A DNA stretch of 64,000 nucleotides from Nannobrachium achirus (lineage: Eukaryota; Chordata; Actinopteri; Myctophiformes; Myctophidae): the NCBI GenBank assembly GCA_963921795.1, contig OY997640.1, positions 53,521,821 to 53,585,820 on the forward strand, given 5' to 3'. Both the position numbers and the translations under genes were made by a program. How positions within the stretch are numbered: position 1 is the stretch's first letter; every line of letters begins with the position of its first letter. Of the stretch, positions 1 to 64,000 are shown piece by piece. The notes beneath the pieces were generated by a model. That model was not told where the DNA came from. It did no database searches and saw nothing but the letters and a program-made list of their open reading frames with translations.

Positions 1-346
1 CATATGCAATTCAAATAGGTCATTAGCATTCTTAGGCCTTATTCAGAGCCATTGACACATTTACTGTAGCTGCAACCATATATATGATTAATATTACAGT
101 AAATGAACATTATTGCACTGTTCAATTATAGAGCGTGCACTGTTCAATCAAAGCGAACATTTGGTGGGTCCCTCCAAGCCCATTTAGGGAAATTCTACCA
201 TATCTGAAACTGTGAACATTTTGTCCAAGCTTTCAGTGTAATTGCTTTATTGACAGCTGTGTGGCTTAAAAAGACCACAAGGTCAATGTCTTCTTCTGAT
301 TCCTTTATCTAGTCCTTAATACCTTTTCACTATCTCTATTTGCACG

Positions 347-394
<48 letters not shown>

Positions 395-523
395 ATTACT
401 TTTGAATTACTCTTATCTCGTATTACTGAATGATGTGTGACAAAAAGTGTTGTTGTGGAAGCTTATCTGGTAAGTATTATTTATAGATCAATATATTTGT
501 CCCTGTCTCTTCTCACTCACTCA

Positions 524-607
<84 letters not shown>

Positions 608-1012
608 CTGAACCATTAGTTAGTCTCTCACTCTTCTGTTGTCTTTAAGCCAATCCTCTGTTTTTCATGCTCTTAGATTGATTGGACTTAAGAGAATTTG
701 TTGACTATAAAAGGTCTCCACGCTTGTCAGAGTCCTGGGAGAGATGTTATCTGTATTTATGATTACATTCAAATGCCAAACTTGCTTTCATAATTCACAC
801 AGCAACAAGACATTTGCTCCTTGTTTCATGCCCCCCAACCCCCACCCACAGGTGTGTCTGAGTATTTCTGAGGCATCTCTTCCTCATCCTCAGAAGTTGG
901 AACACTGATCCAAAGCCCTCTTTATTTAGCATAAAGCATGAGGTGCAGATATGGCAAGGAGTAGCAGCAAGTCAGTGGCGAAGACCTTGGAGGATTTGAT
1001 GCTAGACTTGGG

Positions 1013-1078
<66 letters not shown>

Positions 1079-1100
1079 GCGTGTGCGTGTGCGTGTGCGT

Positions 1101-1134
<34 letters not shown>

Positions 1135-1140
1135 TTGCGC
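1..1140. other. TBCK intron sequence with microsatellites
   Basis: No exon recognised. It holds (CA)n tracts at 350-389 and 531-604 and a compound (TG)n/(GTGTGC)n tract at 1013-1136. The open frames here are dipeptide translations of these repeats. Confidence 0.7.
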
Positions 1141-1384
1141 TAGGGGTGGGCGATACTGGAAAAAAACAGTATCACGATACTCTTCATGCTGTATCACGAT
1201 ACACGATATTATCACGATACTGTTTTATGCGAGTTTTTAGGTTTATTATGCTTATTAGACCCACACAGATATTCTATTGATAATCCATTCATTTTTATGC
1301 TGCAGATAGAAAGATAGATTGCCTAATCTATGATTTTTTTAATGATAACATATTTTGATTTTTGATTAAACAATTAACATTTTT

Positions 1385-1575
1385 TACCTCAAAATATTTA
1401 CTAGTTGGTGTGATGATGGTTCAGGTCATTCATATGGGTCCCAGAAATGTTTTATGGGTTCCCTCAAAATGTTTTTGAGTGTTGTGAGCTTGTAGATCGG
1501 CTATTTTCAAAACAATTTGGCTAAATCATTTCGGGACCTCTCTGGGGGTCTCGACCCACAGGTTGACAACAACCA
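1385..1575 (+). mobile_element. hAT remnant with hairpin-module arm
   Basis: The sequence ending in TCTCGACCCACAGGTTGACA resembles the right end of the element at 61228-61531. It includes one module arm at 1481-1511 (GTTGTGAGCTTGTAGATC followed by GGCTATTTTC). Confidence 0.5.
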
Positions 1576-1767
1576 ATGCCTTACCATTGAAACTTAGGGG
1601 AAAACAAATTACCCTACGACCAACCAAAGTCTTTTTACAGAATTACTCCGTATTTTACAATACAGTTACAGGGGTTGACACTAAGGTCTCAGAGGCACTT
1701 GCCCGTCGGGCAAGTACAGGTCATGTTCTACTTGCCCTCAGGTCTTGGCCACTTGCCCCCCCGCAGC

Positions 1768-2170
1768 GGTGGAAAGTAACTAAGTACATTTACTTAAACA
1801 CTGTACTTGAGTACAATTTGGAGGCATTTGTACTTTACTTGTGTATTTCCAATATGTTTACTTCTACTCCACTACATCTCGGATCCCAATATTGTACTTT
1901 TACTCTTCTACAATTATTTAAAAACTACTTTGCAGATATAAATTATAAAACATACAGAAACCACTGAAAATAGATGATCTGCAAGCTAGCATGTAGATCT
2001 GCTATTTTCAAACATTTTGTATGTTTACTTTTGGTACTTTAAGAACTTATTGATAAGAACTTATTGATGACAATATTTTTATACTTTTACCCAAGTAAAT
2101 CTTGAATTCCGTACTTTTACTTGTAACACAGTATTTCTATATCACAGTAACCTATTGATACTTTTAGTTT
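1768..2170 (+). mobile_element. hAT-like MITE of the GTAAAGTAAC/ACTTTTAC family, nested
   Basis: It begins CAGCGGTGGAAAGTAACTAA and contains the interior signature of ACTTTTAC and CAAGTA blocks. It is related to the intact copy at 59576-60041. A degenerate hairpin module lies at 1966-2010. The right boundary is uncertain. Confidence 0.5.
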
Positions 2171-2295
2171 TACTTAATCATATAATAATCTATAATCATA
2201 GACTTGGTTGCTTGTTTCTCTCTCACAAACAACACCTGGCAACGCTGGACACCACAGCAGACGATCTAGCCTGGGCTGGCTTCCAATTTCGGGCT

Positions 2296-2543
2296 TTTGA
2301 TCCGGTCGGGAGCGGAAGATCTCCTACGTTTTTCTGTATTCCAAAACGGACTACACTTTGGCCGGAAACAACGACCGGAAACAGTTTTAACCCGTACTTG
2401 CGCATGCGCTAACTACATGGCTAACGACTTGCGCATGCGCTAACTGGGTTGAAACTGTTTCCGATCGTTGTTTCCGGCCAAAGTGTAGTCCGTTTTGGAC
2501 TACAGAAAAACGTAGGAGATCTTCCGCTCCCGACCGGATCAAA
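2296..2543. repeat. Long foldback: 98-bp inverted arms with 52-bp spacer
   Basis: Left arm 2296-2393 starts TTTGATCCGGTCGGGAGC; right arm 2446-2543 is its near-perfect reverse complement. The spacer contains CTTGCGCATGCGCTAAC twice in direct orientation (about 2397-2413 and 2428-2444), itself palindromic at GCGCATGCGC. Confidence 0.85.
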
Positions 2544-3152
2544 CGGCCCGTTTAGTAAACGAAGACCAGGCTTTCCCCCAGCGGAAAGCCTGGTGATGCG
2601 AGGTTACAGACGATCTGAGTCGGAGATGTGTTTACTTTATCTTAGTTAGCACAATGCTAACAAGCAGGCTGCCCAGCAGACTGTGCATACGCATGCTGCT
2701 CATGATTAAATGCATTATGTAGAGCAATACAGGGAGTGAAAGATCGGAAAAGCTCTGTTGATAACATGGGAAATAGACGCTTTGCAAAAAAAAAGAAAAA
2801 AAAAGACGCTTCGCAAGGGGGAAAAAATAGACGCTTCGCGAACATGTTTCACTGTTTTAGCGCAGCAGCCTCTGCTATAGATTTAGTCACTTTTGCCCTG
2901 TGCTTCTGCACGTAAAGCGTGTAGATAATCTGGCCATGCTGTAGCATAATGTGAGTTTGTGTTTTCGACTGAGCTTACTAGCTGCTCGTTCGTTCAGTGT
3001 GTGTGTTTGTGGAGAGAGAGAGAGAGAGAGAGATGATTTTCTGTATGACTGTTTGTATCACGAGAGAAACGATACTCTGAAATGGCATATCGTGGCAAAG
3101 CTGTATCGTCGAGACGATAATTATCGCCATATCGCCCACCCCTAGTTTGCGC

Positions 3153-4131
3153 GTGAATGCACGTGTCTGTGTGGTCTGCTCAACAGCAGCACTTATTGGT
3201 CACCCAGTCCCGCCACTTGGTCACCCAGCGGTATTGCAGCTGTTGCTACTATAGTATACCGCAAACATACTTAGCTACATACTGTACATAGCTACACACT
3301 CAGTCAAGCATGGGAGCACTTGCACCACTCAAAAAAACATTGAACAAACAGATGGGTACTTTATTGTGTGTGCTTGCGTGTGTGCGCGAGTGTGTCAAGG
3401 TTAGAGTATTTATTATAGTTTAGAAATTTTCATTAGTTTTTATTTTGTTTTTGAAAAGGCTTAGATTTAGTCTAGTTTTTTATTAGTTTTGTCATCTTAG
3501 ATTATTTGTTATTGTAATATGGGGTATTTATCATGAGTGAGATTCCAAAAGATCAGAAAAAAATATTACGTAAAACCTGTACAGCTAAAATAATGTATAG
3601 ATCTCATATCCACTCATAATGGAATAAAATAAAATTATATTTTCTATATAACTTTTAGTTTGTTTTGTAAACACAATACATTTAGTGAGTTATTGTTGTT
3701 TTGTAAAAGATGTTTTCCAACAAAGTGTACAGAAAGAGTTAAAGTTATATTTTTATGTGGCCACACCCACCAGTTCATTAAGTATGCCTGGTTGTCAGGT
3801 GGGTGGTGACCCAGCTGAAGTTAGCCACACCCACAGTGTTGAGTGTATGGTAAAAGGGGAGGGGATGAGTTTATGATGTCATTAACTCAGTGTTTTTCAG
3901 TTGGGCCTTTTGACTCAGAGGCTTTCAGCTTTCAGGAAGTAACCAAAAATACACAGGGAAGACATATTTGCACATTATAACCCCACCCAGTGGTCTATTA
4001 GAGTAATGTTAACTTCATAGACACATACAAAACTATGGCACCACCTCTTTAACTATAATAAACTCGGTGGGTTCCGTGTGTTTGGCATTATGCTGTGATG
4101 CCTATGGTCACTAGTGTTTTATTCTTAATTG
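3153..4131. other. TBCK intron, old repeat remnants
   Basis: No exon seen. AT-rich sequence at about 3400-3640 with TTAGTTTTTATT blocks resembles the interior of the hAT-like element at 55659-56156 and is probably a decayed relative. Confidence 0.4.
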
Positions 4132-5270
4132 TCTCCACCAGCCGAAGGCTTGGGGGAGAGTATGTTTTCCCCTTCGTCCGTCCGTGTGTGCGTGCGTGCG
4201 TCCGTGCGTCCGTCCGTGTGTCATCGCAGTTTGTGTGCAGCTAATCTCAGTCGCTGTTGGCCCGGTCGCTGCCAAAGTGAGCACACACATTCCCTGGATG
4301 CCAATCTAGAACCTCTGCCCTAAATTTTTCAAATGGGCCTTTTCTAGCGCCACCTAGTGGCCGATGTTCGCAAAACACATTTCTGTGCACTACTCTTACA
4401 GATTTTGTCCAAAAATCCTACAAATCGGTAGGCAGTATCTCGACAGTCATGTGATCGACACAGATCTGTCCGATTTTGCATATTCCTTCCTGATTGGCTA
4501 AAATTGGCTTCCAAAGTTTGTAGGATTGAGCCGTTTTGAACAAAATGCCTCAAATCCCAAACGCAAAGTGCAATTATCATGAAATCGCGCACACACGTTC
4601 CCACTAGGCCGAGGAAGAAATGCCACTTAATTTTTTTTAAATCAGCCTCATGGTGGCGCTATAACAGGCCGATTTGTGGTTTTACCTATAACTCCATCGA
4701 TCAGTTTCAAACTTTGTAAGCGCACTCCCTAGAGGCTAAGGATAAACCTTTGCCCTGCATTTTTCACATCAGCCTTTTATAGCGCCACCTTTGGGCAGAC
4801 TTATGTAAAACACATTTTTGGATATTACTCCTTGAGATTTTATCCAAAAATCACGCAAATCGGTACACAGTATCTCTATAGTCATGTGATCAAGTCCGAT
4901 CCGTCTGATATTTCATATTCCATCCTGATTGGCTAATATTAGCTTCCAAAGTTTGCAGGATTGCTCCGTTTTTGAACAAAATGCTTCAAATCATCAACGC
5001 AGCTTGCGATTACCGTGAAATTTGCCACACATATTCCCACTACGTCAAGGAACAAATGCTACCTTTTTTCACATTGGCCTGTTATAGCGCCACCAGCAGG
5101 TAGAGTTTAGCAAAACACATTTTTGGAACACAATGCTTCAAATCATGCATGCAGCGTCCGATTTCCATGAAAGATCTATGGTGAAGAACACATGCCACCC
5201 TTTTTACATTGGCCTATTATACAGTAGCACCACTGGTGGAGACCTGTGCTCGGAAGAGCACTGCTTCTAG
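4132..5270 (+). mobile_element. Non-autonomous Helitron/Helentron-like element
   Basis: The 5' end TCTCCACCAG (4132-4141) has its perfect inverted match CTGGTGGAGA at 5233-5242. The 3' end has a hairpin GTGCTC-GGAA-GAGCAC (5246-5261), five bases, then CTAG (5267-5270) followed by T, as at Helitron 3' termini. No target-site duplication is seen. The interior holds imperfect tandem blocks of about 420 bp marked by TATAGCGCCACC and CATGTGATC. No Rep/helicase gene is present. Confidence 0.65.
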
Positions 5271-8200
5271 TTTAATTTGTTTTCTCATTTGTTTTGGTTC
5301 AGCTCTTGATACTTGCTCTTAGCTGTTAGTGGCCTACAGTACTCTTGTGTTTCATTATTACTGATGTTGCTGCTATGACACCTGAATCTGCGAATGGGGA
5401 TTAAATGATTTATGCCTTTCGTCCCTTGTGTTACAAACGCATTGATCATTCATTTGTCATAATTCTGCCAGACAAACAAACAGCCTGGTGTCTGAATGAC
5501 AGCTGTCACTGTTGATAGAAGCTGTGTCACAACCACCAGACGCCAGACTAATATGAACCTTTTTTTATTACTGTCAGGTTGTCTGTCCACTTTATTATTG
5601 ACTGACGCGAATGATTCAAATGAATTGAATGACTGACAACCACAAGTGATGCCCATAATTCGGGCAGAATCGTTTCCCCAGTGAGCTCCATATGAAACCT
5701 GTGGATGAGAAGCGTTTTTCAGTTAAACCCAGTTCATAAATCGAATTCATAATCGGCAAATAATCTATGGGATATCCACAAATTGAGTGCTGCACAGTCT
5801 TGGATCTAGGTAGATGTAAGGGTCCTCTGTATGTCTGAGTGGACGGTAATAACCGAACCTGGCAGTATCTGTACGTTTACCAGTCACCAAACCTCTGCTG
5901 AAGGAGAAACTAATATGGTTGTTATTCCTTCAATTTCTCTGTGCTTCATGACATACAACAGAGTTGCTTGACATGCGTTACTTTCTTTAACAGATTTTTT
6001 TTGTTTGTTTATACAATGAAAATATCTGTAACCCTTCCTTTTACAGTACAAATCTGGGGCTGTTCGTCAGTAGATATTGTAGATCACAGCCAATCAACTT
6101 GACATTTCATATTCCTCACAGGAGGTATAGGCTGACAGCTACTGTATAGCACCTCAAGCAGCATACACAGTTTATACTACCGGTATACTAGTGAGACGCC
6201 TCAGGGCGACATGTGACCTCGCGAGGTCACGCCAATTCTTGGTCATCTGGCCAGTGATGTATATCGGACCAGTTACCCATACAGTATATGGAGACCCCTG
6301 CAAGATAGTCAACAATGTTTATACCATTCTGATAAGTCCGAGTCACAGTGATGTGGCACAGAGTGACAGTGATGTGATCTTCATATATGGGCATAAAGGG
6401 ATTCTGTTAGAGTGGTTCCCATGACATCACAACACAGATATATTTTATGCCCATACATACAAGCTGTGACATTTCTCATGGTAAACTGTGACCTTCGGTC
6501 GCAATTAATTCTAATTGAACATAATTCAATTCTTTCACTTTAATCCATTTTAATATTACCAAATAATGCAGTGTGTTCAGAATGGGAACCCATTGGTTTA
6601 TGCATATTTACTTGTTGCATTTAGTTTTGAATTTTCACCAATTCGTTTTTTTCTGTAGCTAAAAACAAGTCAGTTTCCCAGGATTTCTTGGGATAGGTTT
6701 TCTTTTCATAGGATAGAAAATGTCTCATTTTGGGTGTAAATGTTTAACCCGTACACTCAGGATGTCTGTCAACTACTGGCTATGAGGATGAGAGAACTGA
6801 GCCTGTTATCGCAGATTGATCTTTCATTATGTTATGCATCAGCTCTGACCTTTATTCACCCCCGCTGTTTTGTCTTTCTACAAAAATGTATAATTTGGTA
6901 GAGAATATTTATAAGTGAGTGTGAAACAACTCGATAAAACACAGCTTGATAGCTTGAAATGTCAACATTGATTGCAAATGTTTTTCTTTCTTTCTTTTCT
7001 TTGGCATTTTTTACTTTAACAGGAAATATGTGCTGAGCAAGCATGCTTTTTAATAGCAGCACTGCTTCACACATACAATTTCACAAATTCGCAAATCTTG
7101 TGAGTTGCAGACGGCAGCCACAGTCATCTAAAAGCCGTGGCACATTGAAAGCACATTTGATGCGTGTGTCCGTGACATGCGTCAAGAATTCACATTGGAA
7201 ACGCATGCATACATGCACGCTGGGAGTCCCATTTTTTCATTCACTTTCTTCTCCTTCACTCTGGTCTTCGCCTAGCGTTGACACTCCAAAATAGAACCAA
7301 GCTCTGAGACAGGTTTTAACGCGTCCGATTGATGCCTCTAGTATGGCTGCAACAGCTTTTGATAACGTGCTCGCGTCTGACGCTCGCGGTCTGTCAGGGG
7401 CTTAATGTTGGCAACAGAATAGTTCCATCTGATGTAAAGTACCTGGCTCAAGGGTCTAACCCCTACTACTTAATCCTGCATGTTTAAATGCCTTAGTCAA
7501 GGGCGCTTTGATAGTACTTTCTGAGGGTGGGTAGAACATAACCTCTAAATAAAAAGGTGGAATGGCTAGAATGGCTGCTGGGCCATCAACAGTATGGACA
7601 GGGCATTGGCCATGGAGGGGGAGTGGCTCACCGTAGTGTCCACGTAAAATACTGCCACTCAGTGAAACCATGATATTCTTCGCTCCTTGCGCGCAGGACG
7701 TGTCTAGTAGTAGCTCCACAGGTAACTTCTAATTACACCATTAGCGTTAGGTTATGGTTATTGTACTGATTGCACTGTGAATGCTGCTGCTTTTCTTTTT
7801 CATTGCACTGATTGAGATGGACACTTTATTTGATAGGCATCGCAGTGATTGCAATATTTGTTTTGTATACTAATATTATACTGTTCGGTTCTGTGATGAC
7901 GGTACTTCTTATTGCTTTTATTGCTTTTGTATTGCTGTATATGGCAGTACATTCCTTACTGTGCTTGCTGTGCTGCCTCTAGATGTATGAAATTCCCCCA
8001 TGGGATCAATAAAGGTATAACATGACTTCATCAAAAACGCTGTTGATGTGTATTGGGTTATGGTGGAGTTTATAAAGACAAGAAAACAATGTGCAGACGA
8101 TGCAAACCGAAGTCGAGATGCTATTTTGTGAAGTACACCTGCCTCTGTCAATGTTTTCATACATTTCTCTACCATTTTTGTCGATCAATATGAGTTGCTT

Positions 8201-8550
8201 TCATTGGATCCACTCAATAACAGTTTGGCCACAAGCGAGAGACTGCCCGCTCAATTTTATCCACTGTTTCCAATGTGAGTTTCCCTAGAACTCCATTCAG
8301 AGTGGAGCGGATTTGGAGGGCTAGCCGCTCGAGTCTATAGTAGGTAGAGCATAAGTTATTTGGTTCTTCTACCCAGATCTTATGCAGAATTGAATTATGT
8401 AGTATTTTCCAAAATTCAGTTTGACAGACACTCAACCTTCCTGTAATAATATCCACAAATATAAATACTCCTAGACATTGTTGTGTGCTAAATTGTACAG
8501 TTGCCTGTCGATTATTCAGCTTGTTCTCACACAGACAAAGTTGGCATACT

Positions 8551-8602
<52 letters not shown>

Positions 8603-9019
8603 ACCTTAAAATTTGTGTTTACCACTTAAGCTCTATTTTCAATTTAATATTTCAATATTTTCGTTGGGGGAACAATGATATTTTCATTAATTTAATAAAT
8701 TAATTTAATTAAATTTAAATAGGGATGCCAGGGTTAAACTTATTAAACGACTTTCTAAAATATATTCTGGCCTATCCATATATATACAAAAACGTCTTGG
8801 CTATTTGGTGGGCAGGAGATTGTTTAGCTCATTCCATTTATTTCGTAGACGGGGGAACATTGGGACTTAACCTGTCATCTTTGCAGGTGACTTTCACAAA
8901 GTGCTGAAATACATAAATATTCAGCATTATCATGACGACATCCACAGCCACTCTGTGAAACATTTATTTTGTCCTAATCAAATGCAACCTCATACAGTGT
9001 GATTCTCTGCCCTCTCTAG
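5271..9019. other. TBCK intron with a few repeat fragments
   Basis: No coding exon recognised. It contains a CCATACAGTATATGG unit at 6277-6291, a (CA)n tract at 8553-8600, and a LINE-tail-like end (ttcccccatgggatcaataaagg type) at about 7985-8020. Confidence 0.5.
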
Positions 9020-9183
9020 TCCCGCGAGCCCCTGGCGCTGAGTGACCTTAAAGCAGAGGGTTCTCCTCGGATCTCGGCTGAGGACTTCATTGACCTGTGT
9101 GAGCTGTCTCCAGGTGGGCAGTTCAAGAGGACAAAAGCCAGCAAGCCCAAGATTGTGGCTGTGGACATCCGCTGTGCTGAGGA
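9020..9183 (+). CDS. TBCK: TBCK coding exon, third from last (start of rhodanese-like domain)
   Basis: TBCK is a TBC-domain pseudokinase linked to mTOR signalling and endolysosomal trafficking, and it ends in a rhodanese-like domain. This exon follows a pyrimidine-rich acceptor (ccctctctag) and reads in phase 0 for 54 codons plus two bases. It begins [10 protein letters not shown] and contains [16 protein letters not shown] and [13 protein letters not shown], the first beta strand of the rhodanese fold with its VDIR motif. The donor is GA|GTATCC, and the split codon is completed as GAC (Asp) by the exon at 15466, giving RCAEDFNRGHISG. That continuity sets both boundaries. Upstream exons (pseudokinase, TBC) are not seen in the preceding 9 kb and must lie outside the window. 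The family was recognised from protein sequence; no database search was run. Confidence 0.9.
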
Positions 9184-9191
9184 GTATCCTT

Positions 9192-9385
9192 ACAGATTTT
9201 AAGATCATTTTTTTTGGCTTTTCTGCCTTTATTATTGATAGTATTACTGTACAGTGAAGATAGGACTGGAAACGGGGAGAGAGAGATGAGGAGTGACACA
9301 CACTTCGTTGGGATCGAGATTTGATCCCGCAACACACTATCAGCCATTAGCCTATATGTGGTATGTGCCTGGACCACGGGCGCCC
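9192..9385 (-). mobile_element. tRNA-derived SINE-like copy, minus strand
   Basis: On the minus strand a tRNA-like head with a box-B-like GGGATCAAATCTCG is followed by a body with tctctctctccccgtttcc and ends in an A-rich tail (plus-strand T run at about 9207-9214). It starts just after the TBCK donor at 9184. A similar body is seen at about 23910-24040. Confidence 0.45.
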
Positions 9386-9567
9386 AAGAAATGTTAGTTG
9401 CTTTAAGAATAATCGGCAGTCCACAGTGTCTTTTTGTAATTCTAAAATTTAGCAAACTGAGAGGTATAGTGAACAATGAACATAATTGTTTAAATGTAGT
9501 AATTAAATTAAGTTGTTGGCCTGAGTATCGCTATACAGTATACACACACATGGTACCGACTCAGAGT

Positions 9568-9787
9568 AAAGGTCTTTGCACACTGCTGCGTTTTTCGGGC
9601 CGAATATCGGAGTGAATTTCGGAGTGTTCGTATTTATTTTCGAACCAGGGTTGATTTTTCCGATTTTCGCAGCTGTCGCACTGAGTCCCTTGCTCTCTCT
9701 CTCTTTCCTCTCTCTCTCCCTGGCCTACGGCTTTCGGATTTCCAAAACGCAACGAAAACACGCAGTGCAGTGTGCAACCACCTTAAG
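9568..9787 (+). mobile_element. Short MITE
   Basis: The left end AAAGGTCTTTGCACACTGC and the right end, whose reverse complement reads AAGGTGGTTGCACACTGCA, form imperfect inverted repeats about 215 bp apart. No coding capacity. Confidence 0.5.
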
Positions 9788-10517
9788 ATGTGCTTTTTGA
9801 ATGGTGTCATGAATTCACACCATGGCAATTCAACTCTAGAGTATCTTCTAAGCGAGTATCAGTTTAATCTTTAAATGTCTGATTCAACTTTTTAACCTTT
9901 GCATAATTTAGCAAAATAACTACCAACATGGTAGAGCATTGGAATTGACCTTTTTATCACTTATTTCATTTATGTATGAATTATTTATTAGCCTGAGTAG
10001 CCTATTAAATACCCTTTCAAGGAATTACTAAGTGACATTAGTTCAGTGACACCAATTTACTGTTAAGAAATTAGGTTGGATATGACTGTCCAGGCTGCTT
10101 GTTATTATGTGATATGATGAGTCACACATCACTGAAAAATGTTTTCAATAGACTTGCATGAAACCCAAGGACATGGTCATGTTTTTACTGACAGCTGTTG
10201 ATCCCGGTTTGCATGCTCCTAAAATTGCTATTGCTGTCAGGTTGCAGGTCAAAGTCTTTATATTTCTCTACTGCATCACCACCATCTTACATCGTTGACA
10301 GCAGTAGGACATGGCATACAAAATTCACTCATTCAGTCTGACAACAGGAATGTTTCCTGTTCGATCCCCGGCTCTTACTGGTTTTGTGTAGATGTGAACT
10401 CGGACACATTATTTAATATTTACACATTTGCAGGCAGTTGCTGGAGCTATCCTTTGTCTTTGGTTCAAGGCTGTTCAGACAGGAGGTGGCGTGTCTGTGT
10501 GTGTGTGTGTGCGTGTG

Positions 10518-10593
<76 letters not shown>

Positions 10594-10620
10594 AGCGTGC
10601 GAGCGAGCGAGCGAGCGAGC

Positions 10621-10673
<53 letters not shown>

Positions 10674-13048
10674 CAAGTTTTCACAAGGTTAAAAGGAGGA
10701 GTGCTGAATACGACTTTCAGACACTATGTATATGCATACATTCAGTTAAGGTCGGAGGGATTCTCTCTTTATCCCTCTGTACCCTTGATGTAAAATGCCT
10801 GAATTTGTCTGTATCAGATCTCTGATCTTCTGCCCAGCTTCTGAGCAGATGCCAATGTTTTGCTTGATTCTGAGAATCAAACACAGTAGTTCAGCTCCCA
10901 TCAAAGACTAGCCTGAGCCAGACTGAAGCAATGATCTACTCTGGTCACGCACTGCCGAACACCCAAAACAATCTCTGCAGGGTTTCACTTAACCACCTCC
11001 AGCGTAAGTCCAAGCTGCCCTAGCACTCCCTTCAATCTGAGCAGAGGGCAGGGTGGTCCTAGGGATTAAGTGTTCTGATGCATTCCTCCTGGAACCTGAG
11101 CAGAATACATTGTGCTGTCTCTGCTGGCTCAGCCCAACACATCTCAGACCATCCTGTTTGATTTGTACCCTGGCTGCACACGATACACAAACTATTTAGT
11201 GTGTGCGTGCGTGTTTACGTGTGTGCATGTGTATCTGCCACACAAACGAATACCCCCAGACTCCGAGGTTTATCTGATCTAAATCCCTTAGATTAAAAAT
11301 ATAAGACAACTGGTTGTCAGATCAAATGGCTCCATAATCCATCACGGGTGGCTCTTCACAAACGCAATATCAAAGACGGAAAGGTAATTTCGCAGTTCTA
11401 AATCAACAATATTTATTCTCTTTTATTGCTTGTCTCGAAGTACTCAACACAATGCTGACTTTCAAACTTTCACTGCCTGGAAAGTGAGCCTCACTCCTTC
11501 TTAGCATTGTCAGTGGAATGGTGATTCTCTAAGCAGAGAAGGGGATAGAAGGTTAAAGAGTCATTAATCAGTGAGGATTAGAATGGCAATTCCTCCAGCA
11601 CAAATCCCTGCCACTATAGACTCCTGATAGACAGACGTTCCTCGGGCTAACCCCAAAAGAACAAAAGGAGGATTTGACCACGGGATTTGGCGAACTCCTA
11701 GTCCACCAGCGCTGTGTTTCACAGGCTAAACCAATAATGTTGGTCTGTTCGGTCACAAAAGGGGGGGATTAATATTTGTATGGGTTTGAAACAGCTAAAT
11801 CCTGATTTAGTTGTCTTGCTATCTGACAGATAATAGGCATAATAGGCATTTACTTGTCTAGCTTTAACAGCCATCACTTACTTGTATTATTTCCAGTTCT
11901 AAGGTAACATATGGTAACAGAATGGGATTTAAAGGTAATTTAATGGATTATGTTGTACGATTAGCCCAAAAATGTTCTCACATCACCTGAAATGATGTAG
12001 TGAATTGCACAATTTGCTCCCAGAAAGTACAGTAATGCAGCTGAGAGACAATTCTACAATGATAATGGTTAGTCATTTATACTGTATACACAATCCTTCT
12101 TGGTTCTATTCCTTTCTCTCTGGCAGCCCACTGTCCTCTAATTTCTTCTGTTTTTCCCCCAACTTTATTCTGCTCTCTTCTGTTCTTTTCTTTCTTTTTA
12201 GTTTTCTGGGGCCTCATTCATACAATATATTGTTGGATTTATGCAAAAACAATCCTAAAATCATTTCGATATTCTTTGTTCGAAACTAAGAAGTGTATTA
12301 TGTGTTACCCACCATTTATTTATACACCTCTAATTATCTGCATATGAATGTGGTTTAGAATCACCTTTGCCTCTGGAAAGGGAACAATTACAGATTTCCA
12401 CGTACTGTGGAAAGTCTACCGCACAAGTAAGACAGGACCATGGAAAACGAAAGAAAGTCAACTGCACCTATAACCCCAGGGAAATAAAAGTTGACGCGCG
12501 CCTGTTTTTCAGCTGTAAACGGAAAGGGTACAGTATCTAGCTGTCAAGATACATAGAATAGCCCGGATCACGGTGGGTAGGGATGCGGTTAAGAGATGAC
12601 TGGGATACTTAAACTGTCACTGAGTTCCCTCTAGACAGTCCCCGTAGTGAGGAATCTCAGAGTGAAGAGTACTTGGACAGTACAGGTATGCAGGGTTACA
12701 GCGTGTCAGCACACAAACCTAAGAAAACGTTTCTTGGGAAATAAAAGCGACATCTAAGCCACTCATCATTGTGAGCAAGAAAGTAATTCCTGTCTCTGAA
12801 AACGTGTTCTCTCTTATGAAATTCACAGTTGCTACATCTTTCAATAACAGCCACGTTTGAGTTATTTTGCCACACAAATTAATGTATTTAGTTGAAAACA
12901 CATTGGGTTTGGAATGGATATTGGCTTAATTCTTCACAACTGTAACTGATGAAATGCCATGTCATAACTCATAAGTAAGTGCCCAGTTTTCTGCAGTTAA
13001 GAGGATGTGCACTTCATATGATAATGTCCACGTCTAAGTAATTAAGTT
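9788..13048. other. TBCK intron, mostly unique sequence plus microsatellite
   Basis: A compound (TG)n/(GTGC)n/(GA)n tract lies at 10497-10674. No exon or clear transposon is seen in 10680-13048; SINE-like fragments may be present near 10900-11170. Confidence 0.4.
10497..10674 (+). repeat. Compound (TG)n/(GTGC)n/(GAGC)n/(GA)n microsatellite
   Basis: Successive simple repeats grade into one another over 178 bp. Confidence 0.95.
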
Positions 13049-13560
13049 TAAAGCTATACTGTGTAAGATGCCCAACTAGTGGTCATTAGCCCTATAGCAA
13101 ACCGCGGTCGCGTCCGCGTCTTTCGGCCGTTTTTCGTACCTTCAGACCCCCGCGTCTGCCTCCACCTCGCTGAGATCTATCTTTAGAGGGGTCCCTTGTT
13201 CCTGTGCGTTCAGTAATTCCAGAGATACGGACTCCTTCACCCTGCCTGGTAGGCGAAATTACCTAGAGACGGGATGGTACAAACGGGTGACAACAAATAT
13301 GGCAGCCATAGCGACCCCACTTCAAGATGCGCTGTGATTGGCCGGCAGTTGTATAACCCTCGCTGTGATTGGCCGGTAGTGTGATGACGCAATTTTGGCG
13401 CGAGATCCGGTCCCCGGCAAGGATCACAGTTTACATATATAGAGAAGGCTTTACAGGCTGAAATTCACGGCGCGGATCTTCTAAAACTTTTGTGATTTAA
13501 TAGTTAGGAGAATTTTAAGATTTGTTTTATAAAAAAAGTTACATAGTACAACTTTAATGA
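13049..13560 (+). mobile_element. MITE with TTAAAG-type inverted ends
   Basis: The left end TTTAAAGCTATACTGTGTAA and the right end (reverse complement ATTAAAGTTGTACTATGTAA) are imperfect inverted repeats. The interior is GC-richer with a duplicated GCTGTGATTGGCCGG-like motif at about 13329-13375. Confidence 0.5.
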
Positions 13561-13609
13561 TTTATGAGCATGTGCTTGATCATCACTTTGTCTAAGTACG
13601 GTAGTTACT

Positions 13610-13957
13610 GCCCAGCAAGCACGGTCAGGACCTGGTCCAATCAGTGACGTCTCGATTGGGGCCAACATAAATCCTGACCACAAAAAACGGATGTCCTGGA
13701 TTAATCAGAGAGGGTCCGATCGAGGCCAGATAAATATCATAACTAGTCAGATATGTCCCAGAATATAACCTTATATGCTCATATTTCAACTAACATTACA
13801 AACAATAACAATAATCCATAAGTCCATATGACGTCCTGGTAATGACGTCAAGATTATCCCCATATGGGCTGTGATCTGGCCTAGTTCTGAACGTCACCGT
13901 ATAGGAGTCACCGGAGGACGTTATAACGTCATCATGGCGTCATTCGGCTTGCAGGGT
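13610..13957. mobile_element. Possible short DNA element
   Basis: Bounded by CTGCCCAGCAAGCA on the left and GGCTTGCAGGG on the right, loosely inverted, with several ACGTC-containing motifs inside. Boundaries uncertain. Confidence 0.3.
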
Positions 13958-15079
13958 GAAGATTACATTTGATCTGAAGCCCGTTTTTATGAATGAAAGC
14001 CTGAAGTCTGTTAATTCACTTCTCTTCATTTTATTTTCTTCTTTTCTTCCTTTTCTTTTTTTCCTGAAGTTTGTCCTGTCGTTTACAACCCCCAACCCTT
14101 TCCCAGACCTCAGTCACATTTCACTTCCATTCCGATAGGAAGTTATTCCTTTCATTTACCTGACTTTACCTTTTCTCCCTTCACCATCCTCCCTTTTCTA
14201 TGAATTGATTTTGTCCACTCAGCTTATATGCAAGGTTTCTTACTGAGTTTTGGTTGTGCGCTGACACTCTCTCTGTCCCCTTTTCCCATTCTGTCATGAC
14301 TCAAGACAAGTCAGGACAAGTGCTGTAACAATGGCATTAATTAGTGAATCACTGTAGCTGTGTGAGGAAAGGATGAACATAGTTGAGACAGTATTCTTTC
14401 CTGGTATCCACTGAATCCACATTGAATGCATATACTCAAGGTTGAATGCAGATACTCAATTTATTGTCAGCGAAATACACTTTAGCAGTTTACTTTCTGA
14501 CCTTAGTGAAAAACTTGCCTCAGTGTTATTATTGTAGGTGCATTCTGTAGCATATATGATAAAAGTGTGTTCATAACGTGACTATATTGAAACTTTATAT
14601 TCTCATTCAGTAGTATGCCCTCTAGTATCTGCACCAGATACCAAACGTAGTGGTAAATGCCCCCCACCCTGCACCCTTTTAAATTGGACAATGACATACA
14701 GTAGTTTACTGTGTCTCTCGATGATCCTCTTTCTATGGCCTTGATGGGTCCCAGACAGGCCACTATGCTGCAAACGCTGTTTTATGGAGACTATTATTGA
14801 TGTGAAGGTGAGACTGGGGATGTACTGTACATTAAAGCTCTCTAAATTTTAAGTCAGTACTTGTTCATGTCTTAGGATTAAATGCAATGACAAGGAGACT
14901 CAAATCATATCCAGAAGTGTTGTGTTTATGGCCAGCAATGAGAAACGCTAACAGTTTTCTCAACCGGCTGACCATGAGTACCATTTAGAAATGGTTGACC
15001 AGATATTTGAATTTCATTGTTATGATATGGGAACCAATGCAATGGAGAAGGGAAAAGATAATGGCAACATCTCAGGATC

Positions 15080-15297
15080 TACAAGCTCTCATCTCCGATC
15101 TACAAGCTCTCAGCGCCTCGCAGTGCGAGACGTTGAGAGCTTGTAGATCTGCTATTTTTGGCTAAAGTTCTTCTCAGAATTGGGATGCGAGGGTTCAAGT
15201 TGTTAATTTGAAAAGAAGTATCCTATCGCACAAAGATTTCGTGCCCCCCCTGTAGTAACTCTGAGGACCCCCTGTTGAAGACCCTTGGGTTAAGACA
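15080..15297 (+). mobile_element. Partial hAT-like copy with hairpin module
   Basis: The right part matches the element at 55023-55440 (GTAGTAACTCTGAGGACCCC and GTTGAAGACCCTTG). A full hairpin module lies at 15097-15159, 170 bp upstream of the TBCK exon at 15466. The left terminus was not found. Confidence 0.6.
15097..15159. repeat. Hairpin module, well-preserved copy
   Basis: GATCTACAAGCTCTCA and its complement GAGAGCTTGTAGATC face each other, followed by TGCTATTTTT. Other copies: 1481-1511 (one arm), 1966-2010, 29798-29870, 34381-34455, 43057-43132, 44601-44677, 48181-48213 (one arm), 55271-55313, 55870-55908 (one arm), 59781-59852 and 61228-61293. Confidence 0.85.
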
Positions 15298-15465
15298 ATT
15301 CCTGGTCTAGGTATACAACCCACCAAGCAGAGACACCCCCCTCTCTCTCTGTTCTGTCTATCTATATATTTCAACTATCTGTGTCTATACGGAAACACAA
15401 TGTAAACATGGACAATGCCAACTGTTATTTTTGAATGTTTTGAGCTTTAACACCAGTGCGTCCAG

Positions 15466-15625
15466 CTTCAACAGGGGACATATTTCTGGCAGCATCAATG
15501 TCCCCTACAGCACCGTGTTCAACTCTGATGATGAAGTGGTCCAGTGTCCTGCAGCTGGACTCCTCCAGAACTTTAGAGGACGAGTCATCGTCGTCATCAG
15601 CCATGCCATGAAGAGAGCTACAACT
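15466..15625 (+). CDS. TBCK: TBCK coding exon, second from last (rhodanese-like domain core)
   Basis: The 160-bp exon holds one base that completes the previous codon plus 53 codons. It reads DFNRGHISGSINVPYS, then the segment LLQNFRGRVIVVISHAMKRA, and ends at ACT|GTAAGG in phase 0. RGHISGSINVP is the typical rhodanese loop before the active-site region. The active-site loop here reads VISHA with no cysteine, so a catalytically inactive rhodanese-like fold is expected, as in the family. Acceptor-like AGs at 15444 and 15456 also exist, but only the AG ending at 15465 gives the family length without extra residues, so it was chosen. The introns on both sides are long (6.3 and 9.2 kb) and filled with repeats. 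Confidence 0.9.
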
Positions 15626-15719
15626 GTAAGGAGAAAAACACAGCACACAAATACATCTGTGAAAATATTAATGTTCAATAGCTGTCATATACACAGTGTC
15701 ATGACTCATGGGCAGGGAT

Positions 15720-15800
<81 letters not shown>

Positions 15801-17264
15801 AATAAATTGCTGTTGAGATGAATTGTTACAGTGATCTGCAATTCTGCATGTTGAAGTGTCCTTCCATTAGAGTGGTTATTATGGTAAAAGTAAACCATTC
15901 TGAAGCAGATTACAGGGGGTGGGGCGGAATACTGGAGGGACATAATAGATCTGTGTTACATTAATGATTCTTAGATGGAATGCATCCCTTGAATACACTT
16001 TCAGTCAGAAGGCAGAAGCTGACCATCTCTTCCTCCTGCTGTTTCACTATTGGATAAAAACTGTGGGGGGAAAAAAAGTCCAGACAGAACTTAATCACTT
16101 CAGCCCTATTTGTTTTTTACTTCTAATGACATGCCCAAAATGGGGACAACAGGGTGAACGTGGTTAGAGAAGTAAAAGAAATCCCTAATGTAGTACTTTG
16201 TCCTCAACCGTAATGTCCTTTATTCATTCATTTTCATATTCAATTCATTTTATCCAAGAGTACACATGAGCATGAGTATATAGCTATGGGATTTGTTGAT
16301 ACCTGGAAGCACTTTTCATCCAGTTATTTATTTTTGAAGGAAATGTGTGTGATATAACAATAATGCCTCATTGATATGCATAGATTTTTATTATCTCTGG
16401 GACTTGTCTCCTTGGAATCTGAGAAAAAGAACACTGTGCTTTTCACAAATCACAGTGTTTGGAGTATAGTGAAAATTGGGGCAACAAACAAAAAAGCCTC
16501 CAGTCAGCAGCTTTCTGTTGGTGAAAACACCTGGCTAATGAGAGAAGTCAGGGGAGGATAGCCAGACACTTTCACGCTAAGCTCATTCAGGCCACATGTA
16601 CTGTAACACAGCTCCACACAACAGTACTACTAATAGAGTAGGAGGGCTAATAGAACTAAGTGAACCTCGAAGAGTTTGAGAGGGCATAACAAGTGTTTCA
16701 AGCGTAACCACTGTCAATCTGGCATCCCTATTTGTCATTATAGGTACAACTAGTTTAAGTATAAAATACACTCAGGATTTTGCTGTGTAGGTCAGACATG
16801 TAGCGGGGACGGGGTGCATTACTAACTCATAATCACAAATATTACTTACTAAATAAAAAGTGCTGTGGTTATTTAGCACATCAACCAGTTTTAGCAAAAC
16901 AAATCGTGTATGAAGAACAGACAGGACTGCTGAGATGAACTCCCACCTACAGTATTCCTAGGAGAATTATTGTCCATGGCATGTCACATAGCCAGTCAGA
17001 CATGAAGGACTGTCCCCTCTCAAATTACTGTGATCACTGACTGAATATAGTGCAACTCCCCTCACACACAACTCTCCCCCCTGAGACATAACTACCCCTA
17101 ACTAATGCTGTTCACACTGCAAAATCCAGAGTGTTCATTTAAGTCAGGGGTTAAATTACAGTCATTGCTGAGGTCTTCCTTGCATTGTCTCCCTAAAGTA
17201 CATCTTTTTAATCCTGTATACAGGACAGGTATAAATGTTTGCTCTTTTTATAAATGATTAATTA

Positions 17265-17345
17265 CTTCAGGCTCAGCGAGTTAGAGCACAGACCTAGTAC
17301 TGTACATCATGTCCCTTGTGAGCATGTTTGAATCTGACCCCTATC
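17265..17345 (+). mobile_element. tRNA-derived SINE head
   Basis: GGCTCAGCGAGTTAGAGC resembles a pol III box A, and GTTTGAATCTGA resembles box B, about 50 bases apart. The body is lost or replaced by the adjacent (CA)n tract. Not a functional tRNA: no cloverleaf could be drawn. Confidence 0.4.
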
Positions 17346-17401
17346 TTGTCTCACATGTCTCTGATGTCTCTCTACACTGACCTGCACATATATATAAGAC
17401 T

Positions 17402-17557
<156 letters not shown>

Positions 17558-20500
17558 TGAAAGCTGTATAGTATCTATCCTGCAACAATGATATTGTGTT
17601 GTACACAGCATAATCTGTCTTGAGACATTACCTCTCACCTAACTAGCCACCAGATCTCTGATGCCCGAAGAAGTGTTCTTCCACACTTCAACCTGAGTAT
17701 GGGGTAAAAGTCCCCAAAGCATTCTGCAACAATGCTGGAAAAGGCGGTATACTACCATAATTATATCAGAATCAGAATCCCTTTGTTTGTCAGATATAAT
17801 ATTATACTTATACAGGATATCTTTGTCTTTGTTCCTTTTGGTGGTGCAAAAACTTACAGACACTAAAGAAAAGAGACACTTTTACAGCGGTCTACATCTG
17901 AGTGCATGACAGCATGGTTCCTGGGTGGGAGTCAAGTCTGAGCGGTGAGACTAGACCTGAAGGTCATCTGTCACCTCCCAAACTTCTCTGATCACTCACT
18001 GAATCGGACTCCTACAACCTCCTACAACCTCCTACACCCCCCACAAGCAGCAGACACGCTGTGTTCTCACATAGGCTTGCTCCCCCTCTCTGTCTCTCTT
18101 TGTCTCTGACTCACAGTGTTTCAGTTCTCGGCAACGCACACCGCCGGGATCGCCATGTCCACAAAGTTTGAGGCTGTTCGGTTAAGTGGTGCCCGAGTTT
18201 GGCATGGGACACACAGACAGACAGACACACACACAGGTTTTGTGAATTAATAGATATAGATAGGTAGATAGATACTAGATGACATAATAGTTCATGTCAC
18301 CTTATAACAAAACAGTAACAGTAACACCTGCTTTAATGTGCAAAATTGGGGAATATGTAGGATATGAAGTAATGTTTATACAGTTATCCATCTCTGATGA
18401 CGTTTCCCCTCTGACTACAGTATATAATGTGACACATTAGTATAGGGGGAATACTAGACTGTAGGACAAGAAAAGGCAAGCAGACTGAGGTTGCTGAGGA
18501 AGAAACAGTGTGAGACAGTCTGTCTCTCTGACAGACTGTCAGTGAGGAGTGAGAGCCAGACTGGAACCAGCCTTATCAATCAAGTGAAGTGATATGAGCC
18601 CAAGAGGAAAGGTTAAGACTGAGTCACTAAACTAGCTCACAGGTTTATAGCATACTACTTCACTTTTATTAAATGTATTAACCCCTTTAGACCTGAGGCC
18701 GATTCTACAAATGCCCTTCTAAATTAGAGGTTTTCGTGACAAGGAGGACACCCAGAATTTAATTTATCTGGCCGCGAACCCCCACCTGAAAATGTTTTCT
18801 GCCAAGGAGCCTCGGAAGAGAAGATTTGTGGAGGAGTTCTCAATGCAGCTACGCCCAAATATGAAGTGTGTTGTCTAACCTCAATGTGTCATCATGGCAT
18901 CAGCCGCAAACAGATCAGTCCACATATGGGCTTACTGTATACTGATGACATCGGCCATCTCCATATATGAGCAGAAAAGGGACAAGCACTGACAGAGTTT
19001 TGGGGTGCGTTCGGAAATGCACACTCAACGCACTGGTGTGCCATGTTGTCGTTCGTTTATTCGGTGCACTTGGTGCGTTGTCGTTCGGAAATCCAGTGCG
19101 CGGAGCACCGGTGTGCTGAGTGCACGCACTGACCAACCCTACTCAGAAGATGGGGTTTGGCGGTGTGGTGCGTCGGTGCGGTGTTATGATTGGTTGCAGT
19201 GTCTCGAGCGCTTCTCAGCTGTGAACAAAGGAGGAATTATCGCAAAATGCACCATTTGCTGCTTGATAGGTCTAGCCTAGTTCCAGACCTTGAATCGCTA
19301 GCCATCCCCCTTAAAACTTTTGTTTTGGCGATTCAGGGGTCTAGAAGTGCTCTCTTTGAAGAGGCCTTCCTCGTTCGAAAATCTCTACGGCGAATCAGCG
19401 TCGTGAATCAGCGTCTTGTGATCAGCGTGGCTGGGGGTTTCCCAGAACTCATGTGCGTTTCCAAGTAAACCAGCGCCGCCGCCGTACCGTACCGCGTCGC
19501 GGTAAATTCTGTAAATTGCGGTAAAATGCGATCGTATCGATCTCGCTATGAAACACCAGTAGCAGGCATGTTATGTTGTGTTTGATTACTAATTCGTAGT
19601 GCTCCTATTCTGCCTGTTTCTTTGGTTAGCAAGTAGCACTAGCAAGCAACAGGCTAGCCACTAGCCAGCCACACATAACAACACTACTCATGTGTTGTCA
19701 GACGGTCTTTTTTGGCAACGCCCATCCCATCCCTGCAATCGCCTTCGGTGGAAGCGAGTTCAGACTGAATAATGGAGTGAAACGAAATGTCAATTCAGGC
19801 TGAGTGTCAGGCTATGATAGGTCCTTTTGGGGTTTATTGTTACACACGCATCAACGTGTAAACTAACAGCAGGAAGGCCAATGTTATGAATTAAATTACC
19901 AATCAATAGCAACGTTACGTTAGCAACTGCTGCTTTTCAGTAAGTTTTCCTTCAGAGTTCATACTGATAAAGCTCACTTGCACTGCTGCCTCTTAACTGG
20001 TCGTTCGTAAATAAGCCACACTGAATGCACTCTACTAGTCACCGCCCACTGCACTCACTACACTGAGCACACAGATCCGACCACTATGCCCATACAGTAT
20101 ATGGTCTTATATGGGATTGGCGTCTTCAAACTCAGTGAGTGCAGTGGCAAGGGCTCAAAGTATTGCGGTTCCCGCGAGTAATTTGGGATATCCAGTTGTC
20201 CAGAACCGCCGATCCAACCGATATGCCCATATATGGACATCTGTATATGGGCATAAAAGAGACAAGGCCTGAGAGATACAGATAGCTCCATAATGATGGT
20301 CAACAGGCATAAAAGGTACAAAGGTAGATGGGTACAACAGGACTCTGACAAAGCCCCCAACACTATGATATACAGTATATCGGTCGGATCGGCAGTGGGA
20401 CATACGGTATGTGTGAGGGCTGCCTGAACTCTCGGTCCGAACATCTTGTATATATTATAGCTAAAATCTAAAATGACACAGATGCTTTCCTGGTTGTAAT

Positions 20501-21669
20501 AGGTTAATGCTCCTGACTCCTGTAATGATGTTTTTTGGCCTTATGTGTAGCAGTCAGTCACTGTACGGTGTTGAAACTCTGGTGACAGTTTGACACCAAA
20601 TTAAATACATAATCTTGTGGGAATTTCTCCCACAAAGTAGCCATGGCAAAATGAAGGCAGCATTGGAATCGCTGTGGGAAGGACGTTCGCAAATTGTGCA
20701 TGGCTTCCCAACATGCCTACCTAGATTCACCAGTAATTGGCAGAACACAATTATAAGCAAAAGGATACTCGGGTGGGAAAACATTAAAGCATCCAATTAA
20801 ATCTGTTTGCAATCTGGCACCCAGGGCTCCACAGCTATGCATCTAATAACCCTGTTTATTTAATATCTAATAACTCTACGGACAGGGAAGAGAAATTATT
20901 TGAAATATTTTGTTTTGAACAACCAAATTACTGAATTTCCCCTCTAGCCACGCCGGTTCGCCCCCCGGCCCCCTCAGTGGAAGTGTACCTGAGCAAATTA
21001 CTTAACTCTTAACTGCTCCTAATAGTTAGAATGGGTAATTGCAGAGGACACGTTCCACCTATATGCAACAATATTGTGCCTTGGCCTTTTTTCTCTAATA
21101 TTATTGTTTAAACTAATTTCTAAACCCTAACCCAGTCATTTTTTGTAAAAGATTTTTGTTGAAGACACTGACAATGTTTTATTAATTTGATTATGCGGGA
21201 GTGTGTGTCAATGGGAGTTTTGGTGGTTTAAGGGGAGCAGAGTTGCTTAGTCATTAGAGACTTAACTGTTCTGTAGGGTCAAAGGGTCGGTCCCTGAAGC
21301 ACCCTGCTGTGTATCACATAATATGCTGTTGATGATCCTCAAAACATCTGCTGAGTCTTAAACAAATCTATGCATTTGACTGCAGAATAATAACTAACTA
21401 GATCTTACCCGTTCGAAGATATGTGCTGCAAAATATGTGCAGAGTGTGGGTTATGGGGAAAGTACAGGTAACTGTAACTGCATGGTGTGTGTGTGAGAAT
21501 ATGTGGGAGCATCATAATGTAAGGAGCAGCCCATGGAGGAGTGTATATTTATGATGGATACAAATTATTTAACAGCAAAATTAGGTGAATAGATGTGTAT
21601 GCTTGCTCCACATAATTTTTCCATACCCGTTGGAAGATGAGACACACATCACCCGTTGCATGATTCATG

Positions 21670-21714
<45 letters not shown>

Positions 21715-23329
21715 CAACATTCCTAACTGTGAGAGAGGTGTGTGTGTGTGGGCCCGGGGCTACAGATCCCATGGCCTGGAGGAACGGACCTTAACCCTGA
21801 CAACAGGCTGTAGAGCTGTAGAGTGAAGAAACGCTAAAAAATAGCTTGAATTTGGGAAAAATTAAATTTGGGCTCCGTCACCGTGTGTCTAATGCTAATG
21901 GCCAATGCCATGTTAAATTTGAGATCAGTAGCTGAAGCGAGTGAATAGATAATGCATTGTGTGACTGACTGACCTATCTCTCTAATTATATGTTAGATGT
22001 CTTAAAATATACGTCAGCAGAACACAACATATCGACCAATTAAACGGCTACAAGAATAACTTATAACTTTTGTTCCTTTTTTAGTTAACTGTATGAGCCA
22101 AACTTTTATGTACGGTAATGCTTCAGCAGGAATTTTGCTCCAGGCTTTGTCCTGATTATAACCCTAGCTCTATTAAAGAGACAATTCCGCGTTAATGTCA
22201 ACAAGCAGCAGCAAGAGGTGCTTTGGTTAGCAGGTTGGGTTGTTGTGAGTTCAAAAGGGAATCTGTTTTTGATTGTGGAACTACAGTATACTTGCTTAAA
22301 ATTTACATCAGTAAAATGATCCACTATATTTTGCCCAGTGCAGTGTGAATTACTTTTTATATACTTTGTCTCCCATAAAGCAAGACAATCAATGGAAGTA
22401 TTCAAATTATCATCCAATGTCTTAGAATTGTGAAATATACTGTACATAATATAATAATAATTGCGACCGTCAGGTTGCAGTTACTATGAAAACGTCACGC
22501 TCATGTCCATGAGTGAGTGAGTCAGCCTAATACACAACATTAGACCCATGGTTTTGTGCCCTGTCGCTGATTGTCTGTGGCTTTCACAGACAGCTCAGCT
22601 GTTTAACGAACAGTGTGTGTTGGGGGAAATTGCTTCACAACCTAACGGTCGCTTCTCGCCCTTGCGGCGTGTTACTTGTAGTTGTACTTGTAGTTCTCTT
22701 GATATGATGCGATTTAGTACTACTATGGTGGCATTAATGGCTGAATCTCTGAATGTTTAGATTAAGCATTTTCATGTCCCGACATGCAACCATATAAATC
22801 TTGAACTATGTTGCATTAAAACTACTATCATAAGTACAATGTGTTTACAATGTAAACCCACCTATGGCCCTGATCAAGCCTATTGGGCATCGTATACTTA
22901 TAATGTTTAATGCAGTGGAAGTCTGGCAAAGCAAAGGTAACATTCCATCCAGGCATACTTTAACATTTGTTTGATTTACAAGCACCTTTAAAACCATGTT
23001 GGATGATTGGCTCCCTCCCTGCCTACCTGACCTGAACTTGCAGTATGATGCCCCTGGCAGTGCCAATGGATGAACCTCATTCCCTTTCTAAGATCCTGCA
23101 CAGCAATCTTAGATTTAGATTTCTTAACCCATCAAAACCAGGAAAGCTTTTGTGTCATTTTAGATATTTGCTTTGGCTATCAAAAAATAGCGGAATAGTG
23201 TCTTCATGCAGTTTGGAAAACTATTAATTTAGAAAGCATCAGATCTTAATAGGTTAATAAGTGTCTGTCATCAGATCTCTCTTATTGGTTATCTCATAAA
23301 GATAGTTATATATTTTTACATTAACAGCT

Positions 23330-23470
23330 TTCCAAAGCATAGCTCAGGGGTTTCCTCCGCCATCTGTGTATGAATGTGTTGTGAATGGGTGAATGTGATG
23401 CACAATCTATGTAAAGCGCCTTGGATAAAAGCGCTATATACTGTAAATGCACCATTTACCATTTGCCATT
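23330..23470 (+). mobile_element. LINE/SINE 3' tail fragment
   Basis: The segment with TAAAGCGCCTTGGATAAAAG and GCGCTATA followed by AATGCACCATTTACC is a common 3' tail in fish retroposons. A TACTGTA interrupts the usual TATAAATGC here. Confidence 0.5.
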
Positions 23471-23844
23471 TAAGTCTGAGCTCAAACAAAGGCTTGTTTA
23501 AATGTGTGTTTTTGGTTCATGCAATTCAGCAAATGGTCATAGCTCCACTATAGATTGCAGCTTTGTGCCTTTTGAATCTTGCAGGATAAGCACTATGCAG
23601 AATCATACAGTGTTTCATGCCAAAACGCAATACAATATTGTAGCACAGGCACTAATATGTAGCGTATAGGTTGCTGATTTTTAAAGTGCAGTCACTTTGG
23701 TGCATGGACCCAGAGATCAGTGAGTATTTAAAAAGGCCTTTCATCCTTCATACATCTGACTCTCTATTTTCTCTCATCCTTCAGTAAATGTGTTTTCAAT
23801 GCAGTATGTAGTTCATTCATTGAATATCTTAATGCTTTGCTTTG

Positions 23845-23918
<74 letters not shown>

Positions 23919-24803
23919 GGAGTGTAGAGAGACAGGAAACAAAGGGTAGAGAGAGGAGAGATGTGAGACATGATGTGAGCTAGTTTCGAACTAGATCCCT
24001 ATTGGTCAATCAGTTAGTTAGGCGGTTCTAATGGCGATCATGTATTGAACCAAGTAAAGCAAATGCACTTGGAGAAATGTGTTAATATTTTTTTACTAAA
24101 GTTAGTGCCGGGCTTTTATGTTGTTGGTGAGTGCACATTATATTAGTGATATTAGTGTCCCCTCATTTGAGAGAATGTTTTTGGGATGCTAGTAGAAACC
24201 ACAAGCCACAACTCAATTCTCCATGTATGTTCCTTTGCCATCTCTGTAGTAGGATTAAAGATACTAGCCTCCAACATAACACAACACCACAGTAGGGCTG
24301 GTCCGGAAGCCATTTGTTGGGGTTCAGACGTTCAGTGGTATTTATAAATGGTAGAACTATTTTTTTCTGCCCCGATGAAGCTCACTTGTTGGCCGAAACA
24401 TGTTGCTGTGTTCACTGATTGTTCACTGATTTATTGAGGAGTGCCTTGGCTTCTTTTTCTTTTTGACAGCAAACCACTTCCTAACATTTGTATTTTCACA
24501 AGCCCTTAGTGTGCCATCTCCCTCCTCTGTTTTCACAGGCACACTGATGTTTCCATATCCTCTCTAATCCGGGTTGGTAGAAAATTGCAGAGTTAGTAGC
24601 CTTGCGAGTTGCAAGCCAGAAAATACATAAGTAAGAAAATGTGTGAAACTTTTAATTGAGAACCGAATGTCAGTGTAACGAACGAATGTGTGCACCTTCT
24701 GGCGTTTTGGGGCCAGCCCTACCTACATCATAGTGTCCACCATAATAATGTAATGATGACATTTATTTTCTCTTTCTCTTTCTTTCTCTTTCATCAACAC
24801 CAG

Positions 24804-24914
24804 TTTGCGACCCATCTTTTGAAGGTGAACTACCCACGGGTGTGCATCCTGGATGGAGGGATCAACAAGCTGAAGCCTACTGGACTACTCACGGTCCCCT
24901 CACCCCAGATCTGA
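24804..24914 (+). CDS. TBCK: TBCK terminal coding exon with stop codon
   Basis: The acceptor tcatcaacaccag is followed by 36 codons and TGA at 24912-24914. The peptide starts [19 protein letters not shown] and ends [10 protein letters not shown], matching the C-terminal end of vertebrate TBCK: the last rhodanese strand and helix, the CILDGG turn and the terminal PSPQI. It joins the phase-0 donor at 15625 without gain or loss of residues (HAMKRATT|FATHLL). This ends the + strand gene. The next gene, NPNT, ends on the opposite strand at 34107, leaving about 9.2 kb of intergenic and UTR sequence between the two stop codons. Confidence 0.93.
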
Positions 24915-25019
24915 CCACTGCCTCCAGTCAAACTCAACCTCATTCGAAAACAAGAAAGGAGCATCACAGGGAAGACTTCTGCTTTGCACTGATTTGATTA
25001 TATACAGTATACACGCACA

Positions 25020-25080
<61 letters not shown>

Positions 25081-25569
25081 TGTATACATATATAGTACTG
25101 TATATAGCTGCAGTTACTGGGGCCAAACAACATGCATAGGTAGTGAACAATCACTTATGTGTTCACAATATGAACCTATTCAGGACATACAGTAGAAGGC
25201 CTACTGTAAATAGCTCTCCTAGGGCTCTTGAACACGAGTGGTGACAGCGATTGGACTGTGAATGCAAAAGCTCATCCTTTAAGAACAAAGCTGTTTGCAC
25301 CTCATCTCACTGAAGGATTAGTGGGCCTGATAAAATGCTAACCATTTACAATGTTACAGTACTTAGCACCTGTGTTATTTTGCCTCTAATATGTACACGT
25401 GATTACTCAGATATTCATTACACTGTGTTGTACTTTCATTTGTACTTACACTATTGATCTTTTGAATCCTCTGGAACAAGGCTAAATTGTCTAGGTGCTT
25501 ACATGAAATAAGCAAAAGGCATGTAATGTATGCAGTGTTGACATTGAGTGTTTTTTATTTTTTATTAAA
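24915..25569 (+). other. TBCK: Probable TBCK 3' UTR with ATTAAA polyadenylation signal
   Basis: Non-coding sequence follows the TBCK stop. It includes a (CA)n tract at 25011-25079. The first plausible polyadenylation signal I see is ATTAAA at 25564-25569, in an AT-rich context with downstream GT/T-rich sequence. The UTR end is inferred; a longer or shorter UTR is possible. Confidence 0.4.
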
Positions 25570-27129
25570 CTGTGGCTTAATGAATTGTATGTGTATTTTT
25601 CTTTAAAGAATTTGACCCATAATGGTCAAAATACGAGGGTTGTTGGAGATTTTCCAATTTTCTTCACATAGTACACATCCAGTCTCATGGACCCACTATT
25701 TTCTCAGTTCCGCTGAAGGTAATTCTTCATAATGTGTTCCTTTGTGCTCCCCCACTACAGTACATTAGCCTACAGTATAGTATAATACTGTTATTTGTTC
25801 AAACACGTTAACCTTTATCTTCACACAGCTATTTTCTATCCCTGTCATTTATTCATACACTTTAACCTTTAACTATGTACACAGCTTTTGGTTCATGCAG
25901 TGTCAATTATTTTTACTCAGTGAGAAAGATGTGTTTTGTCACAATCATTTGTATATCACTCTTGTTATGGGCAGGTTAAAACATATACAGCTTTTATTTG
26001 TGCCATATGCACTCAAACATGTAAGATGGCAGCCCAAGAAACACTGCTGACCAATGTAACCATGTGTGACCAGGACATGACTATAAATTGTCCCCTAATG
26101 TATGTGTCCCCTCAAGTCTCTGTTTGAGTGGAACCCATGAAACTCTGTCAGGCATCAAAGCAACAGTATGTGGTACGCGCCTTAACAACTCACTCCAGTA
26201 ATACTACTAACAGGTACATGGTTCAAATAGTGTTATTTGGGTGTAGCAGACCAGTGACAATCCTACAACCCCAGGTTGTAAGATTATTTCCCTCCTAGCT
26301 GGCTCACCAAGACATTATTTGAGATATTTTCCTTCCTCTCCCCTGTGGTCTGTGCTTGTCAAAATCTTATCTAAATATTTATTAAAACCATATTAAATTA
26401 AAGAACGAAGTGATTTAAATCGAATAATTTGAATTACATTGCTGCAGGACGATACAGAGCAAAGGTATGCACTTTCAGGTCTCCAGCATTGTCTGACTCT
26501 TACAGCATTGAGTCAGCATACTGTATATTAAGTCCACTTTTCTGCATGTGAAGTCGCAGAAGCAGTTGCCCAGCGTCTCATTTCATAGCAAAAACTGTTT
26601 CACAGGAATACGTCTTGAACAGAAAGAACACGCCGTTTCTTTCTGTGTCTAAGAAAATACTTGAACTGAACAATGAAAGAACTCCTGTTTTAATCTGTTT
26701 GAGAAGAGGGTGTATGATTATCTGTCAGATAAAATGATGTTCACTTTTTAATTAACTAGATGTACTCTAAATGCCACATTCAAGGATGCAGTCTCGACAA
26801 ATTGATTACATAAGCCTGCAGTACTGTATCTGCACCTGTAAAATGTGATTGCACACACAGTTCTATCAGTCTACCGTTACACCACACATATCTGTATTTC
26901 TGAACTTTTATAGCAATATACATACTGTAGGTATTATCATGAAAAAAAATGTCTACATTGTTTTTGCAGTCTGATTAGGGTCTGATTAGATTAGATGCAG
27001 TTTTTTCCATTTCAGCTGCACAATAAAACGTCCCTGTTAGAAAGCATTCAGAATGTCATCCCGTTTCTCTGTTGATATGGGAAGACCAATACTTGTTGAG
27101 CTGCTGGTTAAAAGAAGGTTGTAGCTGCA

Positions 27130-27350
27130 CCAGACCAAGTTATGTTAGGCTGTTATTTATTGATCACAGCTCTGAACCCTGCAATGTGCGGCTGGGTACT
27201 GGACTGCCAGACCCCAAGAAATCAGGGTGAACATCACCCTCACTACTGGGGCCCCCAAGGGTTGAGTCCTCTGTCCTCTGCCCCAATCTCAAATGTTGAC
27301 GAGGGTGCCTATCTGGAGGAGGTGGCAGGCCTGTCACAGTGAAGCAGGAG
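27130..27350 (+). pseudogene. Degenerate LINE reverse-transcriptase fragment
   Basis: Frame-broken translation gives FIDHSS, CGWVLDCQTPRNQG and WGPQGLSPL, matching the order of the RT motifs D(Y/H)SSAFN, a W-x-LDF-like segment and GxPQGxxLSPLL of fish Rex1/L2-type LINEs. Frameshifts and missing residues show it is dead. Confidence 0.5.
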
Positions 27351-28144
27351 ACCTGACTTAAGATAAGGTAAAACAATATATATAGAATAACTGTAAGAAT
27401 CCAGAGCAGCTGCTCAAAATTTTACTTGCACAATATGTACAGTTCATGGACAAATGTGAAATAAAGTGTGATATACAGTGATTTGCACAGTATATAAGGG
27501 ATTGAATGTAGGAGTCTCAGAAGTTTGGGTATCATTTCAGCTTGCGACTGTTACCATGGTGGATGTCACCATGCTCATCTCCAAATTTGGGCATACAGTA
27601 GTTTCAGCATGCGGCTGTTACCATGGTGGCGACACTGTTTAGTATCAGTGATGTCAGCATGCTCATCTCCAAATTTGGGCGTTGTTTCAGCAAGCGGCTG
27701 TTACCATGGTGGCAACACAGTGTAGTATCAGTGATGTCAGCATACGTGATGTCAGCATGATTTAGAACACCATGTTCAACATAAAGTGGTGCTAAGGTGT
27801 TGCTCTTGATTTACTACTGTAGGTATGTTGGCTGGGGTGATACATTATGCTGGAGGATGATGTATAGGCCTAAATGACTGTTGTATGTGTCGTTATTGTT
27901 TTTTGTACTGTATTGTATTGTAATGTACAGTATGCAGCTAGTTTATTGAGACAACATAAGTAGTTCAAGGTTCAAGGTTATTTTGACTTGACTTGGCATG
28001 CGTGCGTGCGTGTGTGCGGACCCCAGGAAGAGTAGCTTGGATCAAAATAAACAATAAACTAACAGACCTGATCATGAAAATGTGTCAAAGATTAAGCTTT
28101 TTCTCCAGGTTTATTCCCAGGCAACAGGCTTATCAAAGGTAGAT

Positions 28145-28342
<198 letters not shown>

Positions 28343-29377
28343 TATTAACACAGGACAAGCCGTAAAAATGTTCTCTTACGGGAGAAATGGAAAAGATAAA
28401 CTCATCTGTCAGTTACCCCTTTGAGCTCATAATCCCTTCTGCAAGTATGTCAATAAAAAGCTGTGGTAAATTGTGATGTAACACTAAAGCACTTCTTTCT
28501 CATATTTATAATAATAAGGTAAGTACATGATAGTGCCAGTACTGTATGTCTTTACACCAGTTTAATTAAATCTGAAAGTGTCCCATGGAGCTTATCAAAG
28601 GTATTATGTCCTCACATTTCTTCAAATTGGATGGATTGATGTTTGTATGTGTGAAGTAAAGTGCTACTTATTTCCTGTGGAGCTTTGATTCTGCAATTTG
28701 TTTGTTTTGTGCCTTATTATTACAGGGACAGCAGGGAAGGCAAAACCTGATTGCACCAAAGATAAAATAATCAGAATGACAAATACAAAAAGTTAAGAAT
28801 ATCCGCCCCAAAAACAAATACATTATTGGTGGTGAGTGAAACATTTGTGCTTAGGCTACTTTAGCCAAAGCTTGTTTTATACACTGCTTATTGCTTATTT
28901 GTGTTAGTTCTACTATTACTTGTGTTAGTTCTACTAATTGCCGTCATGGCATGGCATATTGTGATGGTGTACTCTTGAGACAACTTACAAGATACATACT
29001 AAATGCAAGAGATAATTGGAGTGATATTAGAGTGGTTATTGTATTTGAATGCAGCAGTTACTGTACAAGGATTCCTTATTTCCTTCTGCTCCTCAGACTG
29101 AAAAGGTCATAATTGGTTGAAGTGACTGTGTCCACTGCTCATCTTGCTCACTCTTCCACAGCAAACAATGTTTTCATTAAGTCGATGGATGGCGCGAGCA
29201 ACCGCACATGGCTCACCAGCATCAAGGGAGTTGCCACCTTCTTCATCGGCACAGTACAAGTCTGGGACATCTGTCTGAATTGCAGTAAACCTATAAAAAC
29301 TGTGATATTATGTCAAACTTGTGCTGTCATCAGACCATTTATGTTATGGGGATAATGTAAGTGCTGCTCAGTGAAAT

Positions 29378-29583
<206 letters not shown>

Positions 29584-29630
29584 CAAATCCTTCAAGGTTT
29601 TTTGAAAAACCTGTTTCTATGTCAGTGGTG

Positions 29631-29960
29631 CTCAAACCTTTTCATGTGAAGGACCCCCAAAATTATATGTATTTGGCCACTGACCCCCATCTCAAAATAC
29701 TTAGTTCCAGGGATCCCCCAGAAGCAAAATTTGATTTACGAATGTCCCCTTAAAAAATACATCATTCAAAGATTTGCACACATTTTCACGACTTTTCAAA
29801 AATAGCAGATCTACAAGCTCGCAGTGCGGCACTCGGTGCTGCGCTGTGAGCTTGTATATCTGCTATTTTTCAATAGCTGAAGTATAAAATAATTAAGGCC
29901 CCTCCACCTTGGGCCCTGGTAACTCAGTCCCACTTTTCCCCCCCTTGTGACGCCCCTGGC
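29631..29960 (+). mobile_element. hAT-like fragment with hairpin module
   Basis: It begins CAGTGGTGCTCAAACCTTTT, a hAT-type terminus, and carries a full module at 29798-29870. No matching right terminus was found, so the right limit is a guess. Confidence 0.45.
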
Positions 29961-30689
29961 TGATAGAGCTGGACAAGACGCCTATCACTCTCTTTCCATT
30001 GGACGACCCTTTCAAGATTGACACCACGTCCCCAGAAGGAGATACATAGCACTTCCCTACCGTATCTACCGTTGGATCTCCAGCAGTGAGACCCATCTGT
30101 TCAGAGAAGGCAAAGGTCAGTGAGGGTTACGTCAAAGTATGTATAAAAGTGATGTATTGTTTTTAAATGAGTCTGGGCCGTCCATCCATCTTGTGTTTCA
30201 CCCTTGTTCATTTCAGATACACTGTAGCTACAATATTCAGTTAAGCACTGTCAATATTTAATCCTAAGGGCAACTAACAGGTGGGTCTTTGTAAAAGAGA
30301 TCCTGTACTGTAGGCCTATATTATAAAAGGTTTATTTGTAAAAAAAAATGTTCTATGACTATGGGGCCCATCAATGGCATAGTTTAAAGGAAACTTCCGT
30401 TGTATAAACACAACAGATATTGGGAATAGCCTAGTTTGCATTTCTGGTGCTGTTTTGTTGTTTGACAGGGTATTTTCTCATTCCCATCGGTAACTAGCCA
30501 AAAGTATGGTTCCTCCTCTGGGGAGCATGAATGCTCTGATCTGTCCATTTGATTTTTATATATCTAGAGGCAAGGCAATCGGAGTCACCAAAATCAGTGG
30601 GTCATCCTCTGGTGACTACGAAGGGGCATTGCAAATTCCCCTATTGCAGTTTAAACATATTGTTAAAAAAAAAAAAAAAAAAAAAAAAC

Positions 30690-30930
30690 GTGAATCGGCC
30701 TTTTTGTTGCACCACCATGAGGCTGATTTGAAAAATGTCATTTTTGGCATTTCTTCCTAGCCTAGTGAGAATGTATGTGCAAGGTTTCACGGTAATCACA
30801 AGCTGTTTTCGTGATTTGAGGCAATTTAATTTTGTTCAAGACGGAGCACTCCTGCAAACTTTGGAAGCCAATCTTGGATGGAAAATCTGAAAGACTGTTT
30901 GGTTTAATGACTATAGAGATATTGTGTATA
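30690..30930 (-). mobile_element. Helitron-like family fragment
   Basis: In reverse orientation it shares blocks with 4132-5270: CCAAAGTTTGCAGGA, TTGAACAAAAT and GCATTTCTTCC/CTAGGC. Truncated at both ends. Confidence 0.5.
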
Positions 30931-31590
30931 GGTTTTAAGAGCATTAATAAAAGCCTTAAGTCTCTTAAAAGTTGTTTATAATAGCATTACAAACAAACAT
31001 TTATTCTTATTTCCACAGCACAACAAAGTGCTATCAATGCTAGAAACGAGGCTCTTGAAGTTCCAGACACATACTGTACATGGACCCACGTGATGGAGAA
31101 TATTGTTGCCATTTAAACACTACCCTCAATCATACCATTGTCTGGCTGACAGACAATAGTATGATTAACGACTCACTTCTATTTATTTATTTTTCACAAG
31201 GACTGTATGAGCCTTCAATCTTTTAGCTTTGAACAGACTTACTGGTGTTATTTTGCATAATTTACACATATAGGGGAACATAATAACTTACGTTCTTAGT
31301 AAAAGAGATTATTATGTTATGAATAATTGTGTTGTCGTAGCAAACCTTGTCCTTAGATTCAGACCAAGAAAGATCATCAATCAGATCATTTTCTGTCCAA
31401 AATAATTCTTCAAACTCAAGAATATTCTGTGGAATATATCAAATATTTCCACCTAAATAAAGCCTCTGGATTAAAGATTACCATAGATTTAAACAAGCCC
31501 CGTAGTACTCAGGACAGTACCAAGTATACAGATAAACAGACAGAGCAATACAGAGATCTCCATATATGGATATAAAAGGGTCAGACGGAC

Positions 31591-31591
<1 letters not shown>

Positions 31592-31672
<81 letters not shown>
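31592..31672 (+). repeat. (CA)n microsatellite
   Basis: Uninterrupted CA tract next to the LINE RT fragment. Confidence 0.95.
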
Positions 31673-31673
<1 letters not shown>

Positions 31674-31674
31674 T

Positions 31675-31888
31675 TAAGGTTGGTGCGGAGCAGCTCGCTG
31701 TCCCCCTCACGCATCTCTTCAACCTCTCCCTGAGGACGGGGAGGGTGCCACAGCTGTGGAAGTCCTCCTGCAATGTCCCGGTGCCTAAGAGGACCCGTCC
31801 CTCGGTCCTCAATGATTACAGACCAGTTGCCCTGACATCACAAGTCATGAAGGCCTTTGAACGGCTGGTACTGAACCAACTGAGACCG
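31675..31888 (+). pseudogene. LINE reverse-transcriptase fragment
   Basis: An open stretch translates with QLAVPLTHLFNLSLRTGRVP, LWKSSCNVPVPKRTRPS, NDYRPVALTSQVMKAFERLV. The NDYRPVALTS block is a conserved RT motif of Rex1/L2-like fish LINEs. It is truncated at both ends, between a (CA)n tract and a duplicated segment starting at 31889. Confidence 0.75.
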
Positions 31889-32065
<177 letters not shown>

Positions 32066-32688
32066 AATCAATCACATTCTATGCATGTATAGATAGATGA
32101 GAGATGCCGCTAAATAATTACAGACTTTATCACATACGTTTCCCCAGGCAGTGTATGGTGACAGCTAATTCAGTCATTGAAAATAAATACACATGCTTTA
32201 TGTCAAATACATATCAGTCAAATTTATTTTTATTTACATTGCTGACTGAATCTGAATTTGGTGAAAGCATCCATGCATACAGTTATTTCCAAAACTGAGG
32301 CCCTTCATTGTAATAACATACCATATGCAACTATGTGCTTTGCAATGTACAGACAGATTTGACACATGAACAAAAAACTGACAATTTATGCACTGTAAAC
32401 ACAGCCTTGTACTGCACAAGGTTTCCATTTGAGTATATGATCATTAATTAAAAGTAAAACACCTTTTCTTTTTACTCCAATTAATATTCGGATGAATTTA
32501 CATAATGTATAAAACCACACAGCATAATATGATCATAGATATTCTAGAATATGTACACACGACTACATTTACAATAATACAATTTGTGAAAGCCTACAAA
32601 TGTGTTAATATTGTCTTCTGTATAACAAACGGCACTTGATAAAACAAAGCACAAACTGTAGAACAGAAAGCAATGGTAGATTTGTTAA

Positions 32689-33155
32689 AGGACAACTTTA
32701 GTTTTTTTACAACAAGGATTCATATTTTAGATTGTAATCAAAGAATATAAAAGATGAGTGTTAAATTGATTTCATTTACTTCTTTCTATTGTTTTAGAGA
32801 TTCTTATTTCAGTGGTTGGGGGCATGCGTACAAGTGGCTAAATATGTAATTTTACACAGAATAAGCCCATTCCCAAGATACAACGTAACATTTCATAGTT
32901 GGATGTGACTTATGGGGGCTAGAAGTGTTACTGTAAATAGCAATAAAGAAACAGTGTCTAAACTTGTGTCTAAAAAGACATATTTAGCCACTTGTATGCA
33001 TGCCCCCATGCGTACGCATGCCCCACATTTTAGCATGGTAAACGCGATAAAACAATAGAACGAAGCAAATGAAAACATTTTAACACTCACTTTTTCTTTT
33101 CTCTAATTACAATCTAAAATATGAACCCTTGTTGTAAAAAAAACAAAGTTGTCCT
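32689..33155 (+). mobile_element. TTAA-flanked MITE, copy 1 (self-complementary)
   Basis: Long terminal inverted repeats start AGGACAACTTT, with inner arms around GGGGGCATGCG/CATGCCCCC. It is preceded by TTAA (32685-32688) and followed by degenerate TTGT/TGTT. About 95% similar by eye to 63069-63532. piggyBac- or Kolobok-like by target site. Confidence 0.75.
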
Positions 33156-33916
33156 TGTTCACACACTGATTCTGCCTGACACATTTCAAGTATTGAACAT
33201 CATGGTAGAGAGGTCATGGTAGAGTATTTTTGTAACGTCTTTCACCAAGCATATCTCGCTGCATCAGCCAAATATTTGTATACATTTTGCAATGGATAAA
33301 AATATACACAATCTTTGTGGTTCTCAACTCCGATTCTTGTGACCCAGAATACTGCACTCATGGTTTTCATTCCAACCAGAGTATCAAGAGAATAATTTAG
33401 AGCTAGGACAGAAAGTGAACAGCAGTCCTGCACCCCAGAATTGAAATTCAGAACTACTACTTTAACGTTATTTGGTGTAATGTACTGAAAATCTGCTTAG
33501 TAAAAAAGCCAGGGATAATCTCAATTGGAGATTTTCGAAGGCTAAATTATGGCAGTGCGTTTTGTTTTTGTACACCAGACATACCAATTAATCACTCCTC
33601 TGATACGTTGTTTAGAGAAAAAGAAACAGTCCAGCAACCTTGGAAATGCTCTTTGATGTCTAACAAATACAAAAAGAAGCAGCAGTGGCTCATGGTTGAA
33701 AGGTTAAACCAAGGCTAAGGAGATGCCCTCTGTGAAATAAGGATGCTCTCCTTGTGGCTTGGCTGGCTGGGCAGGGCTGGTTTGTGATAGGCCAAGAAAA
33801 TCTCCATGGTACATGCATGTGTCTGAAGATGGAGGTGATGGAGTAAGAGGGGATTATAAGGGGAATGGAGTATGTAGCAAGGGTGCCCCCTGACCCCCAT
33901 AATATTTGATTCAGTC

Positions 33917-34106
33917 TTTATTCATGGCGTACTGTGCGCAGACGTATGTGGTTGTTCACAACGGGGTGGTTAAGTTGAAGGACTTGTGGGAGGATCATCA
34001 ACAATCAGAGCGCTGGTGTGCCAGAATGAAAGAGTCTGGTCTCCATGGGAAATTTCTCCCTCCTGTTTGTGTTACTTCTTTCTGCCATCTTTCTCTGATC
34101 TGTCTA
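33917..34106 (-). other. NPNT: Candidate NPNT 3' UTR ending at AATAAA (33917-33922)
   Basis: A minus-strand AATAAA lies about 185 bases after the NPNT stop and is the nearest canonical polyadenylation signal. Further minus-strand AATAAA hexamers occur in the next 2 kb, so a longer UTR is equally possible. Confidence 0.35.
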
Positions 34107-34217
34107 TCAAAGTCTCCTCAGATTGTGGTCCTCTGTACAGGTGCCTTTCCTCAGGGTGATGTCATCTACAGCCATCTCTCCACTCCTGCCTCGCCCACGC
34201 TCCCCCTTCAGGATCAC
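34107..34217 (-). CDS. NPNT: NPNT terminal coding exon (end of MAM domain)
   Basis: Nephronectin is a secreted extracellular-matrix ligand of integrin alpha8beta1 with EGF repeats, an RGD linker and a C-terminal MAM domain. On the minus strand the acceptor tgctttttccag precedes 36 codons and TGA. The peptide begins VILKGERGRGRSGEMAVDDI, continues TLRKGTCTED and ends LRRL. GEMAVDDI is the closing MAM strand, and the Cys in KGTC is the final conserved MAM cysteine. It joins the phase-0 donor at 34789 (GLES|VILKGE). The gene is convergent with TBCK, as in human. Confidence 0.93.
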   Translation of the reverse strand: MILKGERGRGRSGEMAVDDITLRKGTCTEDHNLRRL

Positions 34218-34284
34218 CTGGAAAAAGCAATGCAGAGTTGTTGAGGATTTGTGTTATTATTTCAAATCAATGTCAGCAATGCAC

Positions 34285-34333
<49 letters not shown>

Positions 34334-34380
34334 GGGACATGCAGTGAATGTTTTTAAAAAGGGCATTTTGATGAAAATAT

Positions 34381-34455
34381 CGAAAATAGCAGACCTCCAG
34401 AAGCTCACAACGCATCGTGCTGCGACGCGTTGTGAGCTTGGAGGTCGGCTATTGT
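34381..34455. repeat. Hairpin module between NPNT MAM exons
   Basis: Arms CGAAAATAGCAGACCTCCAG and its complement enclose CTCACAACGCATCGTGCTGC. It lies in the 571-bp intron between the last two NPNT coding exons, beside a (GATA)n tract. Confidence 0.8.
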
Positions 34456-34788
34456 CGTTGCTTGATACCACACTGAACTAAGCATAATCAAGTGAATACT
34501 GGAGATGTGGCGTACGGCATGGATTTCTACACAGAGAGGGCTGTTCTTTCGACATAAGATGCTGCATTCAAGTTCAGGAGAGTTTGGACAAGGCTCTCTT
34601 GAATGCTCCCTTCAGGTATGGCATGGAAAGAGAGTATTTGCATTTCTTTCACCATAGTAAAAACTGCATTCGTGATCTGGAGAGGGCACTTTTTACAGAC
34701 AGATAAAAGGGCAGGGGCTCAAACCTCCTTTGATGTCTATGTGTGCACGTGCCTGAGATAGATATGATAATATCATTGTAATACTTAC

Positions 34789-35048
34789 ACTCTCCAGGCC
34801 TGTGCCCCATAGTGTAATTTGGGTATGCCGCCAACCATTGCCCCCTGTCCTTCCCCAGACTGCTGGGCTGTACTGCTGTCCCTTCTTCACAAACACCTGG
34901 AGCATGCCAACGTGGTGCCCCGCCAGCTTGTGGCGGAATGACAGACACAGGTTGCCATCATTCCAGGGCGGCGTCAGTGGGAGGACCAGCCTCGCCCCTC
35001 GCCCACTCCTCTTGTTGCCCACCTCAGGGATGGTGAGATACCGCCCAC
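34789..35048 (-). CDS. NPNT: NPNT coding exon (main part of MAM domain)
   Basis: This 260-bp exon lies between acceptor cctctacag and donor AGT|GTAAGT and begins in phase 1, completing a Gly codon to read GGRYLTIPEVGN. It contains RGARLVLPLTPP, LCLSFRHKLAGHHVG, LQVFVKKGQQ and GWRHTQITLWG, the beta-sandwich strands typical of MAM domains, including the conserved Cys in NLCLSF. The length and both phases agree with the neighbouring exons. The match to NPNT is much closer than to the paralogue EGFL6, and the TBCK neighbour supports NPNT. Confidence 0.93.
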
Positions 35049-35222
35049 CTGTAGAGGAAAGTACAATACACTAGGTTCAAATGAAAGGATAATACTCCAT
35101 CCTGTTTATTTTTTTATTTTTTTGGTTAAAGATAGAAATGGTGAACCAATGTTTTATTCAAAACTGTTAATTAAATGTGTCCGCTGAGATGATTCACTTT
35201 TGGGTGAAAAAGGTCATAATTA

Positions 35223-35501
35223 CAGTATTTTCTGGACTATAAGGCGCACCTGACTATAAGGCGCACTGTCAATGAATGGTCTATTTTCAAACTGTTTTCA
35301 TATATAAGGCGCACCTGACTATAAGGCGCACATAATAGACGCTACCGTTGCGTTATGCATCCAACAGATGGAGCTGTGCTAAAGGGAATGTCAATGTCAA
35401 TGAATGATCCATATATAAGGCGCACTGGACTATAAGGCGCACTGTAGTTTTTTGAGAAAATTAAAGGCTTTTAAGTGCGCCTTATAGTCCAGAAAATACG
35501 G
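35223..35501 (+). mobile_element. Mariner-type MITE with repeated ACTATAAGGCGCAC
   Basis: Inverted ends CAGTATTTTCTGGACTATAA and its near reverse complement are bounded by TA on each side (35221-35222, 35502-35503). The motif ACTATAAGGCGCAC recurs about five times in both orientations. No transposase. It lies 170 bp from the NPNT MAM exon. Confidence 0.75.
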
Positions 35502-36049
35502 TACACAATGTCCCAAATCTCAGTTATACAGAGATGTAGAATAAGGGGATGTTGGAAAAGGCAGGTTCCAGTTGTGGTGTTGTTGTTGGTGGGAAAAGCT
35601 GGATCCATATGTATTATTTTATCCATGGGCTCTCAACAAGGTAAGCGAAGAACTTCTACAGTATGTGAACTAAAAGGAGAAACTGTAATTACTCCTTAAC
35701 AAAGGCCAAGGGAAGGTTCAAGCAGCTTTCCTGTGTTAGCTGATCCGAGTGTAAGTGACAAGTGTTTTGTAAGTGTTTTATTATGCTGGGGTAAATGACT
35801 CTGGAAATTAGATCATTCAGGTTTTAACGGACATTAGCTTCAGTGCCTCACGTTACCACTCGCACACGCACAGGTAACAGTGTGTGGAGACTGGAGAGGC
35901 AATGGCATAGCTGTCTATTTGTGGGACATCAATGCGTGTTTCAAACCAATAACCATGTCATATTTTGGTGTGCTTTTTGTCTGTATTCTTTCCCCCTTCT
36001 AGACAGCCCAAGACATGTTTTCACCTCTGTGTGTCAGTCAGTCTGTCTG

Positions 36050-36310
36050 TGAACAGCTAACCGTTCGACCAATCGGAAACTTTGCGTGCATACTCCCTGG
36101 AGGCCAAGGAAGAACCTCTGTCCCAAATATTTAACATGGGCCTGTTATAGCGCCACCAGGAAGCCAATTTGAGCAAAATATATATATATATATTTTTTTT
36201 AATAGTACTTCTACAGATTTTGTCCAAACCTCACGCAAATCAGGACACATAATCTCTATGGTCATGTGATCAAGACATATCTGTCAAATGTCTCAAATTC
36301 CATCCTAAGT
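36050..36310 (+). mobile_element. Helitron-like family fragment
   Basis: Shares with 4132-5270 the blocks ACTCCCTGGAGGCCAAGGA, TTATAGCGCCACCAG, ATTTTGTCCAAA and GGTCATGTGATCAAG. Interrupted by a (TA)n/T run at 36181-36201. Confidence 0.6.
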
Positions 36311-37165
36311 GGAGGTTCTGTACCATAGTTTTATATAGGATGTGTGTATGTGTTGTTTTCTGAGTCCATAATCAAGCTTTGAATTGAAACATTTATGTCA
36401 TATTTATATGTCCACCTTTCATTGTCAATTTTCACTTCCAAATGTACAGTAGCTTGTACTATTTCACTCACATGAATAATACAGGCCTTGGGCAATTTGA
36501 TATTCATTATTAATGAATGTATTTGATGGTTATAGTGGAACAGTAATAATTATGGTAATGGTAATATTGCTTCAGGCTAAAAGCTGATGTATGCCTCTGA
36601 ATTTTGCACACATCTAAATGAAGAAGGGAATCAAATTAGCTCTCTGTGCAGTGTGCGTGTGAGTGTGTGTGCGTGTGTGTGTTATCCATCAGTGAAAAAA
36701 TGGATTATGGAATCTTTGCTGGACAAAGTATGTAATATTTTAATAATTTATTAATGGAAGTCAATTGAACTCGGATCTAGCTGATACCTTGCCTAGTCTT
36801 ACAAAATAGGCTGGGTTTCGACAAACGTCATAGGCGACTGACATCTATGACGTCTATCGAAACTCAGCTAACTATTTTTACAAACAAGCTGGTTTGTAAG
36901 AAATAGGCCCCTCCCATTCATTTTGGAAGCCAATTAAGGCTAAACTAGCCCTTACCCGTTCAAAGATATGAGCTCTGAAATGATGTGCAGTGTGTGGGTT
37001 ATGGGGTGTGCACTCGTGCACACAGTATGAGGGATGGAAAGTAACTTTAACTGGTGCTTACATGATAATATGTAGGAGCATCAATGTAAGAAATACCCGT
37101 TTCGTTTAATGGCTACAGAGATACTGTGTACCGATCTGCATGATTTTTGGACAACATCTGTAACA

Positions 37166-37352
<187 letters not shown>

Positions 37353-38209
37353 CTGGTTAAACATGTTGCCTCATGCTAGATGCAGAATAGATATGCCTCA
37401 TGCTAGATGCAGAATAGTAGATACACCAGAAAAATGCTAATATACAGCATACGATTTGTGAAAGTGACAAACGGGCTTCACAGTTATGTCAGGTGTGTTC
37501 ATATGCTAATGGTGATGCGATTTCAGATCAATTGCTCCAGCCACTGAGGAGAAACACTGTTACAGACGGACACTCAGACAGACGGACGGACGGACGGACG
37601 GACGGACGGACGGACAGACATTCGGAAAATTATATGTTTGATATCTAGAAAGAGAATGTGATGTCACACCATTGGAAGAATAGTTGGAAAACCTCCCAAG
37701 TTGGGGCTGACCTATCCATTGAACTCAATGGACGGGGTCGATTGGTCACTCGTTCTAAATGGAATATTTGCTGTTTGGCACATTGTAACATGACTCCTGA
37801 GATGATGTTGATGAAGATTGTTGATGAGAAAAAGCAAAGAACAGTGAAAGTTTTTAACCCCCCACTTTTGGCTCCACCTTACATACAGTCGATAGATGCC
37901 CCTCAATATGTGATAGAAATACAGTATGGTGTCGATCGGATGATGCCCCTCTTACAGTACATAACTGGAGGGCAATTGGTATACTTCACATGTGAGCTAC
38001 AGCAGGATTGGGGGATCAATTGAAATGTTTTCATTATAGTTCAACACATCCCCACCAATTTTTATCATGTTCCCTTATCCCCCTATTCCCTTGTCTGAAA
38101 CTTTAATACATGAATAGCTGCCATCCCTATTGTTTTAGAACAAGAAATGTGATTAAATGCAACAAAACATTTTGTGCTCCCTGATCTCATTCTAACAGAA
38201 TTTATTGCA

Positions 38210-38611
38210 ATTGAATATCTGGAGCTCAATGAGATAAAAATCAGCCCCACCTGCAAACTTTGAAAAACAGTCATTGGGAAAGGAATCTAAATAATCTGAC
38301 AGATACATCTTGATCACATACAGAGGTGCATTATGGTGTACCAAATTGGGTGAGGTTTGATCTGACAAAATTGGTAGGAGTAGTAGCAAAAAGTGTGTTT
38401 TGCAAAAAAGTTGGGAGTTGCATAATGATCCAAGGAATCCCAGGGAAAATTGTTATTTTGATTGTATGACTTATTGTTCAAGAGTTATAGGACAAAACGT
38501 GAATCCGCTCATAGCGCCATCATGAGGCGGTTCAAAACATGTAGGGTGATAGTTCTTCCTTGGCCTAGTGGGACAGGGACGAAAACATAGTCTCTGGCCT
38601 CCTGGTGGAGA
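38210..38611 (-). mobile_element. Helitron-like family copy with intact 5' end
   Basis: On the minus strand it begins TCTCCACCAG at 38611, the same 5' terminus as the element at 4132, with unrelated sequence outside. It then has CACTAGGCCAAGGAAGAAC and GGCGCTAT blocks. The 3' end with hairpin and CTAG is missing. Confidence 0.6.
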
Positions 38612-39755
38612 TAACAAATAGAAATATGTTGAAAATGACTGACATTTGTCAATAATCCATCACTTGTCTACATACACTGTGATGTATGCGCTACAGTACG
38701 CTACACTCCAGCAAACAATATCTTTTTTCACAGACCTGAAGAAGAAGTAACTCCTTGCGTTGTTAATGTGTCTGCATTTGTACTTTACATGACCGGCGAA
38801 GTGAGGATTGCTCTTGTAATGCTACGCACAATTGTATGAAAAGGAAGACTAAACCTGATGATATTTATGCATTATTTATGCAATTTGACATTTTCACCTA
38901 AAGGTGGCACTAGAGCAAAGGCCACTGGGTCACCAAAATCTGTACAGTACACCTCCCCTGGGCAGCCTGAATGTGCTCAGAAAGATTCATCCGTTCAGTT
39001 GTTTCCAAGATATCTTGTTTGGTAGTGAAATGTGTGCCCTACTAGAGGAAAGGCCACCGGGTTACCACCAGGTCATCACAAAGGTGCATAGCAAACAAGA
39101 CAGTAGTTTTGAGATACTGCATTTAATTTTGTCTGTGCCTTTGAGCTCTCTATATGTTACTTTTGAGCTCTCTATATGTTACTTCTGTAAAGTGATTTAC
39201 CTCACCAATTGAGCTGCTCTTGTGTACGTTTGTCTCTTGTTATATGGAAATCTGCATGGCAATCCAGACAGTTTTCAAGATATCTTGTTTAGGAGTACGC
39301 TGTGTGTGCTAGTGGAAAATCCACTGAATCAGTAGGAGTCATACTCTTGCGATGGAAATACAGCCGGTAGTTTAAGAGATAGGGCTACAGTACAAACATG
39401 ACATTTTTGTAAGTTTGTGCCTGTAAGATTTTACAGAAATGTCAGAATACATTATGCTGCTTTGGCAGAGGTCTGTGCTCTATTCAGTGCCTTTTGTTGT
39501 CATCTAGTCCTCATGGGGAGATTATTCATCACATTTTCTCATCAGAGCTCCATGTAAAACAGCCAGTGTCTTGCTCCCATTAAAGTAAGCCACAGGTGTC
39601 ACAGATACAGTAGATGCTCATCTGCATCAGTTTTAGAGCAAAAACACTCATCTTGAAGAAGGGGAAAGGCTGTGTAATCGCTAGCTAGACAAATATTCAT
39701 CTTGACCCGTAATTGAGTGGAGCAAAATCAGAATAATGAATGTGTCTTTAGTACA

Positions 39756-39847
<92 letters not shown>

Positions 39848-40348
39848 ATTCGTCTGGGTGTGTGTGTGTGTTTGTGTGTATGCGTGCGTGTGGATACAGA
39901 CGATGTTTGCGTTTACAGTGTGTGTGTGCTTAAATTCTGGAGAGAAGATGACAAGTCAAAAACAAACAAATAAATAGACGCGCGCAGTACTTGCGCGCTC
40001 TGTTGGCACACTTAATTGTGGGCTCGCTGAAAGCGAGCACACATACTGTATGTTATCTTCATTATTTATCTATCAGTCAAGTTCTCCTCAAAACAGTATA
40101 AAGGCAGGGCCCTTAGCCAATGAGGTGCAGCCAAAGGGTAGATCTTTATGCCCATATGTGGTGTTACTGTACATGCGAGCCCACACTGTTTCGTAGGAAC
40201 TGTATTTCTAGTTAAGGTAAAAAAAATCGGGACACATTGGCTGCATAAATGCCAATACCAGTGTTGTAAAAAAAGTAAAATAATAGCCAATATATCAGCA
40301 AAAAGGATACATTAATCTGGCTCTATGGGTGAGATTGATGTCAATTAC

Positions 40349-40447
40349 CTGATGGATCCGCTGTTGTCTCCCAGTGCAGGTCACCATCTCTGTCCCTGAT
40401 CCAGCCACACAGACCATGGTCAAATGAGCAGCTCAGATACCCAGACT
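40349..40447 (-). CDS. NPNT: NPNT coding exon (start of MAM domain)
   Basis: A 99-bp phase 1-1 exon follows acceptor cactgtgtacag and ends CCATCAG|GTAATT. It reads SGYLSCSFDHGLCGW, then IRDRDGDLHWE, then TTADPSG. CSFDHGLCGW is the opening MAM motif with two of its conserved cysteines. The upstream junction gives KDDPE|SGYLSCSF and the downstream junction PSG|GRYL. The adjoining introns (5.3 kb downstream, 5.1 kb upstream in gene order) contain only repeats. Confidence 0.92.
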
Positions 40448-40840
40448 CTGTACACAGTGGAAAAACACACATTTCATTTGAAATGTTTTGAGTGTCTGAA
40501 AAGAACAAAGATAATGTAAACTGTAGGTGGAGAAAGAAGATGAAATAAAGGATGCTCTCTCTTCTTGATAACTACATTCAATATGCTCTGAGCAAGGCAT
40601 TGCAGGCAGAAACCTTGTATCTCTATACTTCATCTTTTTATGTTTTCTTTTTATAATAACTAGAGGTTCGCTGAGTAATATTGTCAGAGGGCTTGTCAGA
40701 GTACCAGTTCTACGTCTGAATATGTCCCTTTCGTGCACATAATATGAAGATCTCTGTATCTATCTATCTACCTGTGTCCCTTGTATACCCAAATATGGTG
40801 ATCCATGTACTGTATCTAGCATGCTGTTTCCCTTGTATGC

Positions 40841-41121
40841 CCATATATGGAGATCCCTTATGTTATCAACTAAAAAGATGCAATTCTGGGAAGTTGTAAG
40901 TGTGGTTGCCCTGACGCTAGTCACGAGGAATCCGTTGGGAAATGTATTCCGTCTTAACATTTGTCCCGTTCATGCCCATATATGGATATCTCTGTATCTG
41001 GTCAGTCCTTGTCCCTATTTGAGCGGTGCTAACCATTCCGTCCTTTTCCCTTCTATGCCCATATATGGAGATCCCTGATGTCATCAATATTAAGCCCATA
41101 TCTTGGAATGCCCATATATGG
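40841..41121. repeat. Cluster of ATGCCCATATATGGA units
   Basis: Perfect CCATATATGG at 40841-40850, 40976-40985, 41059-41068 and 41112-41121, usually within TATGCCCATATATGGAGATC. Dispersed relatives lie at 6277, 18960, 20090-20240, 31560 and 63860-63939. They are fragments of one interspersed repeat family. Confidence 0.75.
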
Positions 41122-41240
41122 ACATACCGGTACTGTGTCAGTCTCATGCGGTCTATGACATCAGACATCTATGATGTCATCTCCAAATTTGGGAAAAGTA
41201 CTTTTGTTTTGCATTTTCAAACTGTGGGAGGAGTAGCGCT

Positions 41241-41477
41241 TCATACATTTTCCAAAAATATTTCAACATTTTGAAAGTACAGTATAAACTTCAGTAATTT
41301 CTTCATTACAATGGCTAAAATAAAGCCAAACAGTAATGTAATCATCAAGTAAAATGTGGTGATGGTAACATCTTTCCATGTGATGCTGTCACACAGCACG
41401 GCCTTGCTGGGAGCCTGGTACTCTGCTGGGAACAAGAGAGCTTTTGAAGTTCCCTCTGACTGAACATGAAAAAGCAT
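41241..41477 (-). other. Open frame with one predicted membrane segment, unknown
   Basis: A 78-codon minus-strand open frame inside an NPNT intron reads CDSITWKDVTITTF, then a hydrophobic stretch LMITLLFGFILAIVM, then basic KKLLKF. I do not recognise the family. It could be chance in AT-rich DNA or a relic exon; no supporting neighbours are seen. Confidence 0.15.
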
Positions 41478-43879
41478 TTACGATAAATGTTGACACAATG
41501 TGAAAAGTCCTTCTAACCCTTTTCGTAGTTTCCTGACAATTTCACTGTCTTGCATGATCATGCAAAGACAACAAGAATAGTGTCTGGTCCAATGGCCCTG
41601 CATTTGCGTTCAACGTTGGTGTCTGGAAACATACTCTTTGTAGATTGTACTATTTCTCAGTTCCTTAATGTAAGCATGTCAACAAAAGGTCGAAAATGTA
41701 AAAACATAAAATGTACATTTAGAGGAATTCTACAATCACGGCAGCCATATCGACATAACGTGTAATGTTACTTCCTTCACAGGTGTTACCAATGACGATA
41801 AATAAGGCATTGTCTCGCACAGCCTGGTGGTTTTCTCTGGTGTCCAAGCCCTTTCATTGAATTTAGATTTCCCCAGACGTATCGGAGATCTCTAATCGTC
41901 CGGTAACACAAGACTAATTAAGGCTCTGTCCAATTTAGTGTAGTAGAGCCTTTCCAGCGAGCCGAGCCAATACATTGACCTAATACTATATCCATAGATG
42001 ATGCATTTATAACAAACCAAACCGCTTGAAAATTGGTTCCACAATAGCATGTTGGCTCATACACGTAGATACCGCATTGGCTGTGAAAAAATACCTATTA
42101 TTGCTGAAAGAGCATGTTTTCTCTGTTGAGTACAAATCTGTGTTGATCCCATGAGAAGTGTTCATAGTTCAATCACCTTTGCAGCAACTGTATCTGAAGT
42201 TTCAAAGTGCCTTTCAGCAATGTGAATGAAATGACTGATGTTTATAACTTCTGACATAGTAATAGATCAATGGGATGATGTACTGATACATACAGTAATA
42301 CAGTACAAGTAAATCTAGTCTCTGTCAGTTTTTGAGAGTGTGTGCGCGCGCGCGTGTGTGTGTATGCGCCCGCGCAAGCGTCTGTATGAATGTGTGCAAT
42401 TATCCCCCTCCAGTCACAGTTTGCACAAATGCCACAAACCACAGTGCAATCCAGTGATGACAGTGAATAATAATCTCATACGAATGATCATTTCATTGCT
42501 GGCAGCACTGCCTTCATGACAGTTTGATAATAGTTGGGGGACGTGAGCAAAAAAACAAGTGCTTCTTCTAGACGCACATTTCTGTACAGATTGGTTATGG
42601 ATATGAGAATAGCATCCGTCATTGTGCTCCTGAAATCTGTTTGTGCAAAACACTTCACAGTTCATTTTCTAAGCCAATGAAAACACCTTCTCTCCTGATA
42701 CCTCATAGCCAATAATACGCTATGAGCCAAAATAAGCACAATGCTAAATCATTTAGGCAATTTCAATTGTGTGTCACTGGCATCAGTGAATCACAAAGGT
42801 CTACACATAGCTGTCTGTTTCCTGCTACAAACTAGACATTGCTCTTCCTTATTGTCTCTGATTCGCAGCCAGGTGTCTAAAACTGTTACTTTTCAGAAAA
42901 TGGAAAAAAATAAATAAGCTGGGTTCCAGTGGATCTAACATAGTTATTCATTATTTAGTCAAAAGCTCTTAATAATGTAATCTTTTTCAATATTTATATA
43001 GCCCACAGAAGCACGACAGACTTAACCTTTCACTTATTATTTTTGATTAAATCTTTTGATAGCAGATCTATATGCTCAAAACGCACTACATCATAAGGAG
43101 TTGTGAGCTTATACTGTAGATCGTCTATTTTTGCTAATATTGCGTGACACTGTAGTATGACAAAGTAGGGCATTCATTTACGGGAAAAAGAAAAAAGTTT
43201 CAAAGTTGAAATATGGAGATATGAGTTTTTTTGCCCGACAGCAACGCGATGCATGGTGTTGATGTTGTGGTTATCACACTGAAAAATGTCCCCATGGTTA
43301 TGCAACTCACGATCACCACAGTAATCTACTTCCAAATGAATCAATTAATCATCCAAGCACTAAAGCAGTCACTCTAGCAATCATCTTAAAGTGAAAAGTG
43401 TGAAAAAGTCTTATGACAGCGCACTCTGGGCTGTGGGCCATCATTTTAAAATGGAATCAGCCAGATGTCATCTGGCAGCACTCGACGCCGACGGCACGCC
43501 TATCAAAACACACCTGGTCACTATCATCTGCTTCCTTCCTTCGGCTGCTTTCCGCAGGACTGCGGCAGTTGTTTGTCAGGTTTGCCTTAGCAACTCATCT
43601 GTCACTATTTGATATCTGAGCTCTGTCATCTGTAAGCAGGTACACTGCAAAATCCGGGAGTGACTCAGCATTTATTGTTGGGATATTTGTCATTGCACAT
43701 TTCTAAGAGGGAAAAACATTAGGCCTATCTGTAATGGTCCATTTTAACACACTAAGAGTCAGACGCTGTTGGGGATCATTTTTTTACTTAATTTTCACAT
43801 TAACCCTCTCCAGAGAATAACGTTAGCGGCAGCACTGTGTCATGAAAGAAAAATGCTTGGGCCCGTCTTTGGCTTTGAT

Positions 43880-43985
43880 TAGACCCTCCAGAAAAACGTG
43901 ATTATGCGATCGCATAATTTCCTGCAATAATCAATAAATGCCGAACAGAGGCAAAACAGTGGTGCGCTGTGAAAAAACGTGTCTC

Positions 43986-44039
<54 letters not shown>

Positions 44040-44935
44040 GTGTGTGTCTGTCGTGCGATTGCGTGTGGTGCGTGCGTGCGCTCTGCACCGCACGGAGCTG
44101 CAGGCAGACACGAGAGGCAGGCATAAGACTTTTCTCCCTTGCTGAACACTGTAGCCTAAATCAACCTGCTGCTCCATCAAACTTCAAGAAACGACTAATT
44201 AAAGTTTATCCTACTTGTTTTGACGTCTCCACTGCACTCCGTTTGAAACGTTGCCGTTCAAAGCAAACGAGCACCTCCGACAAAAGTAGCACGCAGTATT
44301 CCATGGATCAGATAGGAACAGCACTTGAACGCATAACATTTGAATCCCTTAAATCCCTTTAGAGAGCAAAACCACATGAATAAACCTGAGTTTTGCTTTA
44401 GCAGTGAGCTATATCCTTATCAATGACATAGGTCATGGGGTAATTATTTTTGCCTTGAAGTAGCCTAATTAGTAGGTAATTAAATGGCAGATATTTGACA
44501 AAGGTTTGCTTTTTTGCCTTGAAAATAATGAAAGGCAGTCAAAAGTCTGTTTTGCATTTCTCAATTCACTCAAGGACCCTTAAATTCGTGTTTTGACTAC
44601 TTTGAAAATAGCAGATATACACACATACTGTAGCCTACGTCTCTTTAGTGATTGTGAGCTTGTAGATTGTCTATTTCCAAATAGCCAGTGTACTGTATAT
44701 TAATAAAGTGGTTCAATAGTTATCAATGTTTATATTTCACAAGTTCCCGCACATTTCGCATGGTTTCGCATTTTCACCGCATAAATTCACAGAAAAACCC
44801 TGCATAATTCACCCCGCATAATCAAGGATTTTTGCCTGCAAAATCAAGGATTTTAACCCGCAAAATTAAGGATTTTAACCCGCAAAATCAAGGATTTTAA
44901 CCCGCATAATCAAGGATTTTTTTCTGGAGGGTCTA
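43880..44935 (+). mobile_element. 1.06-kb DNA element with TAGACCCTCCAG ends
   Basis: Left TAGACCCTCCAGAAAAA and right reverse complement TAGACCCTCCAGAAAAA are flanked by the 6-bp repeat TTTGAT (43874-43879, 44936-44941). It contains (TG)n at 43991-44050, a hairpin module at 44601-44677 and a subterminal minisatellite at 44813-44928. Confidence 0.75.
44813..44928. repeat. Minisatellite in the element's right subterminal region
   Basis: About five copies of a 22-23-bp unit containing ATCAAGGATTTTAACCCGCA, with CATAATC/CAAAATC variants. Confidence 0.8.
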
Positions 44936-45508
44936 TTTGATGGAGGGAGTGTAAAAACAGCCGTCAAATTCATGGTGCAAGGTTGTGTTGAAACACAATG
45001 CTGTACTGTGCATTAGTAGAGAGCAGAAGGAGAATGTTATATTGAGCTCATAATACTGTGGGGAGGATAAGAATGTGATGTAGTATGTTTCTTTGGAATG
45101 GAACATGGAGGTGGTGAGGCAAACAGCAATTGAAGATGCATAGTCTAATAAGAAAGGTAGCACAGTGATTGGGTGATTGAACAAACGTTGAGCTAGCGTT
45201 TTTAAGTGGCTGGCGAGTAACATTGAAATATTAGGCATTAGATGATGCTCTTATCCAGACCAACATACATATAGTGTATTATAACACATAATACAAAAAC
45301 TAATATCATTAAAAACGGTCGTATAACTTGAAGCATAGTGCTCAGGCACTTGTACTGGATAAGAGTGAACGTTCCTGCTTTGGGAGAATGGATTAGAAAT
45401 CTGTGGACTGAAATGGGGAAGGGAAAAAAAACTATAGGAGAGTATAGAAAGGTGAAGATCTCTCATCACAAACTTTAATCAAAAACTCCACAGATACTTT
45501 GTGCTTAC

Positions 45509-45598
45509 CTGGGTCGTCCTTTGATTCTTCAGCTGTGTTGCCCAGTTCAATATCAAAGTCAATCCCCAGGACTGTGTTCTGGCCGTGGTTCCGAGGGA
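45509..45598 (-). CDS. NPNT: NPNT coding exon (acidic spacer between RGD and MAM)
   Basis: A 90-bp phase 1-1 exon follows acceptor ctctcttcag and ends GACCCAG|GTAAGC. It reads PRNHGQNTVLGIDFDIELG, then NTAEESKDDP. With the previous exon the junction is RGDVH|I-PRNHG, close to the vertebrate NPNT arrangement in which RGDVxIPR is followed by an acidic stretch ending KDDP. This acidic region C-terminal to RGD is known in NPNT to hold a synergistic integrin alpha8-binding motif (LFEIFEIE-type in mammals). Here the corresponding stretch is LGIDFDIELG, which keeps the alternating hydrophobic/acidic pattern. Confidence 0.9.
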
Positions 45599-47319
45599 CT
45601 GAAGAGAGAAAGGGGGGTTGAAGTCAGAGGATTATAGGAAGAATGAGGTAACGCTGCCTTATAAAAGCAAACAGGACTAACTATTTATTGTGTTTTAAAA
45701 AGTCATATCTGCACCAACAGTGAGTTTGGAAGGACATGAGATACAGTATATGCTTTAAATCAGTGCTGGTTTCTTTCTACATTTTCTGTGGAGCACATTG
45801 AGTCATGCACTCACTGCACGAAATGCACTACTGTACTGTATGTGAATAAACTTTATAATTTAGTGTCTGCTCTTTTTAATGCAGAACACACATAACACCA
45901 ATGAACAGAGAACAACCTCTCCAAGTTTCATACCTGGCCACAATTTCACAGTCCAGACATAAATATGCCAAATGTCCAAATTACAAATTACAATTTACAC
46001 TCCTTTGAAACATCCTAAAAGATGTCCTTTTACGTTTTCCATCCAAATGCCAACGATATGATAAAATACATTTGATGAAACTCCCTAACATTTAAATGTT
46101 TCGTGACAGTAGGCAGCAGGAGGGGTAACCTATGACTGTTTGCCTTGTATGGGCATAAAACAGCCATTCTGGTCATAATTTGAGTCTCTGCCACGGTACT
46201 AAACCTTGAAAAGCCCTGTCTTAAATTTACAAAGCAGTAATGTACATCACCAGTCCCTGTTTACATCGACAGGCTATTATGTACTCCATAAAACATGTAC
46301 TGTATGGTGACTGCCTGTGACACTCACCAAGGCTACATGAAGAGACTCTCTCCATGGATAGGGAGAGACAGACTAGAATATGTCAGCACAGATAGTAATA
46401 TGACACTATACAAGTTAGCGGTGTCTGACTGTCTGAAAATTAAGCATCTTCTTATGAGAAATGTTCCTGTCTGCATATGCATGCTATGAGAATATTTGGT
46501 AACACTGACGCTGGTAATACTTTAATGTGAGAATAAAGATGATTCTGATTCTGTAGCACTATGGGCACGGGATTCATCAAGCACTTTACGGCCAAATTAC
46601 ACCCATTTTGATCTTACCGGCATTTAGGCCAATTCCCAAGTTAGGGGTCAGATTCAGCAATGTTTTTTTGTCTGGGATTTTGAAGGAATTTTGAAGGTAA
46701 GACAGAAATATAAGCCAGATTTGGTTACTTTATTTACACTATATTGTCGACCAGATTGATGAATCGGGACAATTATGAGCACAGTATTGTCATTAAAGTA
46801 ATATTATAATCGTATTTACTATTAAAAAATATATTACATAGTGTGATGATGACATAGATGTTTTCACTGTAAAAGTGCTAATTAGAACTAAAATAATCAT
46901 GTATTTGCTTGTATTTCAGATGTTAATTTGTAACTACTGTTTGACACCCATTTTATTAGTGAAAAATAAATGTATCCAGGGCTGGCCTGGGTGAGATCAA
47001 TAATAGCACTACTTATTGCCACAGGCTATAATTTTTCCTGTAGCTTTTATTCATAGATTGCCACTACAGTAGGATAAGTACATGGGTTACTTTTTAGGCT
47101 TGGTAAAACTCTACTGACAGCTGTACAGGCTGTACAACGTGTATACAAGGTACACGGTGATACAAAGACTTAAAGTCAAATGGGAGGAGGAATGTGGTGA
47201 CAGCAATGGGACCGTCATCTGTTTCTGATGCAACGACTAAGTAACTGCGGTGGCAACCGAACCCTCAGCCACACAAACACACAAGTGAGACACTCATGGA
47301 GACATGAAGAATCAGAGAT

Positions 47320-47322
<3 letters not shown>

Positions 47323-47413
<91 letters not shown>
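47323..47413 (+). repeat. (CA)n microsatellite
   Basis: Uninterrupted CA tract of about 90 bp in an NPNT intron. Confidence 0.95.
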
Positions 47414-47415
<2 letters not shown>

Positions 47416-47860
47416 CGGAAATAGCCTCGGACTGAAATAGTTTCTTTCTATGAACAGCTTGTCGTCACACTGCCAGAAATACCGGCCCAAGTTGAAGTTA
47501 TTAAAGGTCAACTGACACATGGCCAATGAAACATTGTCCTTGTCCTTTAGATGCCCACAGTGTGTGATCTACTGCCCTGCAAACTCCCTCCATTCCATTA
47601 CGCTGACCTCGTATCTCCATATTTCAACGTTGACAAAAAAGAAATGGACCAGACGTGAATGCTGTCTTCCTGGCACTAAAATGCATTCGCAAAATGTCAC
47701 ATCACAAAGCGTGTTGTCAAAGAATGCAACAATAAAACTTGATGTGGTAAGTTGGAGGTTTTTTGATGTAGAGGCAATCAATATAATTTTTATTGGAATT
47801 TAAACAGATTTTCCATGCGTGCACACGTGCACGGTCCCACGCACGCACGCGCGTGTACAC

Positions 47861-48323
47861 TAGGGCATTAACGACTTGTGATTTTTGCAAGTCGACTTGA
47901 CTCAGTAAAAGGTTTAGTTGAAGTCGACTTTATCGTTTGATGACGTCGTCACATCACACACACTACCCCCCAATTATTTTGGGGGGTCCCCAGATGATTA
48001 ACTTAATGTGAAACATTGTTTTCTCACTCAACTGTAAACAAACCAACATAACGTTTAAGTGCATAGAGGGTATCTGTACATTTCTAAATTGACAATTTAA
48101 GGACTTTTTAATACCTCTAAAATGACAAATGAAACATTGTCAAAATTCTCAAATATATAGAGGCAGAAATTGTAATGCGAGGCATTGTGAGCATGTAGAT
48201 CGGCTATTTTCACAATAGAAAGTATTATTATTATTTTTTTAAACTTTGACTTTCTCTGGTGGGAGTCGACTTGTGTAATGAAGTTGACTAAGTCGACTTG
48301 TCGACTTTTTCGTTAATACCCTA
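47861..48323 (+). mobile_element. hAT-like MITE with GTCGACTT blocks
   Basis: Inverted ends TAGGGCATTAACGA and TCGTTAATACCCTA (one extra base) are flanked by GTGTACAC/GTGGACAC (8 bp, one mismatch). Subterminal AAGTCGACTT repeats occur at both ends. One hairpin-module arm lies at 48181-48213. Confidence 0.75.
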
Positions 48324-49201
48324 GTGGACACACACAGCAAGAACACTCCATTGACAACTACAGTACATAGACAGATGACTCATCCTTCCAATATTGTCAG
48401 CATGAGAAAGAGAAAGTGTTATACCTAGAGAACGGTACAGGTCTTGAATGCTTGACCCCTACACTGAGCAGGTTCGTGGCTCTGTTATGCTGTGAGGGCC
48501 AATTTCCTGGCACAGATTGTATCCACTTATCCCCAAAGAGCTAAGGGTCACTGCACATCAATATATAAAGTTATTCTGTGAGCACCTTTATCCTATGATG
48601 ATAAAATGTCATCCTGATGGGAGTGGTTTCTTCCAGGATGGCAATGACCCCATCCACAGGACACGACTGAATGTTTAAATGAGTATGAAAATTACGTGAA
48701 TCTTCCTTTGCAGACACCAGAACTAAACCCAGTTGAACACCAAGAGTATGGGAGATTTTGGACCGACCATATTAAACAGTGCTTTCACCACCATTAGGCC
48801 TATCAAAACACCAAACGAGGGAATGTATTCCAGAATTCCATAGACTTGTACAACCTATGCCAAAGCACAATGAAGCTGTTTAATTTGTCACCGTCTGAAT
48901 GCTGTGTACAGTATGGCAATTACTAGAGTCATATATTAGCAAATATGAGTACATAGCTGCTTATTCCAGTGGTACACAAACATGATAGTCACCCTGTGCT
49001 GGGTTGGACCACCTGGCAGGCACAGGGGGTGGAATGATAGCCAGAGAAATCTGGAAGAATTCAACACTCACACCAGACTCCCAAGCTATCCCAGGCATCT
49101 ACAGTAGGTATGGCTGTGTGCGTGTGTGTGTGCATGTATGTGTCTGTGCATGTTTGACTGGCAATGTTATTGTGAGAGGGGGCATAACTGGTGTAGCATG
49201 C

Positions 49202-49250
<49 letters not shown>

Positions 49251-49902
49251 TGTGAGAGAGAGAGAGAGAGAAAGAGAGAGACAGACAGACAGAGAGAGAG
49301 AGACAGAATGGGGGTGAGAATGTCTGTGGCTGTGCCTATGTGTTTGTATTTAATGGAAGCTGGCGTCATTTGAACATTACGCTGATAGCAGCTTTCTCAG
49401 CTGCCATGCAGTCTGTCATTTAATCTGTTGGAGAACAATAACCTGACATGTGCCATACTATAGTGACAACCAGGTTCTTGGCTACAGTATCTGCAGTAGT
49501 TAGTGAATTTGTTTCAATGTAACCTACCATATCAATCTGTGATGCATGGTGGCTAATTAACAGGACAGTCACTTTTATGCTGTATTTGTTGCTAACGTCT
49601 CTTTCTACGATTTGACATCATGTAGTGAGCCGATAAACAGAGTACACACTTTTTCATTAAACAATCCATGTCCTGTGTCAAACGGCTATGTTCAGGTAAT
49701 GCACTGGTTGGATGTGTCTATACTTGCTGTCCTTTATGTTGGTTTGTCCCTTGACCTTTTCTTTTTGAGCGGTGGTCACACCGTCTCCTATACGTGGCCG
49801 TGTGTGTGTCCGTCCGGCCGTCCGGCCGTCCGTGTCTGTATGTAGCCTCAAGGCTGCAGTACCTTTTCTGACCACACATGTTAAGGGAGGGGCGCTGTTG
49901 TT

Positions 49903-49903
<1 letters not shown>

Positions 49904-49978
<75 letters not shown>
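49904..49978 (+). repeat. (CA)n microsatellite
   Basis: About 75 bp of CA. A (TG)n/(GTGC)n/(GA)n tract lies at 49203-49300. Confidence 0.95.
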
Positions 49979-49980
<2 letters not shown>

Positions 49981-50474
49981 GGGAAGGGTGGGTCAGCATG
50001 TGTGGTCAAGTATTATTATTATTATTAACAAACTGAATGTTTTAGGGTCAAATAAATTAGAGTGTGTGAAGAAACTACAGCATTGTAAAGCACACTAACC
50101 CCGCTGCACCCACCCAGTAGTGCTGTTGCACAGCCTCCACGACCACCGCTCAGTTCACACGGGTGTGATTTTTCATTCTTTATGTTGGTTTGTCCCTTGA
50201 CCTTGTCTTTTTTCATTCCAGGCAAATATTTGGGTGGTCAATAAGAGCTCAGCACCATTTCTGCTCTACCAACTTGACAAGCAAACAAAGCTTTAATCTA
50301 ATGACCAAAAAAGCGATAAGACATCAAACACTTGGGATGTATTATTTACATTATACTTTCGTATTTAATTTCTATTTTTTTGAAGTTTTTATTTAAAGGT
50401 TCTGTAAGTGATACATATTCAGATAGCAATCATTGCTATAGACTGGAGTGTTTGTTCAGTAACAGGGGTCTCCC

Positions 50475-51375
50475 TAGCCCCATATAGAACCTCACCCGTC
50501 GCTGCATACTGTTCACTCTAACCTAACGCGGACAGTTTAGTGTAGGCAGATGAGCGGGCGCGGTGAGTCTCTCCGCAAGTCTCCAGCCAATAGCATGTGT
50601 TCTCCTCCCCCCACCCCCGTCTGCTCCTCTGCTCAGCGCAGAGAACGCTGGTGCGCCATGACGTCAACACATTTGGTGCGACGCTCTCTGCACTCTGATT
50701 GGTTAGGGAAATTCTACACTTCCTACAACAGTGATCATAACGCGATCGCCCAGGCTTCTTTTTCTTCCGATCGCCTAAAGAAGTCTGGGTTTCCGAGGCT
50801 ACATACTGTTGTGCTCCGAGATGAGGTCCTATAAAGGTGGCGCAGCGATGGCCCGGACCGCCTCCACATCAAGTTGGAAAACACTCAAAATGAAAATTTA
50901 TCCAAAAAGTAAAGGTAGTTCCGAGCTCCCAGGCTATGGTTTTCCATCCCACGGTACATAAAACATGCACCACGGCGTTGGGAAAACGGTTTAAATCGCT
51001 TATTTAGTCTCATTAAATTCAGAAAAGCCCCTGGCGTAGTCTCGCGTGGCCAGACTGTTGCCTAACGCGATTTGCAAATGCTCTCTGGCTACGCGAGACT
51101 ACAGTACTGGCAACAGTTCCGCTTGGATGGGAAAACATTACAAAACTAACGATTTAAGAGGTTGTTTCATGCCCTGGTGCATGTTTTATGTACCTCGGGA
51201 TGGAAAACCATAGTCTAGGAGCTCGGAACTACCTTTACTTTTTGGATAACATTTCGTTTTGAGTGTTTTCCAACTTGATGTGGAGGCGGTCCGGGCCATT
51301 GCTGCGCCACCTTTATAGGACCTCATCTCGGAGCACAACAGTATGCAGCGACGGGTGAGGTTCTATATGGGGCTA
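50475..51375 (+). mobile_element. Mutator-like foldback element
   Basis: Terminal repeats start TAGCCCCATATAGAACC and are flanked by exact 9-bp repeats GGGTCTCCC (50466-50474, 51376-51384), the length typical of MULEs. The inverted repeats total about 240 bp per side (50475-50513 plus 50802-51001, against 51148-51375). The left arm is split by a 288-bp insertion. No transposase. Confidence 0.75.
50514..50801. mobile_element. Nested insertion in the left arm of the foldback
   Basis: CATACTGTT is present directly on both sides (50505-50513, 50802-50810), while the other arm has it once. The insert is GC-rich and lacks clear inverted ends, so its class is unknown. Confidence 0.6.
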
Positions 51376-52269
51376 GGGTCTCCCTGACTCTTCAGCTCTT
51401 TAGTAAAAAGAAAGGGCATTTTCAGGCCGGGATACTTGTATCCAATCAGGAGAGAGAACTTACTCTACATAGTATGTGCCACTCTCTCACACTTATGCCA
51501 GTGTGCCAGTGATCACACTCCCCTGTGCCAATGTTAATGATAAAACTGTCATTTGTATCTGCATTCTGTGCACTGCTGTTATTCCTCCAAGGTCTCTGAA
51601 TAAACATGTTTATTTTCTCAATCAGATTTATTTAACTTTGCAAAAAACTAAAAATAGCCTTATTTGACAAAGGAGACCATGTCACTAACTTTGGACGGTT
51701 ATTTCCCTCCTTACAGACAAAGAGGTCTTGTGTATTTTACTACAAACTCTGCACTGTACAGTATGTTGTGTTAATGTGCTTTTGTATTTCAATTTCATCC
51801 TAGATTTCACATAAGTGGTTGAAAACACATGAGCTCACCCGGGCTTGTAAAAATACGTATTTTCTTTTAAATCTTTTAAAAGTCAATATAGCACTGTATT
51901 TTGTCAAGAGTTAGCTGGTGTATGTAAACGTGACTGCCAACAGCCTCAGGCCAGTGGCATTGACGTGACTCAGTGTGAAATGGGTTAACATAATACAGAC
52001 AGGTCTGGGCACTTCTGACGCACCAGGGAAGTGATCTATATGTAAGTATCTTCATAGTCAAACGTACACTGTGAAATCCTAATGTTCTTTTAGCTCTGAG
52101 AGTCGGTTACATGTTGTGGCTGTCGGGTGGATAAACCTCTTACTGTACTATGTCCAAAACCATTTATTTTGTGTAAATAAATAGCAAAAATTGTATGACA
52201 AAGTACTGTAGGGCATTCATTTGTATGTTTAAAAACCATACACATTTGAAAGAGATACTGTACACACTT

Positions 52270-53110
52270 AAACGTGCTGGGTTATTTATGTAAACACCTT
52301 GCTGGGTTGATTTTGCTGGGTCATACTTCTGGGTTATTTGGTATACTGTAAACACACTGGTGGGTTGTTCAAGCTGGGTCAAAGGGGTTATTGGGGCTTC
52401 AAATGCAGTTGAACGCCTGGCTGGGTTATTTTTAACCCAGCGGTTGGTTTATTAATTTTCCCGCTTCTGGTCCCGTTATGCAAAGCATGCTGGGAAGCAG
52501 TTTTCTAGGTTTCCAGGGATATTTTCTAAGCTTTCGGGGGCTAAAAATGCTAAATGTTTCATTTCCATGTGTCTGCCTCAGCAAGCTGACTGTCATATGT
52601 CAGAATTTGATTTTTCAGTAATTGAGCCTAAACCCTAACCCTAACTGCTAGGCTGCTAACTTAAGGTTGAGCTCCCTCCTCCTACAGGTTTGAAAGAGAA
52701 TAATCCATAGTAATTCTGAGATTGCTATGTTAATTTTCTCTAAACTATTCTGATTGTAGCATTTCACCATTAGTGCATACATAATAAATATATGCACCAC
52801 AATGTTGAATTGCTAAAAATTGGAACAAACCATAAAGGTTAGCATTGTGTGAAAAGCAAAACCTGAGAACTTGAAGTTAGAACCAATAGCATGAGGCAAA
52901 TGAACAACCCAGTGTATGGTTCACATTTAACCCAGCGATGTAGTTAGGGTTAACCCATTTCAATCACTACGTTGGGTGAAATGATCAACCCAGGCCAGCA
53001 CATGGGCTAAAATGATCCAACCCAGCACATGGGCTAAGACAACCCAGCGCTGGGTGCGTCCCATAGTGACCCAGCGCTGGGTTACGGTTGGGTTATTTAT
53101 GAGGTTGGTT
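52270..53110. mobile_element. DNA element with inverted clusters of AACCCAGC
   Basis: GCTGGGTT occurs repeatedly at 52270-52440 and its complement AACCCAGC repeatedly at 52900-53080, around a core with no motif copies. This is the layout of subterminal repeats of a DNA transposon. Exact ends not resolved. Confidence 0.5.
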
Positions 53111-53611
53111 TCTGCCCGACATATTTGGTATATTCTCTGAGTTACAAATGGATGAATGAGCACACTGAGGAATACAGCGTGTAGTCATTTTTAGGATTCA
53201 GGGGAGGACATACAAATTCAGTCACATTTGATTATGAAAGGAACATGATGTAATATGAGCCGAGGATGAATCATCAAGCATCTATACTGGAGCAATTGGT
53301 GGCAAACCTAAACCAGAATGTTTAGCTACATATTCTCACAAACACCTCTCACAAACATAGCCACCACGTCGAACAAACGTGAAAATTTACAACTGGCCAC
53401 ATTTTAAACATGCCACTCTTTGAACCGCATTTATTTCAATTTAACAACATCTCGCCTCACGCAGAGCAGCCAGTCCTGACATAGTATTCTGAACATTCTG
53501 GCCAGTGCTGAAACGTCAAAATGATCATCAGGGTATCAAGTTACAGAGGGAGGGAGGGGGAGGGAGGGGGGAGAGGAGCTGAGCAGAGTAGAGTATCGAA
53601 TTACAACAGAG

Positions 53612-53703
<92 letters not shown>

Positions 53704-53727
53704 GTGTGTGTGTGCGCAAGCGTTTTT

Positions 53728-53862
53728 TTTCCCCAAAACTTTTTTTTTTTCAAAAAACTTTTTTTTTTCAAAAAACTTTTTTTTTTCAAAAAAAATGTTT
53801 TTCTCAAAAAACTTTTTTTTTCTCAAAAAACTTTTTTTTCTCAAAAATCTTTTTTTTCTCAA
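53728..53862. repeat. A-run/C/T-run minisatellite
   Basis: Seven or so tandem units of the form CAAAAAACTTTTTTTT with later CTCAAAAAACTTTT variants, adjoining a (TG)n/(GTGC)n tract at 53612-53720. Confidence 0.85.
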
Positions 53863-55022
53863 AAAAAGAATTACCCATATTTGGCCATTACACACACCAC
53901 ACTGCCGCAACATGGCGGTGAAGGCCGCGCAGCGGCCTGAACTCTAGACTTTTGCGGCCCTTCTAGTTTTTCAAATTGGCAGTTCATTCTAAAAGTATTT
54001 AGCCATATTTGTGTGTATTTGTGATTTTATTCAACCTTTTTCTCTTGTGTGTTTTCCTGTATGTGAGTCTTACTCAGATTGGACTAATTTATGCATATTA
54101 ACATGAAGCGATATCATCAACGTAATCTTAATTCATGTGGGAGGAGAAACTAAATTGCCTGTTCTAACTGTGGTCTTGTGATAAAGAGACAATATTTGAT
54201 ATTAAATGCTCCAATAAACTTGCAGTTAAAATATAGGATGAAAACTAATCCATGTAAGGAAAACACAATCCCACACGAGAGACAATAACAACAAAATATT
54301 GTCTTCCTTTTACAAACTCGCAGGTTCACTCTAAAGGACATAATAGAAATTCCAATCCAATTATCATGTAAGTACCAATGGCTGGAAGGCAAAGCACGGG
54401 GTACGGCAGGATACAATTAATTTGCTGCAACATCTCTTCTCTCCACCTGGCCTAACAGTGTGCTGGTCATTGCGGGAGCGAGGGGGAGAAGAGCAAATGG
54501 TTTGTTTAATAACGCCTTACTGCAGACACTACATTTCATTACTTTGAGTTTTTTGGTCCAGCACTTTTATAAAAAAAATTGGGGATGTGTCCAGAATAAA
54601 CCTGAGTGTTAATTTAACACATCGCCTGCCAGGTATTCATTAATTAATTCATTGTTTTTACCTTAGTTAGTGAACACGATGTAAACACACGCTGTCTGTA
54701 ACATCCGACGATCTTTTCTTCTTTCACCCGGAAAAGGAAAACATTTAACCGCGAGGATCTGTTCTTTTGTTATGGTCTGCTGAAAAAAAGCTTGTTTTGA
54801 TAAAAAACGCAATCTGGAAAAGGATTTAGAAAAATCTGATAGCTTTGGAGCGGATGGAGAGAAAAACTTCCCGATTACATCATTTCCGTTTCTAAGCGTT
54901 GCATAGCAACCAGGGATGTTTCACTTCATTCATACTGTGCCACCGCGGCACAGCGGAAGCCATCACTGAAAAAACAGAAATTTCGTATATATACGGCAAT
55001 GTCAGTGAACCGTTGCATTAAC

Positions 55023-55440
55023 CCAGGGGTCTTCAACGTTTTCAGGCCAAGGACCCCTTAGTTAAGAGACAGATGAAGCAGGGTCCCCCACAACCTGTTC
55101 ATAGATTCCATATAGTTTCATCGTTTGACAGCACAATCATCAGTGTATTTGGGATTCATGTTAATGCTTGTTTTCAAATATCTAACCTCTTGAACGGTCA
55201 ATAATTATTAAACTTGACCTTTCACTCTGTACTTAGTCTGCTCTTTTTCCCGTCTACACCAAACTACTTTGCCGAAAATAGCTCACAACTCTACTTGTAG
55301 ATCTGCTATTTTTGGCTAAAGTTATCAGAATATGGACGCTATAGGGTTCAAGTGGTTAATATAAAAAAGGGGAGTTTCTATCAAACAAAGATTTGGAGGA
55401 CCCCCTGTAGTAACTCTGAGGACCCCTGTTGAAGACCCTT
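55023..55440 (+). mobile_element. Non-autonomous hAT-like element (418 bp) beside the RGD exon
   Basis: Left end CCAGGGGTCTTCAAC, right end GTTGAAGACCCTT, flanked by the exact 8-bp repeat GCATTAAC (55015-55022 and 55441-55448). It contains a copy of the hairpin module at 55271-55313. The right end lies about 40 bp from the donor of the NPNT RGD exon. A second, partial copy of the same family occurs at about 15080-15297. Confidence 0.8.
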
Positions 55441-55487
55441 GCATTAACCAAAACAAAGCCATGTGAAGAAAAGGAAAACATTCTTAC

Positions 55488-55651
55488 TGTGGACATCTCC
55501 TCTCTGCTTGGTCACCTCCTTCTGGATGGAGTTGTCTACAGGGGTGACGGGGTCGGGCTGAGGAGGCCGTCTTGTGGGTGGCGGGGGTGGAGTGATGGGC
55601 GGCAGGCGTCTGGGGGGGACGTAGGGCTTACGCGTGGGCACCGCTGGTCTC
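55488..55651 (-). CDS. NPNT: NPNT coding exon carrying the RGD integrin-binding site
   Basis: It reads RPAVPTRKPYVPPRRLPP, then a Pro-rich stretch, PVDNSIQKEVTKQ, and RGDVH, ending A|GTAAGA in phase 1. RGD is encoded at 55495-55503 on the minus strand. The upstream boundary is unusual: the apparent acceptor CCACCAG|G at 55652 lies in an 8-bp target-site duplication next to a hAT-like insertion. Joining to position 56158 rebuilds the repeat VPTRRPAVPTRRPAVPTR exactly in frame. Without splicing, the reading frame hits TAG at 56154-56156. Confidence is high that this is NPNT coding sequence and moderate for the exact 5' boundary. Confidence 0.85.
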
Positions 55652-56157
55652 CTGGTGGCAGTGTTGGTTTTGACAGCAAATTTGGATTTAGTTTAGGTCA
55701 TAGTCTATTATTCAATAAAATGTCGTTTCAGTCCTATTTTAGTCGTCTGACATGTTTCAGTTTTAGTCGACTAAATATCCTAAGATTTTAGTCGACTAAA
55801 TCTACAGTTTATTTTGTTGACAAAAATGTATTTTGGCGGGCCTTGAAGGTGATTTTCATTTTACACTTGGTTGCGACGCGTTGTGAGCTTGTAGATCGGC
55901 TACTTTCAAGGAGCAACACCCAAGCGCAACAAAACATAAAATGTACATGTCTTTTAGTTCTACTGGATCTCTTCTCTACTAGACCCTCCCTAACATTTGA
56001 GTCCAGTTCTTATATGGATAATATTGTCAATATATTTGTCTTAGTTTTAGTCATCGTAGCCTAGTTTTTGTTTAGTTTTTATTTAGTTTTCGCCAGTGAA
56101 AAAAGGTGGTTGACAACATTTTCTGCCACCGTTTTTAGTCAACAAAATCAACACTAC
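55652..56157 (-). other. NPNT: Apparent transposon-derived intron of NPNT
   Basis: These 506 bases equal the 498-bp hAT-like element plus one 8-bp copy of its target duplication. On the minus strand the interval begins GTAGTG and ends CCACCAG, so it has GT-AG ends. Removal leaves CCC ACC AGG AGA CCA in frame. The tract before the AG is only weakly pyrimidine-rich. Splicing is inferred, not observed. Confidence 0.6.
55659..56156 (+). mobile_element. Non-autonomous hAT-like element inside an NPNT exon
   Basis: The ends are imperfect inverted repeats: left CAGTGTTGGTTTTG, right (reverse complement) TAGTGTTGATTTTG. The element is flanked by exact 8-bp duplications CCTGGTGG at 55651-55658 and 56157-56164, the length typical of hAT insertions. 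The interior is rich in TTTTAGTC/GACTAAA and carries one arm of the shared hairpin module at 55870-55908. No transposase is encoded. Confidence 0.85.
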
Positions 56158-56464
56158 CTGGTGGGCACCGCTGGTCTCCTGGTGGGCACCAAGGGCCTTC
56201 GGGTGGGGATAGACGGCTTGCGTGGGGCGGGCGTTGCTCTCCTCGGAGGGAGCGTTGGTGCTTTAGTTGTGGTTGTTGCAGCAGTAGTAGTTGTAGTAGT
56301 TGTGGGTGTTGTGGTAGTTTTGGGGGGGATTCTTTTGGCAGTCAGAGGCGGGCGGATGGTGGTGGTTGTTCTCCTGTGGTCAGTGTCAGGAATGTGGTTG
56401 TGGTGGTTTGGAGGTTCCCATGGCTTCCCTGGCCGTGGCGGATGGATGGACACCTTAGGAATAG
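56158..56464 (-). CDS. NPNT: NPNT coding exon (Thr/Pro-rich linker)
   Basis: The acceptor ttatctctctcag is followed by two bases completing a Pro codon and about 101 codons. It opens IPKVSIHPPRPGKPWEPP, close to the YIPKV start of the vertebrate NPNT linker, then a mucin-like Thr-rich run (about 56225-56320), then basic proline repeats (KPSIPTRRPLVPTRRPAVPTR type). It ends CCACCAG|GTAGTG at 56158, where the hAT-like element begins. Low-complexity Thr/Pro sequence suggests an O-glycosylated spacer between the EGF repeats and the RGD site. The GT of the donor uses one base of the target duplication and the first base of the element. Confidence 0.85.
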
Positions 56465-57158
56465 CTGAGAGAGATAAAAGATGATGTCATCATTTCAATT
56501 GTTGTAATTGACACTTAAGAATGAAATGAAAAGTTACATAAACATGTCAAAGTGAGGTGTTGAAATAAAACAAGGTGGAGTCTAATGAGGGCGTAACTTC
56601 TATGTGGAACTCAGGGGTCATGTTCATAATATTGCTTAGCATTTCAATTACTGCATACCTGGGAATCAGTACCAGTGTCGAAACATTTCCGAAACTACCC
56701 AGCCCTACATAGGACACTGATCACGACTCACAAGTCTTTTGTGAACCTCTGACATCGAGCTATGTCTGTGTGGCGGCAAGTGCACACTATTTGGCTGAGA
56801 CACCAGGGCACCCTGGAATATGAGTCCCTCTAAGTTAATGAGGCATGACATTGGTGGCCAATTGCAAGGGCCTGCGCAGCTTTGGAGAGGAAAAAGCCCT
56901 TCGGCCTAGTCTTTCATCTACAGTCTTCACCTGAGACCTCCTGAATATCTATTCACAGAGCAGTCTCTCGGCTAATTCATCACTCAAAAGAATCAGGTAT
57001 CTGGAATATGTACTCCCTTCTTATAACACCCCCTGGGGAGAGTAAATTCTAGTTAATTTCCACTTTGGTTAATTGCTATAAGTGGCACGTACAACATTAG
57101 TAGTTCTTTGTGAGATCCATAGCCTTAAGGCCTCTCCACTCCAGGCTAAAGTTGGTCT

Positions 57159-57222
57159 GTGTGTGTGTGTGTGTATGCATATATATATATAGTTGTCTGT
57201 AGTCTGTACATTATACCGTGTG

Positions 57223-57288
<66 letters not shown>

Positions 57289-57341
57289 TGTGCGTGAGCG
57301 TGAGCGTGAGCGTGCGTGCGTGCGTGCGTGCGTGCGTGCAT
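57159..57341 (+). repeat. (TG)n/(GAGCGT)n/(GTGC)n compound microsatellite
   Basis: Compound simple repeat in the NPNT intron between the linker and EGF exons. A run of C follows at 58059-58077. Other tracts: 39760-39847, 62184-62226, 34287-34332 (GATA)n and 30665-30687 poly(A). Confidence 0.95.
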
Positions 57342-58276
57342 GTGTATGTGTGCGTTTGAGGTAAGTGTGTATGAAGAGCGATTGCGCTGTTCAAAGGTGC
57401 AGCCTTGTCCTCAAGATGACATTTGCTCTGCTGACTGGCTGTCATCAAAGCCTTTACAATACGTTCCTTTCCATGCATTGTTCTGTCTCGCACATTGTTC
57501 AGGAGAGGGTTACTAGAGCTGGGGAGGAACTTCACAAGGCCTTCATGAGTGAGCAGAGAGAAGCAAGTGGTTTGAACTCTGTTCGCGCTTTCTCGGGTTA
57601 CAGCGATCCTTTGATATGCGATACACAAATAGAACATCGCAGCTCCAATGTCACAGCACTTGTGCCTCACGCTGCGTGGGCAGGCGACAGGATGATTCAG
57701 GATGCCAGCGTTAAGGTCCTGTCCCGTGCCAGGGGGGATTCTCTACGTTACACACTCTGTCACTTGAGACAAATGATTAAAGTACTGCGTGAGATAATGA
57801 TTATAAATAATGTCTTTTCCATTGAGCAGCGGTAAAACAAAAACAAAAACAAAACCACAAAAACATGCACACTTATGAGCTTTCAGTCAGCCGGCGCAAT
57901 GTGATACCCAGCCTGAGGACAAAAACAGCTCATGGGAATAATAGACGTCTCACGTCTGGAAACAACAGACTCCCCCCTTTTTTGCTCTCAACAGACAGAT
58001 CTCAATATGGTAGGTCAAGGTCTCATTCAGGATGCAGAATGAAAACGGAGCGCTAGCCTCCCCCCCCCCCCCCCCCCGAGAAATGAATGACAGCTGTTAC
58101 AAAGAAAATAAATTCTTGCCGCTCTCCCTCCCTTCCTCCCTCCCTTTCTCGCTCCCTCTTTCCTCTCCACCTCCACCTTTCATAACACAACCAAAGAAAA
58201 CAAAAAAGGAAATTGTGAGGGCCCCTTGCTCCACTGAAAGGAGTTGAACACTGGGGGGGTGGGAAGAGGCTCTTAC

Positions 58277-58399
58277 GTTTGCAGTCGTGGCCCGTCCCCC
58301 TGTAGCCGTCTTTACATTTGCACTTGTATGAGCCAGGCGTGTTGTAGCAGGTGGCAAAGCTGCCACAGTGGCTCTGGCCTGTAGAGCACTCGTCCACGT
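58277..58399 (-). CDS. NPNT: NPNT coding exon (EGF repeat, last of the array)
   Basis: A 123-bp symmetric phase 1-1 exon lies between acceptor ctatctttcag and donor AAAC|GTAAGA. It reads DVDECSTGQSHCGSFATCYN, then TPGSYKCKCKDGYRGTGHDC. It has all six EGF cysteines, the calcium-binding DVDEC start and the aromatic GSYKC consensus. It corresponds to the EGF repeat just before the linker in NPNT, and the junction reads HDCK|PIPKVS. EGF repeats coded by single symmetric exons are typical of this family. Confidence 0.93.
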
Positions 58400-59575
58400 C
58401 TGAAAGATAGTCAAAACACATACAGCATGATTCAGAGAGTGTGCGTGTGTGTGCATGCATGTTTTTATGTAAATGAAGGAAAAAGAAAACCGTAAGCGTG
58501 CATGTGTACACAATATCTGAGTGATTTTAGTTCCTCACAGTGTAAAAACTATTCTTTTTAGAGCAATTTCTAGTACACTCTCAGAGGACTGTTCTGTGTA
58601 CCCAGTCTACCCACTGCAATGTCCATCTCTCCATCTTGTTTGTTCATGTTAATGTACACAGGACTGTGTAGTATGTGTGCATGTGTCAAAGAGCTTCAAA
58701 CAACACTGCAGCGCATTATCGAAGGCTAATTGCTTCCCATCCACTTCAGCTGTAGTAGAGAGTAGGCAGTGCACTTCATGGGCTGTTTGTTGTGAGTGCA
58801 GCTGTTCGTTAAATAAGAGAGATCTCTCCAACTGTCAGAACGGTTTCATTATGAGAGTTTCCTTGTCAAATCCTCCCAGGGATAACAGAAACCAAAGGGA
58901 TTCAACAAGGTTTTTCTGCGGTTTCTGCCTCATTCTAAAATGAACACTGAGATTTCAGTCTGCCATATGCTGTTTACTGAGAAGTATTCAAATAAAACTC
59001 AGGGCATACTGAAAAGCATATACTGGCGGACTACCAAAAGCCATTTTTAGACGACAATAGGATTACATGCTTCCTATGGTGCATTGGTGCCCATATTTGT
59101 TCATGTGTCTACTGCAGTTGTGGTATTTTTCTCTTTAACCCATTTAGAAGGTTTTTTTTTTAAACGTACCTTGCTATATAATGTAGCTAAAATCTAAAAT
59201 GGCACAGATGATTTCCCGGATTGAATGGGGTAAAACCTAGTTTATTTGTGAAACTGATAAATAATTAAGAAATACTACGTTAGATCCATTGATCCAAGAC
59301 AGAACACAATCGATTGATTGATCATTACAATAAATATGCTCTGATAAATGTTCAGCCCATGCTGTGTTAAGTGGTCAGATGAATGGGCTGTGAACGCTTT
59401 AGAGATTTTCAAGTGGGCCTTGACACAGAAAAGTTTGGGAACCACTGGTCTGCTGTATGTCAATAGACAGAGAGAGTAGTAGTAATGAGTAATGATGAGT
59501 AATGAGTAATGCGCTTGTGGGGTTTGAGAATGAGTGTGAGAGACAATGTACTGTATGCACACACCTGCACATGAG

Positions 59576-60041
59576 CAGTGGTGTAAAGTAACTACGTTAC
59601 TCAAGTACTTACTCCAGTACTTACTTACTTGAGTAAATGTAATGTAAGTACAGTTTTGAGGTATTTCTACTTTACTGGAGTATTTCCATTTTCTTTACTT
59701 TTACTTCTACCCCACTACATCTCTGCACTTTTAAATTTTTAGCTCAGTTACTAGTTACTATATACAGTACATTTCGGCCATTTGAAAATAGACAATCTAT
59801 ACAAATTGTCGCCATGCAACGTATTGTGAGCTTATAGATCATCTATTTTCAAAAAACTTGTGAAAACTTGTGAAAATACTTGTGAAATACTTTTACGTTT
59901 GATACTTTAAGCACATTTTGATGCCAATACTTTTGTACTTTTACTCAAGTACATTTTGATTTAATACCAGACTTTCTACATTGCAGCATTGATACTTTTA
60001 CGTTTTTAAGTAAAAAACGACTTTAACTTTTTCCACCACTG
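59576..60041 (+). mobile_element. hAT-like MITE of the GTAAAGTAAC family (466 bp)
   Basis: Ends CAGTGGTGTAAAGTAACT and AGTTTTT-like TTTTTCCACCACTG are flanked by exact 8-bp repeats CACATGAG (59568-59575, 60042-60049). The interior has ACTTTTAC/CAAGTACT blocks and a hairpin module at 59781-59852. Confidence 0.85.
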
Positions 60042-60311
60042 CACATGAGCACATGAGTACACCTACTCATGTGAGAGCGTGTGGGAGAGAGAGAGTAGCT
60101 TTGAGTGTGTGTGAGAGAGAACGTGTATTCTTCCTTGGCCACTCAACCTTGGCAGCACAACACACCTGCACACACAAATTGTGATTCATAGCATTTCCAC
60201 AAGTCTGAGGACTTTTTACTGTCACCTTTCATACAAAGCAACATCAGGAGTGTTAATTTAACTCAGAGGGTATGAAAACTGAGCAATACTTTTACTGTGT
60301 AGGTACAGTAC

Positions 60312-60446
60312 CTATGCACTGGTATTTGCCGTTGATGTATTGCAGGTCGAAGCCTTCGTGGCACTTGCAAATGTAGCTCCCGAAGGTGTTGATGCATTTC
60401 CTGAAGCGGGGGCACACCGCTATGCCTGCGGCACACTCGTCCACAT
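60312..60446 (-). CDS. NPNT: NPNT coding exon (EGF repeat, second from last)
   Basis: A 135-bp phase 1-1 exon follows acceptor ccatctttcag and ends TGCATAG|GTACTG. It reads [20 protein letters not shown], then [20 protein letters not shown], then KYQCI. It is a calcium-binding-type EGF repeat with six cysteines. CPRFRKC and [10 protein letters not shown] are diagnostic for NPNT. It joins the next repeat as QCI|DVDEC. The earlier EGF repeats and the signal peptide are not in the remaining 3.5 kb and must lie beyond the window. Confidence 0.93.
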
Positions 60447-61227
60447 CTGAAAGATGGAACAGGGATTTTAAAACATATATGTTTAATTTGCAGACCAAGC
60501 CATTGCATAAATTGAGATTTTTAAATGATGGGCTTGTAGTACTTAAGGTGCTCTAAACCAGAGCATCTCATGTATACAACCAAAAGTAATGGAAATATCC
60601 AATCTACAAGCTCTCAACAGATCACACACACTGTAGCGCACGCAATTATTATTATTACTACTACTTTTTATTTATCTCTTTATTAAATTAATTGTATTTA
60701 TTATTATTTAATTTTTTTTAAGATCTTCACCTATGACCAGAAATAGAGGGGCCAGGTTGAAATTGGTTCTGCCCAACAGCGACAGTGGACTGATATTCCT
60801 TTATGCACAAAGCTAGTTTTGTATTCAGCTCTAGTATTTGGAACCAATTCACTTCACTGTGGCCTGTTCTTTGAAGGCCTGTTATGATCACCTCTGCAGG
60901 CACAAGGGTATTAATATTTAGAACACAACTGGCTCACATGCAGAGGTGCTATATTGCTGAAAAGTACATTACAGTACATTAATGTATGCACTTCTGCAGT
61001 CTGAGGAGCTACTGTACGCAGCCCTCCAATTATTTTTAGTTTAGTTTTATTTATGCTCACTGAGTTGACAGAATACACCTGCATCTTGAATCATGGTTAC
61101 ACATCATACTGTATACAGTACGTGCTCATCTGGCACAGCCACAGACCCTTTGGTTCAATTTATCCCTCTTAGAGTTACATGTACATTTTTGATTTCGTTA
61201 GATTGTCCTGTGCACAGTGGTCTACTG

Positions 61228-61531
61228 CAGATCTACAAGCTCACAATGCCTCACGTTGCGAGGCGTTGTGAGCATGTAGATCAGCTATTTTCACAATTTC
61301 TGCATCTAATATTTGACAATTTGGCCAATGTTTATTTTCTCATTTTAGAGGCTTAAAAAGTCATTATATTGTCACTTAAGAAATGTGCTATACACTTAAA
61401 ACTCATGTCGGTTTGTTTACAATGTTGAAATGTTGAAACAATGTTACACATAAAGTTAATCATCTTGGGACCCCCCCAAAATAATTTGGAGACCCCCCTG
61501 GGGGTCCTGACCCACAGGTTGAGAACCACTG
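61228..61531 (+). mobile_element. hAT-like fragment opening with the hairpin module
   Basis: The 8-bp repeat GTCTACTG lies at 61220-61227 and 61532-61539. The right end is GGTTGAGAACCACTG. The left end begins directly with the hairpin module (61228-61293) instead of the expected terminal repeat. Confidence 0.65.
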
Positions 61532-62184
61532 GTCTACTGCTGCACATCTAGCAGCTTCACTGGAGCAAGTAGGAGTTACAGTAAAGTGCCTTGCTCAAAG
61601 CTAGCTCAGCATGAGCTGCTGAGCACTAGCCTGGCATTGCTCATACTAATTCCTCACTGCCACCACTACCAACAGGGGGTGGTGTTGTGCAGTCTGGTTT
61701 ATTAACCAGGCTAGCTGAGCACAGGGAGAGAAAGCCATACTCTTCTAACCTCCAGAATACTAGAAGCAGCCTCCAGGTCAGAAATCACCAGATACACGTG
61801 GACTGGAAGGATGGTGTTTCTCAGATGGTGTTTGTACTAACCCAGCTCCCAGCACGCAATGTGAAGCTGCTGGGTTGTAAAAGATCTTGTAAAAGAGAAT
61901 CCACACTTACTTCTGACCGTCTCTCGATAAATAAGACATAAAAGGAACAGCTACTTGACCCCCAGTAAGGTTGTGGTTACCCGGGGCAGGCCCTAGGATG
62001 GACTATGTCTTGCTTTGTTGATAAAAGTTGTACTCAGAACTCAGAACACAGTCCCTGGGTACATAAATGTAAGAATAATTATACTTAATAAAAATCAAAA
62101 CCCTATTTGGTAGGACAGGAGAGTACAGTCTTAAATAAATAAAGGCTTTGAGTTTTGTACACAAATTTGTGAGCATGTACAACG

Positions 62185-62224
<40 letters not shown>

Positions 62225-63068
62225 TGGGTGGCAAGACATGGATGAGCAAACTTCTATCATCACTCAGTAAACTCAATATTGACTGTCTTCAAGTTCACAC
62301 AAATAAAACAAATCATGGATTTTCAAATGGAGCAGCTCCAGATGCAAAGTTCTTATTTCACGTAAATGTGAATTCATTTGAAAACACCACATCGACTTGG
62401 TTTTTTGAACAACTGCTTTTTCATTATAGAAAATAACCTTCCTCTTGTCAAAGATTGTTGTTACCCATGTGAATTCTGAAGTATTGTATACGTCTGTAAC
62501 TATCCATCACTCTTCCTATAAATTCCCTGACTTTCCTTACAAAACAACGGGAGACATTCTACGTACATATTTATCTGCGGTTATTAAATAGCATATAAAA
62601 GGCTGGTAATGTGTTTTCACCTGACAAACCTTTTGATTCATTGAGGAAATTGTACTAGAGGCAGGAGTGAAATATGAGGCTGTCCCACATTCATACAGAA
62701 ACTTCTGGGACGAGGTTGGAAACGCAGCAACCCAGCAACATACAGTCATTAATCAGAGGGCTGGGCTGCAGGCTGCAGCAGATTCTCTTCTCTCCTGCAG
62801 GGTGAGACGCCCTTGTCGAACAGTTTCCTGAACCCATGCATTTGCATTTCTATTCAAAAATAGAATTCTTCTTTTGCCGGCAATTCTGCTTCATTTGACC
62901 ATTTGACAGTACAGTACTGTGGAGACCGACAGGGAAGAGAGAGGGGTGACACAAGATATGACTCCGTTTCAAATTCATCAGGGCTTGCGACTGTCGGGAT
63001 TATTATATTGATCGATTATTAATCGAGGAGCACACGCTTTATTATTGTTTAATCAACAAATCAATTAA

Positions 63069-63532
63069 AGGACAACTTTAGTTTTTTACAACAAGGGTTC
63101 ATATTTTAGATTGTAATTAAAGAATATAAAAGATGAGTGTTAAATTGATTTCATTTACTTCTTTCTATTGTTTTAGAGATTCTTATTTTAGTGGTTGGGG
63201 GCATGCGTACAAGTGGCCAAATATGTCATTTTACACAGAATAAGCCCATTCCCAAGATACAACGCAACCTTTCATGGTTGGATGTGACTTATGGGGGCTA
63301 GAAGTGTTACTGTAAATAACAATAAAGAAACTGCTGGCTTATTGTGTCTAAAAAGACATATTTAGCCACTTGTACGCATGCCCCCATGCGTACGCATGCC
63401 CCACATTTTAGCACGGTAAACGCGATAAAACAATAGAACGAAGCAAATGAAAACATTTTAACACTCACTTTTTCTTTTCTCTAATTACAATCTAAAATAT
63501 GAACCCTTGTTGTAAAAAAACAAAGTTGTCCT
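63069..63532 (+). mobile_element. TTAA-flanked MITE, copy 2 (self-complementary)
   Basis: Same element as 32689-33155, here with TTAA on both sides (63065-63068, 63533-63536). The 464 bp contain no gene and can fold into one long hairpin. Confidence 0.8.
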
Positions 63533-64000
63533 TTAAGCGTTGCTTCATGCTCGCAAAATGGTGGCCTGCAAAAAGAGATAAATAATAAATATTATTATTT
63601 GGCCATTTCTTTTAAATATTTTTAATATTTTCGCCAACAAATAGATAATCTTTTACTAACTAGATCTAGACCTGCAGTAGGTAAAGACATATACGGTAAA
63701 CTTTATCCATACTGTATACATACTGTACAGTGTGTATACTGTATAGTTGGAGTTAACTATGAAACCCGGCAGATCCTGTCCGTCCGTAGATGGGTAGTAG
63801 ATGGTAACGCCTCAATGTCTATAGCTGACCTGTTGTGACATCACATTGTTGACTCAATGACCAAGACCAATCATATATGGAGATCCCTGATGTCATCAAT
63901 ATCAAGCCCATAATTTGGCAATGCCCATACAGTATATGGACGGCATTGGACGCTCCATATGGCCAAGACAGAATTGCAAATCAAGACTGCTGACTATAAT

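Follow-up and report, generated by a model that had tools for sequence, protein, structure and literature searches.

An apparently old hAT-type insert in the linker exon of a Nannobrachium achirus NPNT-type gene is probably removed by splicing

How can a gene keep its coding sequence open when a transposable element with a stop codon in its first three bases lies inside one of its exons? This question is raised by a locus within a 64,000-nucleotide stretch of Nannobrachium achirus DNA (the window, that is, the whole stretch analysed). The answer for which we argue, at a probability of about 70%, is that an old hAT-type insert in the linker exon of an NPNT-type gene would be removed by the spliceosome as an intron of 506 or 548 nt.

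The insert and its host gene

Direct reading of the minus strand confirmed what an earlier sequence-only reading had claimed of the insert itself: a 498-bp element with inverted ends lies in coding sequence at 55659-56156, within the linker exon of a fish NPNT-type gene, between exact 8-bp duplications of CCACCAGG (56164-56157 and 55658-55651). On the coding strand the order is CCCACCAG|G, then TAGTGTTG...CAACACTG, then CCACCAG|GAGACC: the exon, which runs from 56464 to 55488, is broken after CCCACCAGG by the 498 bp, and the second CCACCAGG opens its remainder. The terminal inverted repeat of the element is 88% complementary, with arms of 16 nt including flank, and the GC content is 35% in the insert and 59% and 66% in the exon parts. 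The same reading had held that removal of 506 bp restores the frame, and this is the case: the linker exon is then 471 nt (157 codons) long, open and in frame, has phase 1 at both ends and finishes with an RGD motif. When the insert is retained, the frame reads ...AVPTR*C*FC*, and the TAG that had been predicted in the first codon of the element is indeed formed by its first three bases.

55488..56464, minus strand: NPNT-type linker exon, 977 nt with the insert and 471 nt without; Pro/Thr-rich, ends QRGDVH
55659..56156, minus strand: 498-bp element, assigned by sequence to the hAT-type non-autonomous class; reads TAGTGTTGATTTTGTTGAC...GTCAAAACCAACACTG in the orientation of the gene and has family copies
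56157..56164, minus strand: 8-bp target-site duplication, upstream copy (CCACCAGG), whose final G at 56157 supplies the G of the candidate 5' GT
55651..55658, minus strand: downstream CCACCAGG copy; gives the candidate 3' AG (55653-55652), with the exon restarting at 55651
56154..56156, minus strand: TAG that is in frame upon insert retention, from sequence reading
56160..56207, minus strand: 21-bp tandem repeat within the linker, intact portion (2.3 copies); the insertion splits the unit that follows, 55638-55658
55495..55503, minus strand: RGD integrin-binding motif at the end of the linker exon
58281..58400, minus strand: EGF-like domain exon just upstream of the linker (EGF_CA, E 3.5e-9)
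60346..60447, minus strand: EGF-like domain exon (EGF_CA, E 1.2e-9)
34788..35048, minus strand: downstream MAM domain exon (MAM, E 3.6e-7)
34106..34217, minus strand: last coding exon, with the end of the MAM domain and the stop TGA (MAM piece, E 0.0024, under the curated cut-off)

Nephronectin (NPNT) is described in an excerpt of PMC7956348 as a protein of EGF repeats, a Pro-rich linker with RGD and an LFEIFEIER-like motif, and a MAM domain. Judged by its sequence, the minus-strand gene fits this description: it has two EGF_CA exons, the RGD linker, a DFDIELGNTAEESKDDPG segment near 45518 that we read as a degenerate form of the LFEIFEIER-like motif, and the MAM domain. Two of the five expected EGF repeats were found in the window, with just a weak cEGF match, under the cut-off, farther upstream. 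The preference for NPNT over EGFL6 leans partly on synteny, in that we take TBCK to be a neighbour of NPNT; the plus-strand reading frame at 15311-15805 presumably resembles the rhodanese part of TBCK, and a Pfam scan at 15311-15805 gave no rhodanese match. C14 carries another gene of the NPNT/EGFL6 type (G000:C14:20266489-20270337; loci L092, L089 and L090), which has an FEIE motif and MAM pieces and shares 58% identity with the NPNT-type gene across part of MAM. Its Thr-rich linker frame is open over 4415-5593 of L092 and ends RGDVHS|GTAAGA, and from this reading the paralogous linker exon is undivided at least over that interval. The two linkers align at the RGD end only.

Element family and target-site duplication

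The linker exon has a 21-bp tandem repeat, and CCACCAGG is therefore present once more upstream. As a result of this context, the direct repeat around the insert is in reality 25 nt long, and the 25-nt units on either side are identical. The 8 bp are read as a target-site duplication, beyond mere tandem repeat, because other copies of the element show the same duplication at the same ends. When the 1.66-Gb genome (G000) was searched with the element, 40 of 5,206 first-look candidates were scored, and the 39 places besides the NPNT locus were fetched. With an end shift of up to 2 bases allowed, the duplication is perfect (8/8) in 16 of the 39 related copies and at least 7/8 in 20 of them, and 14 of the 16 perfect cases need no shift. 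For random placements in the same loci, 0.05% reach 8/8 and 1.05% at least 7/8 (7,800 trials).

These copies bear on several other origins of the repeat. A tandem repeat mistaken for a duplication is ruled out by the recurrence of the ends and of the 8-bp length at other loci, and a chance repeat by the duplications across the family. An assembly artefact is unlikely, with no other copy found close enough to the NPNT copy for misplacement. An ancient vertebrate intron later filled by an element is not favoured, given that the element and its duplication directly abut what reads as coding sequence. Neither an empty allele nor a retrocopy or empty-site paralogue was found in this assembly, where both of the two scored candidates are the two halves of the NPNT locus.

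The family consensus ends in CAGTGTTGATTTCGTCGAC (CAGTGTTG...) and ...CAACACTG, and the NPNT copy in TAGTG...CACTG. Terminal inverted repeats of hAT elements are of the YARNG type, which both the consensus ends and the NPNT copy have, and the 8-bp duplication typical of hAT elements is found at 8/8 at the NPNT locus as well as in the 16 related copies. Genome-wide, the exact 24-nt end pattern occurs at 2,905 sites starting with C and 194 starting with T, and control matches are zero. The element also has the features of a MITE: it is 498 bp long, it carries stops in the read-through frame, and those 2,905 and 194 exact ends are present in the genome. By sequence, the NPNT insert is thus a hAT-type non-autonomous element, an assignment made because 16 of 39 related copies have perfect 8-bp duplications; matching ends number in the thousands, and the hAT-like character given to it earlier holds. 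For the PF05699 (hAT dimerisation) profile the genome has 1,653 candidates; 150 were scored, and every one of them exceeds the cut-off, none of these domains being matched to the ends of the element. Some of these candidates lie in frames of over 600 aa, and hAT transposases may, on this evidence, still be active in this fish. Scans of viral contigs for the element gave 0 matches.

At least 24 of the 194 T-type sites belong to one array on C10. These 24 ends (G000:C10:10116183-12004123) are on one strand, about 14 to 135 kb apart within 1.9 Mb, which suggests a large tandem segmental array.

Splice sites, age and the open coding sequence

The insert has the anatomy of a transposon-born intron: it lies within an exon, is flanked by a duplication, offers GT and AG, and leaves the frame intact upon removal. 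To reach this state, a hAT-type non-autonomous element would have entered the repeat-rich linker exon in the TAGTG...CACTG orientation and duplicated CCACCAGG. The donor GT would consist of the last G of the upstream duplication and the element's first base, T; that splice dinucleotides arise from duplication and element end had been noted earlier, and the GT and AG are read directly. The 3' AG could be that of the downstream duplication, giving a 506-nt intron and an unchanged protein, or an AG 42 nt farther on, giving a 548-nt intron and a protein with 14 residues fewer and the frame kept.

55652..56157, minus strand: candidate 506-nt intron, GT...AG, exact frame restoration; second-best of 18 in-frame, stop-free GT/AG pairs
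55610..56157, minus strand: alternative 548-nt intron with the same donor, acceptor CCCTACGTCCCCCCCAG|ACG and exon restart at 55609; 14 aa shorter; best of the 18 pairs

Splice sites were scored with a Shapiro-Senapathy-type weight matrix, whose weights were not fitted to this fish. Among 39 GTs in exon plus insert, the donor CAG|GTAGTG ranks third. The native acceptor of the linker exon is TCTCTCTCAG|CTA and its native donor ACA|GTAAGA; three native acceptors of this gene score 7.0-8.0. The acceptor in the duplication scores -1.35 (rank 10 of 60 AGs), and the AG with restart at 55609 scores 3.27 (rank 2 of 60, behind the exon's own acceptor). The claim that the duplication supplies the 3' splice site is consequently left in part: the AG is present and the frame exact, but a better in-frame AG lies 42 nt downstream. 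Use of this stronger acceptor, whether exclusively or beside the duplication AG, would shorten the linker by 14 residues and is a substantial minority possibility, consistent with a pair score sum of 4.06 against -0.56 for the exact pair. Against it, the duplication AG comes first, after a 53-nt AG-free stretch, and the first AG met downstream of a branch point is often the one chosen by scanning; the matrix, moreover, was not trained on this species. No yTnAy branch motif was found at the usual distance from the duplication AG, and the nearest candidates are 47-65 nt upstream. Splicing from the CAG|GTAGTG donor, with an intron of 506 or 548 nt, is the likely outcome predicted from these sites.

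The donor may also have been improved after insertion. Because C is the usual end base of the family, the insertion would first have given a GC-AG intron (CAG|GCAGTG ... CCACCAG|G), and a change of the element's first base from C to T would then have converted the GC donor to GT; the NPNT copy carries the minority end base T, and this T makes the GT. A fuller version, in which this two-step birth was followed by long fixation in an extracellular-matrix gene, and two in-frame acceptors 42 nt apart now determine how long a linker precedes the RGD, is put forward tentatively, as a somewhat unlikely whole.

How long the insert has been in place was estimated from its divergence. After 19 of the 39 copies were dropped (bad ends, length outside 440-560 bp, or duplication below 6/8), 20 full-length copies were left. 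The NPNT copy differs from the consensus of these 20 at 56 of 466 non-CpG sites (K2P 0.131); the other copies lie at 0.065-0.123, yet the consensus was built from them. The end branch of the NPNT copy, 0.136, is the longest of 21 full-length copies (median 0.048), and the copy is without a close sister: the nearest of the 20 is 16.9% away, and 47 of 67 NPNT-copy differences are common to at most one other copy. The insertion is therefore not the clear recent case that it had been taken for, and is probably old as judged by sequence divergence. At fish substitution rates of about 0.25-1% per million years, its age would be roughly 10-50 million years, uncalibrated. One observation counts against great age: the 25-nt units are identical, and by hand arithmetic an insertion of such age would leave them so with a chance of about 15-26%.

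Since hAT transposase domains are present in the genome, an old copy may instead have moved late, from a source that has since been lost. If so, the insertion would be recent, made by an already diverged element and possibly polymorphic, and splicing would not yet have come under selection's test. Such an event agrees with the identity of the two duplications and of the two flanking 25-nt units, but we consider it unlikely, since the genome searches gave no near-identical source or sister: the best full-length match is 78% with the whole element as query (40 scored of 5,206 candidates) and 84% with its first 170 bp, where nothing exceeds 85% (40 scored of 1,822). The terminal inverted repeat of the NPNT copy, moreover, has decayed CpGs.

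Removal by splicing is inferred because the coding sequence on both sides is open though the element is heavily diverged. Open frames and canonical splice sites are found in both halves of the linker, in the MAM exons and in the last coding exon; had the insert stayed unspliced for so long, the downstream coding sequence should have decayed. In a neutral simulation at substitution levels of 0.095 and 0.12, with frameshift rates taken from the other copies, the linker half downstream of the insert stays open with a chance of 0.04-0.08, the upstream half with 0.004-0.012 and the MAM exon with 0.004-0.013. The proposal that the fish tolerates the insert by splicing it out thus gains indirect support from sequence.

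The same data weigh on two other fates of the transcript. The insertion might have broken the gene, its transcripts ending at the TAG or being degraded, with the paralogue on C14 taking over the function. This is quite unlikely: the in-frame stop, the weak acceptor of the duplication and the NPNT/EGFL6-type paralogue on C14 agree with it, but the intactness of the exons just listed would hardly arise neutrally if the insertion is as old as its private branch. The paralogue makes a loss more tolerable without explaining why the NPNT copy is intact. Alternatively, the whole linker exon might be skipped, so that the protein would lack the RGD and its EGF repeats would run directly into the C-terminal part. 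Such skipping would be in frame, the exon having 471 coding nt and symmetric phase (1-1), and the 977 nt that the exon measures with the insert is long for exon definition. We regard it as very unlikely, given that both halves and the RGD have been kept open, for which the product of two simulated chances is about 0.0002-0.001. Splicing of the insert from within the exon is accordingly left as the reading that we prefer.

Comparison with known systems and other repeats of the window

Vertebrate intron gain is considered very rare, and the source sequence of a new intron can seldom be named; the path from transposon to intron is a route of intron birth rarely caught in vertebrates. Maize Ds elements belong to the hAT superfamily. 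Titles cited in PMC3260210 point to Ds elements that are spliced as introns (adh1-Fm335, wx and sh2-m1), and one of them describes an intron synthesised de novo by Dissociation. The likeness is that of a hAT-superfamily non-autonomous element in an exon that is removed by splicing, as is predicted here; the plant cases differ in being young mutant alleles with RNA proof, whereas the present one is an apparently old vertebrate insertion known from sequence alone.

Another case is the notothenioid slc26a2 gene, whose introns 3 and 5 are derived, in the excerpted text of a 2025 Sci Rep paper (PMC12357937), from repeated transposon-like elements in coding exons. Both cases concern fish and coding-exon introns from transposon-like elements, with the GT and AG of slc26a2 in direct and inverted repeats. 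According to the same excerpt, NTE-1 of slc26a2 has 4-nt direct repeats and ends tgt/aca, belongs to another family and is common to five species; the NPNT insert is hAT-type, has 8-bp duplications and is known from one genome.

Like the introners of a PNAS 2022 paper (PMC9860276, in excerpt), the NPNT insert combines a DNA-transposon insertion, splice sites that are part duplication and part element, and a kept frame. Unlike introners, which make many introns per genome in that excerpt, 1 of 25 distinct duplicated copies examined here is in coding sequence. Among 76 locus entries, 27 have a duplication of at least 7/8 (25 distinct places), and in this small sample only NPNT is in recognisable coding sequence; four of the next-longest were read by eye, and some of the entries had flanks of about 200 bp. 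Of the animals among the 3,325 genomes surveyed in that paper, two groups alone are reported to have introners, and vertebrates are reported to show no gain pattern. The protosplice-site model, as given in part of a review (PMC3443670), likewise has a duplicated AG|G(T) supply both splice sites; there the duplication gives all of AGGT, and here it gives AGG and the element gives the T. Work on how human genes gained introns across the vertebrates stresses intronization (PMC12124190), and for domesticated genes it is reported that new introns have no source that could be identified (PMC3257199). A hAT-born vertebrate intron was not found in the open-licence PMC literature searched, subscription papers being outside this scope.

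The NPNT case is the same kind of event as the Ds introns, the introners, the AGGT duplication model and notothenioid slc26a2, with an unusually legible anatomy: source family, insertion site, duplication, frame and donor-completing base can all be read. This makes the steps of insertion, tolerance, splice-site improvement and fixation testable. If true, it would add a vertebrate hAT case to the plant Ds cases and the notothenioid one.

The window also holds other repeats. A dispersed short palindrome, AGATCTACAAGCTCACAACGC ... GCGTTGTGAGCTTGTAGATC, occurs at 61227-61293, 15095-15158, 34382-34451 and 29799-29869, and again at 48176-48212, 1481-1510, 59815-59852 and 44652-44680. A half-copy lies within the element at 55870-55908, and one arm belongs to the hAT-type consensus. 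A region with inverted GCGCCTTATAGTC motifs, at 35220-35484 on the minus strand, has the look of another mobile element.
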